64,000 nucleotides of DNA. Source: JBDREC01 sp043820105 [NCBI: Pseudomonadota bacterium]. GTDB taxonomy: Bacteria; Bdellovibrionota_F; JAHFAK01. Location of the stretch: the NCBI GenBank assembly GCA_043820105.1, contig JBDREC010000065.1, positions 49,969 to 113,968 on the forward strand, read 5' to 3'. This document shows, in pieces, positions 1 to 64,000 of this stretch. A model generated the notes under the pieces. That model saw only the letters and a list, made by a program, of their open reading frames with translations, was not told where the DNA came from and ran no database searches. Both the position numbers and the translations under genes were made by a program. Within the stretch, counting starts at the first letter, position 1; every line of letters begins with the position of its first letter.

Positions 1-141
1 CCAAAATTATTATTAGAAGATGAAAGAATTGATATTAACTTAAAAAATAATAAAAATATGACAGCTGCAATGTTAGCCAAGAATTATATGAGCTATATAG
101 TTTTTAATTTTTTAAATAAAGACCCAAGAATACAAAATTAA
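1..141 (+). CDS. C-terminal fragment of an unidentified protein
   Basis: An open frame runs in from the left edge for 46 codons and ends at TAA (139-141). The peptide is Lys/Asn-rich and ends ...FNFLNKDPRIQN. I do not recognise it; most of the gene lies outside the window. Residue use (many Lys, Asn, Ile) resembles the other genes here, so this is probably a real 3' end. Confidence 0.45.
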   Translation, partial: PKLLLEDERIDINLKNNKNMTAAMLAKNYMSYIVFNFLNKDPRIQN

Positions 142-253
142 AAGCAACCCCTTACGATATCCTGAAACAGAAAGAACTTCTGGGACAGGCAGATGTTAAA
201 ACAACACTCCAGTATCACACCTCATCCCCAAGCAATTCTATAAGATCATAGGC
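142..253. other. Intergenic stretch after the partial gene
   Basis: Non-coding DNA between the partial gene and the tRNA terminator. I see no ORF with a ribosome site, no tRNA fold and no repeat array in it. Confidence 0.4.
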
Positions 254-293
254 AAAAAAAAATGATTTCAGCTCGTAATAAACTGAAATCATT
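254..293 (-). terminator. Rho-independent terminator of the tRNA-Lys/tRNA-Glu unit
   Basis: An 11-bp perfect stem (AATGATTTCAG at 261-271 with CTGAAATCATT at 283-293) and an 11-nt loop. Read on the minus strand the stem is followed by a run of T (A-run 254-260 on the plus strand). It lies just beyond tRNA-Glu in the direction of transcription of both tRNA genes. Confidence 0.8.
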
Positions 294-306
294 CTTTAAA
301 AAGTCA

Positions 307-381
307 CGTCCCCACGGGGATTCGAACCCCGGTCGCCGCCGTGAAAGGGCGGTGTCCTAGGCCGGGCTAGACGATAGGGAC
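307..381 (-). tRNA. tRNA-Glu (TTC)
   Basis: Reverse complement starts GTCCCTATCGTC and folds as a cloverleaf. The 7-bp acceptor stem is GTCCCTA/TGGGGAC, the anticodon loop holds TTC between CCGCC and GGCGG, and the T arm contains GGTTCGAAT. Discriminator base is G at 307. CCA is not encoded. Likely co-transcribed with tRNA-Lys upstream and ended by the hairpin at 254-293. Confidence 0.95.
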
Positions 382-392
382 AAGTTTCATGA

Positions 393-465
393 TGAGCCAG
401 GAGGGAGTCGAACCCGCGACCCACGCCTTAAAAGGGCGTTGCTCTACCAACTGAGCTACTGGCCC
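393..465 (-). tRNA. tRNA-Lys (TTT)
   Basis: Reverse complement begins GGGCCAGTAGCTCAG, the classic D-arm start. The anticodon loop has TTT flanked by the CGCCC/GGGCG stem, the T arm has GGTTCGACT, and the acceptor closes as GGGCCAG/CTGGCTC. Discriminator A at 393; no encoded CCA. Eleven bases separate it from tRNA-Glu, so the two probably form one transcript. Confidence 0.95.
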
Positions 466-625
466 AAAAATGATCAAATTTTTGATCCATCCAAAACTTG
501 AGGCATGCTTTTAGTTAAATTAAATTTTTAAGTCAATAATTTTTTCATACTTTTTTTATTTTTATTTTTCAAAAACTTGACAATTTCTTACATATAATAA
601 AAGTTGTCTAAAATTACCAGCTTAT

Positions 626-1054
626 GTGATACAAAAAATGAAAATTAATTTAGCAGACATAAAAAAAACACTTCAAACAAAGCTTTATCAAAGAAAAAAT
701 AAATTCGGTAATAATTATTTTTTAATTAACACAGCTTGTTGTTATGAAACCGGTGATGACTCTAGTTTAAGTTCTCTTAACAGAGTATTTAAACCTGATG
801 AAGCTTCGATTCTGATTATAACTGGTCCAATAAATAAAAAAATGCAAGCAATGGTAATCAAGGCCTATGAAAATCTGCAAAAACCAAAACTTGTATTTGC
901 CCTGGGAAACTGTACTGATGACTGTAGAATATTAAAGCACGATTCTGAAAACTTGGCAACTTTACATAAAATTTTAAATATTGATTATTTTATACCAGGA
1001 TGCCCTGCATATCTAAGCCAACTAGATAATTTTATTAAGGATCTGGCAACATGA
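626..1054 (+). CDS. NuoB-like [4Fe-4S] subunit (orphan complex I-type module)
   Basis: About 142 residues related to the 20-kDa NuoB/PSST subunit of complex I and the small subunit of group 4 hydrogenases. The tandem cysteines of the N2 cluster are present (NTACC, C38/C39), as are a later cysteine in ALGNC (C95) and the IPGCP motif (C126), so a [4Fe-4S] cluster can form. NuoB would pass electrons to a quinone or partner site beside NuoD. The next gene is NuoD-like and overlaps by 4 bp (ATGA), so translation is coupled. The start is uncertain: GTG at 626 or ATG at 638, with no clear Shine-Dalgarno. Other nuo genes are absent around it, so the partner membrane arm is unknown. Confidence 0.75.
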   Translation: MIQKMKINLADIKKTLQTKLYQRKNKFGNNYFLINTACCYETGDDSSLSSLNRVFKPDEASILIITGPINKKMQAMVIKAYENLQKPKLVFALGNCTDDCRILKHDSENLATLHKILNIDYFIPGCPAYLSQLDNFIKDLAT

Positions 1055-2148
1055 CATTAAAAAAGACTAATACCTTTAGAATAGATCCCTTGTTTCCTGT
1101 TTTTGATCTTCCAATAGCCTTTGACCTTGAGCTTTCAAAAAATAAAATATTGGCTGTACACCCAGAAACTGGATTTACTTCTAAAGGATACCAAAAACTT
1201 TTTTCCCAATTAGAATATTTATCAATTCCACATCTTTTATCCAGGCTTGACCCACAAGATCCGATTGGAATCACCTTGCCATTTATACTTTTAATTGAAG
1301 ATGTCTTGAACATTGAAATAAATGAAAGAACAAATTATTTAAGGCTCATCGCAGCCGAATTTTCAAGAATTAAAAATCACCTAAGTAACCTGCTAACTAT
1401 TCTTAAAGCTCTTGAATTTACTTCAGCTCTAAAATACTTCACACTCTTATATAAACAATTTACTGAAGCTTTTGTTCATATTTATGGAGAAAAGCATGCT
1501 GCCAGATATTTGAAAATTGGAGGTTGTTCATATAACTTTACAGAAAATGATCTAGCGTATATTGAAAATTTTATAACATCATTTCAAGATAAGCTTATTG
1601 CTAAAGAAAAATATATTTTTGATAATTTAATAATTAAAAACAAGTTAAGTGAGCTTGGCATTATTACAAAAAAATTATGTAAAGATTTTAATATAACTGG
1701 TCCCCTGTCTAAGGCATCAGGAATATCGAGCGATTTAAGACAGTCTAAAAACTATCTTATATATGACAAACTAGATTTTACTGTATTTACCAAATTTGGG
1801 GAAGACGCGTATTCCAGGTTCTTAATAAGATATCTCGAAATGCTAGAAGCATGCAAAATTATTATTAAAGCTACACGTCAAATAAGCTTAGGCCTACACT
1901 TTACTGATTTCAAAGATGATATAATTTTACCAAAAGGTATTTTTTCATATAAATTTGAATCTGCAAAAGGAACTTGTGAAATTGAACTTCATTCTGCGAA
2001 AAACAAATTCCCAAAACTAATTAATATAAAAACAAATTCAGATTTTGCTCTTTCTTTGCTAGCAACAATTTCTATTGGTTTGGATATTGATGAGTTTTTA
2101 TTAAATTATATCAGCCTCGATATCTGTCCACTATCAATAGACAAATAA
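1051..2148 (+). CDS. NuoD-like 49-kDa subunit / group 4 hydrogenase large-subunit relative
   Basis: 365 residues resembling NuoD. Recognisable blocks are GFTSKGYQKL (in place of the usual GYLHRG), an RLIAAEFSRIKNHL helix, RYLKIGG, then TGPLSKASGISSDLR and GEDAYSRFLIRYLEM. The C-terminus ISLDICPLSIDK corresponds to the SLDiv..eiDR end of NuoD. The histidine of the LHRG turn that lines the quinone site is missing, and there are no CxxC pairs for a NiFe site, so neither ordinary quinone reduction nor hydrogenase activity is assured. It overlaps the NuoB-like gene by 4 bp and is followed by a convergent gene. It looks like the catalytic hinge of a complex I-type enzyme kept without its neighbours. 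Confidence 0.7.
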   Translation: MTLKKTNTFRIDPLFPVFDLPIAFDLELSKNKILAVHPETGFTSKGYQKLFSQLEYLSIPHLLSRLDPQDPIGITLPFILLIEDVLNIEINERTNYLRLIAAEFSRIKNHLSNLLTILKALEFTSALKYFTLLYKQFTEAFVHIYGEKHAARYLKIGGCSYNFTENDLAYIENFITSFQDKLIAKEKYIFDNLIIKNKLSELGIITKKLCKDFNITGPLSKASGISSDLRQSKNYLIYDKLDFTVFTKFGEDAYSRFLIRYLEMLEACKIIIKATRQISLGLHFTDFKDDIILPKGIFSYKFESAKGTCEIELHSAKNKFPKLINIKTNSDFALSLLATISIGLDIDEFLLNYISLDICPLSIDK

Positions 2149-2222
2149 TTAATTTTAATTTTCCTGGTCACCAGGGCGCCAATCATTCTGGAGAACAAGA
2201 GCGCAAGAAAACAAGGCACTCC

Positions 2223-3278
2223 TTATTCGAATAAATCAGGAATTGATTGAGTTTCTTTTTGGACATTTTTGGTTTTTTCTTCTGCTTCTTCTGCTTTTAA
2301 TTCACTTTGACTTTCATCGCTTTTCCAGGGCTTTGCATAAAAACTTCTTTCAAACATCCTTAAAAATTCAGTCCATTCTTTTTGGTCGACCTTGTCATAA
2401 ATTTCTTCTTTTAAGCGCACAAGTTTTGCACAAAAATCATCAGCATAACTTAGCGCAAAGCCTTCAATGGTCATGGGAAGTTTTGGTGAACCAAATTCAT
2501 ATTTGCCATGATGGCTTAAAATAAGGTGTTTAACTTGCATGGCAAGTTCTTTTGGAAAAGCTGGTATTTTTGCAATTTTATCATTAATCATTTCAATTGC
2601 TATGATTAAATGTCCAATAAGTTTTCCTTCTGTACTGTAATTAAAGGAATGACAATATTCGAGCTCATCGACCTTTCCACTATCATGCAAAAAAGCGCCT
2701 GTTAATAATAAATCTCTATTAATAAAAGAAAACTTATCAACAATTACATCACAAAAATCAACGAGTTCCCATGTGTGTTGAGCTAAGCCACCAAGATAGG
2801 CATGATGCATAGATGAAGCAGCTGGAGCCACACTAAATTTCTTGTAAAATTCTGCATCACCAATAAAAGACATAACAAGTTGTCTTAAATGTTCATTTTC
2901 AAAAGCCTGCAGACGCTTGCTTAATTTGAGCATTATCATTTCAATATTTTCTTTTGACCTTGGTAAAAAATTAGTTGGGTCAACTGAATCTGGGTCAAGA
3001 CGAGTTATTCTTTTTGCAATTAATTGAAGTTTATCATTAAAAGATTGAACTTTTCCTTCAATTCGAATCACATCATTTTCTAAAAAGAGCTCAAAAAGCA
3101 TTTCAGCGTTATCCCAAACTTTAACATCAACCGATCCTGTCCTATCTGTAACATTAACGCTTAAATAGGCTTTGCCATTTTTGGCGGTATAAAGATTTTT
3201 CCTTTTAACTAAAAATTCTGAATCTATTGTTTGATCGATTTGAAAATCTTCTACTAATACATTTTTTTGATTAGACAT
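2223..3278 (-). CDS. YhaM-type 3'-5' exoribonuclease (OB fold + HD domain)
   Basis: 351 residues. An N-terminal OB-fold nucleic-acid-binding domain (about residues 10-110, FLVKRKNLYTAKNGKAYL...) is followed by a metal-dependent HD phosphohydrolase domain with QHTWELVDFC and FLHDSGK. This order is that of YhaM/CBF1, which trims RNA (and single-stranded DNA) from the 3' end. The C-terminal tail is acidic and Lys-rich. The ATG at 3278 has AAGGACC upstream and leaves a 10-bp gap to the molybdenum hydroxylase gene; the open frame extends further upstream but would run into that gene. It is last in a minus-strand run after three hydroxylase genes, with no evident functional link to them. Confidence 0.82.
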   Translation of the reverse strand: MSNQKNVLVEDFQIDQTIDSEFLVKRKNLYTAKNGKAYLSVNVTDRTGSVDVKVWDNAEMLFELFLENDVIRIEGKVQSFNDKLQLIAKRITRLDPDSVDPTNFLPRSKENIEMIMLKLSKRLQAFENEHLRQLVMSFIGDAEFYKKFSVAPAASSMHHAYLGGLAQHTWELVDFCDVIVDKFSFINRDLLLTGAFLHDSGKVDELEYCHSFNYSTEGKLIGHLIIAIEMINDKIAKIPAFPKELAMQVKHLILSHHGKYEFGSPKLPMTIEGFALSYADDFCAKLVRLKEEIYDKVDQKEWTEFLRMFERSFYAKPWKSDESQSELKAEEAEEKTKNVQKETQSIPDLFE

Positions 3279-3288
3279 TGTAAGGTCC

Positions 3289-5568
3289 TTATAATTTAAA
3301 ATATTTGCAAAGAATATCTTCAGGAACAACAGGAATTTCATCAATTGGTTTATCAATAGCATGACTAACAGCGTTTGCTATAGCGCTAGCTACAGGAATA
3401 AATGATGGCTCACCTATTCCCTTGGCTCCATATGGCCCAAACTTATCCTTTGTCTCATAAAGTTTAATTTTAATATTTGGCATATCAAGTGAAACTGGAA
3501 TTAAATAATCAGTGAATGATGGATTAACAATTCTGCCTTCTTTCATTATTATCTTTTCCATTAGGCCATATCCAACACCATGAGAAATGCCGCCTTCAAT
3601 TTGACCTTCAACCAAAGTTGGATTAATTGCCTTTCCAATATCATGAAGAGCATAAATGTTATTAACAGTAACTTTTCCTGTTATTTTTGAAACTTCAACA
3701 TCAGCAACTAGCAAAGCAAAAGCAAATGAATTATAAGCTTCGCCAAGTCCTGTTTCCTTATCAAATTTTTTAAGTGGGGGGAAATACCAGCCATCAGCGA
3801 ATAAATTCACCCTATCCAAAAAACACTGGTTAACAACATCTAAATAAGATAAAATCTTTTTACCTTTAAAAATTATATTACCTTCAATTAAATCAAGCTC
3901 CTTTTCTTTTTTACCAGACATTTTAGAAGCAACATTTAGAAGTTTCTTTTTAATTTTATTTCCAGCAATCATAAGTGGCTGACCAGACATAATGGTTCCA
4001 CGAGAAGCAACGGTAGGACCTGAATCAGAAACAAGATCTGTTGAAACTGGATGCAGCCTGACCACATCATAAGGAACACCAATAGCCTCTGCTGCCATTT
4101 GCTCAGAAACTGTAGTTAATCCTTGGCCCATTTCAGTAAGACCAACAGAAATATTGACTGAACCATCATAGTCCATCTTAACAGAAGCACCAGATCTATC
4201 TAATATTTGACCACCAAAAGCCAGGTTATTACCATACATTGCTGAGGCTACACCAATTCCTTTTAATACAGAATTGTTATTTTTATTTAGCTCTTTATAA
4301 GCCTCATGTTTTTTCTTAAAGCCAGATAACTTATCAGCATCAGCACACATTTCCTTGCATGGAATATTTCCATTAACTTTTTGATTAGTGCAGGTAGTTG
4401 ATCCACTTTTTATTGAATTAATCTCTCGAAACTTTAAGGGATCTATTTCTAAAGCTTTGGCCATTTCATCCATCTGTCTTTCACATGCAAAAGTTACCTG
4501 TGGAGCACCAAATCCTCGATATGGACCTGTGAACAAATTATTGGTATAAACTGTATATGTATCAACATGCACATTAGGAACAACATAAGGACCAATAGCT
4601 GAAACATTTGCTCTTTCAGAAACAACTACACTCATGCCAACATAGGCTCCAGCATCAGCGATTATCTTAACCCGAGCGCCAGTTATTTTTCCATTTTTTT
4701 TAGCAGCGAGTTCATGATAAACAACATAAGGATGTCTCTTTGTGGACCACTGAAAATCATCTTCCCTATCTAAAACAATTTTAACAGGTCTTTTTAAAAG
4801 CATAGAAGCCATGGCAGCAGCTGCAGCTACCTCAGACGGATAATCTTCTTTTCCACCAAAGGCACCGCCAGTTACTGATTGAGTAACCTTGATTTCATTC
4901 ATTGGAATACCAAGAACAAGGCTCACTTGTTTACGAATGTAAAACGGACATTGGCAAGAAGCAAAGATCTCTATCCTATTGTTAACAAAACTTGCAACAA
5001 CACCCTGTGTTTCAAGATAACTATGCTCCTGATATGGAGTTTTATATTTGTTTTTTATAATAAGATCCGCATCATCAAAGCACTTATCAACATTACCTTT
5101 GCGAACCTTCATGTGATTTATCAGGTTTCCAGAGGAATGTATTTTTATTTTATTAGAATTTAAACTCTCTTCAGGATCAAAAAGACCAGGTAGTTTTTTG
5201 TATTTTACTTTAACTTTTTTAATTGCTTTTAAAACTGAAGCCTTGTCTTTGCCAACAACCAAGGCAATTCGATCTGAAATTTGGCGAATTCTTTTTTCAA
5301 CAAATAAGGGTTGATCCTTAACAATTATCCCAGCATCATTAGCACCTGGAATATCTTTGGCAGTATAAACAGCCTCAATATTCGGATCTTTTAAAGCTTC
5401 ACTTATATCAAGGTCTAAAATATCAGCGTGGGCATATTCACTTGTTACAAAATATGCAAATAGCATGTTATCAAGTTTAATATCATCAATAAACTGTGCC
5501 TGTCCTGTAACCTTTGCTAAGGCTTCTTTTCTGACAACAGATTTTCCAACGGAAAATAATTTTTTCAT
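3289..5568 (-). CDS. Xanthine dehydrogenase-family molybdopterin-binding subunit
   Basis: 759 residues, the usual length of a separate molybdenum subunit. It has the Moco-binding motif TGGAFGGKED, a GPYRGFGAPQ loop of the xanthine dehydrogenase type rather than the CODH type, and a C-terminal GIGEPS with the catalytic glutamate. It would hydroxylate a carbon of an N-heterocycle or aldehyde using water, passing electrons to the 2Fe-2S and FAD subunits encoded just upstream. The ATG has GGAG five bases before it. The substrate (purine, nicotinate, other) cannot be read from the sequence. No XdhC-type Moco insertion gene is visible nearby. Confidence 0.85.
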   Translation of the reverse strand: MKKLFSVGKSVVRKEALAKVTGQAQFIDDIKLDNMLFAYFVTSEYAHADILDLDISEALKDPNIEAVYTAKDIPGANDAGIIVKDQPLFVEKRIRQISDRIALVVGKDKASVLKAIKKVKVKYKKLPGLFDPEESLNSNKIKIHSSGNLINHMKVRKGNVDKCFDDADLIIKNKYKTPYQEHSYLETQGVVASFVNNRIEIFASCQCPFYIRKQVSLVLGIPMNEIKVTQSVTGGAFGGKEDYPSEVAAAAAMASMLLKRPVKIVLDREDDFQWSTKRHPYVVYHELAAKKNGKITGARVKIIADAGAYVGMSVVVSERANVSAIGPYVVPNVHVDTYTVYTNNLFTGPYRGFGAPQVTFACERQMDEMAKALEIDPLKFREINSIKSGSTTCTNQKVNGNIPCKEMCADADKLSGFKKKHEAYKELNKNNNSVLKGIGVASAMYGNNLAFGGQILDRSGASVKMDYDGSVNISVGLTEMGQGLTTVSEQMAAEAIGVPYDVVRLHPVSTDLVSDSGPTVASRGTIMSGQPLMIAGNKIKKKLLNVASKMSGKKEKELDLIEGNIIFKGKKILSYLDVVNQCFLDRVNLFADGWYFPPLKKFDKETGLGEAYNSFAFALLVADVEVSKITGKVTVNNIYALHDIGKAINPTLVEGQIEGGISHGVGYGLMEKIIMKEGRIVNPSFTDYLIPVSLDMPNIKIKLYETKDKFGPYGAKGIGEPSFIPVASAIANAVSHAIDKPIDEIPVVPEDILCKYFKL

Positions 5569-5621
5569 CTAAACTCCAAATTTAAACTGCTTTATTTCAT
5601 CTCAATACCAGCAACCAGCAT

Positions 5622-6092
5622 CTATATAAGCTTCTTGGCACTTTTATCAATTGCTTTAACAATTTTTTTATAGCCAGTACATCTGCATAAATTTCCAGAA
5701 ATAGCTTCTTCAATCTCAGAAATAGTTGGTTTTTTATTTTGAATAAGCAAGGCCTTGGCTGTTAGAATCATCCCAGGAATACAAAAACCACATTGAACAG
5801 CACCCTCTTCTAAAAATGTTGATTGAATTACATCAAGTTCATCTTTAGCTATTCCTTCAATTGTAATAATTTCTTTTGATTGTGATGTAGCTGTTAGCAT
5901 TAAACAAGAATTAACAGCTAAGGAATCTGCAATAACAACACAAGCTCCACATTCACCAACTCCACACCCTTCTTTGGTTCCGGTAAGATGCAAACGATTT
6001 CTTAAGGTATCAATCAATCTTTCCTGGGGAGTAACTTCAATTTCATATTTAGTATTATTAATGTTAAGAGTAACTTTAACTAGATCTGGCAT
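5622..6092 (-). CDS. Molybdenum hydroxylase 2Fe-2S subunit (CoxS/XdhC-type small subunit)
   Basis: 156 residues. A plant-ferredoxin fold carries CGVGECGACVV plus a later Cys for the first 2Fe-2S cluster. A four-helix C-terminal domain has CGFCIPGM and CRCTGY for the second. Both clusters are complete. It shuttles electrons from the molybdenum subunit to the FAD subunit. The ATG has GGAAGG upstream, and the start overlaps the end of the FAD-subunit gene by 13 bp, so the order of translation is FAD, 2Fe-2S, Mo subunit. Confidence 0.9.
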   Translation of the reverse strand: MPDLVKVTLNINNTKYEIEVTPQERLIDTLRNRLHLTGTKEGCGVGECGACVVIADSLAVNSCLMLTATSQSKEIITIEGIAKDELDVIQSTFLEEGAVQCGFCIPGMILTAKALLIQNKKPTISEIEEAISGNLCRCTGYKKIVKAIDKSAKKLI

Positions 6093-6940
6093 AAAATACC
6101 TTCCATGAAATGTCTAAAATAATTATTAACAAGTTTAGTCTTATAAACAGCTGAACCTCGAACATCATTAATTGGAAAAACAGACTTTAACAATAAGGCC
6201 TCTGCTCCACTAATAAGTTCCTTGCTTATTTCTGATCCCTTTAAATACTTTTCAAGTTCAAAAAGCCTTAGAGGTGTCTTGTATACACAACCAGCTGAAA
6301 GCCTTGCTTTGCAAATTTTACCTTTTTTAATAGAAATTAAAAAGCAAGCATTTGCTACAGCAATAATTTGAGACACGCGAGCTGCGCTTTTATAAAATTG
6401 ATAAAAGTTAGTTATGCCTTCTTCTTCTTTTAAAATTGGAAGTTCAAATTCTTCAATAAACTCATCTTGTTTAAGAATGGTCACCTTTGGCCCAGTAAAA
6501 ATATTTTCCACGTTTTCAAGCCTTGAATCAAATGGACCACTGATTTTAGCTTTGGCTTCATATGTTATTAAAGGTAAAATTAAGTCAGCAGCAGGAGAAG
6601 CGTTTGCTACATTTCCACCAATTGTTGCTAAATTCTGAATAGGAGGAGATCCCAAACTCAAACAAGCATCAACTAATAAAGGAAACTTTTCAATTATCAG
6701 CTCAGATTTAGCAAGAGATGAAACAAGGCAGGTACTTCCAATAACTACTTTAGATTTTTTTTCAGAGATATAATCAAGCTTAAGATTTTCAAGAGAAATC
6801 AAGTAGTCAGGATCTAAAAACCCACTCCTAATCCCAATCATCAAATCAGTACCACCAGCGATGATTTTTGAATTTACCGAATAATTACTAAGACTTTTAA
6901 TAAGGTCTTTTTTGTTTTTTGGTATTATTATATTTTTCAT
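6080..6940 (-). CDS. Molybdenum hydroxylase FAD-binding subunit (CoxM type)
   Basis: 286 residues from the chosen ATG at 6940. Family landmarks are IIAGGTDLMIGI (FAD pyrophosphate loop) near residue 30, and IGGNVANASPAADL near residue 105, the second FAD motif. The C-terminal CO-dehydrogenase flavoprotein domain includes ARVSQIIAVANAC and RLSAGCV. The frame is open another 55 codons upstream, but that extension is basic, lacks similarity and reaches into an intergenic CTTGTTCT array, so it was not used; a Shine-Dalgarno is not obvious. First gene of the three-subunit hydroxylase operon. Confidence 0.85.
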   Translation of the reverse strand: MKNIIIPKNKKDLIKSLSNYSVNSKIIAGGTDLMIGIRSGFLDPDYLISLENLKLDYISEKKSKVVIGSTCLVSSLAKSELIIEKFPLLVDACLSLGSPPIQNLATIGGNVANASPAADLILPLITYEAKAKISGPFDSRLENVENIFTGPKVTILKQDEFIEEFELPILKEEEGITNFYQFYKSAARVSQIIAVANACFLISIKKGKICKARLSAGCVYKTPLRLFELEKYLKGSEISKELISGAEALLLKSVFPINDVRGSAVYKTKLVNNYFRHFMEGILCQI

Positions 6941-7170
6941 AGTAAAAAAGGTTAAAACAATATTTATTTCTAAAATCAAGGATTTTGTTAATAATTTACT
7001 ACCAACAATTAAAATAATCCCCCTTGTTCTCTTGTTCAAATTCCCGCTTGACTCCCCTTTTTTCCTTTGGTAATAAGCCAAATCGCTTTTAATTATGCAG
7101 GGCATAATTGAAATATAATTGGCAAGTTATTTTTTATTTTTAATTACTTATGTAAAGGACGGTGATCTAA

Positions 7171-7377
7171 TTGCCAGGAATTAAAATTAGAGAAGGCGAA
7201 CACTTTGAAACTGCTATTAACAGATTCAAAAAACAGTGTGAAAAAGCAGGAGTTATCTCCGAAGTTAGACGAAGAGGGCACTATGAAAAGCCCTGTATTA
7301 AGAGAAAAAGAAAATCCTTGGCAGCAAGGAAGAGGATTGTAAAAGCATTTGTAAGAGCAACTAGAGCAAGTAGATGA
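7171..7377 (+). CDS. rpsU: 30S ribosomal protein S21
   Basis: 68 residues, highly basic, with the S21 pattern ([19 protein letters not shown] then the Arg/Lys-rich RRRGHYEKP...[12 protein letters not shown]). It binds near the anti-Shine-Dalgarno end of 16S rRNA in the small subunit. The start is TTG, with AAAGGA and GGTGA upstream. It heads the classical rpsU-dnaG-rpoD macromolecular synthesis operon; dnaG starts one base after its stop. Confidence 0.93.
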
Positions 7378-7378
7378 T

Positions 7379-9124
7379 TTGGCATCAATAATATCTAAAG
7401 AATCAATAAACGAAATCTTGTCGAGAGCCGACATTATTGACATCATGTCTTCCCATGTTACTTTAAAAAGAAGCGGGAAGCAATGGATGGGTTTGTGTCC
7501 TTTTCACGAAGAAGATACCCCTTCATTTTCAGTTAATAACGAAAAAAACGTTTATTATTGCTTTGGATGTGCTGCCTCTGGCAATGTTTTTACCTTTTTA
7601 CAAAAAGTAGAAGGCCTAACATTTGCAGAAGCAGTTGAGCAAATAGCATCTAGATACACTATTCCTCTTAAGTATGAGCAGGGTTCAACGAAAAGTGATT
7701 TTTCTAAAAAAGAAAAATATTATAAAATCAATGAACTCTGCCTATCTCTTTTTAGAAAAAATCTGTTTTCTGAAAGAGGCAAAAAATGCCTGGATTATCT
7801 ACACAAACGAAATCTGAATATTGATAAAATCAATGATTTCAAGCTTGGATTTGCCCCTTATAGGAGTGAAGAATTCTTCAAAGCCTTTAATCAAAATCAT
7901 GTAGATGTAAAAGATGCAATTGACCTGGGAATCTTATCAAGCAGCAAAAATATTAGATTCGCTGGACGTTTAATATTCCCCATTTTTGACAATAATAATA
8001 ATTTATGCGGCTTTGGTTCACGCTCCCTGGGCGAAGAAATGCCAAAGTACATTAACTCAAGTGAATCTGATGTATATAAAAAGAGCTACCTTGCCTATGG
8101 TTTAAATTGGTCCAAAGAAAGTATTAGACAAAATGATCTTTGCATTGTTGTTGAAGGTTATTTTGATTTTATTACATTATTTGCAGCGGGCATTACAAAT
8201 GTTGTTGCTTGCTCTGGAACAAGTCTCACTATTGGTCAACTAAGGCTCATTAAAAGATTTACAAATAATGTAGTCTTTTTATTTGATTCAGATAATGCAG
8301 GACAAAAGGCTAGCCTTAGAGCCCTGCCACTTTGTTTTGAGGCAGGAATGAATTCCTATGTATGCAATCTTCCCACAGGATCTGATCCAGACGATTTTAT
8401 TAGTCAATTTGGAACCCAAAAACTAAATGAAAGCATAAATAACAAGCAATACCTGCTTGAATATTTCATCAATACTAAATTAAAAGATGATAAATCTCCT
8501 AATTTTGTGGCAAATCTTGCAAAAGAACTAGCAGAAATAATTAGAAAATTAGACAACCCTGTTGAGCAAGAACTTGTTTCAAAACAGGTGAGTAAATATT
8601 TGCACATATCAAAAGAATCAATGTTGGAATTAGTAAGAAACAATTTCCATCAAACCATAAAAAATACTAATATACAACCCATGCCACTACCCAAAACCTT
8701 TCCAGCAGATGAAACTTTAATACTTAAGTTATTATTTTCAGATAATAATTTTATTGATAAAATAAAAAATACAAATATTCTTGATAAGTTTTCTACAGAA
8801 GTCTACAAAAAGCTTGCATTTAAATATATAGATGTTTTTAATACTGAACAAATTGAATTAAGTGCATCCTATTTTTTAGAATATTGTGAAAATCCTGGTG
8901 AAAAAGAAATTTTTGCAAAAATAATAACGGATTTAGGAAATATTGAGTCAGCGGACAAAGATAAAATTCTTTCTGACTGTATTTTAAAATTAAACAAGAA
9001 ATCTATTGATTTTAATTGCAGAAAGATTTCTGGCCAAATAAAGGAAGCTGAATTAAATAAAGACTTTGGAAAAGTTAAAGAATTATTAATTTTGAAAAAT
9101 AAATTAGCAAAGGAAAATACCTGA
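7379..9124 (+). CDS. dnaG: DNA primase DnaG
   Basis: 581 residues. An N-terminal CHC2 zinc ribbon is formed by C40, H43, C61 and C64 (CPFH...CFGC). A catalytic core follows with RLIFPIFD and the TOPRIM motifs ([11 protein letters not shown] and the DSDNAGQKA acidic pair), then a helical C-terminal region that would bind the replicative helicase. It makes RNA primers at the replication fork. Start is TTG one base after the rpsU stop, so expression depends on coupling. The stop overlaps the rpoD start by one base (TGATG). Confidence 0.95.
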
Positions 9125-10896
9125 TGCCCAAGAAGATTAGTACTCAAAAACTAAAATCTATTAAAAAGCTCATTACTTTGGGAAGGCAAAAAGGATTTCT
9201 AACTTTCGAAGAAATAGATGAAATTCTTCCACAGGACGTATCAAACCCCGAAGAAATCGATGAGATAATGATCGCCTTTGCAAGTCTAAACATTGACCTT
9301 ATTGATCAATCCCAGGAAGATGATGTCATTGGCAAAGATATTCTTGATGAAATTACTTCCGATTCTGATGACGACGATGAAGAGGAAGCTGAAGCTACTC
9401 CAGTAGGCAGATCAAATGATCCTGTTAGAATGTATTTAAGAAAAATGGGATCTGTTTCACTTCTCACAAGAGAAGGTGAAGTCGAAATTGCAAAAAGAAT
9501 TGAACGTGGCGAAAATGAAGTTTTAGATATCCTATTAAAATCAAATATTGGAATAAATGAGATTGTTAAGATTTCTGATTTGCTAGGCAGAGATGTTATC
9601 AGAGTTAAGGATGTTGTAAGAGGCATTGATGAAGAAGATATTGATTACGATCAAGAAGCATTAAGAGAAAAAATAATTACTTCTGTTGATGAAATCGCGA
9701 AAATCAATATTCATAATCAAAAACATCTTGAAAAACTCAGAGACCCAAAAACATCTATTACTCATGCTAAAAATCATAAACTTAAAGTTGATGAAAACCA
9801 GAAGCAAATGTTTAGCATATTGAAAGACCTCAACTTAAACAGAAAACAAATTTCCAATATTTCTGAAAAATTCAAAGAATTAATAAGTGAAATAGAATCT
9901 TTTGATTTCAAAATAAGGTCTTGCATAAAACAATCTGGATGTGAATCGTACAAAGACCTCAAAGAAGTTGTAAAGGAAGCAGTTAAAGACAAGGCTTATG
10001 CAAAAAAGATTGAAAAGAAACTTCAACTTCCTATTCAGAAATTAAAAGAACTTTCAAAAATCGTTTCATCTTCAAAAAAGGATATCAAAGAACTTGAGAA
10101 GATGTCAGACCAATCTTTTGCTGAACTAAAAGACACTTATATTAGGATAAAAAATGGCGAGCTAATGACAGAAAAAGCTAAATCTGAGCTCGTTGAAGCT
10201 AACCTAAGGTTAGTTGTTAGTATTGCTAAAAAGTATACAAACCGTGGTCTTCAGTTTCTTGACTTAATCCAAGAAGGTAATATTGGTCTTATGAAGGCTG
10301 TTGATAAATTTGAATATAAGAGAGGTTATAAGTTTTCAACATATGCAACCTGGTGGATTAGGCAGGCTATTACAAGGGCTATTGCTGACCAGGCAAGGAC
10401 TATTCGTATTCCTGTTCATATGATTGAAACTATAAATAAACTCATTAGAACCTCAAGACAACTTGTGCAGGAAATTGGAAGAGAACCAACACCAGAAGAA
10501 ATCAGCGATAGAATGGAACTTCCAGTTGATAAAGTTAGAAAAGTATTAAAAATTGCAAAAGAACCAATTTCTCTTGAAACACCCATTGGTGAAGAAGAAG
10601 ATAGTCATCTTGGAGATTTTATTGAAGATAAACAAATATTATCACCATCTGATGCGATTATTAATACTAATCTATCTGAGCAAACAAGAAAAGTTTTATC
10701 AACATTAACTCCTAGAGAAGAAAAAGTTCTAAGAATGAGGTTTGGCATTGGTGAAAAATCTGACCATACACTTGAAGAAGTTGGTCAGGACTTTGAAGTT
10801 ACAAGAGAAAGAATTAGACAGATTGAGGCTAAAGCTCTTAGAAAACTTAGACATCCATCCAGGAGCAAGAAGCTTAAAAGTTTTGTGGAGAATTAG
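9124..10896 (+). CDS. rpoD: Primary sigma factor RpoD (sigma-70)
   Basis: 590 residues. Region 1.1 at the N-terminus is followed by an acidic linker and region 1.2 ([21 protein letters not shown]). A long non-conserved insert of about 200 residues precedes region 2 ([38 protein letters not shown]), which binds and melts the -10 element. Regions 3 and 4 follow, ending in the 4.2 helix-turn-helix ([20 protein letters not shown]) that reads the -35. Third gene of the macromolecular synthesis operon. Its stop codon TAG lies inside a short heptamer repeat (TAGCTTG twice). Confidence 0.96.
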
Positions 10897-11023
10897 CTTG
10901 TAGCTTGTAGATCTTGGAAAATAAAATAATATTTTTAAAATAAAAACTTGATTTTAAAATAAAATCAATTAGAAACAGCAAACAGAACTAGACCAAGAAC
11001 TAGTCCTAACGTAGTTCTATCTA

Positions 11024-11096
11024 GGGCCCATAGCTCAGTTGGCAGAGCCATCGGCTCATAACCGATAGGTCCCCCGTTCAAATCGGGGTGGGCCCA
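11024..11096 (+). tRNA. tRNA-Met (CAT)
   Basis: 73-nt cloverleaf. The acceptor stem is GGGCCCA/TGGGCCC, the D arm AGCTCAGTTGG, the anticodon stem ATCGG/CCGAT around CTCATAA (anticodon CAT), and the T arm GTTCAAATC. Discriminator is A. CCA is not encoded. The CAT anticodon could in principle be the lysidine-modified tRNA-Ile2; the acceptor resembles elongator tRNA-Met of related bacteria, so I prefer that. Confidence 0.9.
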
Positions 11097-11103
11097 TTCA
11101 TTC

Positions 11104-11190
11104 GCGTGCAGCGAAGTTTGCGTATTTTAGTATAGTGTTTCTCAACTTATTCATTTTAGCTGTACGCTATACGCTGTACTATATGCGCTA
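11104..11190. repeat. Inverted-arm heptamer array behind tRNA-Met
   Basis: The left arm has 7-bp words beginning GCGTGCA GCGAAGT (11104 onward). The right arm has TGTACGC TATACGC TGTACTA TATGCGC (about 11161-11188). Between them is a roughly 20-nt spacer. The first left word is nearly the reverse complement of the right word TGTACGC. No coding potential. Confidence 0.55.
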
Positions 11191-11207
11191 TTAGAAGGGA
11201 CTTCGTT

Positions 11208-11918
11208 TTGTTTAATGATATAAAACTCTTAGAAAAGCTCGAAGTTTATGATCAAAATATCGTAGACCTTGAAAAAAAAATTAATGACAATTTCTCATTA
11301 AAAGAAAAACTTGAACAAGAAACATTATCCGTTTGTACTAACCTTAATCAAATCCAAGCAAATTATGACGAAAAGCTAAAAGCAAGTAAAAGTTTTGAGC
11401 AAAAAATTGCCTTTGAAGATGACAGAATCAATCAAAGTCAGAAAAAATCAACCCTTGTTAAATCAACAAATGAATATCATAAAATACTCAAAGAAATCGC
11501 ATCAAGAAAGCAAATCAAGACTGACCTGGAAGAACAGCTTCTAGAACTAATGACAGAAATAGAAAGCATAGAAAATAATTTAAATGATACAAAAGAACTT
11601 TCTGAAAAGAAAAGTTCCGAGCTTGCTTTAGTAAAAGAAAAAATAGAAGAAAACCTTGATAACTGGAAATCAAAAATAGAGGATATTAAGGTCACTAGAG
11701 ATGATGTTAGAAAAAATGTTGAACCTATCATTCTAAACCAATATACATTATTAAAAAACAATTCTATAGAAATGGCTATTGTTAATGTAGTAAATGGTGT
11801 TTGTCAGGGATGCTTTATGCAGTTACCTCCACAGCTTTTTAATCAGCTTCAAAGGCAAGATCAGTTTTATCAATGCCCTACTTGTCAGAGGATAATTTAT
11901 TTCAAGAAGCCGGAATAA
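11208..11918 (+). CDS. Zinc-ribbon coiled-coil protein (C4-type, DUF164/CT398 family)
   Basis: 236 residues. The first 170 form a long, heptad-patterned, Lys/Glu-rich coiled-coil hairpin. The last 50 form a C4 zinc ribbon (VCQGC and QCPTC). This is the architecture of the CT398/HP0958-like family. In Helicobacter HP0958 binds RpoN and flagellin mRNA, but the role is unknown in most bacteria. Start is TTG with AAGGGA seven bases upstream. It stands alone behind tRNA-Met. Confidence 0.8.
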   Translation: MFNDIKLLEKLEVYDQNIVDLEKKINDNFSLKEKLEQETLSVCTNLNQIQANYDEKLKASKSFEQKIAFEDDRINQSQKKSTLVKSTNEYHKILKEIASRKQIKTDLEEQLLELMTEIESIENNLNDTKELSEKKSSELALVKEKIEENLDNWKSKIEDIKVTRDDVRKNVEPIILNQYTLLKNNSIEMAIVNVVNGVCQGCFMQLPPQLFNQLQRQDQFYQCPTCQRIIYFKKPE

Positions 11919-12470
11919 GTCTGTTTGAGATTAGGAGTTAGAGATTATAGATTATAACAATACCATAAAAATACTATTATTAACATAAGTTTCTTCAAAT
12001 TTTGCCTCTTTCTTTAAGCCTCGTTAAATACAACTTATTCGGAACAAAGTTAAACAGATCGTTCGCTCCAGTTTTGATTTGTGACAGAATTCTTATGATA
12101 AATAGAAGTATCTTGTCCAAATCACAATCTTACCACTTACCACTTAACAACAAAAAATGGCACCACAAATGCCATATTGACACCATGTAAATCCATTTAG
12201 GACAAAAGGCATTATCGTTTATTATCTTTTATTTCAAGGCATTACAGGGTGTTAAATCCAAAAAATAACTTGGCATAGATCTTGATATATAAGCAATATT
12301 GAAAAACGCGTGCGAGTTCATAAGAGGCACTCCCAACCCCTATGGATTTCTGCTCTTAGCAAACCTAGGAGCAGAAATCTTTTTTTCAAGTCTTTTTTCT
12401 TTTGACTAAACCCTTAAAATATTATACATGGCGTCATGTTTTGTTTTTTATTTAAACATTGGAAATGTAA
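11919..12470. other. Long intergenic region, possible small RNA upstream of an orphan terminator
   Basis: 552 bp without a convincing gene (one 62-codon frame has no ribosome site and includes repeat DNA). It holds a short heptamer array (GAGATTA GGAGTTA GAGATTA TAGATTA, 11927-11954), a CTTACCA CTTACCA CTTAACA patch near 12127, a GGCATTA direct repeat, and a strong terminator at 12345-12387 with no gene directly before it. Sequence from about 12290 to 12344 (including GCGTGCGAGTTCATAAGAGGC) could be a short non-coding RNA. It does not match RNase P, SRP or tmRNA landmarks that I know. Confidence 0.4.
12345..12387 (+). terminator. Strong rho-independent terminator
   Basis: A 15-bp stem with one G-U pair (GATTTCTGCTCTTAG at 12345-12359 with CTAGGAGCAGAAATC at 12365-12379), a 5-nt loop CAAAC, then eight T. 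No ORF precedes it closely, so it either ends a small RNA or a long 3' extension of the zinc-ribbon gene transcript. Confidence 0.8.
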
Positions 12471-14312
12471 TTGATTTTTTGTAATAATAAATTAGTATTA
12501 GTAGTAATATTCATTTTAATTCCATTACTACTTCCTAATTGTAAAAGAAAAATTGAAAATAATTCTCAAGCTATCAATCAAATACAGATAATTGACGTAT
12601 GTCCGCTCAAAAAACCTTCATTGCCACATGTGGAACCTGAGAAAGAAGAAAAAGAAGAAGAAGAAAAAAAAATTCATCCCAAACCACAAGAAAAAGAAGA
12701 AAACAAACCAATATTAAAAAATATCACAAAAAAAAGCTCTTTAACAACCTTATCCAAAACAATAAGCCCAATTATTCCAATTCTTAAAGAAAAGTCCAAA
12801 GCATCTTATTGCATAGATTTTGAAAACTTATCTGACATTGAAAAAAAGGACATTGGAAAATATACTATAAATCAAAAAGAAGAGTTTCTATTTTTAAACG
12901 ATGATCAAAACATAAAACTACCATCTGAAAAAGCAATTTCTCTTTCATTCTTTAGTCAAATAACTGATATTCATTTAATTGATGAGGAAGCTCCCTCAAG
13001 AAGTGTGCTTCAAGATATTCCAGCAATTAGTGGCTTTTATAGATACGCAGAACAATATTCTACACAATTTTTTGATTCTGCAATCCGAACTTTAAATAAA
13101 TTATCAAAAGAAAGTGGCAAAAATCCAGATCATGTTTTTTTCACAGGTGACATAATAGAAAATGCTTTAGAAAATGAAAAAAACTGGTTTTTCGATATTA
13201 TAAAGGGAAATAAAATAAATCCAGATTCAGGAGATGACGAGGATCCCATACCATGTGATGATTCAAAGGCAAGCTGCGTGATCAATGATCCAAATGATCC
13301 TTTTAAAGCTGAGGGTCTATTAAAAAATACTGATTGGCATTTAGCTCTTGGAAATCATGATCTTCTATTGTATGGAAATTTCACATATGAAAGTCTTGAT
13401 AAAGAAAGTAAAAATCCACAATCCAAGCTTCCTTTTAAACTTCCTTTTGATCCACTGGCACATAAAGCAAACGCATATATTTATCCCTCCGAAGATTATA
13501 TTTCATTCGAAGAAATCAAGCAAAGTGTTGAAGATAAAATAGCTGAAGATAATACAGAAGAAGCCATTTTTGATATTATTCCTGATGATGCAAGAGCCCT
13601 TATTACTCTAGATGAATTAATGAAAGACTTAGAAAACCACTTTCAAGGTAAAAAAGAAATTAAACCTTATTACAGTTTTGTACAGAAGAGCAAAATCCCA
13701 ATAAAATTTCTTATTTTAAATACATATTCAGACTGTGGTGGTTCTGAAGGAATAATTTACCAAGAACAATTTAATTTTATAGAAGATGAATTAGCAAGTG
13801 CACAAGCAAATAAGGAGCTAGTGATTTTAGTATCTCACCATGGAAAGACTGAAATTAGACCATCCTTTCTTGACATGGTAGATTCAATAAAAGAATGCAA
13901 GGATAAGATTGAAATAATTTATTCAGGTGATGACTTAGAATCATTATTAGCTGAACATGAAAATGTTATATTACATATTTCAGGCCACACACATGAAAAC
14001 AGAGTCTTTAAAAGAAAAAATTACTATGAAATTACTACGTCTTCACTAATTGATTTTCCAATGCAAATGAGATTATTGGAAATTGTATTTGATCCTGATC
14101 AAGATTATGGTTTTGTTTACTCTGCTATGCTTGATGCTGATCCCTCCTTGTTTCCAAACGAACAGTTAATAACAAGAGCAAGGGAAATAGCTTTTATTGA
14201 TTATCAGCTGGGAAACGAAAAACATTGCACAAATAAAGGTGAGCAAAAAGACAGAAATGTGATTATCCCTTTTAAGATACCAAAAGATATTTTGCTAAGC
14301 CTAGAGAAATGA
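12471..14312 (+). CDS. Calcineurin-like metallophosphoesterase lipoprotein
   Basis: 613 residues. A TTG start gives a hydrophobic signal ending in a lipobox (LLPNC), then a Lys/Glu/Pro-rich linker to about residue 110. The phosphoesterase motifs follow: TDIH near 165, FTGDI, LGNHDLL, VSHHGKTE and SGHTHENR, which together supply the two-metal site. The protein would hydrolyse phosphoesters at the envelope; the substrate is unknown. It is larger than the bare domain because of an insertion between the GNHD and SHH motifs. The TTG is the only start giving a signal peptide (GGAA upstream). Its 3' end overlaps convergent recO by 12 bp. Confidence 0.82.
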   Translation: MIFCNNKLVLVVIFILIPLLLPNCKRKIENNSQAINQIQIIDVCPLKKPSLPHVEPEKEEKEEEEKKIHPKPQEKEENKPILKNITKKSSLTTLSKTISPIIPILKEKSKASYCIDFENLSDIEKKDIGKYTINQKEEFLFLNDDQNIKLPSEKAISLSFFSQITDIHLIDEEAPSRSVLQDIPAISGFYRYAEQYSTQFFDSAIRTLNKLSKESGKNPDHVFFTGDIIENALENEKNWFFDIIKGNKINPDSGDDEDPIPCDDSKASCVINDPNDPFKAEGLLKNTDWHLALGNHDLLLYGNFTYESLDKESKNPQSKLPFKLPFDPLAHKANAYIYPSEDYISFEEIKQSVEDKIAEDNTEEAIFDIIPDDARALITLDELMKDLENHFQGKKEIKPYYSFVQKSKIPIKFLILNTYSDCGGSEGIIYQEQFNFIEDELASAQANKELVILVSHHGKTEIRPSFLDMVDSIKECKDKIEIIYSGDDLESLLAEHENVILHISGHTHENRVFKRKNYYEITTSSLIDFPMQMRLLEIVFDPDQDYGFVYSAMLDADPSLFPNEQLITRAREIAFIDYQLGNEKHCTNKGEQKDRNVIIPFKIPKDILLSLEK

Positions 14313-15053
14313 GTCTAAAAACTCCTGGCTCTTCATTTTTTTTTGCAAAAAACAATTAACAAGATTTTTAACAAGAATTCCATATTTTTTAATTTGCATT
14401 TCATTATCTTCAAAAGCTGTAAGATTAAGAATATTAACTAGAGCTTTGATATCAATATCATCAAAGCATTGATTATCAAAAAAACCATGCCCTAGCTTTT
14501 CTTTACAATCACAACAAAGCATGGAAAATTCTTTTGTATAAAAAAAAGATTCTTTTGTTTGAGTAAGGTTTTGGTTACAGTCATTGCATTTTAATAAGTT
14601 TGGAATAAATCCTTGAAACAGCAAAAACTCTAAAACAAATTTAATCATTACTGCATGGGGATTTACTTTGTTATTTAAATCTTTCAGGGCTTTAATGAAC
14701 ATATAATATACTGAAGAGGCATCTTTTAAATCTTCCTCAAATGAAGCAAGATATAAAAGCTCAGTTAAATATGAAGAAACTGCAAAGGAAATAATATCTT
14801 TTCTAATATACTCAAAAGTTTTTAGGCTCTTGGCATCAATTAAAAGGCTAAGTTTCCCATCTGATTTACTTTTAAAAATAATTTCATATTCATTAATAAG
14901 ATCAAGGCCTGGATATCTTTTGCGACTCTTTTTTGCTCCTCGAGCAAATACATTTACCCGACCCAAGGCTTCTGTAAAGATATGGCAAATAAGGTCATTA
15001 TCGGAATAATCAATTAGCTTTAAGATTACAGCTTTACTTTTTATATCATCCAT
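14301..15053 (-). CDS. recO: DNA repair protein RecO
   Basis: 250 residues. The N-terminal OB fold starts KAVILKLIDYSDNDLICHIFTEALG, followed by FARGAKKSRKRYPG. The helical C-terminal domain carries a zinc site (CNDC...CCDC). RecO loads RecA on SSB-coated single-stranded DNA with RecR. The gene begins three bases after the mgtE stop, so it is probably translated by coupling. The 3' end overlaps the convergent phosphoesterase gene by 12 bp. Confidence 0.88.
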   Translation of the reverse strand: MDDIKSKAVILKLIDYSDNDLICHIFTEALGRVNVFARGAKKSRKRYPGLDLINEYEIIFKSKSDGKLSLLIDAKSLKTFEYIRKDIISFAVSSYLTELLYLASFEEDLKDASSVYYMFIKALKDLNNKVNPHAVMIKFVLEFLLFQGFIPNLLKCNDCNQNLTQTKESFFYTKEFSMLCCDCKEKLGHGFFDNQCFDDIDIKALVNILNLTAFEDNEMQIKKYGILVKNLVNCFLQKKMKSQEFLDSFL

Positions 15054-15056
15054 AAA

Positions 15057-16406
15057 TTATAAAGGCAGCAATAAATTTGCACATGAAAAGAACAAAAGAA
15101 CTGCTAAAAGGTCAATTGAAGTAGTTACAAAGGGACCAGAGGCTATAGCTGGATCAATTTTAATAGATTCAAGAAAAATTGGTATTATAGCTCCAATTAA
15201 GGTTCCTAAAACCATGGAAGCAAATAAAGAAATGCCAACAACATAGCCAAGGTTAACAATTTCAGGATATTGAAAAATAGCTAAAACTGAAAGTAATCCA
15301 GCATAGGCAATACCCATAATGATCCCAACACGAAATTCTTTGAAAATAATACCCCAAGCTTGATCAATGGCAATTTTTTTAGTCGATAGACCTCGAACCA
15401 TTAGGGCGACAGATTGAGCTCCAACATTACCACTCATACCATTAATAATCGGAATAAAGGCAGCCAAAGCCACATATGTCTGTAAAGTTTCTTCAAAAGC
15501 ACCTATAAGTTTTATAGCTAAAATACCTTGAATCCAACAAACAAAAAGCCAGGGCAACCTGGATTTTGCAGACTTAAAACTATCCTTTGATGATAATTCT
15601 TCATGAGTAGAACCAGCCATCTTCAATATATCTTCAGTGGCTTCATCCCTTAAAACATCAATTACATCATCAACAGTAATAATCCCAACCAGCTTATGAT
15701 CATAATCAACAACAGGAACAGCAAGGTAATTATACCGAGAAACAAGTCTTGCAACTTCTTCTTGATCTTCATCAACATCAACATGAACAATCTCTTCTGA
15801 CATTATGTCTCCAAGACGATCTGATGATTTGGCTAAAATTAATTCGCGCAAAGAAACAACACCAGTAAGCCGATCATGGTCATCAATAATATAAATATAA
15901 AAAACAGTTTCATATTCTTTTGCTTCATTAACTTTTTCAATTGCTTCTTTAACCGTTAAGTCTTCAATCATCTTAAAAACAATAGGATTCATTATACCAC
16001 CAGCTGAATCCTCGTCATATCTAAGAAGCTCTGTAAGCTCTTCTGATTCTTCTGAATCCATTTCCCTTAGAACTTCTTTTTGTTTTTCATCTGACAAAGC
16101 ATTAATAACATCAGCAACGTCATCAGAATCATGTGTTGCTAAAATGCTGGCAATTTGAGTTGGCTCTTTATCTTCTAAAAGATCTTCAATTTCATTATCT
16201 TCAAGTTCACTTAAAACCTCGGCTTTCTTTTCTTCATCTTTAATATGATCAAAGATTACCTTTCTTTCCTCTAGCTTGAAGCGCCTTAATAAAAAGGCAA
16301 TATCAGCAGGTTTTGCTTCTGAAACTTTATTTTTAACTTGTTCAATATCACCATGTTCTATTAAGTGATTTATTTCCTCAACAAATTCTTCGAAAATATC
16401 AGCCAT
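15057..16406 (-). CDS. mgtE: Magnesium transporter MgtE
   Basis: 449 residues with the standard MgtE layout. An N-terminal helical superhelix (MgtE_N, to about 130) contains the LEDNEIEDLLEDKEP repeats. A CBS pair follows (about 135-255, including HDRLTGVVSLRELI). The C-terminal half has five membrane helices and the conserved pore helix region (FLESIKIDPAIASGPFVTTS). It is a Mg2+-gated Mg2+ channel in the inner membrane. The ATG has TTGGAG five bases upstream. First gene of the pair with recO. Confidence 0.93.
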   Translation of the reverse strand: MADIFEEFVEEINHLIEHGDIEQVKNKVSEAKPADIAFLLRRFKLEERKVIFDHIKDEEKKAEVLSELEDNEIEDLLEDKEPTQIASILATHDSDDVADVINALSDEKQKEVLREMDSEESEELTELLRYDEDSAGGIMNPIVFKMIEDLTVKEAIEKVNEAKEYETVFYIYIIDDHDRLTGVVSLRELILAKSSDRLGDIMSEEIVHVDVDEDQEEVARLVSRYNYLAVPVVDYDHKLVGIITVDDVIDVLRDEATEDILKMAGSTHEELSSKDSFKSAKSRLPWLFVCWIQGILAIKLIGAFEETLQTYVALAAFIPIINGMSGNVGAQSVALMVRGLSTKKIAIDQAWGIIFKEFRVGIIMGIAYAGLLSVLAIFQYPEIVNLGYVVGISLFASMVLGTLIGAIIPIFLESIKIDPAIASGPFVTTSIDLLAVLLFFSCANLLLPL

Positions 16407-16485
16407 AAAAACTCCAATGATTTAAATGCTAAAAGCTCGAGCGCGAGACCCGGGGCATGGCCACGGGCAAAGACACGGGCAAAGC

Positions 16486-16869
16486 TTATAGGTAAAATTT
16501 AATAAATAACAATAGACTGGCCGCTAAGCAGGCAATGATAATTGCCCCACCCCATATATAATATTTTGAAGCCATTTTGTGGTTATTTTTTTGAGATGTT
16601 CTTGCAACCTTTTCAACTAGCTCAACAGTTTCTTTAATTTTAAATTCTTCTAAATATCTATTTAATATTTCATCTGAATTAAGACCAATAGACGATGCAT
16701 ATAAGCGTAAAAATCCTTTTACAAAAGTATCGCCAGGAAAACGTTCATAGTTATCTGTTTCTATGGATTTAATATAATAGGGAGATATTTTTGTTTTATT
16801 ACTAACTTGTGTTATCGTAATTTCTCTGAGTTCACGCTCTCTTCTTAAAAACTGCCCTAAAGATTCCAT
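16486..16869 (-). CDS. RodZ-like cytoplasmic HTH protein with one membrane helix
   Basis: 127 residues. A Cro/C1-type helix-turn-helix domain (LGQFLRRERELREITITQVSN..., residues 4-75) has the RodZ signature of helices with YERFPGDTFVKGFLRLYA. A short linker and one transmembrane helix at the C-terminus (about 105-126) follow. In RodZ the HTH contacts MreB and a periplasmic beta domain follows the membrane helix; here the protein stops right after the helix. Adjacent to a TPR lipoprotein gene 16 bp upstream, so the two are likely one operon. Confidence 0.75.
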   Translation of the reverse strand: MESLGQFLRRERELREITITQVSNKTKISPYYIKSIETDNYERFPGDTFVKGFLRLYASSIGLNSDEILNRYLEEFKIKETVELVEKVARTSQKNNHKMASKYYIWGGAIIIACLAASLLLFIKFYL

Positions 16870-16885
16870 AAAGCTTTTCCTTTTT

Positions 16886-17653
16886 TCACTTAATTTTCAA
16901 TTCACATTTTAAGCTCCAAAACCCATCTGGATCAATTGAATGACATTTTTTATAATATTTATTTGCTTCTTGTTTCCTATCCCATTTTGAATAGGCATCA
17001 GCAATATTAAAATAAATCTGACTTTTCATTGTTTCGGGACATTCTTTACAAATTGAAAGTAATTTATAGTACTCATCTATAGCTTTTTTATAATCTTTCC
17101 TCTCCAGGTAAACTAGACCGAGATTGTTTATGGAAGCAATATAATTTGGATTAGATTTTAAAGCATTACTATATGCTTCAATAGCTTTATCATATTTTTT
17201 CATTTTATAATAGGACCAACCTATAATATTGTATGCTTGATAGGGGGTGAAATACAATAAATTGTCTAAAGCCTTACGACTATTTTCAATTGCCTCTTCC
17301 CACATCTCTTGTTCAACATATGCTTGAGCTAAATTCACATAGGCATCAGAATAGTCAGATTTCAGGGAAATAGCTTCTTTAAAGTGTTCCACTGATTTAA
17401 TATAATTTTTCTGAAGCATAAAAACAAAACCAAGCATATTCCGTATTTCATGATTTCTAGGGTCAAGCTTCTGAGCTTCAAATAATGCTGCAGATGCCTT
17501 AATAAATTTTCCCTGTTTTATAAAATCTTGAGCGATATCAAAAAGCAGGTCTGGATCAGTGATATGTTTTTCATTTGATGATTTTGAAGAGCAAGCTACA
17601 AACACTAACATAATAGAAATTATAATAATTAAAATTTTTGAATATTTTTTCAT
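16886..17653 (-). CDS. TPR-repeat lipoprotein (Tgl/PilF-like)
   Basis: 255 residues. A signal peptide ends in the lipobox VFVAC, then five to six tetratricopeptide repeats (for example FIKASAALFEAQKLDPRN, YDKAIEAYSNALKSNPNY, YKKAIDEYYKLL). Size and layout match the PilF/Tgl pilotins, lipoproteins that help the type IV pilus secretin assemble in the outer membrane, but no pilus gene is in this window, so the role is inferred. AGGA lies close to the ATG. Confidence 0.65.
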   Translation of the reverse strand: MKKYSKILIIIISIMLVFVACSSKSSNEKHITDPDLLFDIAQDFIKQGKFIKASAALFEAQKLDPRNHEIRNMLGFVFMLQKNYIKSVEHFKEAISLKSDYSDAYVNLAQAYVEQEMWEEAIENSRKALDNLLYFTPYQAYNIIGWSYYKMKKYDKAIEAYSNALKSNPNYIASINNLGLVYLERKDYKKAIDEYYKLLSICKECPETMKSQIYFNIADAYSKWDRKQEANKYYKKCHSIDPDGFWSLKCELKIK

Positions 17654-17772
17654 AGTCCTATTTCTTCTTCTTGTGTTATATTAATTAAAAACATTAAATT
17701 TTAGGCCGTTGTTTATCAAGGAAAAATTTACTTAAATCCCAATTAAGCATAAAGCTAATGTCTGGGTTTTAT

Positions 17773-18759
17773 TCAAAACATCTTTTCAATATCATCTTTT
17801 ATAGAGTAATCAAGCCTGGCCCCAAGTTGTTTTACAACACAGGCTGCTGAAAAAGATGCAATTTTTCCAGATTTTTCCAAGTCATACCCTTTTATAAAAC
17901 CATAAATAAAGCCAGCTGCAAACATATCACCTGCCCCTGTTGTATCTTTTAAATCAACTTTACAAACAGGTATTTCTATAATCCTATCATCAGATACTAC
18001 TAAAGACCCATGTCCACCCAGCTTGACAATTGCTATTTCACAATGCTTGCCAAGTTCTAATGCTGCCTTTTTAGGATCATCAATCCCTGTCAACATTTTA
18101 ACTTCTTCTTCATTAGCAAAAACAATTTTCACATATTTTTTTATAAGATCATTAAACACATCTTTATTTCTAGATACGGCGAATGGATCCGCTACATCAA
18201 AAATAACATCAATATTATTTTCTAAAGCTAAATCCAAAGCTTTTATTGCTGCTTCTTTCTGAGCATCAGTATCCCACATATAACCTGTAAAATATAAAAT
18301 TCGTGATGCTAGTAGTTTGTCAATATCAAGATCTTCAATTGAAAACTTTCGGCACATCCCAAGGTAGGTATTCATTGTTCTTTCACCATCTTGTGTAACA
18401 AGAACAATACTTGTGCCAGTATTATCTCCTTCACCGCAAGTAACACTAGATGTAACATTGGCTCTTTCTATTTCAGAAACAAATTTTCTTCCTAAACTAT
18501 CATTAGCAACTTTTCCTGCAAAAACTGAATTAATTCCAAAATGGGAAAGGGCTATCATTGTATTTGAAGCAGATCCACCGGAAATAATGTTAAGATTTCT
18601 TCCTTCCAGCATTTGAAGTAGTTTTTCCTGGAAGCCCCTGTCAATCAATTGCATAATTCCCTTTTCAAGACCCATTTTAGAAATAAACTCATCATCAACT
18701 CGCCCTATTACATCAACTAAAGGATTACCAAGTCCAAAGATATCATATTTTTTTTCCAT
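17773..18759 (-). CDS. Adenosine kinase (PfkB family)
   Basis: 328 residues. PfkB-fold sugar/nucleoside kinase with GLGNPLVDVIG at the N-terminus, the GGSASNT substrate loop, a middle domain, and the DTTGAGDMFAAGF signature that carries the catalytic Asp and anion hole. It matches the adenosine-kinase-like branch (phosphorylates adenosine to AMP). The frame opens five codons earlier at an ATG, but that ATGAGGAG is itself the Shine-Dalgarno for the ATG at 18759. Lies downstream of MTA phosphorylase, so both can act in purine/MTA salvage. Confidence 0.82.
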   Translation of the reverse strand: MEKKYDIFGLGNPLVDVIGRVDDEFISKMGLEKGIMQLIDRGFQEKLLQMLEGRNLNIISGGSASNTMIALSHFGINSVFAGKVANDSLGRKFVSEIERANVTSSVTCGEGDNTGTSIVLVTQDGERTMNTYLGMCRKFSIEDLDIDKLLASRILYFTGYMWDTDAQKEAAIKALDLALENNIDVIFDVADPFAVSRNKDVFNDLIKKYVKIVFANEEEVKMLTGIDDPKKAALELGKHCEIAIVKLGGHGSLVVSDDRIIEIPVCKVDLKDTTGAGDMFAAGFIYGFIKGYDLEKSGKIASFSAACVVKQLGARLDYSIKDDIEKMF

Positions 18760-18832
18760 TTTTCTCCTCATATTATTTTTGCGGTGTTCGATATTGACGG
18801 CTATGGATTAACACCCGAACCTCAAGTCAGGA

Positions 18833-19693
18833 CTAATAATACTTACTCAAAATTGGTGCAAGATCGCTTTTTGTTTTTTCAGGCACGTCTTGCATTTTAG
18901 TAATTAAGGAATTACTTAAAACATCGTGACAAGAACAAAAATTAAGATCATTTGCTTTTTTAATAGTATTAACCACAATTTTTTTTGCGGTTTGAGAATT
19001 TTTAGATAGTGTTTCCATTACAGAATCAGCCGTAACATCGGCCTCGTCTTCATGCCAACAGTCATAATCTGTAACCAGGGCAATTGTGGCCATAGAAAGT
19101 TCAGCCTCTTTCGCAAGCTTTGCCTCAGTAACGTTTGTCATTCCAATTACAGAAACTCCCCATGATCGGTAAAGCAAAGATTCCGCCTTAGTTGAAAATG
19201 AAGGTCCCTCAATGCAAATATAAGTTCCACCCAAATGTGCAATAGTACCAACTTCTTTTGCTGAATTAAAGATAAACTCTGAAAATTCTTCGCACAATGG
19301 CTTGGCAAATGAAACATGAGCTACACATTCCTTGCCAAAAAAGCTTGAGTCTCTTCTTTTTGTCATATCAATAAATTGATCAATAATCACAATATTTCCA
19401 GGTTCTAGTTCTTTTTTCATGCTTCCGACTGCTGTAACAGATATTAGATGGGTGACTCCCAGCTTTTTCATTCCCCAAATATTAGCCTTATAATTAACTT
19501 CTGTTGGTAAAAGATTATGCTTTCTATTATGTCTTGGCAAAAAAACCACCTCTTGTGAAAATAATTTGCCAACAACAAACTTATCAGAAGGTTTTCCAAA
19601 AGGAGTTTCTATTTCAATCATTTCTTTATCTTCAAACTCATCAATCTGGTAAAGACCAGTCCCACCAATAACACCAATTTTGATATTATCCAT
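18833..19693 (-). CDS. mtnP: S-methyl-5'-thioadenosine phosphorylase
   Basis: 286 residues. Landmarks of the MTAP family are GVIGGTGLYQ, PRHNRKHN (phosphate site), TAVGSMKKEL, ICIEGPSFSTKAES, MTNVTEAKLAKEAEL and TDYDCWH. It cleaves methylthioadenosine, a by-product of SAM-dependent reactions, to adenine and methylthioribose phosphate. The open frame extends 20 codons further into a GTGGTAA heptamer array, giving a spurious YLPLTTYHLPL peptide. The true ATG at 19693 has AAGGAG seven bases upstream. Adenosine kinase follows in the same direction. Confidence 0.9.
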   Translation of the reverse strand: MDNIKIGVIGGTGLYQIDEFEDKEMIEIETPFGKPSDKFVVGKLFSQEVVFLPRHNRKHNLLPTEVNYKANIWGMKKLGVTHLISVTAVGSMKKELEPGNIVIIDQFIDMTKRRDSSFFGKECVAHVSFAKPLCEEFSEFIFNSAKEVGTIAHLGGTYICIEGPSFSTKAESLLYRSWGVSVIGMTNVTEAKLAKEAELSMATIALVTDYDCWHEDEADVTADSVMETLSKNSQTAKKIVVNTIKKANDLNFCSCHDVLSNSLITKMQDVPEKTKSDLAPILSKYY

Positions 19694-19710
19694 ACATAAC
19701 TCCTTAATAA

Positions 19711-19810
19711 GTGGTAAGTGGTATGTGGTAAGTGGTAAGTATTTCTTGTTCACGCTGTGCGCTGTAGGCTGTACGCAACTTACAACTTACGACTTACGAC
19801 TTACGACTTA
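19711..19810. repeat. Composite heptamer array (GTGGTAA / GCTGTAC / ACGACTT)
   Basis: Four 7-bp units GTGGTAA GTGGTAT GTGGTAA GTGGTAA (19711-19738). A spacer follows, then GCTGTGC GCTGTAG GCTGTAC (19754-19774), then ACAACTT and three ACGACTT units. The last block is close to the reverse complement of the first, so the array can form a hairpin. It lies between the small gene at 19855 and mtnP. Confidence 0.8.
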
Positions 19811-19854
19811 AAGGGATATTTGTAAAGAGAATATTTAATCAAGACAGATAATCT

Positions 19855-20040
19855 TTATTTTTCCTTAGTATTTTTGGTGGAAATGGCTATTGATGGAGGG
19901 TTTTTTTCATAGATTTTTCCAGCGTAAAAATCTAGGTACATTTTAAGATTATACATACGGAGAGTATTTGGATCAAACTTCTTATCCTTTGAAGATGCAG
20001 AAGTAGTTTGCTTTTTAGTGTCCCTCCGAATTCTTCCCAT
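19855..20040 (-). CDS. Small basic protein of unknown function (61 residues)
   Basis: 61 residues starting MGRIRRDTKKQ, basic and polar at both ends, with a central Tyr-rich segment (LRMYNLKMYLDFYAGKIYEKN). No cysteines, signal peptide or membrane helix. Evidence that it is real: a near-perfect Shine-Dalgarno (AAGGAGG) ten bases before the ATG, and a candidate promoter upstream (TGTACA, 18 bp, TATACT). I do not recognise a family. It could be a nucleic-acid-binding or ribosome-associated small protein, but nothing shows that. Confidence 0.65.
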   Translation of the reverse strand: MGRIRRDTKKQTTSASSKDKKFDPNTLRMYNLKMYLDFYAGKIYEKNPPSIAISTKNTKEK

Positions 20041-20307
20041 AAACCAGATCCTCCTTGTTAAAATTAGTATATCATAAACATATAAATCTTGTACAGAAAT
20101 AATTTATAAAATTTATTATAACACAGCTTTATTCTTTTATTATAGCATGTTATAGTAATAAGAAATTTTTATAGGAAAAGCATGTTTTTATAATTTATAA
20201 ATAAGGGTAAATTTAATATATTTTCAAAAAAGATGATATTTTTCTTTACACTCCTAAGCAATTTATCTAAATAATTACTACTTTTTATTAAAAATTTTAG
20301 GTTAATC

Positions 20308-21336
20308 ATGGATTTATCAAAAGAAATTTCTAAAATTGAAACTCAGGCAATAAAAAAACTTCAAAAAGCGGATAATTTTAAAGAACTTGAAAACATTGAA
20401 ATAGCTTTTTTAGGTAGAAAAGGAAAGCTTACCTTATTACTAAGAGACTTGGCAAATGTCTCAAAAGAAGATAGACCCAAAATAGGAAAATTTGCAAATG
20501 AAGTTAAAAATAAAATCCTAAGTGAAGTTGAAGATATACGATCTGGGCTCAAAGATAAAGCTTTTTCAAATCTTGAAAGTTCAGAGTGGCTGGATATAAC
20601 TTCCCCCGGAAAAAAAATAAGGCAACTTGGATCCATCCATCCAATAACTCAAATTAGGTATGAAATTGAAGAGATATTTTCCTCAATGGGTTTTCACGTC
20701 CTTGATGGCCCTGAAGTAGAAACAGAATTTAATAATTTTATTGCATTAAACATTCCAGATGATCACCCAGCAAGGGATACTCAAGATACTTTCTGGCTTG
20801 ATGATGATAATCTCCTAAGAACTCAAACTTCAAACATTCAGGTTAGAGGAATGAAAAAACTCAAGCCTCCATTTAGTGCAATAGCGCCTGGTAGATGTTT
20901 CAGAAATGAAGCAATTGATGCAAGTCATGAGCATACTTTTTATCAAATCGAAGGACTAATGATTGATAAAAATATTACTGTGGCAAATTTAATTTATGTA
21001 TTAAAAACACTGGTTTCTGAGATAATGAAAGAAGATGTAGAAGTAAGGTTAAGACCAGGATATTTCCCTTTTGTTGAACCAGGTTTTGAACTTGATATGA
21101 AATGCAGGATTTGTAATGGTCAAGGATGCTCAGTCTGCAAAAAAGTAGGCTGGATAGAAGTTTTACCCTGTGGAATGGTTCACCCAAATGTCTTAAAATT
21201 CGGTGGCTTAGACCCAAACGAATGGACAGGATTTGCCTTTGGCCTTGGACTTGATAGACTCGTAATGATGCGATACAATATTCACGATATAAGATATTTC
21301 CAATCCGGAAATTTAAGATTTTTGAAACAATTTTGA
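20308..21336 (+). CDS. pheS: Phenylalanyl-tRNA synthetase alpha subunit
   Basis: 342 residues, the usual PheS length. An N-terminal coiled coil (about 1-95) is followed by the class II core: motif 1 HPITQIRYEIEEIF, motif 2 around GRCFRNEAIDASHEHTFYQIEG, and motif 3 GFAFGLGLDRLVMMRY. It charges tRNA-Phe as an alpha2-beta2 enzyme with PheT. AGGTTAATC precedes the ATG. A heptamer array begins directly at its stop codon and separates it from pheT. Confidence 0.95.
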   Translation: MDLSKEISKIETQAIKKLQKADNFKELENIEIAFLGRKGKLTLLLRDLANVSKEDRPKIGKFANEVKNKILSEVEDIRSGLKDKAFSNLESSEWLDITSPGKKIRQLGSIHPITQIRYEIEEIFSSMGFHVLDGPEVETEFNNFIALNIPDDHPARDTQDTFWLDDDNLLRTQTSNIQVRGMKKLKPPFSAIAPGRCFRNEAIDASHEHTFYQIEGLMIDKNITVANLIYVLKTLVSEIMKEDVEVRLRPGYFPFVEPGFELDMKCRICNGQGCSVCKKVGWIEVLPCGMVHPNVLKFGGLDPNEWTGFAFGLGLDRLVMMRYNIHDIRYFQSGNLRFLKQF

Positions 21337-21441
21337 GTAAGTAGTAAGTGGTAAGTTGTAAGTGATAAGTATTTTTTCTTCACGCTACATGCCATAAGCA
21401 GTTTATGACTTACAACTTACAACTTACGACTTACGACTTTA
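21336..21441. repeat. Inverted heptamer array between pheS and pheT
   Basis: The left arm GTAAGTA GTAAGTG GTAAGTT GTAAGTG ATAAGTA starts at the pheS stop codon. A spacer with CACGCTACATGCC follows, then the right arm ACTTACA ACTTACA ACTTACG ACTTACG. The arms are reverse complements with a few mismatches, so a long hairpin can form within the pheST transcript. Confidence 0.8.
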
Positions 21442-21458
21442 AAAAAAAGGAATAAAAA

Positions 21459-23879
21459 ATGCGCTTATCATATAACTGGCTTAAAGATTATGTAGATCTT
21501 TCAAATACTTCTCCAAATGAACTTGCTCAAATGCTAACAATGCAAGTTGCTGAAATTGAGGGAATTGAAGAAATTGGCAGGGAATTTTCTGATGTAACAA
21601 TAGCAAAAGTTCTAAATGTTTCAAAACACCCAGATGCAGATAAACTTAGCCTAGCTTTAATAGAATATGCAGCAGGTGAAACCAAGGAAGTTATTTGTGG
21701 TGCAGCAAATGTTGCCAAAAACCAAGTAATAGCATTTGTTAATATAGGTGGAAGACTTCCAGACGGAACTAAGATTGAAAAATGTAAAATAAGAGGTGTT
21801 GAAAGCACTGGAATGATTTGCTCAGAAAAAGAGCTTGGCCTGGCTGAAGAATCTGATGGCATATTGATACTTGATGAAAAAACTCCTTTGTTTGGGAATT
21901 TCGCCAAAACATTAGGAATGAATGACCATGTCTTAATTGTTGATAATAAAAGTATTACTCATAGACCAGATTTATGGGGTCACTATGGTTTCGCACGGGA
22001 AATCGCTGCAATTTTGAATCAAAAAATCCCAGCTTATCCTGAAATTTCTGAAAATTTTGATAAAATCGATGCTCATGAACGCTTATCAATTGAAATTGAA
22101 GATGGCATCTTATGTCCACGATATAGTGGACTAGTAGTTGATAATATCAAAGTACAAGAATCACCAGGTTGGATACAAAACAGATTAAGAGCATGTGATC
22201 TTAGACTGATTAATAATATTGTGGATATTTCAAATTATGTTATGCTTGAACTTGGCCAACCAACACACTCCTTTGATTATAATAATATTAAAAATGGAAA
22301 AATAATTGTAAGAAGAGCAAGTGAAAAAGAAAAATTCACAACTCTTGATAACATTGAAAGAACTCTAACAAGCTGTGATCTATTAATCTGTGATGATGAA
22401 AAGGCTGTGGCTCTAGCTGGAGTTATGGGTGGCGCAAATAGTGAAATTTCAGACGATACAAGATCTTTGCTAATAGAATCAGCTAACTTTCAATCTAGTA
22501 ATATCAGAAAAACCGCTGGTCATATTGGCTTAAGAACTGATTCTTCGAATAGATTTGAAAAAAGCCTAGATCCTAAAATGACAACAATTGCCATAAGACG
22601 AATTGTTGAATTAATTAAACAGCAACAACCTGACATCGTCATTACTAGCCCAATAGTTGATGCAAAAAAATATAAAGATAAAGAAATCTATATTGATTTA
22701 GATACTAATAAGCTTTGTTTAAGACTAGGAATTGAAATTCCTGAAGAAAACATAATCAAGACCCTTAATAATTTAGGTTTTGAAACCCAAAAGCTTGAAG
22801 GCTGTAATTATAAAGTATTAGTGCCTAGCTATAGAGCAACAAAAGATGTTTCCATTTTCGAAGACCTTGTAGAAGAAATAGGCAGAATATATCAATACGA
22901 TAGTATTGAACCAAAGGCACCATCAATAAAAATAAATCCCATAAAAAAAAATAAAGCCCTGGAAGCTGAAAAAAGAGCAAGACAGATTCTTTCTTATGGT
23001 TTAGGTTTCAATGAAGTTTACAATTATTCATTTACCAATGAAACAAAGTGTGAATTATTTCAATTAAATATAAAAGACCATATCTCACTTAGGCATCCAA
23101 TTACAGACTACCAGACCCATTTAAGAAGAAGTCTTATCCCAGGATTATTAGATTACGTAAACATCAATATTACTGAGTTTGATAAAATAAAACTTTATGA
23201 AATTGGCAGAGGTTATTTTAAAGAATTAAGTGCAGACGATGAAATACTTCCATATGAATCACGTACAATAGCAGGCTTAGTGGCTAATAAGGTAATAGAT
23301 ACAACAAATATCTCCGATGATGGAAGCCTGTTTTTTGAAACAAAAAATTATATTGAAGAACTTATGACAAGTTACAATTTATTTGATCTTCAATACTCAT
23401 ACACACCAAAATATCCATTCTTACATCCAGGACGCTTTGCTTCAATAAAAATTAAAGATGAGCTTATAGGTTATTTGGGGCAAATACATCCTCAGCTAAC
23501 ATCTAAACTCGATATAAAAGCTATAATTACAGTATTTGAATTAGATATAAATAATTTTATTGATAAAATTGTTAATTTAAAACCCTTTCATGATCTGCCC
23601 AAGTTTCCTGCAACACATTTTGATATCAGCGTTGTAGTACCCAATAAAACTCTTTGTGTTGATATAGTAAAGGCTATTAATGATATTAACAAAGATTTAA
23701 TTAAAAATGTTGAGCTTTTTGATACTTATTATGGTGAACAAATTGGAATTGAAAACAAAAGCCTAACTTTTAAAATTACCATTAGGTCTAACAAGAAAAC
23801 CCTTGAAGAAAAAGAAATTTCTTATTTACATAATACTATTATGGCTGGGATTAAAAATGCTGGGTGGAATATAAGATAG
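21459..23879 (+). CDS. pheT: Phenylalanyl-tRNA synthetase beta subunit
   Basis: 806 residues, full length. Domains in order: B1, then the tRNA-binding OB domain (VTIAKVLNVSKHPDADKLSL), the B3/B4 editing domain, the B5 domain (VRRASEKEKFTTLDNIERTL...), the catalytic-like core, and the C-terminal anticodon-binding ferredoxin-like domain (KFPATHFDISVVVPNKTL). Works with PheS and supplies editing of mischarged Tyr. AAAGGA lies just upstream. Its stop codon is followed at once by 7-bp words (TTGTATT CTAGTTG CTGGTTT CTAGATG). Confidence 0.95.
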   Translation: MRLSYNWLKDYVDLSNTSPNELAQMLTMQVAEIEGIEEIGREFSDVTIAKVLNVSKHPDADKLSLALIEYAAGETKEVICGAANVAKNQVIAFVNIGGRLPDGTKIEKCKIRGVESTGMICSEKELGLAEESDGILILDEKTPLFGNFAKTLGMNDHVLIVDNKSITHRPDLWGHYGFAREIAAILNQKIPAYPEISENFDKIDAHERLSIEIEDGILCPRYSGLVVDNIKVQESPGWIQNRLRACDLRLINNIVDISNYVMLELGQPTHSFDYNNIKNGKIIVRRASEKEKFTTLDNIERTLTSCDLLICDDEKAVALAGVMGGANSEISDDTRSLLIESANFQSSNIRKTAGHIGLRTDSSNRFEKSLDPKMTTIAIRRIVELIKQQQPDIVITSPIVDAKKYKDKEIYIDLDTNKLCLRLGIEIPEENIIKTLNNLGFETQKLEGCNYKVLVPSYRATKDVSIFEDLVEEIGRIYQYDSIEPKAPSIKINPIKKNKALEAEKRARQILSYGLGFNEVYNYSFTNETKCELFQLNIKDHISLRHPITDYQTHLRRSLIPGLLDYVNINITEFDKIKLYEIGRGYFKELSADDEILPYESRTIAGLVANKVIDTTNISDDGSLFFETKNYIEELMTSYNLFDLQYSYTPKYPFLHPGRFASIKIKDELIGYLGQIHPQLTSKLDIKAIITVFELDINNFIDKIVNLKPFHDLPKFPATHFDISVVVPNKTLCVDIVKAINDINKDLIKNVELFDTYYGEQIGIENKSLTFKITIRSNKKTLEEKEISYLHNTIMAGIKNAGWNIR

Positions 23880-23997
23880 TTGTATTCTAGTTGCTGGTTT
23901 CTAGATGCTTGCAAAAAGAAAGTTAAAAAATAAATTGATAAATTATATTTAATTTAATAAAAGATTTTTAGTGGAATTTAATAAATAAGGATTGCTT

Positions 23998-24285
23998 ATG
24001 TATTTTTGTTGGAAATGTCATAAAGAAGTTGATATGGAAGTTAGAATTACAAGGTTTGACACCTGTGAATTTTGTAGCAATGACCTTCGTGTCTGCTATA
24101 ATTGCAAATATTATGATGAAGGCATGCCAAACTCATGCAAAGAACCATTGTCTGCCTATATCCCTGACAGAGAAAAGGGGAATACGTGTGGGCTTTTTGA
24201 ATATATAAAAGGCAAAGAACATTTGCAAAAGAAAACATCAAGGGAAGATATTAAGTCTCAGCTTGATTCGTTGTTTAAGAAGTAA
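23998..24285 (+). CDS. Small Cys-rich (probable zinc-binding) protein
   Basis: 95 residues with three CxxC pairs: CWKC at the N-terminus, CEFC near 25 and CYNC near 35. Further single cysteines follow (NSC, NTC), which would suit two zinc sites. The C-terminal third is a charged helix. The ATG at 23998 has AAGG seven bases upstream; a TTG two codons earlier is the other option. It follows pheT, but by more than 110 bp. Function unknown. Confidence 0.7.
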   Translation: MYFCWKCHKEVDMEVRITRFDTCEFCSNDLRVCYNCKYYDEGMPNSCKEPLSAYIPDREKGNTCGLFEYIKGKEHLQKKTSREDIKSQLDSLFKK

Positions 24286-24353
24286 AATAGAGAAGAAAAT
24301 AATCAATAATTAATAAATAATAATTAATAATTAATTATCGGTAACGAACAATA

Positions 24354-24388
24354 ACTTACCACTTACCACTTACCACTTACCACTTACA
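24354..24388. repeat. ACTTACC heptamer array at a stop codon
   Basis: Five head-to-tail units (ACTTACC four times, then ACTTACA) at 24354-24388. The last unit overlaps the stop codon (24384-24386) of the minus-strand pseudokinase/FGE gene. It fills the gap between two convergent genes; just before it lies an AATTAATAA-rich stretch. Confidence 0.85.
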
Positions 24389-26339
24389 AACAACACCTAA
24401 AACCCGTATTCAGATCCTTATATGATGGATAGAATTCTTCTGCTTTTGCAAAACTTAGTGATTTTTTTGTGTCATTGAAAGAACCGCCAAGCAAAATGGC
24501 TTTTTCATCATCAGAAACCCATTCAGCTAAGTTTCCGTTTAAATCAAGAAGCCCAATATTATTGCTACATTTTTTCATACTACCAGATCTTCTTATTACA
24601 TCATCGCTCCCGCTTCCTTTTAGGTTACATACTGGTTGTACAGAAGGCTTGTCAACACAATAAGCTTTGCCAGAGGATCCTGAACAGGCGCCTATCCATT
24701 CATCTTTAGAGCAAATTCTCTTTCCAAGTGTTTCACAAAGATTGATAGCCTCATTAAAAGAAACATTAAAGGTAGGATATTGATCAATTAGGTTAGGAAA
24801 TTCCAGTTTATCAATACAAAATTTTTTCTCTTTATAATTTACAAAGGACATATTAATTGGACATTTCGAGTCACTTGATATTAAGCCATGAGCTACCTTT
24901 TTAGCAGGCTCTATTGAATCAGCTGAAAACAAACTCTGGGCAAGACTGTCCCCTTGTTCTTTACGAGTCTTAGGTTTTGCAGTTCCTTTTTCCAAAATCT
25001 CAAGTTTTTCTTTATACATGGAAATGGCTTTTAACTTCATTCTCATTGCTTCCATTTCTCGTGTTTTGCTTTCACTTAATAACATTTGGTTAATTATTTC
25101 TTGAGATAAAACCTCTTTGTTTTGAAACTGTTTATAAGCTCCAAAGCCAAAGGCAAAAACCAGAATAAAAACTGAAAAGAACATAATTGCAAAACGCAGC
25201 GGATGAAACTGAGCTGAGGCAGTAGACATGGCTTTTTTTATTATTTTAAAATGCTCTTTCAGTTCCTGTTTTGATGTGCGTTTTGTATCATCATCTTCTT
25301 TATCTGCGTCTTCGCTTCCAGGAATTTCATTTGAGATATAAACTCCTGACATCTCTTCATCCTCTGGTAATAAGCCCAAATCCATTGGACCTGCATCTGT
25401 AATCATTGATGCTTCTTCAACAAGTAAAACATCAGTTTTTTTACTCAGCTCAACATGCTCATCTTTCAAAACTTCAATTTCAGAATATTTGTCATAAAAT
25501 GATCTAAGTTGATCTTTATTAAAATCCTTAACATCTGAAATTAGTTTTTGCTTAGTAACTGAAGATAAGCAACTAAGGGCTTCGTCAATATTTGGAATCC
25601 TATTTTCAGGAAAATAAGTTGTTAAATTAATAATTAAATCATTATATTTATTAATTCGATTCTCATCTTTTGATTCAGCTAAATCCATTATCTCTGGAGG
25701 ATTTTCCATTGTCAGCATATAGTAAAGAATAGAACCGATTGTATAAATATCAGATCTTTTATCGTGCATTTTAAATTCTAAAAATTCTGGTGGCAAAAAT
25801 CCTTTAATTAAATTAAAGATATCATAGTCATTAGCTATTTTAGTAGTAAAAAATTCAGAAAAATAATAATCTGTAAACCTAATTCCATCTCGCGATATCC
25901 AAACAAAACTCGGCAGTAGCTTTAAGTGACTGGAAATTTCTTGTATTTTTTTTATATTTAGTAAGCAAGAACCAATAATATAGTAAATATCAAAATCATT
26001 AAACTCGATCTTCCTTTCTCTCATATGTGCAACAATATCTGAAAGCTGCACACTTTCAGTATAATCTGAGATCAAGGCAATATATTTCTCAAATTCAAAA
26101 TATTCTTTAGGCCTAAATATATTATCAGCGGAAATGGTATTAAACTTTGCTATTTCACCATCTATAACATTTTTAAAAGTAGAAAACTCTAATTTAAAAA
26201 AATTGGGATCAAGAATATCTAAAAAAACTTTTATGCCGTTTAAACTATCTTCAGCAATAAACTTATATCCAAAAAAAGTCTTGCATGAAAAAGATATTAT
26301 TTTATATCGATCATTTAGAATATCGCCGACTGATATCAT
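24384..26339 (-). CDS. Membrane protein: degenerate Ser/Thr kinase + coiled coil + FGE/sulfatase-modifying-like domain
   Basis: 651 residues. Residues 1 to about 265 follow a protein-kinase fold: the start GDILNDRYKIISF and the subdomain IX block RSDIYTIGSILYYMLT are clear. But the HRD loop is replaced by SRDG without the catalytic pattern, and DFG by TDYYF, so it is probably a pseudokinase. An acidic region, one membrane helix (about 380-400) and a coiled coil follow. The periplasmic end (about 480-651) is a formylglycine-generating-enzyme-like domain (GKRICSKDEWIGAC, LDLNGNLAEWV, GGSF, GFRCC). The ATG has AGGA upstream. Likely a transmembrane sensor or scaffold; the substrate is unknown. 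Confidence 0.7.
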   Translation of the reverse strand: MISVGDILNDRYKIISFSCKTFFGYKFIAEDSLNGIKVFLDILDPNFFKLEFSTFKNVIDGEIAKFNTISADNIFRPKEYFEFEKYIALISDYTESVQLSDIVAHMRERKIEFNDFDIYYIIGSCLLNIKKIQEISSHLKLLPSFVWISRDGIRFTDYYFSEFFTTKIANDYDIFNLIKGFLPPEFLEFKMHDKRSDIYTIGSILYYMLTMENPPEIMDLAESKDENRINKYNDLIINLTTYFPENRIPNIDEALSCLSSVTKQKLISDVKDFNKDQLRSFYDKYSEIEVLKDEHVELSKKTDVLLVEEASMITDAGPMDLGLLPEDEEMSGVYISNEIPGSEDADKEDDDTKRTSKQELKEHFKIIKKAMSTASAQFHPLRFAIMFFSVFILVFAFGFGAYKQFQNKEVLSQEIINQMLLSESKTREMEAMRMKLKAISMYKEKLEILEKGTAKPKTRKEQGDSLAQSLFSADSIEPAKKVAHGLISSDSKCPINMSFVNYKEKKFCIDKLEFPNLIDQYPTFNVSFNEAINLCETLGKRICSKDEWIGACSGSSGKAYCVDKPSVQPVCNLKGSGSDDVIRRSGSMKKCSNNIGLLDLNGNLAEWVSDDEKAILLGGSFNDTKKSLSFAKAEEFYPSYKDLNTGFRCCL

Positions 26340-26354
26340 TTAGATTCCTAATTT

Positions 26355-26410
26355 GCGTACAGCGTAAAAAGTACAGAGTACAGCGTACGGCGTACGGCGT
26401 ATAGTGTTTT
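26355..26410. repeat. GCGTACG-type heptamer array
   Basis: Seven consecutive 7-bp words: GCGTACA GCGTAAA AAGTACA GAGTACA GCGTACG GCGTACG GCGTATA. They lie between the start of the pseudokinase gene and the end of the LPP20-like gene. CGTACG is itself palindromic, so neighbouring units can pair. Confidence 0.8.
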
Positions 26411-26419
26411 TAGTTTTTC

Positions 26420-27010
26420 TTATTTCTTAGCGTCGAGTTCTTTGTTTAATTCACCAAGTGCTTCGTCAGCTTTTGCTTTTAGAAATACAGCTTGTTTTTC
26501 GGCTGCTTCTTTTGTTTTTTCTTTAATTGCATTTACAATGTCATCATATGCCAAAGTAGCAAGCGCATACATTCCATTATCAGGATCTGACCAATGATCT
26601 ATTACTTTACTTCCAATTAAAGTAGCATCAGTTACGTTTTTAGACACAATTGAAACAAATTCAACAGTATTGCTTTTTGCCGGATCAAGATAATCCTGGT
26701 GAGATTCCATAAAATCTTTGATTAGTCTTCCAACATAAGTGTTTAAAGTTGCGGCTAATTCTTGTCTGGCCCTATTATCAGAAACAGTTCTTTGCATTGC
26801 AATGCTTGGATTTTTTGATGCATATCCAACACCATATAAAGCTTCTCCACCTTTTTCTGTTTCAAAAGCTCCTGCTCCCTTTACAACCCAGTCTGGCGCG
26901 TTTTGTGTAAGTTTATCAAGATTATCCCCTTTTGAAGGCCCACAAGATGTAATTATTAATAATGAAATCAACATAGTTAAAGCCATTAGTAGTCTAAACA
27001 TATTTCTCAT
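26420..27010 (-). CDS. LPP20-like lipoprotein
   Basis: 196 residues. A signal peptide ends in a lipobox (IITSC), then an LPP20-type domain: APDWVVKGAGAF, GVGYASKNPSIAMQRTVSDNRARQELA, and a conserved beta-strand segment (MYALATLAYDD). The C-terminal 40 residues are a charged helix. The family is outer-membrane-associated and of unclear function. AAAGGA lies seven bases before the ATG. It precedes the pseudokinase gene on the same strand, separated by a heptamer array. Confidence 0.75.
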   Translation of the reverse strand: MRNMFRLLMALTMLISLLIITSCGPSKGDNLDKLTQNAPDWVVKGAGAFETEKGGEALYGVGYASKNPSIAMQRTVSDNRARQELAATLNTYVGRLIKDFMESHQDYLDPAKSNTVEFVSIVSKNVTDATLIGSKVIDHWSDPDNGMYALATLAYDDIVNAIKEKTKEAAEKQAVFLKAKADEALGELNKELDAKK

Positions 27011-27099
27011 TTAAAATTCCTTTCATTTAGTTTAAAAACACAGACAATTTGCCCATATAAAGCATAAAATGCAATAAAAAAAATGCTATTTTAACTTTC

Positions 27100-27126
27100 T
27101 TGACAAATAAGCTTCGGTATAATAAT
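27100..27126 (+). promoter_or_regulatory. Candidate sigma-70 promoter of the yceD-rpmF unit
   Basis: A perfect -35 TTGACA (27100-27105) is followed by AATAAT after 15 bp; a perfect TATAAT also sits 12 bp away, which is too close for a normal spacing. It lies about 60 bp before yceD. Confidence 0.4.
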
Positions 27127-27184
27127 AGCCCATCAGATTATAAGCTGACAACATTGAATAAACAGCAATTTTAAAGGTAATAAA

Positions 27185-27691
27185 ATGATAGTAAATGTAA
27201 AAAATATAAAAGCCAAAGACGTTGAAATAAAAGAAAAAATGGATCCAGGCTTGCTTAAAGAAATTCTAGATAAAAATGATGAGTTAAATATTTTTCTTAA
27301 CAATCATATTGATTTAGATATTACATTATCATCATCTGGTAAAGGCATATTTTTGAAAGGATCCTTTTCAACCAGCCTTACCCCCTTTTGCAGTAGATGT
27401 GTAGAAGAATTTAATTTTGATATTGATTGTGAATTTTATTCGAATCTTTTTCCTCTTGATAAAAGGAAAGCTGATTCTGATGATATTGACACTTATTATA
27501 ATAATGAAGTTGATATTAGGCCTATTATCCTAGAACAGCTAGTATTAATGATTCCGAACTCATTTGTTTGTGACGAGGAATGCCAAGGACTTTGTCAATT
27601 TTGTGGAATTAATTTTAACCAAGAAACTTGTGATTGCGAAAAAAAAGAATCAACGGTTTCTAGCAAATTAGCAGATGCAATAAATTTATAA
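27185..27691 (+). CDS. yceD: YceD/DUF177 family protein (ribosome/rRNA-linked, paired with rpmF)
   Basis: 168 residues. The central motif FCSRCVEEFNFDID and the C-terminal CDEECQGLCQFCGINFN are the cysteine patterns of the YceD (DUF177) family; the C-terminal cluster suggests bound zinc. YceD proteins sit directly before rpmF in most bacteria and affect 23S rRNA accumulation. AAAGGT upstream of the ATG. The rpmF gene starts 15 bp downstream, which supports the call. Confidence 0.85.
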   Translation: MIVNVKNIKAKDVEIKEKMDPGLLKEILDKNDELNIFLNNHIDLDITLSSSGKGIFLKGSFSTSLTPFCSRCVEEFNFDIDCEFYSNLFPLDKRKADSDDIDTYYNNEVDIRPIILEQLVLMIPNSFVCDEECQGLCQFCGINFNQETCDCEKKESTVSSKLADAINL

Positions 27692-27706
27692 TTATGGAGT
27701 AAAAAA

Positions 27707-27892
27707 ATGCCAGTACCACAAAGAAAAAAATCAAAATCAAGATCAGGAATGAGACAAGCTCATGACTTTTTAAAAATTAAATCACCAAGCCATTGCGCCA
27801 ATCCTGCGTGTGGTGAACCAATAAAACCACATGTTGTCTGTCCATCATGTGGACAATACAAAGGAAAGCTTGTATTACAAGTTGAAAAATAA
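27707..27892 (+). CDS. rpmF: 50S ribosomal protein L32
   Basis: 61 residues. The L32 start PVPQRKKSKSRSGMRQAH is followed by a C4 zinc site (CANPAC and CPSC). It is a large-subunit protein near the peptidyl-transferase region. GGAG lies upstream of the ATG. In most deltaproteobacteria rpmF leads into plsX-fabH-fabD-fabG-acpP; here the next gene, five bases on, is a small acyl-carrier-like protein. Confidence 0.95.
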   Translation: MPVPQRKKSKSRSGMRQAHDFLKIKSPSHCANPACGEPIKPHVVCPSCGQYKGKLVLQVEK

Positions 27893-27897
27893 TAATT

Positions 27898-28137
27898 ATG
27901 TCTATTTCAATTGAACAAAAACAACAGATAATTAAGTTTGTTGCCTCCTTTGCAAAGGTTGAAGAATCTGCAATTGAAAATTCCATCACATTAAAAGACC
28001 TTCAGATAGACGAACTTGACTTAGTTCGTTTAACAATTGAGCTTGAAGAGATGCTTAATATTGAAATCTCTGAAGAAGAATTAAAAACAATTCGTACAAT
28101 AAAAGATATTCTCAGCCTGGTTAACACGAAATTCTAA
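27898..28137 (+). CDS. Acyl-carrier-protein-like protein lacking the phosphopantetheine serine
   Basis: 79 residues with the length and helix pattern of ACP (LKDLQIDELDLVRLTIELEEML... then ISEEELKTIRTIKDI). At the DSL site the modified serine is Glu39 (DEL; codon GAA at 28012-28014). Without that serine no 4'-phosphopantetheine arm can be attached, so it cannot carry acyl chains in the usual way. It starts six bases after rpmF without its own ribosome site, so it depends on coupling. It sits where acpP is found in the conserved rpmF...acpP-fabF-rpiB-glyA order, yet the surrounding fab genes are gone. It could be a relic or a recruited regulatory ACP. Confidence 0.8.
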   Translation: MSISIEQKQQIIKFVASFAKVEESAIENSITLKDLQIDELDLVRLTIELEEMLNIEISEEELKTIRTIKDILSLVNTKF

Positions 28138-28156
28138 CATTATATAAGGATTAACA

Positions 28157-28618
28157 ATGAAGCTATCAATAGCCTCTGATCATGGTGGATATATTTTAAA
28201 AAATAAAATACTTCTACATCTAAAAAACAAGGGTATTGAAATAATAGACTTTGGAGTAAATTGTGCTGATTCTGCACATTATCCTAATCTTGGGGAAAAG
28301 GTTTCTTTAAATGTTAGCCAAAAAAAAACAGACCTCGGAATTTTAGTCTGTGGAACAGGCATTGGAATGTCCATTGTTGCAAACAAATTCCCTGGTATTA
28401 GAGCAGCCTTAGTACACAACAAATTCACAGCAGAAATGACCAAAGCCCACAACAATGCAAATATCCTTGTCCTAGGTGGAAGAGTTTTTGACAGTGAAGA
28501 CAAAATGCAAGAAGCACTTGAGATAGTTGACATTTGGCTTGAAACAAACTTTGAAGGCGGAAGACACCAAGAACGTTTAGATATGATTACAAAAATTGAA
28601 AACAATAATTTCAAATAG
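28157..28618 (+). CDS. rpiB: Ribose-5-phosphate isomerase B
   Basis: 153 residues of the RpiB/LacAB fold. SIASDHGGY at the N-terminus binds the substrate, LVCGTGIGMSIVANK holds the catalytic cysteine and anion loop, and HNNANILVLGGR closes the site. It interconverts ribulose-5-phosphate and ribose-5-phosphate. AAGGA lies before the ATG. A heptamer array follows its stop and separates it from glyA. Confidence 0.93.
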   Translation: MKLSIASDHGGYILKNKILLHLKNKGIEIIDFGVNCADSAHYPNLGEKVSLNVSQKKTDLGILVCGTGIGMSIVANKFPGIRAALVHNKFTAEMTKAHNNANILVLGGRVFDSEDKMQEALEIVDIWLETNFEGGRHQERLDMITKIENNNFK

Positions 28619-28715
28619 AGTTGTAAATCGTATGTTGTAAGTGTTAACCTATTCTCACCGTACGCCGTACGCTGTAAGCAACTTACCACTTACCACTTAC
28701 CACTTACCACTCATA
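28619..28715. repeat. Composite heptamer array between rpiB and glyA
   Basis: The left block is GTTGTAA ATCGTAT GTTGTAA GTGTTAA, the middle CCGTACG CCGTACG CTGTAAG, and the right CAACTTA followed by CCACTTA units. Left and right are loosely reverse complementary. It begins immediately after the rpiB stop codon and ends about 15 bp before the glyA start. Confidence 0.8.
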
Positions 28716-28728
28716 AATGGAGTAAACA

Positions 28729-29991
28729 ATGAACAACTTAAAAATACAAGACGAAGCGATTTTTGCTTCAGTCAGAAATGAATACTTGAGACAAAGAAAT
28801 GGTCTTGAATTAATAGCTAGTGAAAATTTTGTTTCTCTAGCTGTCCTTGAAGCTCAAGGTTCAATATTAACAAATAAATACGCAGAAGGCTATCCAAAGA
28901 AAAGATATTATGGCGGTTGCAAATATGTTGATGTAGCAGAAGAAATTGCTTGTGAAAGAGCTAAAGAAATTTTTGGCTGCGAATATGTAAATGTGCAACC
29001 TCATTCAGGATCTCAAGCTAATATGGCTGCTTACTTTTCAGTAATTAATCCTGGAGATACTGTTTTAGCGATGAACCTTGCTCATGGCGGTCACTTAACT
29101 CATGGCTCACCAGTTAATTTTTCTGGCAAATTATTCAATATTGTTCCTTACGGTGTAGAAGAAGAAACAGGCTGCATTGACTATGATAATTTAAGAAAAC
29201 TAGCACTTGAACATAAACCACAAATGATTCTTGCTGGCTTTTCCGCTTATCCAAGGCACTTAGATTTTGCAAAATATAGAGAAATCGCTGATGAAGTTGG
29301 AGCAGTTCTACTTGCTGATGTAGCACATCCAGCTGGTTTAATTGCAGCAAAACAATATCCAGATCCAATACCTTATTGTGATGTTGTGACAACAACCACT
29401 CACAAAACACTTCGTGGCCCAAGAGGCGGCATGATAATGGCAAAAGAAAAATATGCAAAAGCCATACAATCAAATGTTTTTCCAGGCTGCCAAGGTGGAC
29501 CACTCATGCACGTGATAGCTGCTAAAGCTGTGGCCTTTGGCGAAGCTTTAAAACCAGATTTTGTAGATTATCAAAAGCAAGTAATATCCAATGCGAAAGC
29601 CCTAGGTGAAGAACTTGTTAACTTAGGCTTTAAGCTAGTTTCAGGTGGCACAGATTGCCACTTAATGCTTGTTGACCTATCTTCAAAAGGCGTTACAGGC
29701 AAATTAGCAGAAAAAGCCCTTGATAAAGCTAAAATCACAGTTAACAAAAATATGGTTCCATTTGACAAAGAAAAACCATTTATAACAAGCGGCATCAGAA
29801 TTGGAACTCCAGCTGTTACAACAAGAGGCATGAGAGAAACAGAAATGAAGCTTATAGCTTCCTTAATTAATGACGTTGTAATGGATCCTGAAAATGAGGC
29901 AGTAATTGAATCAACAAAAAACAAAGTCATAAACCTATGCAAGTCATTTCCTCTATACCCAGAATTGAAAGAAGTTTATTCTAAAGAATAA
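28729..29991 (+). CDS. glyA: Serine hydroxymethyltransferase
   Basis: 420 residues, typical length. N-terminal LIASENFVS and [13 protein letters not shown], the PLP lysine in [14 protein letters not shown], and C-terminal [15 protein letters not shown] are all intact. It converts serine and tetrahydrofolate to glycine and 5,10-methylene-THF. GGAG precedes the ATG. It closes the rpmF-rpiB-glyA gene order known from deltaproteobacteria. Confidence 0.97.
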
Positions 29992-30072
29992 GATACACAT
30001 GAGTACACGCAAAGTATTTTATAAGAAAAGAAAAGCAAGAGTGAGAGTTTGCATAATATTTATTAGAAATAA

Positions 30073-31137
30073 TTAGAAAAGAATAAACAGAAAAATATAA
30101 ATTGGAGTTAGACAAAAGCCTGTAACTAGTGGAATTGAAAAATTATCATCAAACTTCCATGGAATCATTTCAGCTACTGCACCAATTACACCAGCAATCA
30201 ATGAAAAAGCTAAAACTGAAATTGGTTTGGTTGGATAAATTGCAATAAGCACAAAAATGGAAATTAGAGTGCAAGCTAAGAAGCAGCCAAAACTGCCTTC
30301 TAAGGATTTTCCCCAATGCATTTTTGTTTGACCATATTTAATGCCAACAGCTGAAGCTATTGGATCACCTGCTGCTAAGAAAAGAATTGAAAGGGCAGCA
30401 ACTACCTTTGGAAAAACAATTATGGCGAGTAAAGAGCTCATCATAAAATAGCATGTTGTGCTCATTTTATTTTTTTCAAACTCGCGCATCAGTTTTCCAA
30501 AATCCTTCATAAATCTTTTGTTTAAGGCTGGATGCTTAAGTCTCATATAATCATAGAAAATTGTAATAAATGTTATTGGCCCAAGAATTAAAACAGCTTC
30601 AAGCTTAGTTAAACTAAAAAGCCAAAATGGTAAGACTATGGCCAAGCCGCCAGTAAAATGAAAGATTTTTCTCTCAATGTGCATGTCGTGTTTTAGCTTT
30701 GTAGGAGCATTTGGATCTGATATAAATCTATCAGAATAAGGCAAAGCTTCTAAAGAATGCATATGCCTTTCCAATAATGAAGCAATGTCGTGTTTCAGTT
30801 TGTTTACATTATCATGTAGATTTGAAGAAATATGACCCCTTGTTTCATCACTTGACATGCTTTCTTTAAAACTTTTATAAATGTTTTTAAAAGAATCCTG
30901 AAGATCTGAAAATTCACCTTTGATGTTGCTTGGCATATGCTCAGAAACATCTTCAATCCTGGTCATCAAAGATTTTTTTTCTTTAATAATATAATCCTTA
31001 AGTGGCGCAATCTCTGGTGATGATTTTTCCTTTACCTTAACATAATATTCTTTGATTTTTTCTTCAAGGTTATCAAACTTACTAACAATTTTGCTTTTTT
31101 CAGCCTTGATAAACTCTGCACTATTGTGATTTGACAT
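30073..31137 (-). CDS. Dolichol/phytol/diacylglycerol kinase-like membrane protein with N-terminal coiled coil
   Basis: 354 residues. The first ~130 are hydrophilic, Lys/Glu-rich and predicted helical (coiled coil). The rest has six to seven membrane helices with the CTP-dependent lipid-kinase signature: ERKIFHFTGG at the start, GDPIASAVGIKYG, WGKSLEGSFG, and AEMIPWKFDDNFSIPL near the end. Relatives (SEC59, DGK1, VTE5) phosphorylate isoprenoid alcohols or diacylglycerol in the membrane. The cytoplasmic helical domain is not part of the usual bacterial form. AAGGT lies eight bases before the ATG. Substrate unknown. Confidence 0.72.
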   Translation of the reverse strand: MSNHNSAEFIKAEKSKIVSKFDNLEEKIKEYYVKVKEKSSPEIAPLKDYIIKEKKSLMTRIEDVSEHMPSNIKGEFSDLQDSFKNIYKSFKESMSSDETRGHISSNLHDNVNKLKHDIASLLERHMHSLEALPYSDRFISDPNAPTKLKHDMHIERKIFHFTGGLAIVLPFWLFSLTKLEAVLILGPITFITIFYDYMRLKHPALNKRFMKDFGKLMREFEKNKMSTTCYFMMSSLLAIIVFPKVVAALSILFLAAGDPIASAVGIKYGQTKMHWGKSLEGSFGCFLACTLISIFVLIAIYPTKPISVLAFSLIAGVIGAVAEMIPWKFDDNFSIPLVTGFCLTPIYIFLFILF

Positions 31138-31394
31138 ATAAATACCTTAAAAGTTAAATTAAACTACCCCTAAATAGACGCAAATTTATAACACAGCATA
31201 TTTACCAATGCAAGCATTAAAATTCCACCGAAACGCATCGCGTCACGTCTAAAACAGGCTATTTGTCTGATTTCAAAGAGCAATCAGCTGCTTTTATCGA
31301 ATCTTGCTCTTTTTAGAGGCACATAAAAAACTTAAGATTTTGCTTGTGTTTTTAAGCAATTTAAAAAAAAACTATAAAAAAAATGAGATGTCAA
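31138..31394. other. Intergenic stretch upstream of the lipid kinase gene
   Basis: About 260 bp between divergent genes. It holds a GC-richer patch (CCGAAACGCATCGCGTCACG at about 31228) and a CAAAGAGCAATC...GATTCTTGCTC-type segment, but no convincing terminator, ORF or RNA fold. It leads directly into the repeat array that starts near 31395. Confidence 0.35.
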
Positions 31395-31562
31395 ATGATA
31401 AACTGTATGTTGTAAGTTGTAGATCTGGATACTAGATATTAGATACTAGATACTAGATACTAGATGCTTGATAAGCAATGGTTTCTTTAGACTTTCAAAT
31501 ATCAAGGATCGAGCATCTAGCATCGAGTTTTACCACTTACAGCCTACCACTTACAACTTAAT
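31395..31562. repeat. Nested (two-layer) heptamer inverted array
   Basis: The outer left arm has TGTATGTTGTAAGTTGT. The inner left arm has GATACTA GATATTA GATACTA GATACTA GATACTA GATGCTT (31428-31469). After a loop come the inner right words GGATC GAGCATC TAGCATC GAG, then the outer right words ACCACTT ACAGCCT ACCACTT ACAACTT. Inner pairs with inner and outer with outer. It ends six bases before the FkbM-type gene. Confidence 0.75.
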
Positions 31563-31567
31563 AAAAA

Positions 31568-32284
31568 ATGATAAAAAAAATATTCAAGTACTTAGGCCTT
31601 GATATCCAAAGAGCAAATCGAACTCTTGATAATGAAAGCTCACTTAAAGGCGCCTTCAAAAGAATCCAAGATCAAAACATAAACTTTTCTACAATTATTG
31701 ACATTGGAGCATCAACAGGCTCTTGGTCAATAAAAGCTTATGATTTTTTTCCTAAAGCTAAGTATTTCCTTGTTGAAGCTCAAAATAGCCATGAAAAACA
31801 TTTAAAGAAAAATAAAAAGAACTTTGGTTTTGAATATGAAATAACAGCTGCTGGTGATTATGAAGGAAATATTTACTTTGATACGACGAGCTTACTTGGA
31901 GGAAGAGCCTATAAAGAAAAACCAGATCTTACAAAAACAGTTTCAGTTCCAATCAACACAATTGATAATTTAATAAATAAAAATAATCTAAAACCACCAT
32001 TTTTAATCAAATTAGATACTCACGGTTTTGAAGTACCAATTCTAGATGGTTGCAATAATGCACTTGAGCAAACCGAAATTCTTATAATAGAAGTTTATAA
32101 TTTTCATCTCTCAGAAGGAGCTCTGCGCTTTAATGAAATGATAGGATATTTAGAAAAAAAAGGATTTCACGTATGGGATGTTATTGATGTAATGAGAAGA
32201 CCTGGTGATAATGTCTTGTGGCAAATGGACATGCTCTTTGCACGATCTGACAGAAAAGAGTTTTCTAAAAACACTTTTGAATAA
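31568..32284 (+). CDS. FkbM-family SAM-dependent methyltransferase
   Basis: 238 residues. The SAM-binding motif I is IIDIGASTGSWS, followed by YFLVEAQ (acidic residue binding the ribose). FLIKLDTHGFEVPILDG is the family hallmark. FkbM enzymes O-methylate sugars and other small molecules. No ribosome site is visible; the start is six bases after a heptamer array. An MFS transporter gene follows by 25 bp, so the pair may modify and export or import a metabolite. Confidence 0.8.
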   Translation: MIKKIFKYLGLDIQRANRTLDNESSLKGAFKRIQDQNINFSTIIDIGASTGSWSIKAYDFFPKAKYFLVEAQNSHEKHLKKNKKNFGFEYEITAAGDYEGNIYFDTTSLLGGRAYKEKPDLTKTVSVPINTIDNLINKNNLKPPFLIKLDTHGFEVPILDGCNNALEQTEILIIEVYNFHLSEGALRFNEMIGYLEKKGFHVWDVIDVMRRPGDNVLWQMDMLFARSDRKEFSKNTFE

Positions 32285-32309
32285 TTTTTTGTTCTGATTA
32301 AAACACTTT

Positions 32310-33533
32310 ATGAATATAATAAATAAAATATTTAGCACATATAAAAAGGCATATATAGGTTTGCCAATACAAGCCTGGTACATCGCAGTAGTTGCATTCG
32401 TTAACTACTCCGGAGCAATGGTCCATTTTTTCTTGGCCCTATATTTAACACAAAAATTTAATTTCACAACAGCTCAAGCAGGTTTTGCAGTTGGAATGTG
32501 GGGGTTTGGCGCATTATTTGGCTCTATCACAGGAGGTCGATTAGCAGATTTAATTGGCTCGTACAACACCTTAAAACTCTGTCTTCTCGGAGAAGGCATA
32601 AATATCCTGATCCTTGGCAATGTAAGCTCACACTCCATGATCTTAGCATTTATTTTTCTTGTTGGTTTTTTTCATTCCTTTGGCTTTCCATCTGCATCAA
32701 CAGCATTTGCTCAAATCTGTCCAAAAGATAAACAAAGCCAAGGATATGCTCTTTTGAGATTAGCAGTAAACCTGGGCATGTCTATTGGTCCTGCAATTGG
32801 TGGTTTTTTAATTCTTATCAATTATAAGCTAATTTTCTATATAGACGGGTTAACTTGCATTTCAGCATTTTTTGTCTTTACAATAATAACAATAAAATAT
32901 CCCAATAATTTAAAAGTAAAAAAAGAAACTAACATTAAAGGTCCTAATATTACACCACTCAAGGATGTATATTTTTTAAAAATCCTTGGTCTAATATTCT
33001 TTATTGATTTAGTTTTCGCACAGTTATTTAGTACACTTCCCCTATATTTCAAAAACATCTATCATTTAAAAGAAAATTTTATTGGCCTATCCATTTCCAT
33101 TAACACAATTATAATTGTTATGTTTGAAATGATCTTAATTAGCAGTATCACCAAATTCTCAAAAACTAAAGTTGCTGCCATTGGTTCCTTTTTAGTTTGT
33201 TTTGGTTATTTTGCCCTGCCTTTTGGCCATGGATTTATTTACGCTATTTCCACGGTTTTAATCTGGACGCTTGGTGAAATGCTTGCCTTTCCTACATTGA
33301 CAGCATTAACAGCCAGTATAGCTTCTGATAATGCAAAGGGAAAATACATGGGACTATATGCTTTTACTTTTTCTCTAGCATTTATGTTAGGACCATTTAT
33401 TGGAACTTTGATTTATTCTAAACTTAGTCCCAATATTTTGTGGTATAGCTGTGGCTTAATAGGCTTGTTTGTTTTTATTGGTTTTCATTTTATAAAAGAT
33501 TCGAATAAAAATAATAGCTCAACATCTAATTAA
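32310..33533 (+). CDS. MFS transporter (12-TM, DHA1-like)
   Basis: 407 residues with twelve hydrophobic segments in two halves of six. The loop 2-3 motif GGRLADLIGSYNTL matches MFS motif A. It is an inner-membrane secondary transporter, most like drug or sugar efflux permeases; substrate unknown. No clear Shine-Dalgarno before the ATG. Its 3' end overlaps the convergent 33526-33807 frame by 8 bp. Confidence 0.85.
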   Translation: MNIINKIFSTYKKAYIGLPIQAWYIAVVAFVNYSGAMVHFFLALYLTQKFNFTTAQAGFAVGMWGFGALFGSITGGRLADLIGSYNTLKLCLLGEGINILILGNVSSHSMILAFIFLVGFFHSFGFPSASTAFAQICPKDKQSQGYALLRLAVNLGMSIGPAIGGFLILINYKLIFYIDGLTCISAFFVFTIITIKYPNNLKVKKETNIKGPNITPLKDVYFLKILGLIFFIDLVFAQLFSTLPLYFKNIYHLKENFIGLSISINTIIIVMFEMILISSITKFSKTKVAAIGSFLVCFGYFALPFGHGFIYAISTVLIWTLGEMLAFPTLTALTASIASDNAKGKYMGLYAFTFSLAFMLGPFIGTLIYSKLSPNILWYSCGLIGLFVFIGFHFIKDSNKNNSSTSN

Positions 33534-33807
33534 TATGCATTATACGTTTTCTGCACATAAGCTTCGACAATATTTTCAATTGAGAGTATTCATTAGGATG
33601 AATTTCTTGTAAACGAGGATAAAAGTCATTTGTATTTCTAAGAAAGCTAAGCCACTTGAAAAACTCGTTTTTACTTTTATACTCAGATCTCATAAATATT
33701 TGGTCTAGCACTTCTAATGTATATTGCAAACTGAAAGCAGAGGAACTTAAAGTTAATTCTGACAGGTAAACCACTAGTTTGACTAGTGGACTCCGAATGT
33801 TTGACAA
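33526..33807 (-). CDS. Hypothetical protein, possibly a fragment
   Basis: 93-codon frame rich in Leu, Ser and Lys, with YKSKNEFFKWLSFLRN. Its ATG lies beside an 8-bp perfect hairpin (CCACTAGT/ACTAGTGG, 33771-33789) and has no ribosome site. It borders an eroded region and may be the tail of a decayed gene. I recognise no family. Confidence 0.3.
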   Translation of the reverse strand: MSNIRSPLVKLVVYLSELTLSSSAFSLQYTLEVLDQIFMRSEYKSKNEFFKWLSFLRNTNDFYPRLQEIHPNEYSQLKILSKLMCRKRIMHIN

Positions 33808-33828
33808 GTAGATTTAGTTGATTACCTT

Positions 33829-33852
33829 GGGCGTGGGCGTGCCCGTGAGCGT
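33829..33852. repeat. Hexamer array, left arm (GGGCGT)
   Basis: Four 6-bp words GGGCGT GGGCGT GCCCGT GAGCGT. Much richer in G/C than its surroundings. It is nearly the reverse complement of the array at 34025-34056, 170 bp away. Confidence 0.75.
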
Positions 33853-33879
33853 TACCGAAAACATTATTGGAAAAATACT

Positions 33880-33945
33880 ATGCAAGATTTATTTGATTAT
33901 GAAAAATTAGATATTTTCAAGGTATCGATTGAATGTTTCGGTTGA
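33880..33945 (+). pseudogene. Possible N-terminal remnant of a four-helix-bundle protein
   Basis: A 21-residue frame (MQDLFDYEKLDIFKVSIECF + Gly) resembles the start of the S23-like four-helix-bundle proteins (F..EKLDVYK.al..). It then hits a TGA, and nothing of the rest follows. GGAA precedes the ATG. A second short open stretch (about 33946-34062) runs into the hexamer array. The whole block lies between the two hexamer arrays and looks eroded. Confidence 0.25.
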
Positions 33946-34024
33946 ATTGTATACCACGAGCAGATAACTTTTAATAAGAATTATGTCTATATTGACAAAG
34001 ATGATAAAACAGTTGGAATAAAAT

Positions 34025-34056
34025 CGCTCACGCTCACGGGCACGCTCACGGGCACG
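34025..34056. repeat. Hexamer array, right arm (CGCTCA/CGGGCA)
   Basis: Words CGCTCA CGCTCA CGGGCA CGCTCA CGGGCA. The reverse complement (TGCCCG, TGAGCG) matches the left arm at 33829. Just beyond it are two short perfect hairpins, AGCCC-TTT-GGGCT (about 34065) and CTCCCGC-TTT-GCGGGAG (about 34095), without T-runs. Confidence 0.75.
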
Positions 34057-34119
34057 ATTTGACAGCCCTTTGGGCTGCTCACAGCTGTCAAGCCTCCCGC
34101 TTTGCGGGAGCGTTATGAT

Positions 34120-34614
34120 TTATCTCATAAATGGAAGTTTGATAGATTTCTGACACTCATCAATTTTGCCTAAATCATCTAAACTAATTAGCAATAACAT
34201 GCTTCTATTATCAGCTCTTACATTTCTTACCTCAATAGAAGTTTTTGTATAAACATCCGAATAAGATGTGATTTGATTTGCCTTGTTAATTGAAACAGGC
34301 CCAATAGAAGCTTGATAAAAAGATTCAACCTCAAATTGCTTTACACTAAAATCTAAAACAATCTCTAAAGGTGAATCAGAGATATCAGCCAATGCTTCAT
34401 TCATTTGTATGACTGCATTTTGGACCTTACATTCTATTTCAGATTTACCTTTAACATTAAAGGCATTTTCAATTAAAGATTCAAACAAACACTTAGAATA
34501 TACTGAATTCAATTGTCTTTTAAAGTCAGGTGAATCCCATTCTGCTCCGCTTGCAAAAGAACTAATGATAATAATCATGAAAAAACTTGCAATCAACCCC
34601 TGTCTAAATCTCAT
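34120..34614 (-). CDS. Secreted protein of unknown function
   Basis: 164 residues with a clear signal peptide (hydrophobic FFMIIIISSFASGA, cleavage probably after GA-E). The mature part is about 140 residues, mixed alpha/beta in character, with four cysteines that could form two disulfides. GAGGT lies five bases before the ATG. It stands alone between an eroded region and the REC-RAM regulator. No family recognised. Confidence 0.6.
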   Translation of the reverse strand: MRFRQGLIASFFMIIIISSFASGAEWDSPDFKRQLNSVYSKCLFESLIENAFNVKGKSEIECKVQNAVIQMNEALADISDSPLEIVLDFSVKQFEVESFYQASIGPVSINKANQITSYSDVYTKTSIEVRNVRADNRSMLLLISLDDLGKIDECQKSIKLPFMR

Positions 34615-34895
34615 ATCATACCTCGAAATATTAAATTTTCAATATGAGCAAGTAGTTTGCAAGAGATCAGCCAGACATCGCCATTGCGCTTACCCATTAA
34701 ATTACAATAAGTTGCGTAATCAAAAATAATCTTTTTATGTTAAATATACTAAGATTAAAGCTCAAATATTGATTAGCGAGATAAGCATGTCCCAATACCT
34801 GAACTTTTTCTTTACTTAAATTTTTTCTTGATATATAGGCATGAACGTTTATTAGTAAATTGATCATTTAAAGCAAAATTAAAAGGAGTTTTAAA

Positions 34896-35891
34896 ATGAG
34901 TAAACGAGTTTTGATCATAGATGATGAACCTGAAATCAGACGTAATATCACTTTCGGATTAACAGCTGAAGGTTATACCTGCGTAGCTTGCCCTGATGGC
35001 ATTTCAGCAATCCATGAATTAAACAGTGCTCGTGAAAAAGGCATTGGATATGATTTTTTAATCACCGATATTTTTATGCCAGATATTGATGGTTTAAAAA
35101 TTCTCAAAGTTATAAAAAATACTTATCCAAACCTTCCAACTCTAGTTATCACAGGCTTTGGCAATGAAGAATTCAAGCAAGAAGCACTTGATGAATTAAA
35201 CACAGGTTACCTGGATAAACCTTTTGAAATTGATGACTTAGTTCAAGAGCTCAACAAACTGGCAAAAGGTGCCACAACATTAAATCCAGAAGTTGATGCA
35301 AAAGTGGAACCAGGTGGAATCCGTGAATCTGTTAGTGCCTATTTAACAGTTAGGATAACTGATCCATCAAGGTCTCTGGATATTTACAATGAATTAAGCG
35401 AACTTGATGGTGTGCAAAGTTGTGATGCTGTTCGTGGTGATTTTGATATTATTTTATTAGCTCAAGCCACAAGTAATGCTGGAATTAATGATATCTTTGA
35501 AAGAGCAAAAAAAATCCAGGGTGTTGAGGTTGCTTCTTCTTCCCCAGTTGAAAGACCAAAACTAGATAGAGATGTTGATGAATTTATCTCAATCTACAAA
35601 AAAGCTGTAAAAATAGATGAAAACGCACAAAGTCCAACTTCAAAAACTGGTACAAACAGTTACATAATTGTTGATATTGATAAAGATGCTATCCAACAAA
35701 TATTCACAACAGTATTTTTTATTGATGATGTTATTTTTTGTGATGTTATAGATGAAGGAACAAAACTAGTTGGTTTAATCACAAATGTTGGAGCAGTTGG
35801 CAAAACTCATAGAGTTATTGAAAAACTGAATCTTATTGATGGAGTATTGAGAGTAAAGGAAATTAAGATAATTAAATTAATGGATGTATAA
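34896..35891 (+). CDS. Receiver domain fused to two Lrp/AsnC-type RAM ligand domains
   Basis: 331 residues. Residues 1-125 are a response-regulator receiver (DDE at 9-11, phospho-acceptor D58 in TDIFMPD, conserved Lys in YLDKPF). Residues about 145-220 fit a RAM (Lrp/AsnC C-terminal) domain: YLTVRITDPSRSLDIYNEL...GVQSCDAVRGDFDIILL. Residues about 255-330 resemble a second one (SYIIVDIDKDAIQQIF...). There is no DNA-binding HTH, so output is by binding proteins or ligand. AAGGAG precedes the ATG. It sits just before the NuoE/F/G-like genes and may control or sense their flux. Confidence 0.75.
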   Translation: MSKRVLIIDDEPEIRRNITFGLTAEGYTCVACPDGISAIHELNSAREKGIGYDFLITDIFMPDIDGLKILKVIKNTYPNLPTLVITGFGNEEFKQEALDELNTGYLDKPFEIDDLVQELNKLAKGATTLNPEVDAKVEPGGIRESVSAYLTVRITDPSRSLDIYNELSELDGVQSCDAVRGDFDIILLAQATSNAGINDIFERAKKIQGVEVASSSPVERPKLDRDVDEFISIYKKAVKIDENAQSPTSKTGTNSYIIVDIDKDAIQQIFTTVFFIDDVIFCDVIDEGTKLVGLITNVGAVGKTHRVIEKLNLIDGVLRVKEIKIIKLMDV

Positions 35892-35896
35892 AATAA

Positions 35897-35972
35897 ATTC
35901 TGTATTCAGTATACTGTATTCTGTATTCAGTTTTTTATTTAATCTGAATACTGTATACTAAATACTGAATAC
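35897..35972. repeat. Heptamer inverted array forming a 29-bp hairpin
   Basis: The left arm is ATTCTGT ATTCAGT ATACTGT ATTCTGT ATTCAG, the loop is 13 nt and T-rich, and the right arm is CTGAATA CTGTATA CTAAATA CTGAATA. Pairing the last 29 bases of the left arm with the right arm leaves 24 matches. It lies six bases after the REC-RAM gene and before the NuoE-like gene. Confidence 0.85.
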
Positions 35973-36039
35973 AAAAAGTGCTGATACATTGCAAACTACT
36001 TACCAAGTCATAGCTTAAAACTAATAAAGGATTTCAAAA

Positions 36040-36534
36040 ATGGCAGAAACAAAAAAAGACTTTACCTACAAATTGTGGAGATATGATGGGGCTCAGGGTG
36101 AACTTATTCCACTGCTACAATCAGCTCAAGAACATTATGGCTATATTCCTAGAAAAGCCATAAAATATATTTCTGAAGTTACAAAAGTACCTGAATCAAA
36201 AATTTATGGAGTTATTACTTTTTATAGTCAGTTTAGACTATCTCCAATGGGTAAAAATATTATTAGACTTTGCACAGGCACAGCATGTCACGTTGCTGGA
36301 GCTAAGTTTCTCAAAGATGTAATTCAAGATGAGCTGGGCATTGAAGAAAATGAAACAAGCGAAGATGGGTTGTTTACACTATTTACTGTAGCATGTATTG
36401 GTTGCTGCTCTTTGGCTCCAGTAATGATGGTAAATGATGATACCCATGGAAAGCTTACTCCAGCATTAACAAGAAAAATTCTAAAAAAAATAAAAAGAGA
36501 AGCAAAAAACAAAGAATTAGCAAAATCAGCATAA
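36040..36534 (+). CDS. NuoE-like 2Fe-2S subunit (NADH/NADP-reducing hydrogenase or formate dehydrogenase type)
   Basis: 164 residues, thioredoxin-like 2Fe-2S protein of the NuoE/HndA/HydC family. The N-terminal helical part has LLQSAQEHYGYIPRKAIKYI. The cluster cysteines are in CTGTACHVAGA and CIGCCSLAPVMMV. It carries electrons next to the flavin subunit. AAAGGA precedes the ATG. It is first of three genes (E, F, G-fusion) with 26-bp and 7-bp gaps, clearly one operon. Confidence 0.88.
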   Translation: MAETKKDFTYKLWRYDGAQGELIPLLQSAQEHYGYIPRKAIKYISEVTKVPESKIYGVITFYSQFRLSPMGKNIIRLCTGTACHVAGAKFLKDVIQDELGIEENETSEDGLFTLFTVACIGCCSLAPVMMVNDDTHGKLTPALTRKILKKIKREAKNKELAKSA

Positions 36535-36560
36535 TTTTTTATAAAAAGGAAAGAAAACTC

Positions 36561-38342
36561 ATGTACAAAATTAAAGTTGGATTAGGAACATGTGGCTTAT
36601 CAGCAGGAGCCAAGCCAGTATTAGATACTTTAAATAATTTATGCCATGAAAACCCAAGCAAAGCAGAAACAATGATAACTGGTTGTATTGGCATGTGCTA
36701 TAAAGAACCTCTAATAGAAGTGTTCGATGATAAACAACGGGTTATTTACGGTGATGTGACTAAAGAAAAAGCCGAAGAAATCTTTGCAAGTCATATTCTT
36801 AATCAAGAAATAAAAGAAGATTATGTTATTTTAAGGCAAAACTTAGAAAACAATATAACAGAAGGTTCTGAAATAAACTTTATTGGCCCTCAAAAAAGAA
36901 TTGTATTAAGAAATGCTGGAATTATAAATCCTGAAGCAATTGAAGAATATGAAGCTAAAGATGGTTATAAAGCATGTGAAAAAGCCTTAACAAAAATGAC
37001 AGCAGAAGAAATCATTGAAGAAGTTAAGGAATCAGGCTTAAGAGGCCGTGGAGGCGCAGGCTTTCCAACAGGTTTAAAATGGAGTTTTGCCGCGAAAAAT
37101 CATAATGACACAAAATATGTTGTCTGTAATGCTGATGAAGGCGATCCTGGAGCCTTTATGGACCGGTCAGTGCTTGAAGGTGATCCACATTCAGTAATTG
37201 AAGGAATGATCATCTGTGCAAAAGCAATTGGAGCAAACTTTGGTTATATTTACTGTAGAGCTGAATACCCCCTTGCAATTAAACGACTTACAATAGCAAT
37301 TGACGCAGCAAAAGAAAAAGGCTATCTTGGTGAAAATATTTTTAACTCGGGTTTTAATTTTAATTTAAAAATAAAACAAGGGGCCGGAGCTTTTGTTTGT
37401 GGAGAAGAAACAGCGCTTTTTGCATCAATAGAAGGTGAAAGAGGAATGCCAAGAATCAGACCTCCTTTCCCTGCTGAAAAAGGACTTTTTGCAAAACCAA
37501 CTAACAATAACAATGTTGAAACCTTTGCCAATATCCCCTGGATTCTACACAATGGTGCTAGTGCCTATAAAAGTTTTGGAACAGAAAAATCAGCTGGCAC
37601 CAAAGTCTTTGCCCTTGCAGGCAATATTAAAAAAGGAGGCCTCGCAGAAGTTCCAATGGGACTAACTATCAAAGAATTAGTTTTTAATATTGGTGGTGGT
37701 ATAAAAGCGGACAAAGAATTTAAAGCTGTTCAAATGGGCGGGCCATCAGGTGGTTGTATTCCAAAAGAACTTAGCGATACACCCGTAGACTTTGAACACA
37801 TCCCTGAAACCGGTGCTATTATGGGGTCTGGTGGCATGGTTGTAATGGATGAAACAACTTGCATGGTTGATATTGCTAGATTCTTTTTAGATTTCACCCA
37901 AAATGAATCATGTGGAAAGTGCACCTTCTGTAGAATCGGAACCCTTAGAATGCTTGAAATACTTGAGAGAATAACGAAGGGAGAAGGAGTTCCCCAGGAC
38001 CTTGATAAACTACAAACACTCTCTCATCAAATCAAAGAATCAAGCTTATGCGGTCTAGGTCAAACAGCGCCAAACCCTGTCCTTACTACGATGAAATATT
38101 TTAGAAATGAATATGAAGCACATATAAATGAAAAGAAATGTCCAGCAAAGTCTTGTGCTTTATTAGTTACATATAATGTAAATGCTGAAACATGTACAGG
38201 CTGTACCTTATGCAAAAAAGCATGCCCTGTTGAAGCAATCACAGGTAATCCAAAAGAACTACATGTGATTGACCATAATAAATGTGTAAAATGTGGAAAA
38301 TGTATTTCTTCATGTAATTTTAACGCCATTTATAAGGACTAG
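36561..38342 (+). CDS. NuoF-like flavoprotein with C-terminal 2[4Fe-4S] ferredoxin (HydB/HndC type)
   Basis: 593 residues. A short N-terminal thioredoxin-like ferredoxin part (CGLSAGAK..., CIGMC) is followed by the NuoF core with the NADH/FMN loops [30 protein letters not shown] and [13 protein letters not shown]. The N3 cluster motif is [13 protein letters not shown]. An added ferredoxin at the end has [12 protein letters not shown] and [11 protein letters not shown]. That tail marks the soluble hydrogenase/formate-dehydrogenase type rather than complex I. It binds NAD(P)H and FMN and is the likely site of flavin-based chemistry. AAAGGAAAG lies upstream. Confidence 0.92.
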
Positions 38343-38349
38343 AGATAAA

Positions 38350-41300
38350 ATGAACAAAATAACTTTAAAAATTAATGGAAAAGATTATAGTGCAAACCCT
38401 GGGTCAACAGTACTTGATGTAGTAGAGAAATATAAAATCGACACTATCCCTACTCTTTGCCATTCTAAAGATTTAGCGCCTTATGGATCTTGCTTTGTAT
38501 GTGTTGTTGAGCAAAAGGGAAAAGTAAACCTCGTTCCAAGCTGTGCCACACCAATCTTTGAAGGAATGGAAATTCAAACAAAAAGCGAAAAAGTAATTGA
38601 AGCTAGAAAAAATGCTTTAGAACTTTTATTTTCAAATCATTATGCTGACTGCTTATCTCCCTGTAAGCAAGCTTGCCCAGCAGGTGTTGATGTTCAGGGT
38701 TACATTGCTCTCTCTGCAATGGGAGAATACCAAAAAGCAGCAGATTTAATTCGAGAGACAAATCCATTACCTGCTGTTTGTGGTAGAGTTTGTGTTAGAA
38801 AATGTGAAGAAAAATGCAGAAGAATTGATGTTGATTCATCAGTTGCAATTAACAATATTAAACGATTTATTACTGATTCTGAAAATGCTTACACTACTTT
38901 AGTCAAATGCGAAAAAGCAAAAGGCAAATCAATCGGCATTATTGGCGCAGGCCCCGCTGGATTAACTTGTGCCTGGTTTCTGGGAAAAAAAGGTTATGAT
39001 CCTGTAATCTACGAGGCAATGCCAAAATCAGGAGGTATGCTCAGATATGGAATTCCTGAATACAGATTAACAGATGAAACTCTTGATAAAGAAACAGATT
39101 ATATATGCCAGGCAGGTGTAGAAATTAAGTATAATATTAAAGTTGGTAAAGACATCCCCTTTAATGATATCAAAAAAGCTCATGATGCCTGCTTTATTGC
39201 AACAGGTGCTTGGGCTGGAAATAAAATGAGCGTTGATGGTGAAGAAGATACTGATGGGGTCGTTAAGGGCGCTCCCTGGCTTGTCAAAATGGTTGAAACC
39301 AAGGAAAAACTTAACGGAACAATTGTTGTAGTTGGCGGTGGAAACACAGCAATGGATGCTGCCCGAACATCACTACGCCTGGGAGCAGACAAAGTCATTA
39401 TTCTTTACAGAAGAAAAATCGAGCAAATGCCAGCAGATCCTATGGAAATTCATGCATGCAAAGAAGAAGGCATCGAAATTTATGAACTTGCAGCTCCAGT
39501 CAGTATCGTTAAAAACGACAAAAATAAATTATTAGCTCTAAAATGTATAAGAATGAAACTGGGTGAACCGGATGCATCAGGAAGAAGAAGACCTGTACCA
39601 CAAGATGGCTCTGAATTTGAACTTCCATGCAATCTAGCAATTTCAGCTATTGGCCAGAGTCCATTAATTGCAGACTTATTCAAAGGTGCAGTAGATGCCC
39701 CAAGTCTTTCTAAATGGGACACTTTTAATATTGATACAAATACAATGGCCACAAATTTAGAAGGAGTTTTTGCAGGCGGTGATGGTGCTGATGATGGACC
39801 GACAGTAGTTATTGATGCTATTCGAGACGGACAAATCGCAGCTAAATCAATTGATGAATATTTATCAAATGAAAAAGCTTGTTCTAAACCATTTGGAGTT
39901 AACAAAGAATTCTGGTCAAAGCCAGGACAAAATGAGCTTGGAAATATTCCAGAATCACCTAGACATGAAGTGCATGAAATTAAAGTTCAAGAAAGACATC
40001 ATAACTTCAAAGAAGTAGCAACTGGCTTTGAATATGAAGATAATATCCATGAATGCAAAAGATGTTTATCTTGCGGTTGTTTAAGGTTTTCAGACTGTAA
40101 GCTTAGACTCTACGCCCAGGATTATGGTATTGATATGAACAAATATGCCGGCCATGTCAGAAAACATAAAGTCGACGACAGCCACCCTTATATAAGTTAT
40201 GATCCGAACAAATGCGTTTTATGTGCAAAATGTATAAGGACCTGTGATAATATATTACCAATTTCAGCCCTTGGCCTCGTAGGTCGTGGCTTTAAAACTG
40301 AAGCCCGACCCGCAATGAATGACCCTTTAGTAAAAACAAATTGCATCTCTTGCGGAAACTGCGTTACAGCATGCCCAACTGGAGCGCTTACCGTTAAATA
40401 CCCATTTCCTGGAAGAGCTGATTTAAAGGTTGATAAAATTGATACACACTGTGGTTTTTGTTCCATTGGCTGCCCTATCACAGTAAATAAAATTTCAAAT
40501 GACAATTATTATATAACAGCAAGACAGGATAAAGAAAACTACTTGTGCAAGTTTGGTAGATTTGGATATGAATTATTTATAAAATCTGATAGAACAATGA
40601 ATCCTCAGATGAGAGTTGGAAATGAGATCAGGGAAATCTCCTGGGAAAAAGCTTTTGAAAACACAAGCAAAATGTTTAAACAAGTTATTACCGAACATGG
40701 CAATGATTCTGTTGCTGTTTTTGTTAGCCCTGAACTCACAACAGAAGAAATGTTTCTAGCTTCACAGATCGCAAGAAAAGGCTTCAAAACCAATAATATC
40801 ATTTCCCTACCCATTCTTGAGACAAAACAAGCCTCTGGTGTGCTTGATGATTCATTTGGCTTTACAGCATCAACTGCAAATATTGACTGCATAAAAGAAA
40901 GTGATTTGATAATTTGCATAAATACAAATACTCAAGATGAAAACTTGATTTTAAGCAAAGACATTGTTCAAAAAGTAAAATCAGGTGAAGCAAATCTAAT
41001 CGTTGCGAATTCTTCTATAGATAGCTTAGATAATTTATCAACTCTTTCCATTAAGCCCTTTAGAGGCAGAACATCTCATCTAATTAAAGGCATCATGCAA
41101 ACACTCATTGATGATGAAACTATAAATAGAGAAACTCTTAAAAATAGCTTTGAAAATAGTGATAATTTTATGAATCAGGTTTTCAAACTAGATCCAGCAA
41201 CAATTAGTGATCTTTGTGGGATTGAAGAGTCTGATATTATAAGATTTTCTGATCTTATTAAAAAAGCTGAAAACATAACATTTGTATTATCACCAGACAG

Positions 41301-42054
41301 GCAAAGAGACCAATCACCAAATGATTTGCCAACTCTAGCTAACTTAATATTATTATTAAAAGCAGCTTCAAAGAATGCAAACTTGCTACTTCCGTGGTTT
41401 TCATCAAATGCACCTTCTTTGGAAATAGCTGGTTGTGATCCTGTTTTTGAGCCTGGTAAAAAACTGAGTGCTCTTGAAAGCAACACAAAAACAAGAGCTG
41501 ACATTGGAAAACTTATCGAAGAAAATGGCATTAAAGCAGCCTTAATCTTAGGTGAAGATCCCCTAAGAAATGACAAGTTAGCTACTTCTTTTTATGGACT
41601 AGAACTAATGGTAACTTGTGATTGGACAAATACAGAAACTTATAGTTTATCTCATATTCAAATTCCATTTGGCACCTATCTTGAAAATTCTGGTACCAGA
41701 ATTTCTTTTGATGGCACACCTCATAAATTTAATAAAACTACTTCTTCTCCTTCTGGCAAAGAAAACTGGGAAATATTAAATGAGCTTTCACTTGCACTTG
41801 GGGTAAAAGAATCCTACTCTTCTATTGATGAAATTACTAGTAAGCTTGAAAAAGCCATTTTTGAAAACAATAAAGATTTTTATAATTTTTATTTTAATAA
41901 AGATAAGAATAAAAATTGGGATGGGAAAGGCAAGCTAGCACACATGGACCAAAGCCCCAAAGCTATTAGAATTTCTCAAGCCATGAGTGAAATGGACCAT
42001 TATAAGTGGACTATTCAAGATGTTGGAATAGAAGATTTCAAGGTCCATAAATAA
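38350..42054 (+). CDS. NuoG-like iron-sulfur protein with inserted GltD-type NAD(P)H/FAD oxidoreductase
   Basis: 1234 residues. Order: N-terminal 2Fe-2S domain (TLCHSKDL, GSCFVC; about 1-90). Then a GltD/NfnB-type module (about 100-520) with CKQACPAG, CGRVC...CEEKC, an FAD loop IGIIGAGPAGLTCAW and an NAD(P) loop VVVGGGNTAMDAART. Then CKRCLSCGC and two 4Fe-4S ferredoxin motifs (CVLCAKCIRTC, CISCGNCVTACP). Then a molybdopterin-oxidoreductase-like half (CGFCSIGCP...LCKFGRFG onward). The Cys/Sec that holds Mo in formate dehydrogenases is missing, and so is the C-terminal dinucleotide-binding domain, so this half is structural as in NuoG. The ATG at 38350 follows the NuoF stop by 7 bp; an upstream in-frame start lies inside nuoF. 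Two flavin sites in one complex suggest electron confurcation or NAD(H)/NADP(H) exchange (inference). Confidence 0.85.
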   Translation: MNKITLKINGKDYSANPGSTVLDVVEKYKIDTIPTLCHSKDLAPYGSCFVCVVEQKGKVNLVPSCATPIFEGMEIQTKSEKVIEARKNALELLFSNHYADCLSPCKQACPAGVDVQGYIALSAMGEYQKAADLIRETNPLPAVCGRVCVRKCEEKCRRIDVDSSVAINNIKRFITDSENAYTTLVKCEKAKGKSIGIIGAGPAGLTCAWFLGKKGYDPVIYEAMPKSGGMLRYGIPEYRLTDETLDKETDYICQAGVEIKYNIKVGKDIPFNDIKKAHDACFIATGAWAGNKMSVDGEEDTDGVVKGAPWLVKMVETKEKLNGTIVVVGGGNTAMDAARTSLRLGADKVIILYRRKIEQMPADPMEIHACKEEGIEIYELAAPVSIVKNDKNKLLALKCIRMKLGEPDASGRRRPVPQDGSEFELPCNLAISAIGQSPLIADLFKGAVDAPSLSKWDTFNIDTNTMATNLEGVFAGGDGADDGPTVVIDAIRDGQIAAKSIDEYLSNEKACSKPFGVNKEFWSKPGQNELGNIPESPRHEVHEIKVQERHHNFKEVATGFEYEDNIHECKRCLSCGCLRFSDCKLRLYAQDYGIDMNKYAGHVRKHKVDDSHPYISYDPNKCVLCAKCIRTCDNILPISALGLVGRGFKTEARPAMNDPLVKTNCISCGNCVTACPTGALTVKYPFPGRADLKVDKIDTHCGFCSIGCPITVNKISNDNYYITARQDKENYLCKFGRFGYELFIKSDRTMNPQMRVGNEIREISWEKAFENTSKMFKQVITEHGNDSVAVFVSPELTTEEMFLASQIARKGFKTNNIISLPILETKQASGVLDDSFGFTASTANIDCIKESDLIICINTNTQDENLILSKDIVQKVKSGEANLIVANSSIDSLDNLSTLSIKPFRGRTSHLIKGIMQTLIDDETINRETLKNSFENSDNFMNQVFKLDPATISDLCGIEESDIIRFSDLIKKAENITFVLSPDRQRDQSPNDLPTLANLILLLKAASKNANLLLPWFSSNAPSLEIAGCDPVFEPGKKLSALESNTKTRADIGKLIEENGIKAALILGEDPLRNDKLATSFYGLELMVTCDWTNTETYSLSHIQIPFGTYLENSGTRISFDGTPHKFNKTTSSPSGKENWEILNELSLALGVKESYSSIDEITSKLEKAIFENNKDFYNFYFNKDKNKNWDGKGKLAHMDQSPKAIRISQAMSEMDHYKWTIQDVGIEDFKVHK

Positions 42055-42135
42055 TATTTAGTTTTTCCTTAACTTTTTGCTTATCCCAGTTTAAATTTCT
42101 ATTACATTTTTATTCTTTTTTTGAAAGGTCTTATT

Positions 42136-44112
42136 ATGCTTGAAAAACTGATAGATATTTCTCAAATTATTGAATCTGTATTTGAATTAGTTCTCGTTGT
42201 TGATGAAAATGAGAAAATCATCCATGCAAGTCCTTTGCTAATTAATGAAAGCAAAATTCATGCAGATAAAATTATTAATAAAAGTTTAGATTATGTTTTA
42301 ACAGATAATTCATACCTATTATTTAAATCAGCAATTAAAAACTTTTCCCCAAGGATAAGACCCAAGGTACTTTTTTCTGTAAAAGACTTTCAAAGAAAAC
42401 AGGTTCCAATGCAAACATCTAAAGTAAGCTTAAAATCTGGTGAAACGTATTTTTTATTTCACGGCATGATAGCATCTGATTTAAAGGTTATCAGAGAAAG
42501 AGACCAAAAAGAGCGAATTAAAGAACTATCCTGTATATATGCAGTAGCTGAATGGATAAAGATTTCAACATCAATTGAAGAATTTTTTACCAAACTTCCA
42601 ACATTTCTTTCAAGGGGGATGATGTATCCTGAGCATGCAATAGTTTATTCTACCTATAAAGACATGGTATTTGGACAAGACCCAGGAGAGCATTATATAA
42701 AATCTGAATTAATAGTAAATGATAAAACTGTAGGTGAAATTAGAGTTGGCTATATTGATAGTAGATCTGGTTTTTTGAATGAAGAGCAAAAAATGATTGA
42801 TGAAATCGCTCGTTATTTAAATACAGCCCTTGAACGTAAAATTTTCTCACAAGAACTAAAAATGAAAGAAGATGAGCTTAATGAATTTGAAGCTAAGATG
42901 CTTTCTATTCAAAAGAAAATACACAAAAAATCCTCTGCCCTTGAAGATGAAAAAAAGAAATTAAAAACAATCAACTCATATTTTGATAAAATTATTGGAG
43001 AATGGGAAGATACGACAGCTCATTTAGACACAATCTTCAAAGCTATTCCAGACAGCGTGGCAATTATTGATAGTGACAGAAATATTATCATGACCAACAG
43101 AAAAGATGCAAAGCCTGGAGACAAATGCTATAAAACATTTTTTGGTCCTGGAACAATTTGTCCCAACTGTAGATTATCTCAAGTCTTGAATACAAAAACT
43201 CCAATAAGGTTAAATATTGAAATTGATGATAAGTTCTATGAAGTGCAGTCACTGCCTATTTTAAATGACAAAAATGAAGTTCAGGGAATTCTCGAATTTT
43301 ATAGAGATATTACTAATGAAAAAAACATGGAAAAACAGCTAAGACAAGCAGATAAGCTTACTTCTTTAGGTCAATTAATCAGCGGCATTGGTCATGAAAT
43401 AAATAACCCCAATCAATTTATAAGAGGTAATGTTAAAATTTTAAAACAATCTCTTTTAGATTTACTTCCAATAGTTGATAGTCATTATAAAAGCAATCCT
43501 GATTTAAAGATCGCTCGCTTAAAATATGACTTTTTCAGAGAAAACATTTTAACTCTTGTGGATGATATGCAAACGGGTTCTGAAAGAATAAAATCCATTG
43601 TTGAAGGATTAAAGCGCTTTGCAAGAAAAGATGAAGGTGAATTAATTGATCAGGTGGATGTAAATAATATTATTCATGAAAGCTCACGCTTAACACATAA
43701 TCAAGTCCATAAATACGCTGATATTACATTATGCCTTGACCCATCATTGCCAACATTTACAGGCAATTCGCAGAAAATTGAGCAAGTATTAATTAACTTA
43801 ATAATCAATGCTTCCCATGCCATGGTTGAAGGCAGACGCGGAAAAATAGAATTAGTATCTAGATATGAAGCTGACAATTTAATCATTGAAGTTAAAGATA
43901 ATGGCAAGGGCATGACACCCAAAACAATGGAAATGATTTTTGATCCATTCTTTACAACAAAAAGAGCCACTGGTGGAACAGGACTTGGTTTGTCAATTGC
44001 ATATAAAATCATTGAAGAACATAAAGGTAAAATTGAAGTCTCAAGCAAAATAGATATTGGCACTACTTTTAAAATAACAATTAAGCTTCCAAAAAAGGAG
44101 ATAACTCAATGA
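42136..44112 (+). CDS. PAS/GAF sensor histidine kinase
   Basis: 658 residues, soluble. An N-terminal PAS (about 1-115) is followed by a GAF-like segment (about 125-240), a coiled coil and a second PAS (about 290-400). The second PAS holds cysteines (DKCYKTFF, ICPNC) that could bind metal or sense redox. HisKA has H420 in GHEINNPN, and the HATPase boxes are NLIINASHAM, DNGKGM, FFTTK and GGTGLGLS. The ATG at 42136 has GAAAGG seven bases upstream (a TTG start at 42121 is less likely). It overlaps the next regulator gene by 4 bp, so they form a two-component pair beside the oxidoreductase operon. Confidence 0.88.
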   Translation: MLEKLIDISQIIESVFELVLVVDENEKIIHASPLLINESKIHADKIINKSLDYVLTDNSYLLFKSAIKNFSPRIRPKVLFSVKDFQRKQVPMQTSKVSLKSGETYFLFHGMIASDLKVIRERDQKERIKELSCIYAVAEWIKISTSIEEFFTKLPTFLSRGMMYPEHAIVYSTYKDMVFGQDPGEHYIKSELIVNDKTVGEIRVGYIDSRSGFLNEEQKMIDEIARYLNTALERKIFSQELKMKEDELNEFEAKMLSIQKKIHKKSSALEDEKKKLKTINSYFDKIIGEWEDTTAHLDTIFKAIPDSVAIIDSDRNIIMTNRKDAKPGDKCYKTFFGPGTICPNCRLSQVLNTKTPIRLNIEIDDKFYEVQSLPILNDKNEVQGILEFYRDITNEKNMEKQLRQADKLTSLGQLISGIGHEINNPNQFIRGNVKILKQSLLDLLPIVDSHYKSNPDLKIARLKYDFFRENILTLVDDMQTGSERIKSIVEGLKRFARKDEGELIDQVDVNNIIHESSRLTHNQVHKYADITLCLDPSLPTFTGNSQKIEQVLINLIINASHAMVEGRRGKIELVSRYEADNLIIEVKDNGKGMTPKTMEMIFDPFFTTKRATGGTGLGLSIAYKIIEEHKGKIEVSSKIDIGTTFKITIKLPKKEITQ

Positions 44113-45329
44113 CTAGTGAAAACAATATAAAGCAAATCCTAGTCGTAGATGATGATGTAGCAGTTACAAATTATCTCATGGTTTTTCTTATGCAGACAGA
44201 AATTTATGAACCTACAATAATCAATGACCCTTTGATAGTTGAAGAAACTCTTAAAAACCATTCATTTTCTGCCATCTTGCTTGATATGGATATGCCTGGA
44301 ATAAGTGGAACTGATGTTTTAAAACTTTTAAAACAAAAAAACATTAAAACACCTGTTATAATCTTATCTGGTGTAAATGATGTTGAACTAGCTGTTGGGG
44401 CCTTAAAGCTTGGAGCCTTTGATTATTTAACAAAACCTGTAGAGGATGAGTATTTATTAGAAGTACTTGAATCAGCAATTGCTCATAAGCAAACCACAAG
44501 ATCAATTTCTCACCTTCCAAGTAAACCCAAAAAAGAAGACCTTGTTCACAAGGAGATCTTTGAAAAATTCCCTTCTAAGGATCCTCAAATGATAAGAGTT
44601 TTTCATGAAATTGAAAAAATGGCTCTTGGTGATTTGTCTATTTTTATTTGGGGAGAAAATGGTTCAGGAAAAGAAGCTATAGCAAAAACCATCCACAAGG
44701 TTAGTCCAAGAAAAGCCAAACCCTTTATCGCTATTGATGCTTCAGCTATTGAGCAGGCTGAATTCGCAGAGAAATTTTTTGGAAAAACTGCTGACTGGGA
44801 AGGAAAACATGACTATATTCCAGGTTTTTTAGAAAAAGCCTCTGAAGGAACTTTGTTTATTGATAGAGTAAATCACCTCTCAAAGCCTATTCAAAGGCGA
44901 ATTTTAAGAGTACTTCAAAAAAATGAATATTATAGAGAAGGCTCTACGGAAATCATCGTAATTAACATTCGTTTAATAGTAGCTTCACAAGTTGATTTAA
45001 GACAAGAAGAACACAAAGATAAATTTTCTCAAGATTTATTATACCATCTTTTAATAAATTCAATTCACTTACCCTCATTGAGAGATCGAAAAGTCGATAT
45101 TCCTGTTTTAGCCGAGCACTTCTTAATGATTTACAATGAAAGGTTTAAAAAAGAAGTAAAAGGTTTTGATGAAGAATTTATTAATTTATTAAAAAGCTAT
45201 GACTTCCCAAATAATGTTAAGGAACTGAAGGTTATTATAGCTTCAGCTGTTTCAAGTACAAATGACAAAATCATCACTCTTGAGTCAATTTCTGAACAAG
45301 TGAAAAACATGATTTTAAATGAAAGTTGA
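44109..45329 (+). CDS. Response regulator with a degenerate NtrC-type AAA+ domain, no HTH
   Basis: 406 residues. Receiver domain 1-125 (DDD near 14-16, phospho-acceptor D59, KPVED). The AAA+ domain of NtrC type has an intact Walker A (GENGSGKE, from residue 182). But Walker B is LFIDRVNHL with Arg where the catalytic Glu should be, the GAFTGA loop that touches sigma-54 is absent, and the Arg-finger area reads DLLYHLL. The LPSLRDRKVDI motif is kept. The protein stops after the AAA+ lid with no Fis-type DNA-binding domain. So it is very unlikely to be a sigma-54 activator. GGAG precedes the ATG, which overlaps the kinase stop. Confidence 0.85.
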   Translation: MTSENNIKQILVVDDDVAVTNYLMVFLMQTEIYEPTIINDPLIVEETLKNHSFSAILLDMDMPGISGTDVLKLLKQKNIKTPVIILSGVNDVELAVGALKLGAFDYLTKPVEDEYLLEVLESAIAHKQTTRSISHLPSKPKKEDLVHKEIFEKFPSKDPQMIRVFHEIEKMALGDLSIFIWGENGSGKEAIAKTIHKVSPRKAKPFIAIDASAIEQAEFAEKFFGKTADWEGKHDYIPGFLEKASEGTLFIDRVNHLSKPIQRRILRVLQKNEYYREGSTEIIVINIRLIVASQVDLRQEEHKDKFSQDLLYHLLINSIHLPSLRDRKVDIPVLAEHFLMIYNERFKKEVKGFDEEFINLLKSYDFPNNVKELKVIIASAVSSTNDKIITLESISEQVKNMILNES

Positions 45330-45365
45330 AAACAAATACGCCATTGCTTTGGGATGTTTGAATTT

Positions 45366-45659
45366 TTATTCGCCGGAATTACCCGTATTGCAGCCATTGC
45401 TTGCAAAATTTCCAGTAAACCAGCATCCAAATCCATAATAGGCATAGGATTCACCAGAGCTACATGAACCATTAGTAACACCGGAACCATTTCGACAGCG
45501 ATATTAGGCTGTATTACTTGATCCACCTGAACAAACATCGCCTCCACTACCACCATTATCACACTCAAATGAACCACTCTGTAGTGAAGCTGATGATCCT
45601 GCATTACACTGACCACTTGAATTATCTAAACCATACAGTGAAGGTTTTAAATATCTCAT
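45366..45659 (-). pseudogene. Cys/Gly-rich repeat peptide gene with an in-frame TAA (RiPP precursor-like)
   Basis: The ATG at 45659 has an ideal ribosome site (GAGGAG, six bases before). The frame runs 51 codons (45504-45659) to a TAA, then continues in the same frame for 45 more codons to a second TAA (45366-45368). Both halves carry one pattern: a start MRYLKPSLYGLDNSSG, then seven cysteines, six of which head C-x-x-G units (CNAG, CDNG, CSGG before the stop; CRNG, CSSG, CNTG after). Continuity of the pattern across the stop shows one ancestral gene of about 97 residues. The leader-like start and repeated Cys/Gly/Ser core recall ribosomally made, modified peptides, but no maturase is nearby. 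Confidence 0.6.
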
Positions 45660-45798
45660 TAATTTCTCCTCTATTTTATTCATGTTAAAGAATAATATTT
45701 ATCAGATTTTTTTCAAGAAATAAAAAACTAAATTAAAAAACAGTAAAAAGGACATATTCGCTCCTTTATTCTAAATAAATTCTAATTTTAAATTTTAA

Positions 45799-47220
45799 TT
45801 ACTTTCTCAATATCCCCTCTGCAGCAAGAATACCAGTTGTTGCAGCATTTATAATACCACCAGACAGACCACAACCATCACCAGCTAAGAAGAGATTGTT
45901 TAGATTATAAGATTCAAAATTCTTTTTGATCTTTCCACGGATATGTTTGAATTTAATCTCAGGTCCATATATCAGTGTATTATTACTATTAATACCCTTA
46001 ACAACACCAGATAACTTTTCAATAGCGTCAATGAGATCTTTCATTATTCTATATGAAAACCCAAGAGAAAGGTCTCCTAATGTAACATCAGTAAGGCTTG
46101 GCCTAACATTAATTTTTTTCAATGAACTTTCTTTTGAGCGTCTAAACTTTTTCAGATCGCCGTAGGTCTGTAAGATGGGCTTTCCGGCTCCAAGATTATA
46201 AAAGATATAGGCAAGAGATTGAGTATATTTAAACATATCCTTTTGTGGATCCGTTAATTTATGTTGCATGAGCATTGCAAAATTTAAATTTTCAGATTTC
46301 TTATATTTGTTTGCATGTCCATTAACTCCGATAAAGCTTTCCTTGCCAAGAGTTTCTAAATACCTTTCTTTAACTACAAAACCCCTTGGATTAGTACAGT
46401 AAGTCCTAACAAAATCTTCATAAGCATCTGTATAAATCCAAAACTTGGGATCATAATCGATTTTAAAAATATCTTCCATAAGTTCATTTGGTGCTTCAAT
46501 TCTCACTCCAATATCAAGAGGTACAAAGGAATAAGCCAGATTATATTTTTTCGCCATTTCTAAAAACCAAAAAGCTCCAGACCTGCCGGGTGCCATTAAT
46601 ACATTTTCAGCGTTAATTAAGGTCTTTTTAATATAAAGACCTTTACAAGTTTCATCTTCTATTAAAAGATCATCAACAGCTTCATTCAACAAAATTTCTA
46701 CATTATATGAAAGCAAAATTTCTTTAAAATTTTGCATAACTTCTCTTAAAAGATCAGAGCCAATGTGTTTTTTGGGAGTAGGAATATAATCTATACCTGC
46801 TTGAGCGGCTTGTTCTTTAAGAAAATGCACATTTTCTTGTACATAGCTCATTTCCACTGGTGCCCCACAACTCACTAAGAGTTTATCAATATCCTCAATA
46901 ATATTCATTATCCGACTTTCAGAAAAAGTAATACCATCAAGATCTTTTGTTAAATCAATTCCGGATTTATTGGTAAGAGCACATTTTCCATCAGACATTC
47001 CACCAGCTCCGCCAAAACCATACATAATATGACAAAGCCTGCATTCGATACATACCCCACCTCTTTCAACAACAGGGCATTTTCTTTTGTCAATATCAGA
47101 ACCCTTATCAACTAATAAAACAGATCTACCTTCTTTACCCAACAAATGTGCAGCAAATAGGCCCGCAGGACCAGCCCCAACAATTATTACATCATATTTT
47201 CTATGCTTAGCTTTTGTCAT
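45799..47220 (-). CDS. FAD-dependent dehydrogenase, COG2509-type
   Basis: 473 residues. The N-terminal dinucleotide-binding loop is VIIVGAGPAGLFAAHLL. Near residue 55-90 there is a cysteine-rich segment (RKCPVVERGGVCIECRLCH), followed by GFGGAGGMSDGKC. The C-terminal FAD-closing motif is LFLAGDGCGLSGGIINAATTG. The family is widespread, soluble and of unknown substrate. The ATG at 47220 has AAAGGA upstream at 10 bp; the frame can start 13 codons earlier at a TTG without support. It faces the Cys-rich peptide gene on the same strand, 140 bp apart; a repeat array separates it from hutH downstream of that gene. Confidence 0.8.
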   Translation of the reverse strand: MTKAKHRKYDVIIVGAGPAGLFAAHLLGKEGRSVLLVDKGSDIDKRKCPVVERGGVCIECRLCHIMYGFGGAGGMSDGKCALTNKSGIDLTKDLDGITFSESRIMNIIEDIDKLLVSCGAPVEMSYVQENVHFLKEQAAQAGIDYIPTPKKHIGSDLLREVMQNFKEILLSYNVEILLNEAVDDLLIEDETCKGLYIKKTLINAENVLMAPGRSGAFWFLEMAKKYNLAYSFVPLDIGVRIEAPNELMEDIFKIDYDPKFWIYTDAYEDFVRTYCTNPRGFVVKERYLETLGKESFIGVNGHANKYKKSENLNFAMLMQHKLTDPQKDMFKYTQSLAYIFYNLGAGKPILQTYGDLKKFRRSKESSLKKINVRPSLTDVTLGDLSLGFSYRIMKDLIDAIEKLSGVVKGINSNNTLIYGPEIKFKHIRGKIKKNFESYNLNNLFLAGDGCGLSGGIINAATTGILAAEGILRK

Positions 47221-47285
47221 AGTCTTGTATTCCTTTTTTCTTAAAGGATCCTGAAACAAGTTCAGGATGACATTTATCAGATAAG

Positions 47286-47359
47286 CTTACCACTTACCAC
47301 TTACCACTTACCACTTACCCCTTACCACTTACCACTTACCACTTACCCCTTACCACTTA
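47286..47359. repeat. CTTACCA heptamer array, ten full units
   Basis: Units CTTACCA (with CTTACCC as units 5 and 9) run head to tail from 47286 to 47355. The partial eleventh unit CTTA contains the stop codon of hutH (47357-47359, minus strand). Unlike most arrays here it has a single arm. The regular spacing of the two CTTACCC units suggests duplication of a four- or five-unit block. Confidence 0.9.
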
Positions 47360-48901
47360 TTCAAGGTCTTCATAATAAGTAGCCAAAGCTCCAATTCCTG
47401 CTTCAACAGCACTTAAAACAAGCTTTTCTTCCACTGCTTTCATCATTGCATTATGATCTGGAAAAAGAGGTCTGTCTACATCAAGGTGTTTAACAATTTT
47501 TCTAACTTCATTGTGAGCAAGCTTTGTTCCTTTACCTGGCTCATATTCTCTAAAATCAAGCCCTTGAGCAGCGGCAATATATTCAATGCCCAATATACCA
47601 TTTGCATTTTCTAATATTTGTTTTGTTTTTAAAGCTGAATTCATTCCCATGCTAACAAAATCTTCTTGATCAGCAGCTGCTGGAATGGAGTGAATACAAG
47701 CTGGCGTTGATAAAATTCTTTGTTCAACAATCATCATACCAGCTGTATATTGTGAAAGCATATGACCAGAAAACATACCAGCACCCTTTGTCAAAAAAGG
47801 AGGCAGTTGAACAGACAAAGCTGGATTTAATAAACGATTCAATCTTCTTTCTGATAGAACGCATATCATGCATATTGAAGCACCCACCATATCTAGAGGC
47901 AGGGAAACAGGAGTTCCCTGAAAATTTGCTCCAGTTAAAACAGTATCTTCATCTGGCAAGAAAATTGGATTATCACCAACGCCATTTAGTTCAATTTCAA
48001 CTTGAGTTTTAGCATATCTTAAATGATCACGTGCAGCTCCAATTACTTGGGGGGTGGATCTCATAGAATATGCATCTTGCACTTTTACCTTTACTTTATT
48101 GTCTAAAAGGTCGCTGCCTTCAATTACCTTTTTAATATTAAAAGCTGAAGTAATAGCTCCGCCAAAACCTCTTAATTGATGGAGTCTAACATCATATGGT
48201 TTCATATTTGCCATCAATGCCTCTAAAGTCATTGCAGCTGCGATTTCAGCTTCTTTAATCCATTTTTCAGTATCATGAACAATTAGACATGCTATTCCAT
48301 TAATTAAGTTACTTCCATTAATCATTGCTAAACCATCTCGCGCCTGTAGTACAACAGGCTCAATATCAGCTTCTGCAAAGGCTTGCTTTGTTTCCATCAA
48401 TTTTCCATTATAAAAACACTCTCCCTCACCCATAACAGCTAAAGCGATTTGACTCATAGGTGCAAGATCGCCACAAGCTCCAACAGAACCTTTAGTACAA
48501 ACAGAAGGAGTAACTTGCTTGTTTAATAGTTCACCAATTTTTAAAGTAATTTCTGGTCGACATCCAGAATGCCCATTTGCGTGAACATTCATTCTAGCTG
48601 TCATTGCAGCTCTTACATGCTCAATTGGAGCTGGTTCACCAATGCCAGCTGAATGATTATATATTAAATATTTTTGAAATTCTTTAACTTGCTCATCAGT
48701 TAAAACAACTTCTGAAAACTCACCAATTCCAGTATTCACTCCATACATAATTTCTTTTGCTTCAATTTTCCTTTCAAGCATTCCACGACACTTTTTTATT
48801 CTTTCAATTGCGTCATCTGACAATTCAACTTTCTCATTATATCTTGCAACCATAACTACATCTTCCACGCTTAAATTTTTTCCAGTGATTTTAATTGTCA
48901 T
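47357..48901 (-). CDS. hutH: Histidine ammonia-lyase family protein with an Ala-Cys-Gly MIO triad
   Basis: 514 residues of the aromatic amino acid lyase/mutase family. The MIO prosthetic group forms from Ala-Ser-Gly; here the triad is Ala142-Cys143-Gly144 (KGSVGACGDLAP), so sulfur replaces the serine oxygen. Other HAL landmarks are intact: NHSAGIGEPAP, GLAMINGSN, YSMRSTPQVIGA, GANFQGTP and ADQEDFVSMG (HAL has QEDHVSM). It would remove ammonia from histidine or a related aromatic amino acid. The ATG at 48901 is preceded by TTGGAG six bases upstream; the frame could also start at that TTG. No other hut genes are present. Confidence 0.8.
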   Translation of the reverse strand: MTIKITGKNLSVEDVVMVARYNEKVELSDDAIERIKKCRGMLERKIEAKEIMYGVNTGIGEFSEVVLTDEQVKEFQKYLIYNHSAGIGEPAPIEHVRAAMTARMNVHANGHSGCRPEITLKIGELLNKQVTPSVCTKGSVGACGDLAPMSQIALAVMGEGECFYNGKLMETKQAFAEADIEPVVLQARDGLAMINGSNLINGIACLIVHDTEKWIKEAEIAAAMTLEALMANMKPYDVRLHQLRGFGGAITSAFNIKKVIEGSDLLDNKVKVKVQDAYSMRSTPQVIGAARDHLRYAKTQVEIELNGVGDNPIFLPDEDTVLTGANFQGTPVSLPLDMVGASICMICVLSERRLNRLLNPALSVQLPPFLTKGAGMFSGHMLSQYTAGMMIVEQRILSTPACIHSIPAAADQEDFVSMGMNSALKTKQILENANGILGIEYIAAAQGLDFREYEPGKGTKLAHNEVRKIVKHLDVDRPLFPDHNAMMKAVEEKLVLSAVEAGIGALATYYEDLE

Positions 48902-49257
48902 TTTTTTCTCCAAAATTAATTAAAATAAAAGCATATAAAAAAAAACAAGCCATCCCAATAGTGCAAAGATAGCCTTGTACTCTTGTTCCCCTGTTCTCTT
49001 GTTCTTTATTATAAACCCATTAGTCAGTTGTCAATCTTTGGATTTATTTTCTACAAAAAATATCCTTAATAAGAAAAATTAATTAAATCCAAATTATGAA
49101 AAAAATTTAACTAATCATAATTATAGCTAACTTCAATCAACAAACCCCTTGCATATCAAATGCTTATAATTATAAAATTGACTTTGGGGGAAATTTAAGT
49201 ATTATTACTAGTTTGGTTCGGTAATTTTACCTGAATTAATTAGGCAAGGGAGGTTAT
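48902..49257. other. Intergenic region between hutH and the RsbRD-like gene
   Basis: About 355 bp between divergent genes. It contains four 8-bp words CTTGTACT CTTGTTCC CCTGTTCT CTTGTTCT (48974-49005); the same CTTGTTCT word also occurs near 7022. A TTGCAT...TATAAT pair with only 10 bp between sits at 49149-49170. The ribosome site GGGAGG is just before 49258. Confidence 0.45.
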
Positions 49258-49839
49258 ATGCCATACAACACATTAGTTACATCCGTGCGCAACAACATTG
49301 AAGCACTGGCCAATGGCTGGCAGGAAGAAGCACAAAGCTCACCGTATATGAACACCTACCATTCTCTGGAAACTGATGATCTTCACAAGCGGGGCAAGGT
49401 TTTATTTACAAACTTGCTCAAGTGGCTAGAATCTGGCGCGTCCAACAAAGAAGTTGAAGGATATTTTGAAAACGTTGGAAAAACAAGACTTGATGAGGGT
49501 TTTCCACTTAGTGAAGTCAATCACGCTGTTTATCTGACAAAAAAAGTTTTTCTAAGTTACATTTCCAATCATTATGAGTTAATTGGAAATATGGACTCAA
49601 AAGAAGCATTTGAATTCTGCACCCTTTTAAACAGCTATTTCGACCTTGGAGACTTTCACATCATAAGAGGATATCTAAAAGAACTCTTTGAACATCTCGA
49701 CGGTACAAAGAAATTTACAAAAGAAGAGCTAGAAAATTATTTCAAACGTGGAGCCCTTCACAAAGAAGCAGAAAAAGAAGTTGATGAATACAATATGTAC
49801 TATGACATGATTCACATGGGATTTTTCCCAAAGATGTAG
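49258..49839 (+). CDS. Stand-alone RsbRD N-terminal-like sensory domain protein
   Basis: 193 residues, all helical in character. The middle (LLKWLESGASNKEVEGYFENVGKTRL..., then EGFPLSEVNHAVYLTKK) matches the RsbRD N-terminal domain of stressosome-type RsbT co-antagonists. There is no STAS domain behind it, so it is either a separate sensor or a partner of one. Strong ribosome site (GGGAGG). It lies alone upstream of the cytochrome locus; a link is unproven. Confidence 0.65.
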   Translation: MPYNTLVTSVRNNIEALANGWQEEAQSSPYMNTYHSLETDDLHKRGKVLFTNLLKWLESGASNKEVEGYFENVGKTRLDEGFPLSEVNHAVYLTKKVFLSYISNHYELIGNMDSKEAFEFCTLLNSYFDLGDFHIIRGYLKELFEHLDGTKKFTKEELENYFKRGALHKEAEKEVDEYNMYYDMIHMGFFPKM

Positions 49840-50001
49840 AAAGTTTTTATTTCTTACACTCATACATTTTGAAGATATTCAAAACTACACTTGTATTATA
49901 ATTAAAATCAAGAAATGCTAAATATCTACAAGTTCACTTGACTTTTATACAATGTGCCATTATTTCAAATAAAATCATTAAAAAAGTGTATATAAATTAA
50001 T

Positions 50002-50997
50002 ATGTATAAAATTTTTTCATCTATTCAACTTAGTGTTATTTTATTTTCTATTTTAATAATCTCTTCAATTTCGGGAACATTAATAAATCAAGAAAAGGCA
50101 CTTGCATATATATATCATTCATGGTGGTATTTTTTGCTTTTAATCACATTAAGTATTAATTTAATCCTTTGCACATTAAAAAAAAGACATTATAGGATTA
50201 AATCTTTAGGATTTCTTTTAACCCATTTTGGAGTCCTGATAATTCTCCTTGGAGGCTTATTAAGTAATTTACTATGCGAAAAAGGAACTTTGTCCTTACG
50301 AGTTAAGCAAAAGTCTGACGTATTTTACATAAATAAAAAACCACAAAAACTAGGTTTCACAATTGGCTTGGATAAATTTTTCATTGAATCTTATGACAAT
50401 AATAAAATCCTAAATAATCTTGGCAGGCTTTTAATAAGAACAAAAGATAAACTAAAAGAACAAAGTTTTAATGTTGAACTTAACAAGGAATTTTCTTTTC
50501 TTGACGGCAAATATAAAGCCAAGATAACGCAATTTGAACCAAACTTATTTTTTGATATTAAAGCTAAAAAAGTAAGAAGCAAAAATAAATTGCCTGAAAA
50601 TCCGGCTATTCACGTTAGCATCATTTATAATGGTAAAAACTATAATCAATGGGTGTTTGCCAAATATCATGATTTGAAGATGGGAAAATCTAATTTAGAC
50701 ATTGATTTTGTTTATTTTTTTCAAAAGCACTCGACAAGAATCAAAGATTTTAAAAGCGACCTTTCAATTTATGAAGAAAACAAACTAATTCTGCAAAAAA
50801 CAATAGAAGTAAATGATCCCCTTGAATATAAAGGATATAAATTTTATCAATCAAATTATGATCCTAAAAACATGATGTGGTCTGGACTCCGTGTTGTAAA
50901 AGATCCAGGAACAATATTTGTATATTTAGGTTTTTTAATTCTTTGTTTGGGAATACTATTTATTTTTTACTTAAAACCTTTTCTTAGAAAAGACTAA
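50002..50997 (+). CDS. resB: Cytochrome c biogenesis protein ResB/CcsB (system II)
   Basis: 331 residues. Three N-terminal membrane helices (SSIQLSVILFSILIISSISG; SWWYFLLLITLSINLILC; FLLTHFGVLIILLGGLL), a large periplasmic domain (about 95-300) and a last helix (TIFVYLGFLILCLGIL). This is the compact ResB plan. With CcsA it moves and attaches heme to CXXCH cytochromes. CcsA follows 23 bp on. First gene of the electron-transfer locus; no clear ribosome site seen. Confidence 0.85.
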   Translation: MYKIFSSIQLSVILFSILIISSISGTLINQEKALAYIYHSWWYFLLLITLSINLILCTLKKRHYRIKSLGFLLTHFGVLIILLGGLLSNLLCEKGTLSLRVKQKSDVFYINKKPQKLGFTIGLDKFFIESYDNNKILNNLGRLLIRTKDKLKEQSFNVELNKEFSFLDGKYKAKITQFEPNLFFDIKAKKVRSKNKLPENPAIHVSIIYNGKNYNQWVFAKYHDLKMGKSNLDIDFVYFFQKHSTRIKDFKSDLSIYEENKLILQKTIEVNDPLEYKGYKFYQSNYDPKNMMWSGLRVVKDPGTIFVYLGFLILCLGILFIFYLKPFLRKD

Positions 50998-51020
50998 CAT
51001 TTTATATTAAGGAATAGCCA

Positions 51021-51827
51021 ATGGATTTTAGCACAGCAAATATTGCTTTTCTAACATATTTACTTGCAGCAATTATTTACTTTATATTTCTTCTTTCTGG
51101 CAACAACAAATCTTCTAAATTAGGATACTATATATTAATTATTGCTCTTATACTGAACTTAATCACAATTATTCAAAGATGGATACTTGTTGCATATCCA
51201 CCCTTTTCAAATATGTATGAAACAATGCTTGTTTGGGCTTGTTCAATTGCATTTTTCCAGATCATTTTTGAGAAAAAATATAATCTTTCAAGGATTGGTT
51301 TTTTCTCTTCGCTTTCAGCACTTCTTGTTTTGGCCTATGCCTCATTTTTTACTACAAAGGATATTTCTCCCCTTGTACCTGCACTGCAGAGCAATTGGCT
51401 GACAGTACATGTCATATCTTATTTCATCAGCTATGGGGCTTTAGCTTTGTCATTTATTACCGCGATATATTTTGTAATTAATAAAAATTCTAAAATAGAT
51501 TTTAGCAATATTACTTATAAATTAATATCTTTTGCATTTCCTTTTCTTACTATTGGATTAATAACCGGGTCAGTATGGGCAAAAGAAGCCTGGGGAGATT
51601 ACTGGAGTTGGGATCCAAAAGAAATGTGGTCTTTAATCACCTGGTTATTGTATTTAAATTTTCTACATCTTCCAAAAACTCTTCCAAATGTTTTACGAAA
51701 GTTAAAGATTGATTTAAAATACAACAAATTGGTTATTAATATTTTTGCAATCATTGGCTTCTTATGTGTTGTCTTTACATATATTGGTGTTAACTATTTA
51801 TTATCTGGTTTACATTCATATGCATAA
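51021..51827 (+). CDS. ccsA: Cytochrome c biogenesis protein CcsA/ResC (system II heme handling)
   Basis: 268 residues, eight hydrophobic segments. The WWD-type heme loop is WGDYWSWDPKEMWS. Conserved histidines flank it (LTVHVISYF, NFLHLPK, GLHSYA). It presents heme on the periplasmic side with ResB. AAGGA eight bases before the ATG. Its direct linkage to seven multiheme cytochrome genes, several with CX3CH or CX4CH sites, suggests that it serves them. Confidence 0.9.
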   Translation: MDFSTANIAFLTYLLAAIIYFIFLLSGNNKSSKLGYYILIIALILNLITIIQRWILVAYPPFSNMYETMLVWACSIAFFQIIFEKKYNLSRIGFFSSLSALLVLAYASFFTTKDISPLVPALQSNWLTVHVISYFISYGALALSFITAIYFVINKNSKIDFSNITYKLISFAFPFLTIGLITGSVWAKEAWGDYWSWDPKEMWSLITWLLYLNFLHLPKTLPNVLRKLKIDLKYNKLVINIFAIIGFLCVVFTYIGVNYLLSGLHSYA

Positions 51828-51840
51828 TATTAGGTGTTTA

Positions 51841-53028
51841 ATGCTTATCAATAGGAATTTATTAAAATTAATAAAACGATCTAAAATCAATATTTGTAGC
51901 CTTATTGTTTTGCTTTTTTTTCTTAGCATTTTCACTTTTGAAAATGGTTTTTGTGCCCAGAATAAATCTACTAATAATTCAGGTTGTCTAATGTGCCATA
52001 GATACCCTGCCCTTGGCAGATATAACGATAAGGGTGATATAGACATATATTATGTAGATGATCAGAATTTTGAAAAATCTGTCCATGGCATTTTAAATTG
52101 CACAGATTGCCATAAAGATATTACTAAAATCCCTCATGTTAATGCCAAGAAAGTTGATTGTTCAACAAAATGCCACCTTAAAGAACCATCAACTCAAAAA
52201 GAATTTTCTCATATAAATATGCATAATAAATTTGAAAGTAGTGTTCATAGCAAAATGCGAAATGGAAATTTAAAAGCAAACTACGAAGACCTACCAAGCT
52301 GCAAATATTGTCATAACAATCGAAAATTACAGGGCATGATAGATACTAAAAACTATAGAGATGAAGCCTTTTCTCAAGAGATCCTTACAAGGTGCAAAGG
52401 ATGCCATACAAAACAGGGATGGGCCGACAGATTCTTAAAACATTTATCAGATCGCACTTTAAGGAAAAGGTCCCAGTCAGAAATTGTATTTTTATGCGCC
52501 TCTTGCCATGAAGACCAGGAAAAAATGTCAAGACATGGTCTTGAATCTGTCGCCACATTTAAGGATACTTTTCATTGGACGCTAGTAAAATATAATGTGC
52601 AAAATGCTCCTGATTGCATGAGTTGTCACATTCCCCGGGGATATTCAACTCATGATATAAAATTTAAAAATAATGATATCTCACCTATTAACAAAAATAA
52701 TATAGTCAACACATGTTCAAATCAAGGTGGCATGCAAACTTGCCATCCAGACGCTACAGAATATTTCGCAAAAGGTCGTGTACATGCTTATGGTGAAAAA
52801 GCAAAATTATTAAGCAATAATGAGGTTCAATCAGAAGATTCTATTCTTTTTGAAAGAGCCAAAAATGAACTTTCAAAAGATGATATTCTTAAATATAAGA
52901 TTTTAAAGTTTCTAACTTTAATTTATAAGTTATTTATTGCTATGGTGATCTTCCCAATGTTTGTACATCAAGTATTAGATTATAATAGAATTAAAATAAA
53001 TATTAAAAAAACAAAAAAAAGGACTTGA
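51841..53028 (+). CDS. Membrane-anchored octaheme-type c cytochrome
   Basis: 395 residues. A signal sequence (hydrophobic 19-35, ending NGFCAQ) is followed by a heme-binding region with CLMCH, CTDCH, CSTKCH (CX3CH), CKYCH, CKGCH, CASCH and CMSCH. A further CSNQGGMQTCH fits CX8CH in a place where relatives have CGKCH. A C-terminal membrane helix (FLTLIYKLFIAMVIFPMFVHQ) anchors it to the inner membrane. The ATG at 51841 has AGGTG upstream and starts 13 bp after ccsA. It is followed by the b-type cytochrome, so the two probably form a quinol-linked electron entry or exit module. Confidence 0.85.
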   Translation: MLINRNLLKLIKRSKINICSLIVLLFFLSIFTFENGFCAQNKSTNNSGCLMCHRYPALGRYNDKGDIDIYYVDDQNFEKSVHGILNCTDCHKDITKIPHVNAKKVDCSTKCHLKEPSTQKEFSHINMHNKFESSVHSKMRNGNLKANYEDLPSCKYCHNNRKLQGMIDTKNYRDEAFSQEILTRCKGCHTKQGWADRFLKHLSDRTLRKRSQSEIVFLCASCHEDQEKMSRHGLESVATFKDTFHWTLVKYNVQNAPDCMSCHIPRGYSTHDIKFKNNDISPINKNNIVNTCSNQGGMQTCHPDATEYFAKGRVHAYGEKAKLLSNNEVQSEDSILFERAKNELSKDDILKYKILKFLTLIYKLFIAMVIFPMFVHQVLDYNRIKINIKKTKKRT

Positions 53029-53057
53029 GTAAAAACTCAACAGTTAGGGTTAAAACA

Positions 53058-53783
53058 ATGGCAACAAATATTGATAAAAAGCACAATGAAAAAATATACT
53101 TTATAAGATTAAACCTAAATGAACGAATACAACATGGAATATTTTTTAGTTGTTTTTTTACGTTAGCCTTAACTGGTTTTATGATTTATATTCCTGAAGA
53201 TATTGTTGCTTTATTTGGAAAGTTTGGTGAGACAATCTTTTTATACAGAAGCCTTGTACATAGAATTGCTGCAGTGATAATGGTATTGGTATGTGCTTAT
53301 CATTTGTTTTATTTACTTTTTAAAAAAACCGGTCGCTTATTTTTAGTCGATATGTTTCCAAGATTCAAAGATGTTTTCGATATTAAAGATAATTTGCTTT
53401 ATTACATTGGATTCAAAAAAGAAGCGCCTGAATTTGACAGGTTTTCATACAAACAAAAAGCTGAATACGGTGCTTTAATAGCTGGAAACACTTTAATGAC
53501 ATTAAGTGGATTAATTCTATGGTTTGAAGCTTATTGGTATAAATTTATTATTGATATAGCAAAAGTGGTTCATGGAATGGAAGCTGTCCTAGCTTGTCTT
53601 GCTATTATTATTTGGCATTTATATGAAGTCCATCTTAAACCAAGAAAATTTCCAATTGATAGTCTTTGGATAACAGGAATCATTGATGAAGAAGAAATGA
53701 AAGAAGAATATCCTATGCACTATAAAAGGATTATGAAAGATCCGAAATTAAAGGATATATTTATATATAAACAAAAAAATTAA
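53058..53783 (+). CDS. Di-heme b-type cytochrome, formate dehydrogenase-gamma/hydrogenase cytb family
   Basis: 241 residues with four membrane helices. Candidate heme b ligands are the histidines in ERIQHGIFF, VHRIAAVIMVLVCAYHLF and VVHGMEAV...IIWHLYEVH. The family exchanges electrons between quinone and periplasmic partners. The ATG at 53058 has TTAGGG upstream; a TTG 11 codons earlier overlaps the preceding stop and has its ribosome site too close. It lies between two membrane-attached c cytochromes. Confidence 0.82.
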   Translation: MATNIDKKHNEKIYFIRLNLNERIQHGIFFSCFFTLALTGFMIYIPEDIVALFGKFGETIFLYRSLVHRIAAVIMVLVCAYHLFYLLFKKTGRLFLVDMFPRFKDVFDIKDNLLYYIGFKKEAPEFDRFSYKQKAEYGALIAGNTLMTLSGLILWFEAYWYKFIIDIAKVVHGMEAVLACLAIIIWHLYEVHLKPRKFPIDSLWITGIIDEEEMKEEYPMHYKRIMKDPKLKDIFIYKQKN

Positions 53784-53806
53784 TTACTTTGAAAAAAGAA
53801 CCAATT

Positions 53807-54616
53807 ATGATGAAATTTGTTAACTTAATATTAGTAATCTTTGAACGAACAATAGTAAATTTGATAAAATTAATATATCTATCTCCCATATTACTTTTTG
53901 CCTTATTTCTACTGGTGCATCTATATTATCCAGAATTAATCTACAAAAACAAGGGTGTTTCCTCTAATAAAACAGATCGTAGTGAAGACATGTTAAAAAG
54001 AATAAAGGCCGACAAAAAGCCAATATCAAGATATCATTTTCATATTGTTGATGAATACATCCCAACCATGGCCAAAAGCAAACCTTCATGCTACTCTTGT
54101 CATGGAACATATGCTCATTATAAAGATAAAAAAACTGGATCCGTTCTTAACATGCATTCTGGATATATAGATTGCACAGTTTGCCATGTAAAGAAACAAG
54201 ACATGCCAGATGAAAGATTCAGAATTCATTGGGTTGATAATGCTTCCTCAGAAACTATAAAAAAACCAATTGGACAGTTTGGAAAATATTCAGGAAAAAT
54301 TTCTCTATTTCATTATGAAAATAACTGGCTAGAAAAATATGAACCTATAGATTCAATTTTAATAAATAAATTTTTACGCTCTATTGATAAAAGTGATGAT
54401 TATAAAAAAGGGAAAAGAAAAGATGTACTTCACCAAAAAATATCAAAAAAAGCTGTGTCTTGCAAAGAGTGTCATAATAAAGACGGGTATCTAAATTTTA
54501 CTGTGCTTGGGTATTCTGAAAACAGAATAAATTATCTGTCTTCTTCTGAATTATTTGGTATTTTTACAAACTATGAAGTCTTTTATTTGCCTGCATTAAT
54601 TAAATCAGACATATAA
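53807..54616 (+). CDS. Membrane-anchored triheme c cytochrome
   Basis: 269 residues from ATG 53807 (a TTG at 53789 is also possible; neither has a good ribosome site). An N-terminal membrane anchor (LSPILLFALFLLVHLYY) is followed by CYSCHG, CTVCH and CKECH. The C-terminal 45 residues after the last heme are conserved in the cytochrome at 62331. Third member of the ccsA-cyt-cytb-cyt run. It ends four bases before the convergent diheme lipoprotein gene. Confidence 0.78.
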   Translation: MMKFVNLILVIFERTIVNLIKLIYLSPILLFALFLLVHLYYPELIYKNKGVSSNKTDRSEDMLKRIKADKKPISRYHFHIVDEYIPTMAKSKPSCYSCHGTYAHYKDKKTGSVLNMHSGYIDCTVCHVKKQDMPDERFRIHWVDNASSETIKKPIGQFGKYSGKISLFHYENNWLEKYEPIDSILINKFLRSIDKSDDYKKGKRKDVLHQKISKKAVSCKECHNKDGYLNFTVLGYSENRINYLSSSELFGIFTNYEVFYLPALIKSDI

Positions 54617-54620
54617 TTTT

Positions 54621-54914
54621 TTATTCAGAAGCAGTGTCAGAGCCATTGCTTCCATGACATCTTGTGCAACTTGAAGATCCGGCTGAAACAACAAATGTCC
54701 TTGTTGACTCATTGTCTAAATGTATGTTTTCAATATGATGACACATTATACATTCACTATACCCCCAACCTCCAATGTGATTTTCTTTTATTAAAATGAT
54801 GCCATTTGCTTCTAAGTCTGAATATTCTTCTCCCTGATTTTCTGAACCACAAGAAAAAAGAAATATAATGATTATGCTAAAAAAAATAGCTATCTTTATT
54901 ATATTTCTATTCAT
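54621..54914 (-). CDS. Small diheme c-type lipoprotein
   Basis: 97 residues. The signal ends in a lipobox (FLFSC at about residue 17), then two heme sites, CIMCH and CTRCH. The ATG at 54914 has AGAGGTG upstream and overlaps the end of the hexaheme gene by 8 bp; the longer open frame upstream is an out-of-phase shadow of that gene. Probably a periplasmic or outer-membrane electron carrier of the locus. Confidence 0.78.
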   Translation of the reverse strand: MNRNIIKIAIFFSIIIIFLFSCGSENQGEEYSDLEANGIILIKENHIGGWGYSECIMCHHIENIHLDNESTRTFVVSAGSSSCTRCHGSNGSDTASE

Positions 54915-55452
54915 AATTAACACCTCTTGAATTATGACAGTCAGTACAATAGTTTGTTTTATGACACCTAATACATTTATAAGGATTTTTTCTAACTTTA
55001 ATTGAGTGATAAAATATAAAATTATTATTATGATATTTTCTTTTAACCTTATCACGTTTACTATGACAAGCAGTACAATCACTTGTCTTATGGCACTTAT
55101 TGCATCTACCTGCATGTAGTTGTGCCTTATTAGCGTGTTTACTTTTCCAGAAATAATTATGATCTCGGGGAATAACCTTGGCTATTCCAGTTTCATGACA
55201 GCTTATACATTTCGTTTCGAGCTTAATTTCTTTTCGATTTTTATGTGGAATATGGCAAAAGCTACAGTGAATATTTTTTTTCTTAAAGGAGCTTAAGTGA
55301 TTTTTGTGAGAAAAGAGATCTTTTAATTTAACAACATCATCACCATATAAAAAATGTACAAGAAAGCTTAAAAAAACAAACAAAATTAGAGTAATTAAAC
55401 CCTTTTGCGTTAAATTAGTTAATAAATTATTTCCAAACATTAATTTTTTCAT
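54907..55452 (-). CDS. Hexaheme c-type cytochrome with N-terminal membrane anchor
   Basis: 181 residues from ATG 55452. One hydrophobic segment (LITLILFVFLSFLVHFLYG) is either signal or anchor. Six heme sites follow: CSFCH, CISCH, CNKCH, CTACH, CIRCH, CTDCH, with class III-like spacing and several free histidines for bis-His ligation. A TTG start six codons earlier cannot be excluded. It lies between the barrel gene and the diheme lipoprotein in one minus-strand operon. Confidence 0.8.
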   Translation of the reverse strand: MKKLMFGNNLLTNLTQKGLITLILFVFLSFLVHFLYGDDVVKLKDLFSHKNHLSSFKKKNIHCSFCHIPHKNRKEIKLETKCISCHETGIAKVIPRDHNYFWKSKHANKAQLHAGRCNKCHKTSDCTACHSKRDKVKRKYHNNNFIFYHSIKVRKNPYKCIRCHKTNYCTDCHNSRGVNYE

Positions 55453-55473
55453 CAAATAAATTTTTTCCAAAAG

Positions 55474-56685
55474 TTAAAAATAAACATAATTTAAAGCAAA
55501 GCCTGCCCTATAATCATGGTTTATTTCATCATTAGAGTTATATTCAAAATAAAGCTTAAGATTCATATTTTTTGTAAATTTTAAATTAAGCCATGAATGA
55601 GTAGCGAGGCTAATTCCAGATTCACTTGTAATCTTTTCATAATCTATTAATGACACTATTAAATTAAAGCTTAAGTTTTGTAATAATTCAGCTGATTCAA
55701 TGATATTAGCTCCGTGCCCTGTTCCCCCATAGCTGTTTAAATAAAAGTATGAAAGGGTTGTTGTAAACTTATCAATGAGCCTTGGAAAGCAAACACCAGA
55801 TTCTAGATTATAACCATCTGTGCTAACATTTTCAAAATAATCATATTGGGAAAAGGAAACTTCTTCAAACAAAGTAATAAATGAAAATGGACTAAAATCA
55901 GCTGATGCAAAGGCCTCAACAATCGGTCCATCTGCAAAAAAGGATAAAATGGAATCTGCATCAAGACCTTGTTTCGATAAATCATATCTGCCAACACCTA
56001 CATCTAACTTCAAATTATCAAGAGGCAAAAATTCTATTCCTCCACTTAGATTTTCTAAAGTATTATTTGATACTTCATAAATAGAATTAAAATAAAAATT
56101 GGGAAAACTGTAAATCATAAATTGATAATCACTTGCCAAAGCAAAGGTATTTGTAAATTCACCATTTAAGTCATTTTCAAATTCGTATTGGAAAGAGGAT
56201 GATAAATTATCTAATCTGTTAATTATAAAGCGTGTCCCTAAAACAAAATTACCATTTTCAAAATTATCTTCCTCAACGAATCTTTTAACTCCAGTAAAAA
56301 AATTAAATTCAATATTTTTATTAGGCTTATAATCAAGCAAAACTCCATCAAAGGTTTTATATTCAAATGTATCAGCTTGGCTTATCCTGCCAAGCTTAAC
56401 GCTGATTTGATTTAAAAGTTTAGACAATTCAAGAGAGCTATTATAAAGATTGAAGGAATAATCACCTAAAGCAGGATCTCCATAAACATCAAGATCTAAT
56501 TTTGTATTTAAAAAACCCTCATAGTTAGTGGATTCAAGAAACAAATATTGTCTGAGGGGAATATTAAACTTGCTTGTTTCATCAGACCTGAGCTGGGAAA
56601 TAAATTCAGTATTAATATAAAGTGGATATAAATTTAGCGCTAGTAATATAAAAATAAAATAACTTAGAGAGATTAGCTTTTTCAT
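55474..56685 (-). CDS. Predicted outer-membrane beta-barrel of the cytochrome locus
   Basis: 403 residues. After a signal sequence (ISLSYFIFILLALNLYPLY) the protein alternates amphipathic strands and short polar turns over its whole length (YNSSLELSKLLNQISVKLGR, LGTRFIINRL, YNLESGVCF...). It ends in NYVYF with a terminal aromatic residue, as outer-membrane barrels do. Repeated acidic turns are present. No heme sites. By position it could be the porin through which the cytochromes pass electrons (compare MtrB/PioB, Geobacter porin-cytochrome complexes), although I see no direct sequence match to those. Confidence 0.68.
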   Translation of the reverse strand: MKKLISLSYFIFILLALNLYPLYINTEFISQLRSDETSKFNIPLRQYLFLESTNYEGFLNTKLDLDVYGDPALGDYSFNLYNSSLELSKLLNQISVKLGRISQADTFEYKTFDGVLLDYKPNKNIEFNFFTGVKRFVEEDNFENGNFVLGTRFIINRLDNLSSSFQYEFENDLNGEFTNTFALASDYQFMIYSFPNFYFNSIYEVSNNTLENLSGGIEFLPLDNLKLDVGVGRYDLSKQGLDADSILSFFADGPIVEAFASADFSPFSFITLFEEVSFSQYDYFENVSTDGYNLESGVCFPRLIDKFTTTLSYFYLNSYGGTGHGANIIESAELLQNLSFNLIVSLIDYEKITSESGISLATHSWLNLKFTKNMNLKLYFEYNSNDEINHDYRAGFALNYVYF

Positions 56686-56717
56686 ATCATCCAAAAAGTC
56701 TTATTAAATTTAGCGTA

Positions 56718-59267
56718 CTAATCACATGGCATTGGTAGCTGATGACAATCATGGCAAGTTGGAAATCCAGCGTCAAAATCTGAATGCATATGGCAATCTG
56801 TACAATCTCTGCCAGCAATATATGCATAACAACCATCATAATCTGTGTGTGCAGAACCACTGCCATCATTTCTAAAATATTGTGTTGTTGTATGACAAAC
56901 CTCACAAATACCGTCATAAACTTCATCCCCATCTGCAAAAGAATTTGGACCATCATTATCAAAAAATTTCACTTCCCTGCCATCAATTACAGTTCGTATA
57001 TATTTTCCATAAGTTGCTCCATAATCTCTTTCTTGCTCCTGTATATGTGGCTCATGACAATCAATACAATAAGCTAAAACAGAAACCCGATCATATACTT
57101 TATGATTAGCTGCTTGCCCCTCACTATGACAATCATCACAGTCTTCAATATCGCCCTCTCCCACATGACAACTTGTACAATAAATACTGTTTGCAGAATC
57201 ATGTGGAGGATCTTGATAAGCTGGAACATCAGTATGGCACTCAGCACTATTACATGAAACAATTTCTTCATCAACAGCGTAATCAAGCTCATGACATCCT
57301 ATACAGGCATCAATTGTATTTGCCTCTAACACTGTACTTCCATGATTGGCCCATTGATCCCAATTATCTGCATGAGGATATGTAGAATGACATGTATAGC
57401 ATGAAATCCCAGATTCTCCTCCCAGGTAATCCTCACCATGGCAAACTGTTGCACAATCTGAAGGATTATTCTCTAAAACGTAATCCCCATGTTCATCGCC
57501 ATCCTCCCAATCTTCATTATGAGGATAACCAGGATGACATGTATAGCACGAAACTCCGCTTTGACCACCCTCATTGTCTTCTCCATGACATTCTGTTGCA
57601 CAATTATCAGGACCTGCCTCAATTGCATATGCTCCATGATTTTCACTCAAAACCCAATTTGGGTCATGAGGATATGAAGAATGACAAGATGAACAACTGG
57701 TTTCGGATTCTCCTCCTTCAAAGTCTTCTCCATGACAGTTGGTTGCACAGGAAGAAATTCCATTATCATCAACATATGAACCATGATTGGCGATATTTTC
57801 CCAATTATCAGAATGAGGATATAATTCATGACAGGAATAGCAAGAAGTCTCCGACTCCCCTCCATCATAAGCTTCGCCATGACATACACCAGCACAATTT
57901 GACAAATCATTTTGCACTACATAAACACCATGACTGCTTGAAGCATCCCAACCTTCTGCATGTGGATAAGAAACATGACAACTTGAACAGGAAATACCTG
58001 AATCCCCGCCTGTGAAATCTTCTCCATGACAATTGCTTGCACAAGAGTCATTACCATTTTCATCAACATAACTTCCATGCGCTGAATATTCATCCCAACC
58101 ATCTGAATGTGGATAAAGCTCATGACATGAGTGACATGATATTTCAGATTCACCACCTTCAAGCTCATCACCATGACAATCTGAAGCACATGATGAAAGT
58201 TCATTCTCTATTGCGTACAAACCATGACTACTTGCTTCACTCCATCCCCCCTCATGTGGATATATATCGTGACAACTAGAGCATGATATATTAGTATCTC
58301 CACCTGACAAATCATCACCATGACAGTCTGTAGCACACGTTGAGCTTTCATTCTCATCAACATAAGATCCATGTCCAATTATATCTTCCCAATCTTCTTC
58401 ATGTGGATATAGTTCATGGCAAGAATAGCAAGACACATCTGATTCACCGCCCGTAAAATCCTCTCCATGACATGCAGAAGAACAAAAGAAATTCCCATTT
58501 TCTAATACATAAAACCCGTGATTTTCTTTATCTTCCCAATTATCATCATGTGGATAACCAGTATGACAATAGTTACAAGAAATTCCTGAATCGCCTCCTG
58601 CCAAATCTTCTCCGTGACAATTTGAGGCACAACTTGAAGTTGTATTTTCAATAATAAATTGTCCATGTTCATTGGCTCTTGACCATGTTTTGCCATGAGG
58701 ATAATTTAAATGACAACTATAACAGGAGGTCTCTGACTCTCCCCCACCATAATCACTTCCATGACAACTTGTTGAACATGAAGATGTGCTATTTTCAATT
58801 ACATATTCTCCATGATTTGCATATTGAAACCAATTTGAATCATGTGGAAAAATACTGTGACAACTAGTACATGATAAATTAGAATCTCCACCGCTTAAAT
58901 CTTCACCATGGCACTTTGTAGCACATGAACTAGAGGTATTTTCATCAACATACCTTCCATGATTCTCAATATCAGACCAGCTACCTTCATGCGGATACAA
59001 AGCATGACAAGAGAAGCAGGATATTCCTGAACTACCACCTGTAAAATCTGCTCCATGACAATCTCCGGTTAAACAAGATCCTGAATTATTTTCTATTATA
59101 TATTTTCCATGAATATCAGGGTTTCCCCAATCAGTAGAAAAATGAGAATAAAATACTTCACTTGCTTCACTAGCAGATTCTTGGCTTGTATCGACTATTG
59201 ACCTTTCACAGCCAATAAAGACAAAAAATGCTGATAAAATTGTTAATAATATTATTGATTTATTCAT
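56718..59267 (-). CDS. Giant repeat multiheme c-type cytochrome lipoprotein (32 candidate hemes)
   Basis: 849 residues. A lipoprotein signal has lipid Cys20 (VFIGC). Residues 53-641 are twelve tandem modules of 49 residues (the first has 50), consensus HGxYVxEN..SSCAxxCHGED..GG.S..SC.SCH..YPH...W. Each has one CX3CH (CX4CH in module 1) and one CX2CH. A decayed thirteenth unit (CIGCH, CNSAECH) and a C-terminal part with CTSCH, CDDCH, CIDCH, CEVCH, CTDCH and CHDCH follow: 32 sites in all (19 CX2CH, 11 CX3CH, 2 CX4CH). Every module has exactly four His: two in heme motifs, two free. The start at 59267 is fixed by a promoter whose -10 lies upstream of it. Likely a long electron wire on the outer membrane (inference). 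Confidence 0.88.
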   Translation of the reverse strand: MNKSIILLTILSAFFVFIGCERSIVDTSQESASEASEVFYSHFSTDWGNPDIHGKYIIENNSGSCLTGDCHGADFTGGSSGISCFSCHALYPHEGSWSDIENHGRYVDENTSSSCATKCHGEDLSGGDSNLSCTSCHSIFPHDSNWFQYANHGEYVIENSTSSCSTSCHGSDYGGGESETSCYSCHLNYPHGKTWSRANEHGQFIIENTTSSCASNCHGEDLAGGDSGISCNYCHTGYPHDDNWEDKENHGFYVLENGNFFCSSACHGEDFTGGESDVSCYSCHELYPHEEDWEDIIGHGSYVDENESSTCATDCHGDDLSGGDTNISCSSCHDIYPHEGGWSEASSHGLYAIENELSSCASDCHGDELEGGESEISCHSCHELYPHSDGWDEYSAHGSYVDENGNDSCASNCHGEDFTGGDSGISCSSCHVSYPHAEGWDASSSHGVYVVQNDLSNCAGVCHGEAYDGGESETSCYSCHELYPHSDNWENIANHGSYVDDNGISSCATNCHGEDFEGGESETSCSSCHSSYPHDPNWVLSENHGAYAIEAGPDNCATECHGEDNEGGQSGVSCYTCHPGYPHNEDWEDGDEHGDYVLENNPSDCATVCHGEDYLGGESGISCYTCHSTYPHADNWDQWANHGSTVLEANTIDACIGCHELDYAVDEEIVSCNSAECHTDVPAYQDPPHDSANSIYCTSCHVGEGDIEDCDDCHSEGQAANHKVYDRVSVLAYCIDCHEPHIQEQERDYGATYGKYIRTVIDGREVKFFDNDGPNSFADGDEVYDGICEVCHTTTQYFRNDGSGSAHTDYDGCYAYIAGRDCTDCHMHSDFDAGFPTCHDCHQLPMPCD
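57345..59111 (-). repeat. Twelve tandem 147-bp coding repeats within the giant cytochrome
   Basis: The DNA encoding the 49-residue modules repeats with a 147-bp period; the first unit has one extra codon. Neighbouring odd and even units differ in a partly alternating way: YVDEN/YVDDN start units 2, 6, 8 and 10, and CYSCHELYPH appears in units 5 and 9. This suggests growth by duplication of 294-bp pairs. It is inside the CDS and in frame. Confidence 0.9.
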
Positions 59268-59294
59268 TTTCACACAACAAATGTTTATTAAACT

Positions 59295-59323
59295 GGTATA
59301 CATTTATAGACGCATCCTGTCAA
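59295..59323 (-). promoter_or_regulatory. Sigma-70-type promoter of the giant cytochrome operon
   Basis: Minus strand: -35 TTGACA (59318-59323), 17-bp spacer, -10 TATACC (59295-59300). Transcription would begin near 59288, about 20 bases before the ATG at 59267 and downstream of the longest possible ORF start, which is therefore wrong. It suggests that the giant cytochrome, barrel, hexaheme and diheme genes can be transcribed separately from the upstream 16-heme gene. Confidence 0.6.
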
Positions 59324-59346
59324 GCACAAAACATCCACTAGCTATA

Positions 59347-61275
59347 TTAATCCTTAATGGATGAAACCGGGTGACAAACAGTACATAGACCAGATGAAAA
59401 TTCAGTTGATTGTCGCAAAAAACTGTTATTTATATCACCCTCACGATTATTTCTGTAATCCCTAATCATTCCATTGATTTTTGAATCCCAAATGTGGCTT
59501 GAATGACAAGTCAAACAAGTCATCATTCCCCCTTTTGTCTTATTTCCTAATTCGTCAAAAAGTGGTACTGTTTTAAAAATAGTGTTTATATTTTTAGCAA
59601 GCTTGGTATCCTTTAACGGCTTATCTACCATGTGAACATCGCTCATATGAATTGCTTTCTTTGAGGCAATTCCGATTTTATTATGACATTCCAAACATAA
59701 CATATTAAGATAGTTTTTATTTGAGGGAATAAATCTAGCCCATAAAAGCTTTGATTGAGCATTGTGGGGAACATGACAAGCACTACAAGGACCTGAATCT
59801 TTCACAGTTTTTTGTAAAATATTTTTATCTGCTGCTGCGGTAAGCATAAGGTTATGGTCAGAGCTTAAAACTTGCTTTTTATCAGCATGACATTCAAGAC
59901 AAAGAGCCGAATCCTGATTATTTGAAATTCTCAGGAAACTATTTGAGGCATCACCATCAATTGTTTTATATCCTTTGTTCATATCATCTTTTTCATCCCA
60001 TTGATGAACATTATGGCAACTTGCACATTGAATTTTTCCTTTTGAATCTTTCTTCATACCTTGCGAAAATAAGGGGAGTTTAATTTTATTATTAATATTT
60101 TTGGTTAATACAATATCCAGTTTGTGTGAATTCATCCCTATTTTTTTTATATTCTTTAATTGCTTATTCTGATGGCAGATTAAACATTCCTGATTATGAC
60201 TATTTTCATTATTATAGGCAAAAGCCCAAAGTTTTGACTCCCCATGGTAATGAGGAAGATGGCAAGCGCTGCATGGGCCAGCTTCTTTAACCCTATTTTT
60301 ATTAATATTCATCCAGGAAGGCATTGAAATGCTCAAATCATGTTTTGTACCTATAATTGCTTTCTGATTTTTATGACAAGTAATGCACATCTGAGATTTA
60401 CTGTTGTCAGATAATAAAAGCTTTTTGTTTTTTATTTTATGATTTCTATGACAGCTTATACAAAGCAGCTGATTATTTTCTGTGAAAACAGCACCTTTTG
60501 TTTTTAGATTTTTAACAACTTCATCCATGTTCTTTTCATTCTTTAAATTTGAAAAACCTGGTTTTTCTTCTTTCTTAACTTGCCTTAATTCTGTATGACA
60601 CCTTATGCATAATTCATTATCCATTTTATCTTTTATTAAAAGGTTTGAATATGAAGGGCCATGGGTAACATGACATGATTCACAATAAATAAAACTACTC
60701 TTGTTTTTTCGTTGTAATTCATCTTGAAGATGTTGATTGGCAACTTTTTTATTTGTTTTTCCAGTCGGATGATTCATTTTAGGCTCAGATTCTTTTTTAT
60801 GACACATTTTGCACATTTGGGAATTAATATTTGAAACTCGCAAGAAAATGGTTTCCTTATTAATATTTTTGCCTGGTATGACATGAGGTGTGTGACAGGT
60901 AGCACATTGCACCCTACCTTCTGAATCCAGAGGAAAGGAATTCGGAATCTCCATACTTTCAGGTGGCGCTTTATCAACCTTATGCCCAGATAAACTTGAA
61001 AGCTTTAACCTTGAATCAACAACACTTCCATCATGACAGGATTGACACATCTCTTGACTTGATACAACTTTTTCAGCCTGAAATTCAACTAGATCAGTCC
61101 CTTTTGAATAGATAAAAAAAGTATCCAGCCATCTATAATGACATATGGCGCATTCTTTGGCTGAATTTCTAGAGATATTAGGATCTTCAGAGCCATGCAA
61201 GGATAAAGTAAGCCAAGATAATACTACATAAAAAAGAATTAAAATTTGTATGTTTGCTGTTATTTTTTTATGCAT
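59347..61275 (-). CDS. 16-heme c-type cytochrome with doubled CXXCH modules
   Basis: 642 residues with a signal peptide (ILILFYVVLSWLTLSLHGSED). It has sixteen CX2CH sites: CAICH, CQSCH, CATCH, CKMCH, CESCH, CIRCH, CISCH, CITCH, CSACH, CLICH, CASCH, CLECH, CSACH, CLECH, CLTCH, CTVCH. The last eight form two copies of a four-heme module that begins GPCSACH and ends NSFLR.S...LC..CH. Typical of the doubled-CXXCH family. Periplasmic or secreted; no lipobox. ACAGGAA precedes the ATG. It starts 10 bp after the NHL gene. Confidence 0.88.
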   Translation of the reverse strand: MHKKITANIQILILFYVVLSWLTLSLHGSEDPNISRNSAKECAICHYRWLDTFFIYSKGTDLVEFQAEKVVSSQEMCQSCHDGSVVDSRLKLSSLSGHKVDKAPPESMEIPNSFPLDSEGRVQCATCHTPHVIPGKNINKETIFLRVSNINSQMCKMCHKKESEPKMNHPTGKTNKKVANQHLQDELQRKNKSSFIYCESCHVTHGPSYSNLLIKDKMDNELCIRCHTELRQVKKEEKPGFSNLKNEKNMDEVVKNLKTKGAVFTENNQLLCISCHRNHKIKNKKLLLSDNSKSQMCITCHKNQKAIIGTKHDLSISMPSWMNINKNRVKEAGPCSACHLPHYHGESKLWAFAYNNENSHNQECLICHQNKQLKNIKKIGMNSHKLDIVLTKNINNKIKLPLFSQGMKKDSKGKIQCASCHNVHQWDEKDDMNKGYKTIDGDASNSFLRISNNQDSALCLECHADKKQVLSSDHNLMLTAAADKNILQKTVKDSGPCSACHVPHNAQSKLLWARFIPSNKNYLNMLCLECHNKIGIASKKAIHMSDVHMVDKPLKDTKLAKNINTIFKTVPLFDELGNKTKGGMMTCLTCHSSHIWDSKINGMIRDYRNNREGDINNSFLRQSTEFSSGLCTVCHPVSSIKD

Positions 61276-61285
61276 TTCCTGTTTT

Positions 61286-62212
61286 TCACATTATTTTATA
61301 AACACTAACTTTGTTCATAAGCATTTCAACAACTAAAAGTCTACCGGTTTTATCGACAAAAATGCCTGTAGGGGTTTTAAATTTTTTAGTCGCGTTTTCA
61401 GATTTATCTGCAATCACTGATAGAAAGTTTCCTGATTTATCAAAGATCTGAATAACACCCATATAGGAATCACTTACAAAAATTCTCTTTTCTGCATCAA
61501 TAGCTACACCCTTGGGTCTGTACAATTGGCCCTTTTCCACCCCCCATTGGCCAACCAAATTTAAAAATTTCCCAGTAGTTGAAATCGCTTGAATTCTGGT
61601 ATTAATGACGTCTGATATAAATAAGGAAGAAATTCCATCGTCAGCAATTAAAAAGGGATGATTGAATTGTAATTCTTGGGCGCCTGTGGTTCCAAATTGA
61701 TTTAGGAGTTTTCGTGTTTTTTTATCATAAACAAAAACCTTGTTATTGTCATTATCAACAACAAATATATTATTTTTAACAACTGCAATATCTGTAGGAT
61801 CAGACGGTGATTCACTACTAGCTGGAATATTTATACTATACAAAAAGCTTCCGTCGGATTTAAATGTCTGAATTCTGTGATTTCCAGAATCAGCAATATA
61901 TACAGCTCCATTATCATCAATATCAATTCCTAGTGGCATTTCAAATTGTCCTTTTTCTGAGCCAGGTCCTCCAAAAAACCCAATATATTTTCCACTATTA
62001 TTAAAAATTTTAACCTGACTATTTACACCATCAACAATATAAATATTCCCAACAGAAGAGACTGAAACATCACTAGGATTGTTAAATTCATGTCTAATAT
62101 CAAACAGATGCTTTACATGCGTATATGCAATACAATAAGAATATTCAAAATATGAAATTATAGTAATAAAATTTATTAAAATAATTATTATTGAAAGTTT
62201 GCTTTTTTTCAC
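61286..62212 (-). CDS. Exported NHL-repeat beta-propeller protein
   Basis: 308 residues. A signal sequence (LSIIIILINFITIISYFEYSYC) is followed by six blades of the NHL type (PSDVSVSSVGNIYIVDGVNSQVKIF; PLGIDIDDNGAVYIADSGNHRIQTF; PKGVAIDAEKRIFVSDS; PTGIFVDKTGRLLVVE and others). Such propellers bind partners and are often coded beside multiheme cytochromes in metal-reducing deltaproteobacteria. GTG start with GGAG nine bases upstream. It heads the minus-strand run and is divergent from the cytochrome at 62331. Confidence 0.83.
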   Translation of the reverse strand: MKKSKLSIIIILINFITIISYFEYSYCIAYTHVKHLFDIRHEFNNPSDVSVSSVGNIYIVDGVNSQVKIFNNSGKYIGFFGGPGSEKGQFEMPLGIDIDDNGAVYIADSGNHRIQTFKSDGSFLYSINIPASSESPSDPTDIAVVKNNIFVVDNDNNKVFVYDKKTRKLLNQFGTTGAQELQFNHPFLIADDGISSLFISDVINTRIQAISTTGKFLNLVGQWGVEKGQLYRPKGVAIDAEKRIFVSDSYMGVIQIFDKSGNFLSVIADKSENATKKFKTPTGIFVDKTGRLLVVEMLMNKVSVYKIM

Positions 62213-62235
62213 TTTTTAATTCTCCATTAATTTTG

Positions 62236-62263
62236 TAGACATTTATATCCATATTTTTATAAT
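62236..62263 (+). promoter_or_regulatory. Promoter of the hexaheme cytochrome at 62331
   Basis: TAGACA (62236-62241), 16-bp spacer, perfect TATAAT (62258-62263). It lies in the 118-bp divergent region shared with the NHL gene. Transcription would start near 62270, after the longest in-frame start for practical purposes, which supports ATG 62331. Confidence 0.55.
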
Positions 62264-62330
62264 AGCAAGTCAAAACATGCTGCATTCTTTAGTATTACAG
62301 CAAATTCTTCCTACAACTGAGGTGAAAATT

Positions 62331-63275
62331 ATGCCATATAATTCCAAAGTTTCCTTATTTGTTTATTTATTATTTTCAACTATAATTTGCGCTAATCCGA
62401 TTTTCGCAATTGATGAAGAAGGTTGTTTAATATGCCATAAATATCCCGGGATAGTTGCATTAAATCAAAAAGAACAGATAAAAGCTCTTCATATTGATGA
62501 ACTGCTTTATTCGAAAACTAAACATGGAAAATTCAAGTGTGGTTCGTGTCACATAGATATAAAAGAAATTCCCCATACCGGTTATGATAAAATAACTTGC
62601 ATTAATGGAAATTGTCACAATCAGGAATCAATTAATGAACTGACAAAAAAATTACCATTTAAAAACTTTCACAAAAAACAACAATCTTATCTTTTAGATA
62701 TAAAAAAAGAAACATCCTGCTTGACTTGCCATGGAATTTATCCACACAAGGAAAATAAAAAAACAAGGGCATACATCAATTTACACACTGTTTTTATGTC
62801 TTGTGAAACATGCCACATAAAACAGGATAAGCATAAAAATTTAGTTTATAAATGGAAAAACTTTAATGGTGTAAAATTTTTTGGCACTTCTTTTGCTTCA
62901 TATTACAATCCACAAATCAAAAGTGTTGAAAAAAATAAAGAGATATTTTCAATTATAGATGTATTTGAAAAGAAAAGTAATAAACTAATTCCCCTAAGCC
63001 ATATGACAGATAATCCAGAAGCTGTTTTATTTTTAATCAATTCAAAAACCATTAAAAACTCTGATAAAAAGAAAGAGCTTGAATACTTCCACAGAAACAT
63101 CAGAAAAAACAAAGCCAGTTCTAAATGTGATGAATGTCATTCCAATAAATCAATACTTAACTATAAAGAATTAGGGTTTGATAAAAAGAAAACAAATAAT
63201 TTAATAAATTTAGAATTAAAGAACTTAGTTAGTAAATATGATAAATTTTATTTTCCAGATTTATTAAACCGATAA
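62331..63275 (+). CDS. Hexaheme c-type cytochrome, mosaic of two neighbouring cytochromes
   Basis: 314 residues with a signal peptide ending NPIFA. Heme sites are CLICH, CGSCH, CINGNCH (CX4CH), CLTCH, CETCH and CDECH. The first third matches the start of the cytochrome at 51841 (GCLMCHRYP / GCLICHKYP; ITKIPH / IKEIPH; CSTKCH / CINGNCH). The rest matches the cytochrome at 53807 (CYSCHGTYAH / CLTCHGIYPH; FYLPALI / FYFPDLL). No membrane helix at either end after cleavage, so it is a soluble periplasmic version. GAGGTG seven bases before the ATG. Divergent from the NHL gene. Confidence 0.83.
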   Translation: MPYNSKVSLFVYLLFSTIICANPIFAIDEEGCLICHKYPGIVALNQKEQIKALHIDELLYSKTKHGKFKCGSCHIDIKEIPHTGYDKITCINGNCHNQESINELTKKLPFKNFHKKQQSYLLDIKKETSCLTCHGIYPHKENKKTRAYINLHTVFMSCETCHIKQDKHKNLVYKWKNFNGVKFFGTSFASYYNPQIKSVEKNKEIFSIIDVFEKKSNKLIPLSHMTDNPEAVLFLINSKTIKNSDKKKELEYFHRNIRKNKASSKCDECHSNKSILNYKELGFDKKKTNNLINLELKNLVSKYDKFYFPDLLNR

Positions 63276-63359
63276 TTTTTGATTTCATCAAATTAAACAG
63301 TAAAATATTTTTTAAGTAAAAAATGTTGTTAATCATAAGAAATTAACTTTTTATCATAA

Positions 63360-63389
63360 TTGACATTTTATTAAATGTGTATCAATACT
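63360..63389 (+). promoter_or_regulatory. Promoter/operator candidate before the Rrf2-family gene
   Basis: TTGACA (63360-63365), 18-bp spacer and AATACT. A palindrome ACATTT-TATT-AAATGT (63363-63378) sits across the -35 and spacer, a natural place for an autoregulatory repressor. A TATAAT also lies further downstream near 63402. Confidence 0.4.
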
Positions 63390-63425
63390 TTTTATTGTAA
63401 GTATAATATATAAAAATTATTAAAT

Positions 63426-63860
63426 ATGAAAATATCAACAAAAGGAAGATATGGAGCAAGGGCAATGATTGAAATTGCCTCTGCTAATAATGAAAAACCA
63501 ACCACTCTATTAGAAATATCACACAACCAAGAAATATCAAAAAAATATTTACATTTTATACTTACAAGATTAAAAACAGCTGGACTAATAAAAACAGTGA
63601 AAGGTCGAACAGGGGGATATTTACTTGCAAAAAAAGCATCTGAAATAACTTTGAGAGATATTCTGATTGCTCTAGAAGGTGAACTTAAAGTTGTTGATTG
63701 TATAAAAAAGAAACAACTTTGTCACAGACACAAAAACTGTGCAACAAGACAAATTTGGCAAAAACTTGAAAAAAATATTTTTGATTGCCTTTCTAACATT
63801 ACACTTGAGCAAATGCTTAATGACAACCTCAGAGTTATATCAAAACCACAAAAATCCTAA
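63426..63860 (+). CDS. Rrf2-family regulator with three iron-sulfur-type cysteines
   Basis: 144 residues. The N-terminal winged helix is MKISTKGRYGARAMIEIA, with KGRTGGYLLAK in the wing. C92, C99 and C105 (C-x6-C-x5-C) match the 2Fe-2S or 4Fe-4S ligand positions of IscR/NsrR/RirA (IscR C92, C98, C104). It likely senses iron-sulfur status, iron, oxygen or NO and represses or activates nearby genes. It follows the cytochrome locus on the same strand as the gene at 62331, with its own promoter region holding a palindrome. No isc genes are seen in the window. Confidence 0.85.
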   Translation: MKISTKGRYGARAMIEIASANNEKPTTLLEISHNQEISKKYLHFILTRLKTAGLIKTVKGRTGGYLLAKKASEITLRDILIALEGELKVVDCIKKKQLCHRHKNCATRQIWQKLEKNIFDCLSNITLEQMLNDNLRVISKPQKS

Positions 63861-64000
63861 AGAACATAACGGCTAACGCCGTACTGCTCACGCTTCAAGA
63901 CGTGCACGTCCAAAACAGATACAAGCAAAATATATACCAGATCTTATGACTCTTGATATCTTTACATTATTTCATTTTTTATCCGAGTAATTGCTTTATT
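63861..64000. other. Right-edge intergenic DNA
   Basis: About 140 bp after the Rrf2 gene. It contains ACGGCTAACGCCGTA and CACGCTTCAAGACGTGCACG, short inverted segments richer in G/C. No gene or clear terminator was seen before the window ends. Confidence 0.35.

What the first reader, a model, noticed from the sequence alone, without database searches (positions are those of the whole stretch)
56718..59267. 32-heme lipoprotein cytochrome made of twelve 49-residue di-heme modules alternating CX3CH and CX2CH
Twelve in-phase modules each carry one CX3CH and one CX2CH site, flanked by CX4CH sites at both ends of the series (CLTGDCH and CNSAECH). I count 19 CX2CH, 11 CX3CH and 2 CX4CH. Multiheme cytochromes are well known, but a strictly repeated di-heme module with a non-standard motif at every second site is unusual. 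It has a lipobox, so it is probably on the outer membrane. It may act as a modular, length-adjustable conductor or form a filament.
Basis: partly seen in the sequence, partly recalled or inferred. Interest (0 to 1): 0.88.

Follow-up and report, generated by a model that had tools for sequence, protein, structure and literature searches.

The report
Modular 32-heme outer-membrane electron-conduit cytochrome
A little-known bacterium encodes a lipid-anchored protein built from a dozen copies of a two-heme unit, next to genes for an outer-membrane pore and a small heme protein, so it is most likely the outward-facing end of a molecular wire that carries electrons through the cell's outer membrane.

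Summary
An 849-aa protein (59267..56718, minus) has 32 heme motifs (19 CX2CH, 11 CX3CH, 2 CX4CH) with a 49-residue period. One correction: 11 of its 12 units carry CX3CH; the first carries CX4CH there. Each CX3CH unit also has two extra histidines, fit to be distal ligands. Of 336 distinct modules the first site is CX2CH in 262, CX3CH in 69, CX4CH in 5, so CX3CH is a one-residue-longer form of a normal heme site. The gene lies in an apparent operon with a predicted 22-strand beta-barrel, a hexaheme cytochrome and a diheme lipoprotein. That barrel family lies nearby in 9 of 16 fetched neighbourhoods, co-occurs with the module in 144 genomes of one phylum (10 both, 3 module only, 2 barrel only, 129 neither), and in one genome is fused to a 12-heme module array. 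Best reading: surface lipoprotein of a porin-cytochrome conduit, the same kind of system as OmbB-OmaB-OmcB, OetABI and PCC3 (homology not tested). Sidedness is inferred, a filament is unsupported, and heme distances could not be measured. Real; a new variant of a known kind.

The parts
56718..59267 (-). 32-heme lipoprotein cytochrome: signal/lipobox, 12 di-heme units of 49 aa, a degenerate unit and a C-terminal part with irregular heme spacing
57246..59156 (-). the repeat array (residues 38 to 674): 12 regular units and a degenerate thirteenth
   Evidence: spacing and alignment
55474..56694 (-). outer-membrane beta-barrel, 22 predicted strands; likely start ATG 56685
   Evidence: AlphaFold2 model mean pLDDT 77.8; fold matches are outer-membrane barrels; start
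54907..55470 (-). hexaheme c-type cytochrome, basic, hydrophobic N-terminus, likely periplasmic (location inferred)
   Evidence: 6 CX2CH, precursor pI 9.7; Cytochrom_c3_2 above cut-off; members found in relatives have 7 to 19 motifs
54621..54914 (-). small diheme lipoprotein (FLFSC lipobox seen directly)
   Evidence: start; similar ORFs beside the module cytochrome in L131, L133, L134, L135, L142
59347..61275 (-). 16-heme cytochrome with paired CXXCH domains, upstream in the same apparent operon
61286..62212 (-). NHL-repeat beta-propeller, first gene of the apparent operon
   Evidence: PF01436, E 9.2e-28
51745..53028 (+). heptaheme cytochrome (one CX3CH) with a C-terminal hydrophobic segment; true start probably downstream
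53025..53783 (+). b-type cytochrome, cytochrome b561 / formate dehydrogenase gamma-like; likely quinone partner (inferred)
   Evidence: PF01292, E 9.9e-14
53789..54616 (+). triheme cytochrome with a hydrophobic N-terminal segment
62277..63275 (+). hexaheme cytochrome (one CX4CH)
50002..50997 (+). ResB, System II cytochrome c biogenesis
   Evidence: PF05140, E 4.5e-29
51021..51827 (+). CcsA/ResC-type cytochrome c assembly protein
   Evidence: PF01578, E 6.5e-45

Best explanation
The protein is the surface lipoprotein cytochrome of a porin-cytochrome electron conduit. Shown by sequence: 32 heme motifs, a lipobox, a repeating two-heme unit with two conserved extra histidines, and a predicted barrel, a hexaheme cytochrome and a diheme lipoprotein encoded immediately downstream. 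Inferred: the hexaheme protein sits in or under the barrel and passes electrons across the outer membrane to the 32-heme protein, whose repeats form an extended chain of bis-histidine hemes that lengthens the conduit's reach to an outside acceptor or donor. CX3CH sites are inferred to be ordinary heme sites with one extra residue in the loop. Electron direction (out to minerals or partners, or in from them) is not known. The b-type, heptaheme and triheme cytochromes encoded on the other strand next door would link this to the quinone pool (inferred).
For: Motifs, period and lipobox. Each of the 11 CX3CH units has two non-motif His (YPH and HG); one has a third His inside CHSCH. Of 336 distinct modules from the window and loci, all 336 have a Cys two, three or four residues before the first CH, and 330 have a His 6 to 20 residues upstream of it. 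Where relatives mix motif types, module length alternates 49 and 48 residues (L133), so the extra residue lies in the motif itself. The barrel is modelled with 22 strands and matches outer-membrane barrels. Barrel family beside the module cytochrome in 9 of 16 fetched neighbourhoods (three of the nine gave profile seeds), with the small cytochrome family in 8 of those 9; the ninth, L136, ends at a contig edge. A four-seed barrel profile hits 38 of 119 module loci at E <= 1.2e-5 and one ORF in the window. Barrel in 16 of 17 genomes searched; the one without it, G247, also gave no module match. In 144 genomes of one phylum: 10 both, 3 module only, 2 barrel only, 129 neither, Fisher P = 2.4e-11. 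In G005 one 728-aa ORF joins an N-terminal array with 12 CX2CH motifs to the barrel domain (barrel profile E 3.4e-75 over residues 339-720; module profile E 1.1e-49). CX3CH and CX4CH heme loading is shown in MmcA (PMC11024163).
Against: No localisation, heme content or electron transfer has been measured. In the G005 fusion the module array is N-terminal to the barrel, a place that would normally be periplasmic or inside the pore, so a module array need not be extracellular. The five-unit structure model failed (mean pLDDT 51.5), so heme spacing is untested. A 22-strand barrel is narrower than MtrB (26 strands, recalled) and fit of the hexaheme protein is untested. Of the 17 genomes all but G247 were chosen because they hold the module, and 8 supplied rows of the barrel alignment A5. 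The Fisher test ignores relatedness of the genomes. In 7 of 16 neighbourhoods no barrel member was found nearby, though each of those 7 genomes has one elsewhere. Of the ten genomes with both, five have them on different contigs and, of the five on one contig, four have them on opposite strands 4.6 to 5.9 kb apart, so not in one operon. The small-cytochrome profile may score partly on CXXCH density: four of its eight neighbourhood hits are its own seeds and it also hits one module cytochrome weakly (L143).
Confidence: 0.64

Rival explanations
1. It works on the periplasmic side: the lipid anchor holds it on the inner face of the outer membrane and the heme chain reaches toward the inner membrane or feeds the barrel from below.
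For: In G005 a module array is fused N-terminal to the barrel, a place normally periplasmic or in the pore. PCC3 periplasmic cytochromes with 21 or more hemes are proposed to span the periplasm (PMC5566968 and PMC10734462, passages). The lipobox alone does not give sidedness.
Against: A separate basic hexaheme protein and a 16-heme protein in the same apparent operon fit the periplasmic role; the G005 array is shorter, CX2CH only and has no lipobox seen, so it may stand in for the hexaheme partner instead.
Confidence: 0.15
2. It polymerises into, or is itself, a free extracellular nanowire like OmcS, OmcE or OmcZ filaments.
For: Long heme chain and a repeating unit; an NHL propeller is encoded in the operon, as NHL units are in Uet clusters (PMC10734462).
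Against: It has a lipobox, a single long chain and a barrel partner. The whole protein has no phmmer match in solved-structure sequences up to E 1; a module profile gives only partial matches to other heme proteins (nitrite reductases, NrfH, OmcA and others), best E 5.9e-4.
Confidence: 0.08
3. It mainly stores electrons (a capacitor) and is not a directional conductor.
For: A large heme number; a capacitor role is suggested for PCC3 cytochromes (PMC10734462).
Against: Co-occurrence with a barrel and a small cytochrome and the fusion point to a trans-membrane path. Storage and conduction do not exclude each other.
Confidence: 0.07
4. The CX3CH sites do not carry heme, so the protein has about 21 hemes and the CX3CH loops are structural.
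For: No heme count was measured; heme lyases can be motif-specific (PMC12285233, passages).
Against: The homologous position is CX2CH in 262 of 336 modules and every module keeps the Cys pair and CH, with the upstream His in 330. CX3CH is heme-loaded in archaeal MmcA.
Confidence: 0.06

Closest known systems
OmbB-OmaB-OmcB, ExtABCD and similar conduits of Geobacter (PMC6148476, passages)
   Same: The three defining kinds of part are encoded together: multiheme periplasmic-type cytochrome, outer-membrane barrel, redox lipoprotein.
   Different: No homology to these proteins was tested; the lipoprotein here is a regular tandem array with 32 motifs.
PCC3 (PMC5566968 and PMC10734462, passages)
   Same: Porin plus an extracellular cytochrome with repeats, median 34 motifs, number varying 10 to 35 in Gallionellaceae.
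   Different: PCC3 periplasmic cytochromes have a median of 21 motifs; here the barrel neighbour has 6 (a 16-heme protein is also encoded).
OetABI conduit of ANME-partner sulfate reducers (PMC10553843, passages)
   Same: Periplasmic cytochrome, barrel, extracellular lipoprotein cytochrome.
   Different: Sequence relation not tested; regular 49-aa units are not described in the passages read.
PF09698 / GSu_C4xC__C2xCH (Geobacter CxxxxCH...CXXCH motif)
   Same: Alternation of a longer motif with CXXCH; relative L107 passes the cut-off near its C-terminus.
   Different: The window protein is not listed for this model at E up to 10; here the longer motif is mostly CX3CH.
MmcA of Methanosarcina acetivorans (PMC11024163, passages)
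   Same: CX3CH and CX4CH sites that carry heme.
   Different: Archaeal heptaheme protein; no homology tested or claimed.
Cyc2, fused cytochrome-porin (PMC10734462, passages)
   Same: The G005 relative also fuses heme domain and barrel in one chain.
   Different: Cyc2 has one heme, the G005 fusion 12 motifs; the window proteins are separate; homology not tested.

Membership tests
Trans-outer-membrane electron conduit, as defined in PMC6148476 | (i) multiheme periplasmic c-type cytochrome | tested here: met
   Hexaheme protein 55470..54907 with a hydrophobic N-terminus; its periplasmic location is inferred.
Trans-outer-membrane electron conduit, as defined in PMC6148476 | (ii) integral outer-membrane protein with transmembrane beta-sheets | tested here: met
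   22-strand model, mean pLDDT 77.8, matching outer-membrane barrels.
Trans-outer-membrane electron conduit, as defined in PMC6148476 | (iii) outer-membrane lipoprotein with redox cofactors | tested here: met
   Lipobox and 32 heme motifs read from sequence; no lipoprotein predictor was run and the membrane is inferred.
Trans-outer-membrane electron conduit, as defined in PMC6148476 | the parts form a complex that moves electrons across the membrane | not testable with these tools
   Needs biochemistry; the G005 fusion only suggests contact.
PCC3 | extracellular cytochrome with many motifs and sequence repeats, plus a porin | tested here: met
   extracellular location inferred.
PCC3 | periplasmic cytochrome with a large number of motifs (median 21) | tested here: inconclusive
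   The barrel neighbour has 6; a 16-motif protein lies upstream.
PCC3 | five-helix inner-membrane protein with two HX13H motifs; porin homology | not tested
   PCC3 sequences were not at hand.
OmcS/OmcE/OmcZ-type filament | sequence relation to a solved filament cytochrome | tested here: inconclusive
   No phmmer match; partial profile matches to other heme proteins only.
OmcS/OmcE/OmcZ-type filament | polymerises through inter-subunit contacts | not testable with these tools
   Needs microscopy.
PF09698 GSu_C4xC__C2xCH | profile match over the curated cut-off | tested here: not met
   Not listed at E up to 10 for the window protein.
PF02085 class III cytochrome c | profile match over the curated cut-off | tested here: not met
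   19.4 bits against a cut-off of 22.9, in the C-terminal part (residues 689-747).
Mtrc-MtrF II-IV (Pfam) and DmsE-type decaheme (NCBIfam) | profile match over the curated cut-off | tested here: not met
   No match listed for the 32-heme protein in Pfam or NCBIfam at E up to 0.1.

The most novel reading that the evidence does not exclude
A so far unnamed, widely spread class of porin-cytochrome conduit: a distinctive 22-strand barrel family tied to a cytochrome made of a standard two-heme brick, either as a separate long surface lipoprotein or fused to the barrel, where evolution sets the reach or capacity of the wire by the number of bricks and switches the brick between CX2CH and CX3CH forms, with a possible four-heme super-unit (98 residues).
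Probability: 0.4. Interest if true: 0.62.

Novelty: new variant of a known kind. Interest (0 to 1): 0.46.

Why it matters
If right, the system gives a naturally modular electron wire whose length varies among relatives, so reach and current could be tested against module number. The linked barrel family could also serve as a sequence marker for this kind of conduit; its profile already hits module loci whose record titles name KSB1, Caldithrix and Calditrichota, Oligoflexia and Bdellovibrio, Acidobacteria and other mostly uncultured groups.

Tried and rejected
First genome-contig scan with alignment A2 found no relative because its two patterns were narrow; the degenerate DNA pattern then worked.

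A search of 198 genomes of the phylum of G014 with the whole protein at E <= 1e-20 gave 0 of 198. It missed even G014, the genome that holds module locus L020, so it shows nothing. tblastn in plasmids: no match.

AlphaFold2 on five units with 20 rows: mean pLDDT 51.5. Not used for distances or fold search. A first 38-row alignment slipped by whole units and was dropped.

Idea of a dedicated heme lyase for CX3CH, because ResB and a CcsA-type protein are encoded nearby: weakened. PF01578 genes also lie on the module contig in some relatives, but several are open frames of over 600 aa that look CcmF-like (recalled size rule), and ResB was found in only 11 of 22 genomes.

Length change by recent slippage: rejected for this copy. 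A 98-residue super-period is weak (permutation P about 0.013, one test).

In one search, modules within 40 residues of the start of a frame, or with a stop or unknown residue in the 40 residues upstream, were dropped before counting, and identical 72-residue windows were merged; the number dropped was not printed. The loci came from a scan for this very pattern, so the count describes modules of this type, not all cytochromes.

each searched 144 genomes 'drawn evenly'; I take them to be the same draw as because every matching handle is in that list, but the tool does not print all non-matching rows.

Fold rows for MtrB-type barrels were not seen among the 50 shown; this excludes nothing.

Literature: searches showed no description of this unit in the listings and passages I saw. 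The library lacks most subscription papers. PMC11475568 was read in parts 1 and 2 of 3; the other opened papers as passages only.

Full report
Observation. The ORF at 59267..56718 (minus) encodes 849 residues with 32 heme motifs: 19 CX2CH, 11 CX3CH and 2 CX4CH. Motifs alternate at 17 and 32 residues, a period of 49. 23 motif pairs are exactly 49 apart, against at most 1 in 2000 shuffles. There are 12 regular units; the first has CX4CH where the other 11 have CX3CH, and a thirteenth is degenerate. The consensus is CH..YPH...W.....HG.Yv.eN..ssCat.CHGeD..GGeS.iSC.s. Every CX3CH unit has two histidines outside the motifs (YPH and HG), one per heme; one unit has a further His inside CHSCH. The protein is very acidic (pI 4.3; 154 D+E against 16 K+R). 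Units are on average 50% identical in protein and 58% in DNA; neighbours are no more alike than units two or four apart, and no tandem array is reported in the gene. The array therefore looks old.

Is the unit known? The protein reaches no Pfam or NCBIfam cut-off: the best Pfam rows are DUF7654 (E 1.3e-4) and Cytochrom_CIII (E 1.4e-3), both below their cut-offs. It has no phmmer match among solved-structure sequences. Record titles include candidate division KSB1, Calditrichota, Ignavibacteriae, Bacteroidetes, Deltaproteobacteria, Oligoflexia, Bdellovibrio, Nitrospirae, Acidobacteria and Myxococcota. Open frames in these loci have up to 39 motifs (L008). L107 has 11 pattern-matching units 51 to 53 residues apart, with 28 CX2CH motifs and one CX4CH; L102 has alternating CX3CH and CX2CH with 49-residue spacing like the window.

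What is CX3CH? I collected 336 distinct modules by a pattern that did not require the first Cys. All 336 have it: 262 CX2CH, 69 CX3CH, 5 CX4CH. An upstream His lies 6 to 20 residues before it in 330 (256 of 262, 69 of 69, 5 of 5). In L133 the motif string begins 2232223222 and unit lengths alternate 49, 48, 49, 48, 49. The longer unit is the one with the extra residue in the motif. So CX3CH is best read as a heme site with a one-residue-longer loop. Heme loading of CX3CH and CX4CH is shown by LC-MS/MS in MmcA (PMC11024163, passages). It was not tested for this protein.

Neighbourhood. On the minus strand the order is NHL propeller (62212..61286), 16-heme cytochrome (61275..59347), the 32-heme protein, a 406-aa protein (56694..55474), a hexaheme cytochrome (55470..54907) and a small diheme lipoprotein (54914..54621), with gaps of under 80 bases or a short overlap; that they form one operon is inferred from this. 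The 406-aa protein is modelled as a signal helix and 22 beta-strands, mean pLDDT 77.8. Fold comparison finds outer-membrane barrels: ushers, alginate exporter and porins by Foldseek, and SusC/TonB-dependent receptors and others by VIA-align, top Z 18.9, rmsd 4.6, 354 aligned. A plus-strand set next door holds ResB and a CcsA-type assembly protein, a heptaheme cytochrome, a b561-like cytochrome and a triheme cytochrome. Its order recalls CbcBA, an inner-membrane complex that works with the quinone pool (PMC10553843 and PMC12307469, passages), but homology was not tested.

Comparative test. In 16 neighbourhoods fetched around module genes, the barrel family is present in 9: L131, L133, L134, L135, L136, L138, L139, L142, L145 (L133, L134 and L135 gave seeds). 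The small cytochrome family is in 8 of these (four gave seeds); L136 ends at the contig edge. The other 7 showed none nearby, some being short contigs, but each of those 7 genomes has a barrel match elsewhere. A four-seed barrel profile hits 38 of 119 module loci at E <= 1.2e-5 and a single ORF in the window; three seeds are themselves among the 119. In 17 genomes, 16 have the barrel, 9 of them with a single match; G247 has neither barrel nor module. All but G247 were chosen for the module and 8 supplied alignment rows. A fairer test is 144 genomes drawn from the phylum of G240, none of which supplied rows to the barrel alignment as far as one search lists them: 13 have the module at E <= 1e-8 and 12 have the barrel at E <= 1e-5. 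Ten have both, 3 module only (G270, G221, G383), 2 barrel only (G288, G335), 129 neither; Fisher P = 2.4e-11, ignoring relatedness. In five of the ten (G240, G266, G319, G340, G355) a module match and the barrel lie on one contig with 4.4 to 5.9 kb between them, in four of these on opposite strands; in the other five they are on different contigs.

Fusion. In G005 (the genome of loci L005 and L067, titled only 'bacterium isolate Modern_marine.mb.68') one uninterrupted 728-aa ORF on contig C343 carries 12 CX2CH motifs in module-like repeats, then the barrel domain (barrel profile residues 339-720, E 3.4e-75; module profile E 1.1e-49). This is direct evidence that a module array and this barrel can work as one unit. 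An N-terminal domain before a barrel would normally lie in the periplasm or the pore, so the fused array may replace the small cytochrome and not the surface lipoprotein. Sidedness of the window protein therefore rests on its lipobox and on the separate hexaheme protein.

Mechanism. The three parts that define an outer-membrane electron conduit (PMC6148476, passages) are encoded together. I infer that the basic hexaheme protein (pI 9.7) carries electrons through or to the barrel and hands them to the acidic 32-heme lipoprotein, whose repeated two-heme units extend the chain outward. Direction, partner and substrate are unknown. Heme distances could not be measured because the five-unit model was poor (mean pLDDT 51.5).

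Known relatives. By design it is like OmbB-OmaB-OmcB, OetABI and above all PCC3, whose extracellular cytochromes have a median of 34 motifs and contain repeats, and vary from 10 to 35 motifs in one family (PMC5566968, PMC10734462; passages). I did not test homology with any of them, so I do not file it as a member of any named one.

Source. No genome is held for the window. Its RpoD scores best, at 64% identity, with G247 among the genomes searched. G247 is one of two genomes held in the phylum of the record titled Deltaproteobacteria bacterium RIFOXYA12_FULL_61_11 (L077, genome G013); G013 has a 30-motif module protein with a barrel beside it. The phylum of the window is not established.

Noticed in passing
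19708-19810, 21337-21439, 24354-24387, 28681-28711, 47286-47359: Several arrays of a 7-base repeat (ACTTACC / GTAAGTG type), up to 10.6 copies, some in facing pairs. Origin unknown.
   Followed up: no
51745-53028: The neighbouring heptaheme cytochrome also has one CX3CH site.
   Followed up: no
50002-51827: System II cytochrome c biogenesis genes (ResB, CcsA type) sit right beside the cytochrome cluster.
   Followed up: partly
L147 323-2506: Single ORF fusing a 12-heme module array to the barrel family domain in G005, like a many-heme version of a fused cytochrome-porin.
   Followed up: partly
L139 8999-10235 and 11223-12609: In G001 both the module cytochrome and the barrel gene are split over two frames; assembly error or decay.
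   Followed up: no
L141 6754-12284 and L140 1945-6950: In two module loci (titles: Calditrichaeota bacterium CLD2; bacterium Dive96_bin3.88) a heme-free ORF of about 655 aa and a small 3 to 5-heme ORF precede the module cytochrome; no Pfam match for the large ORF. Possibly a second barrel type.
   Followed up: no
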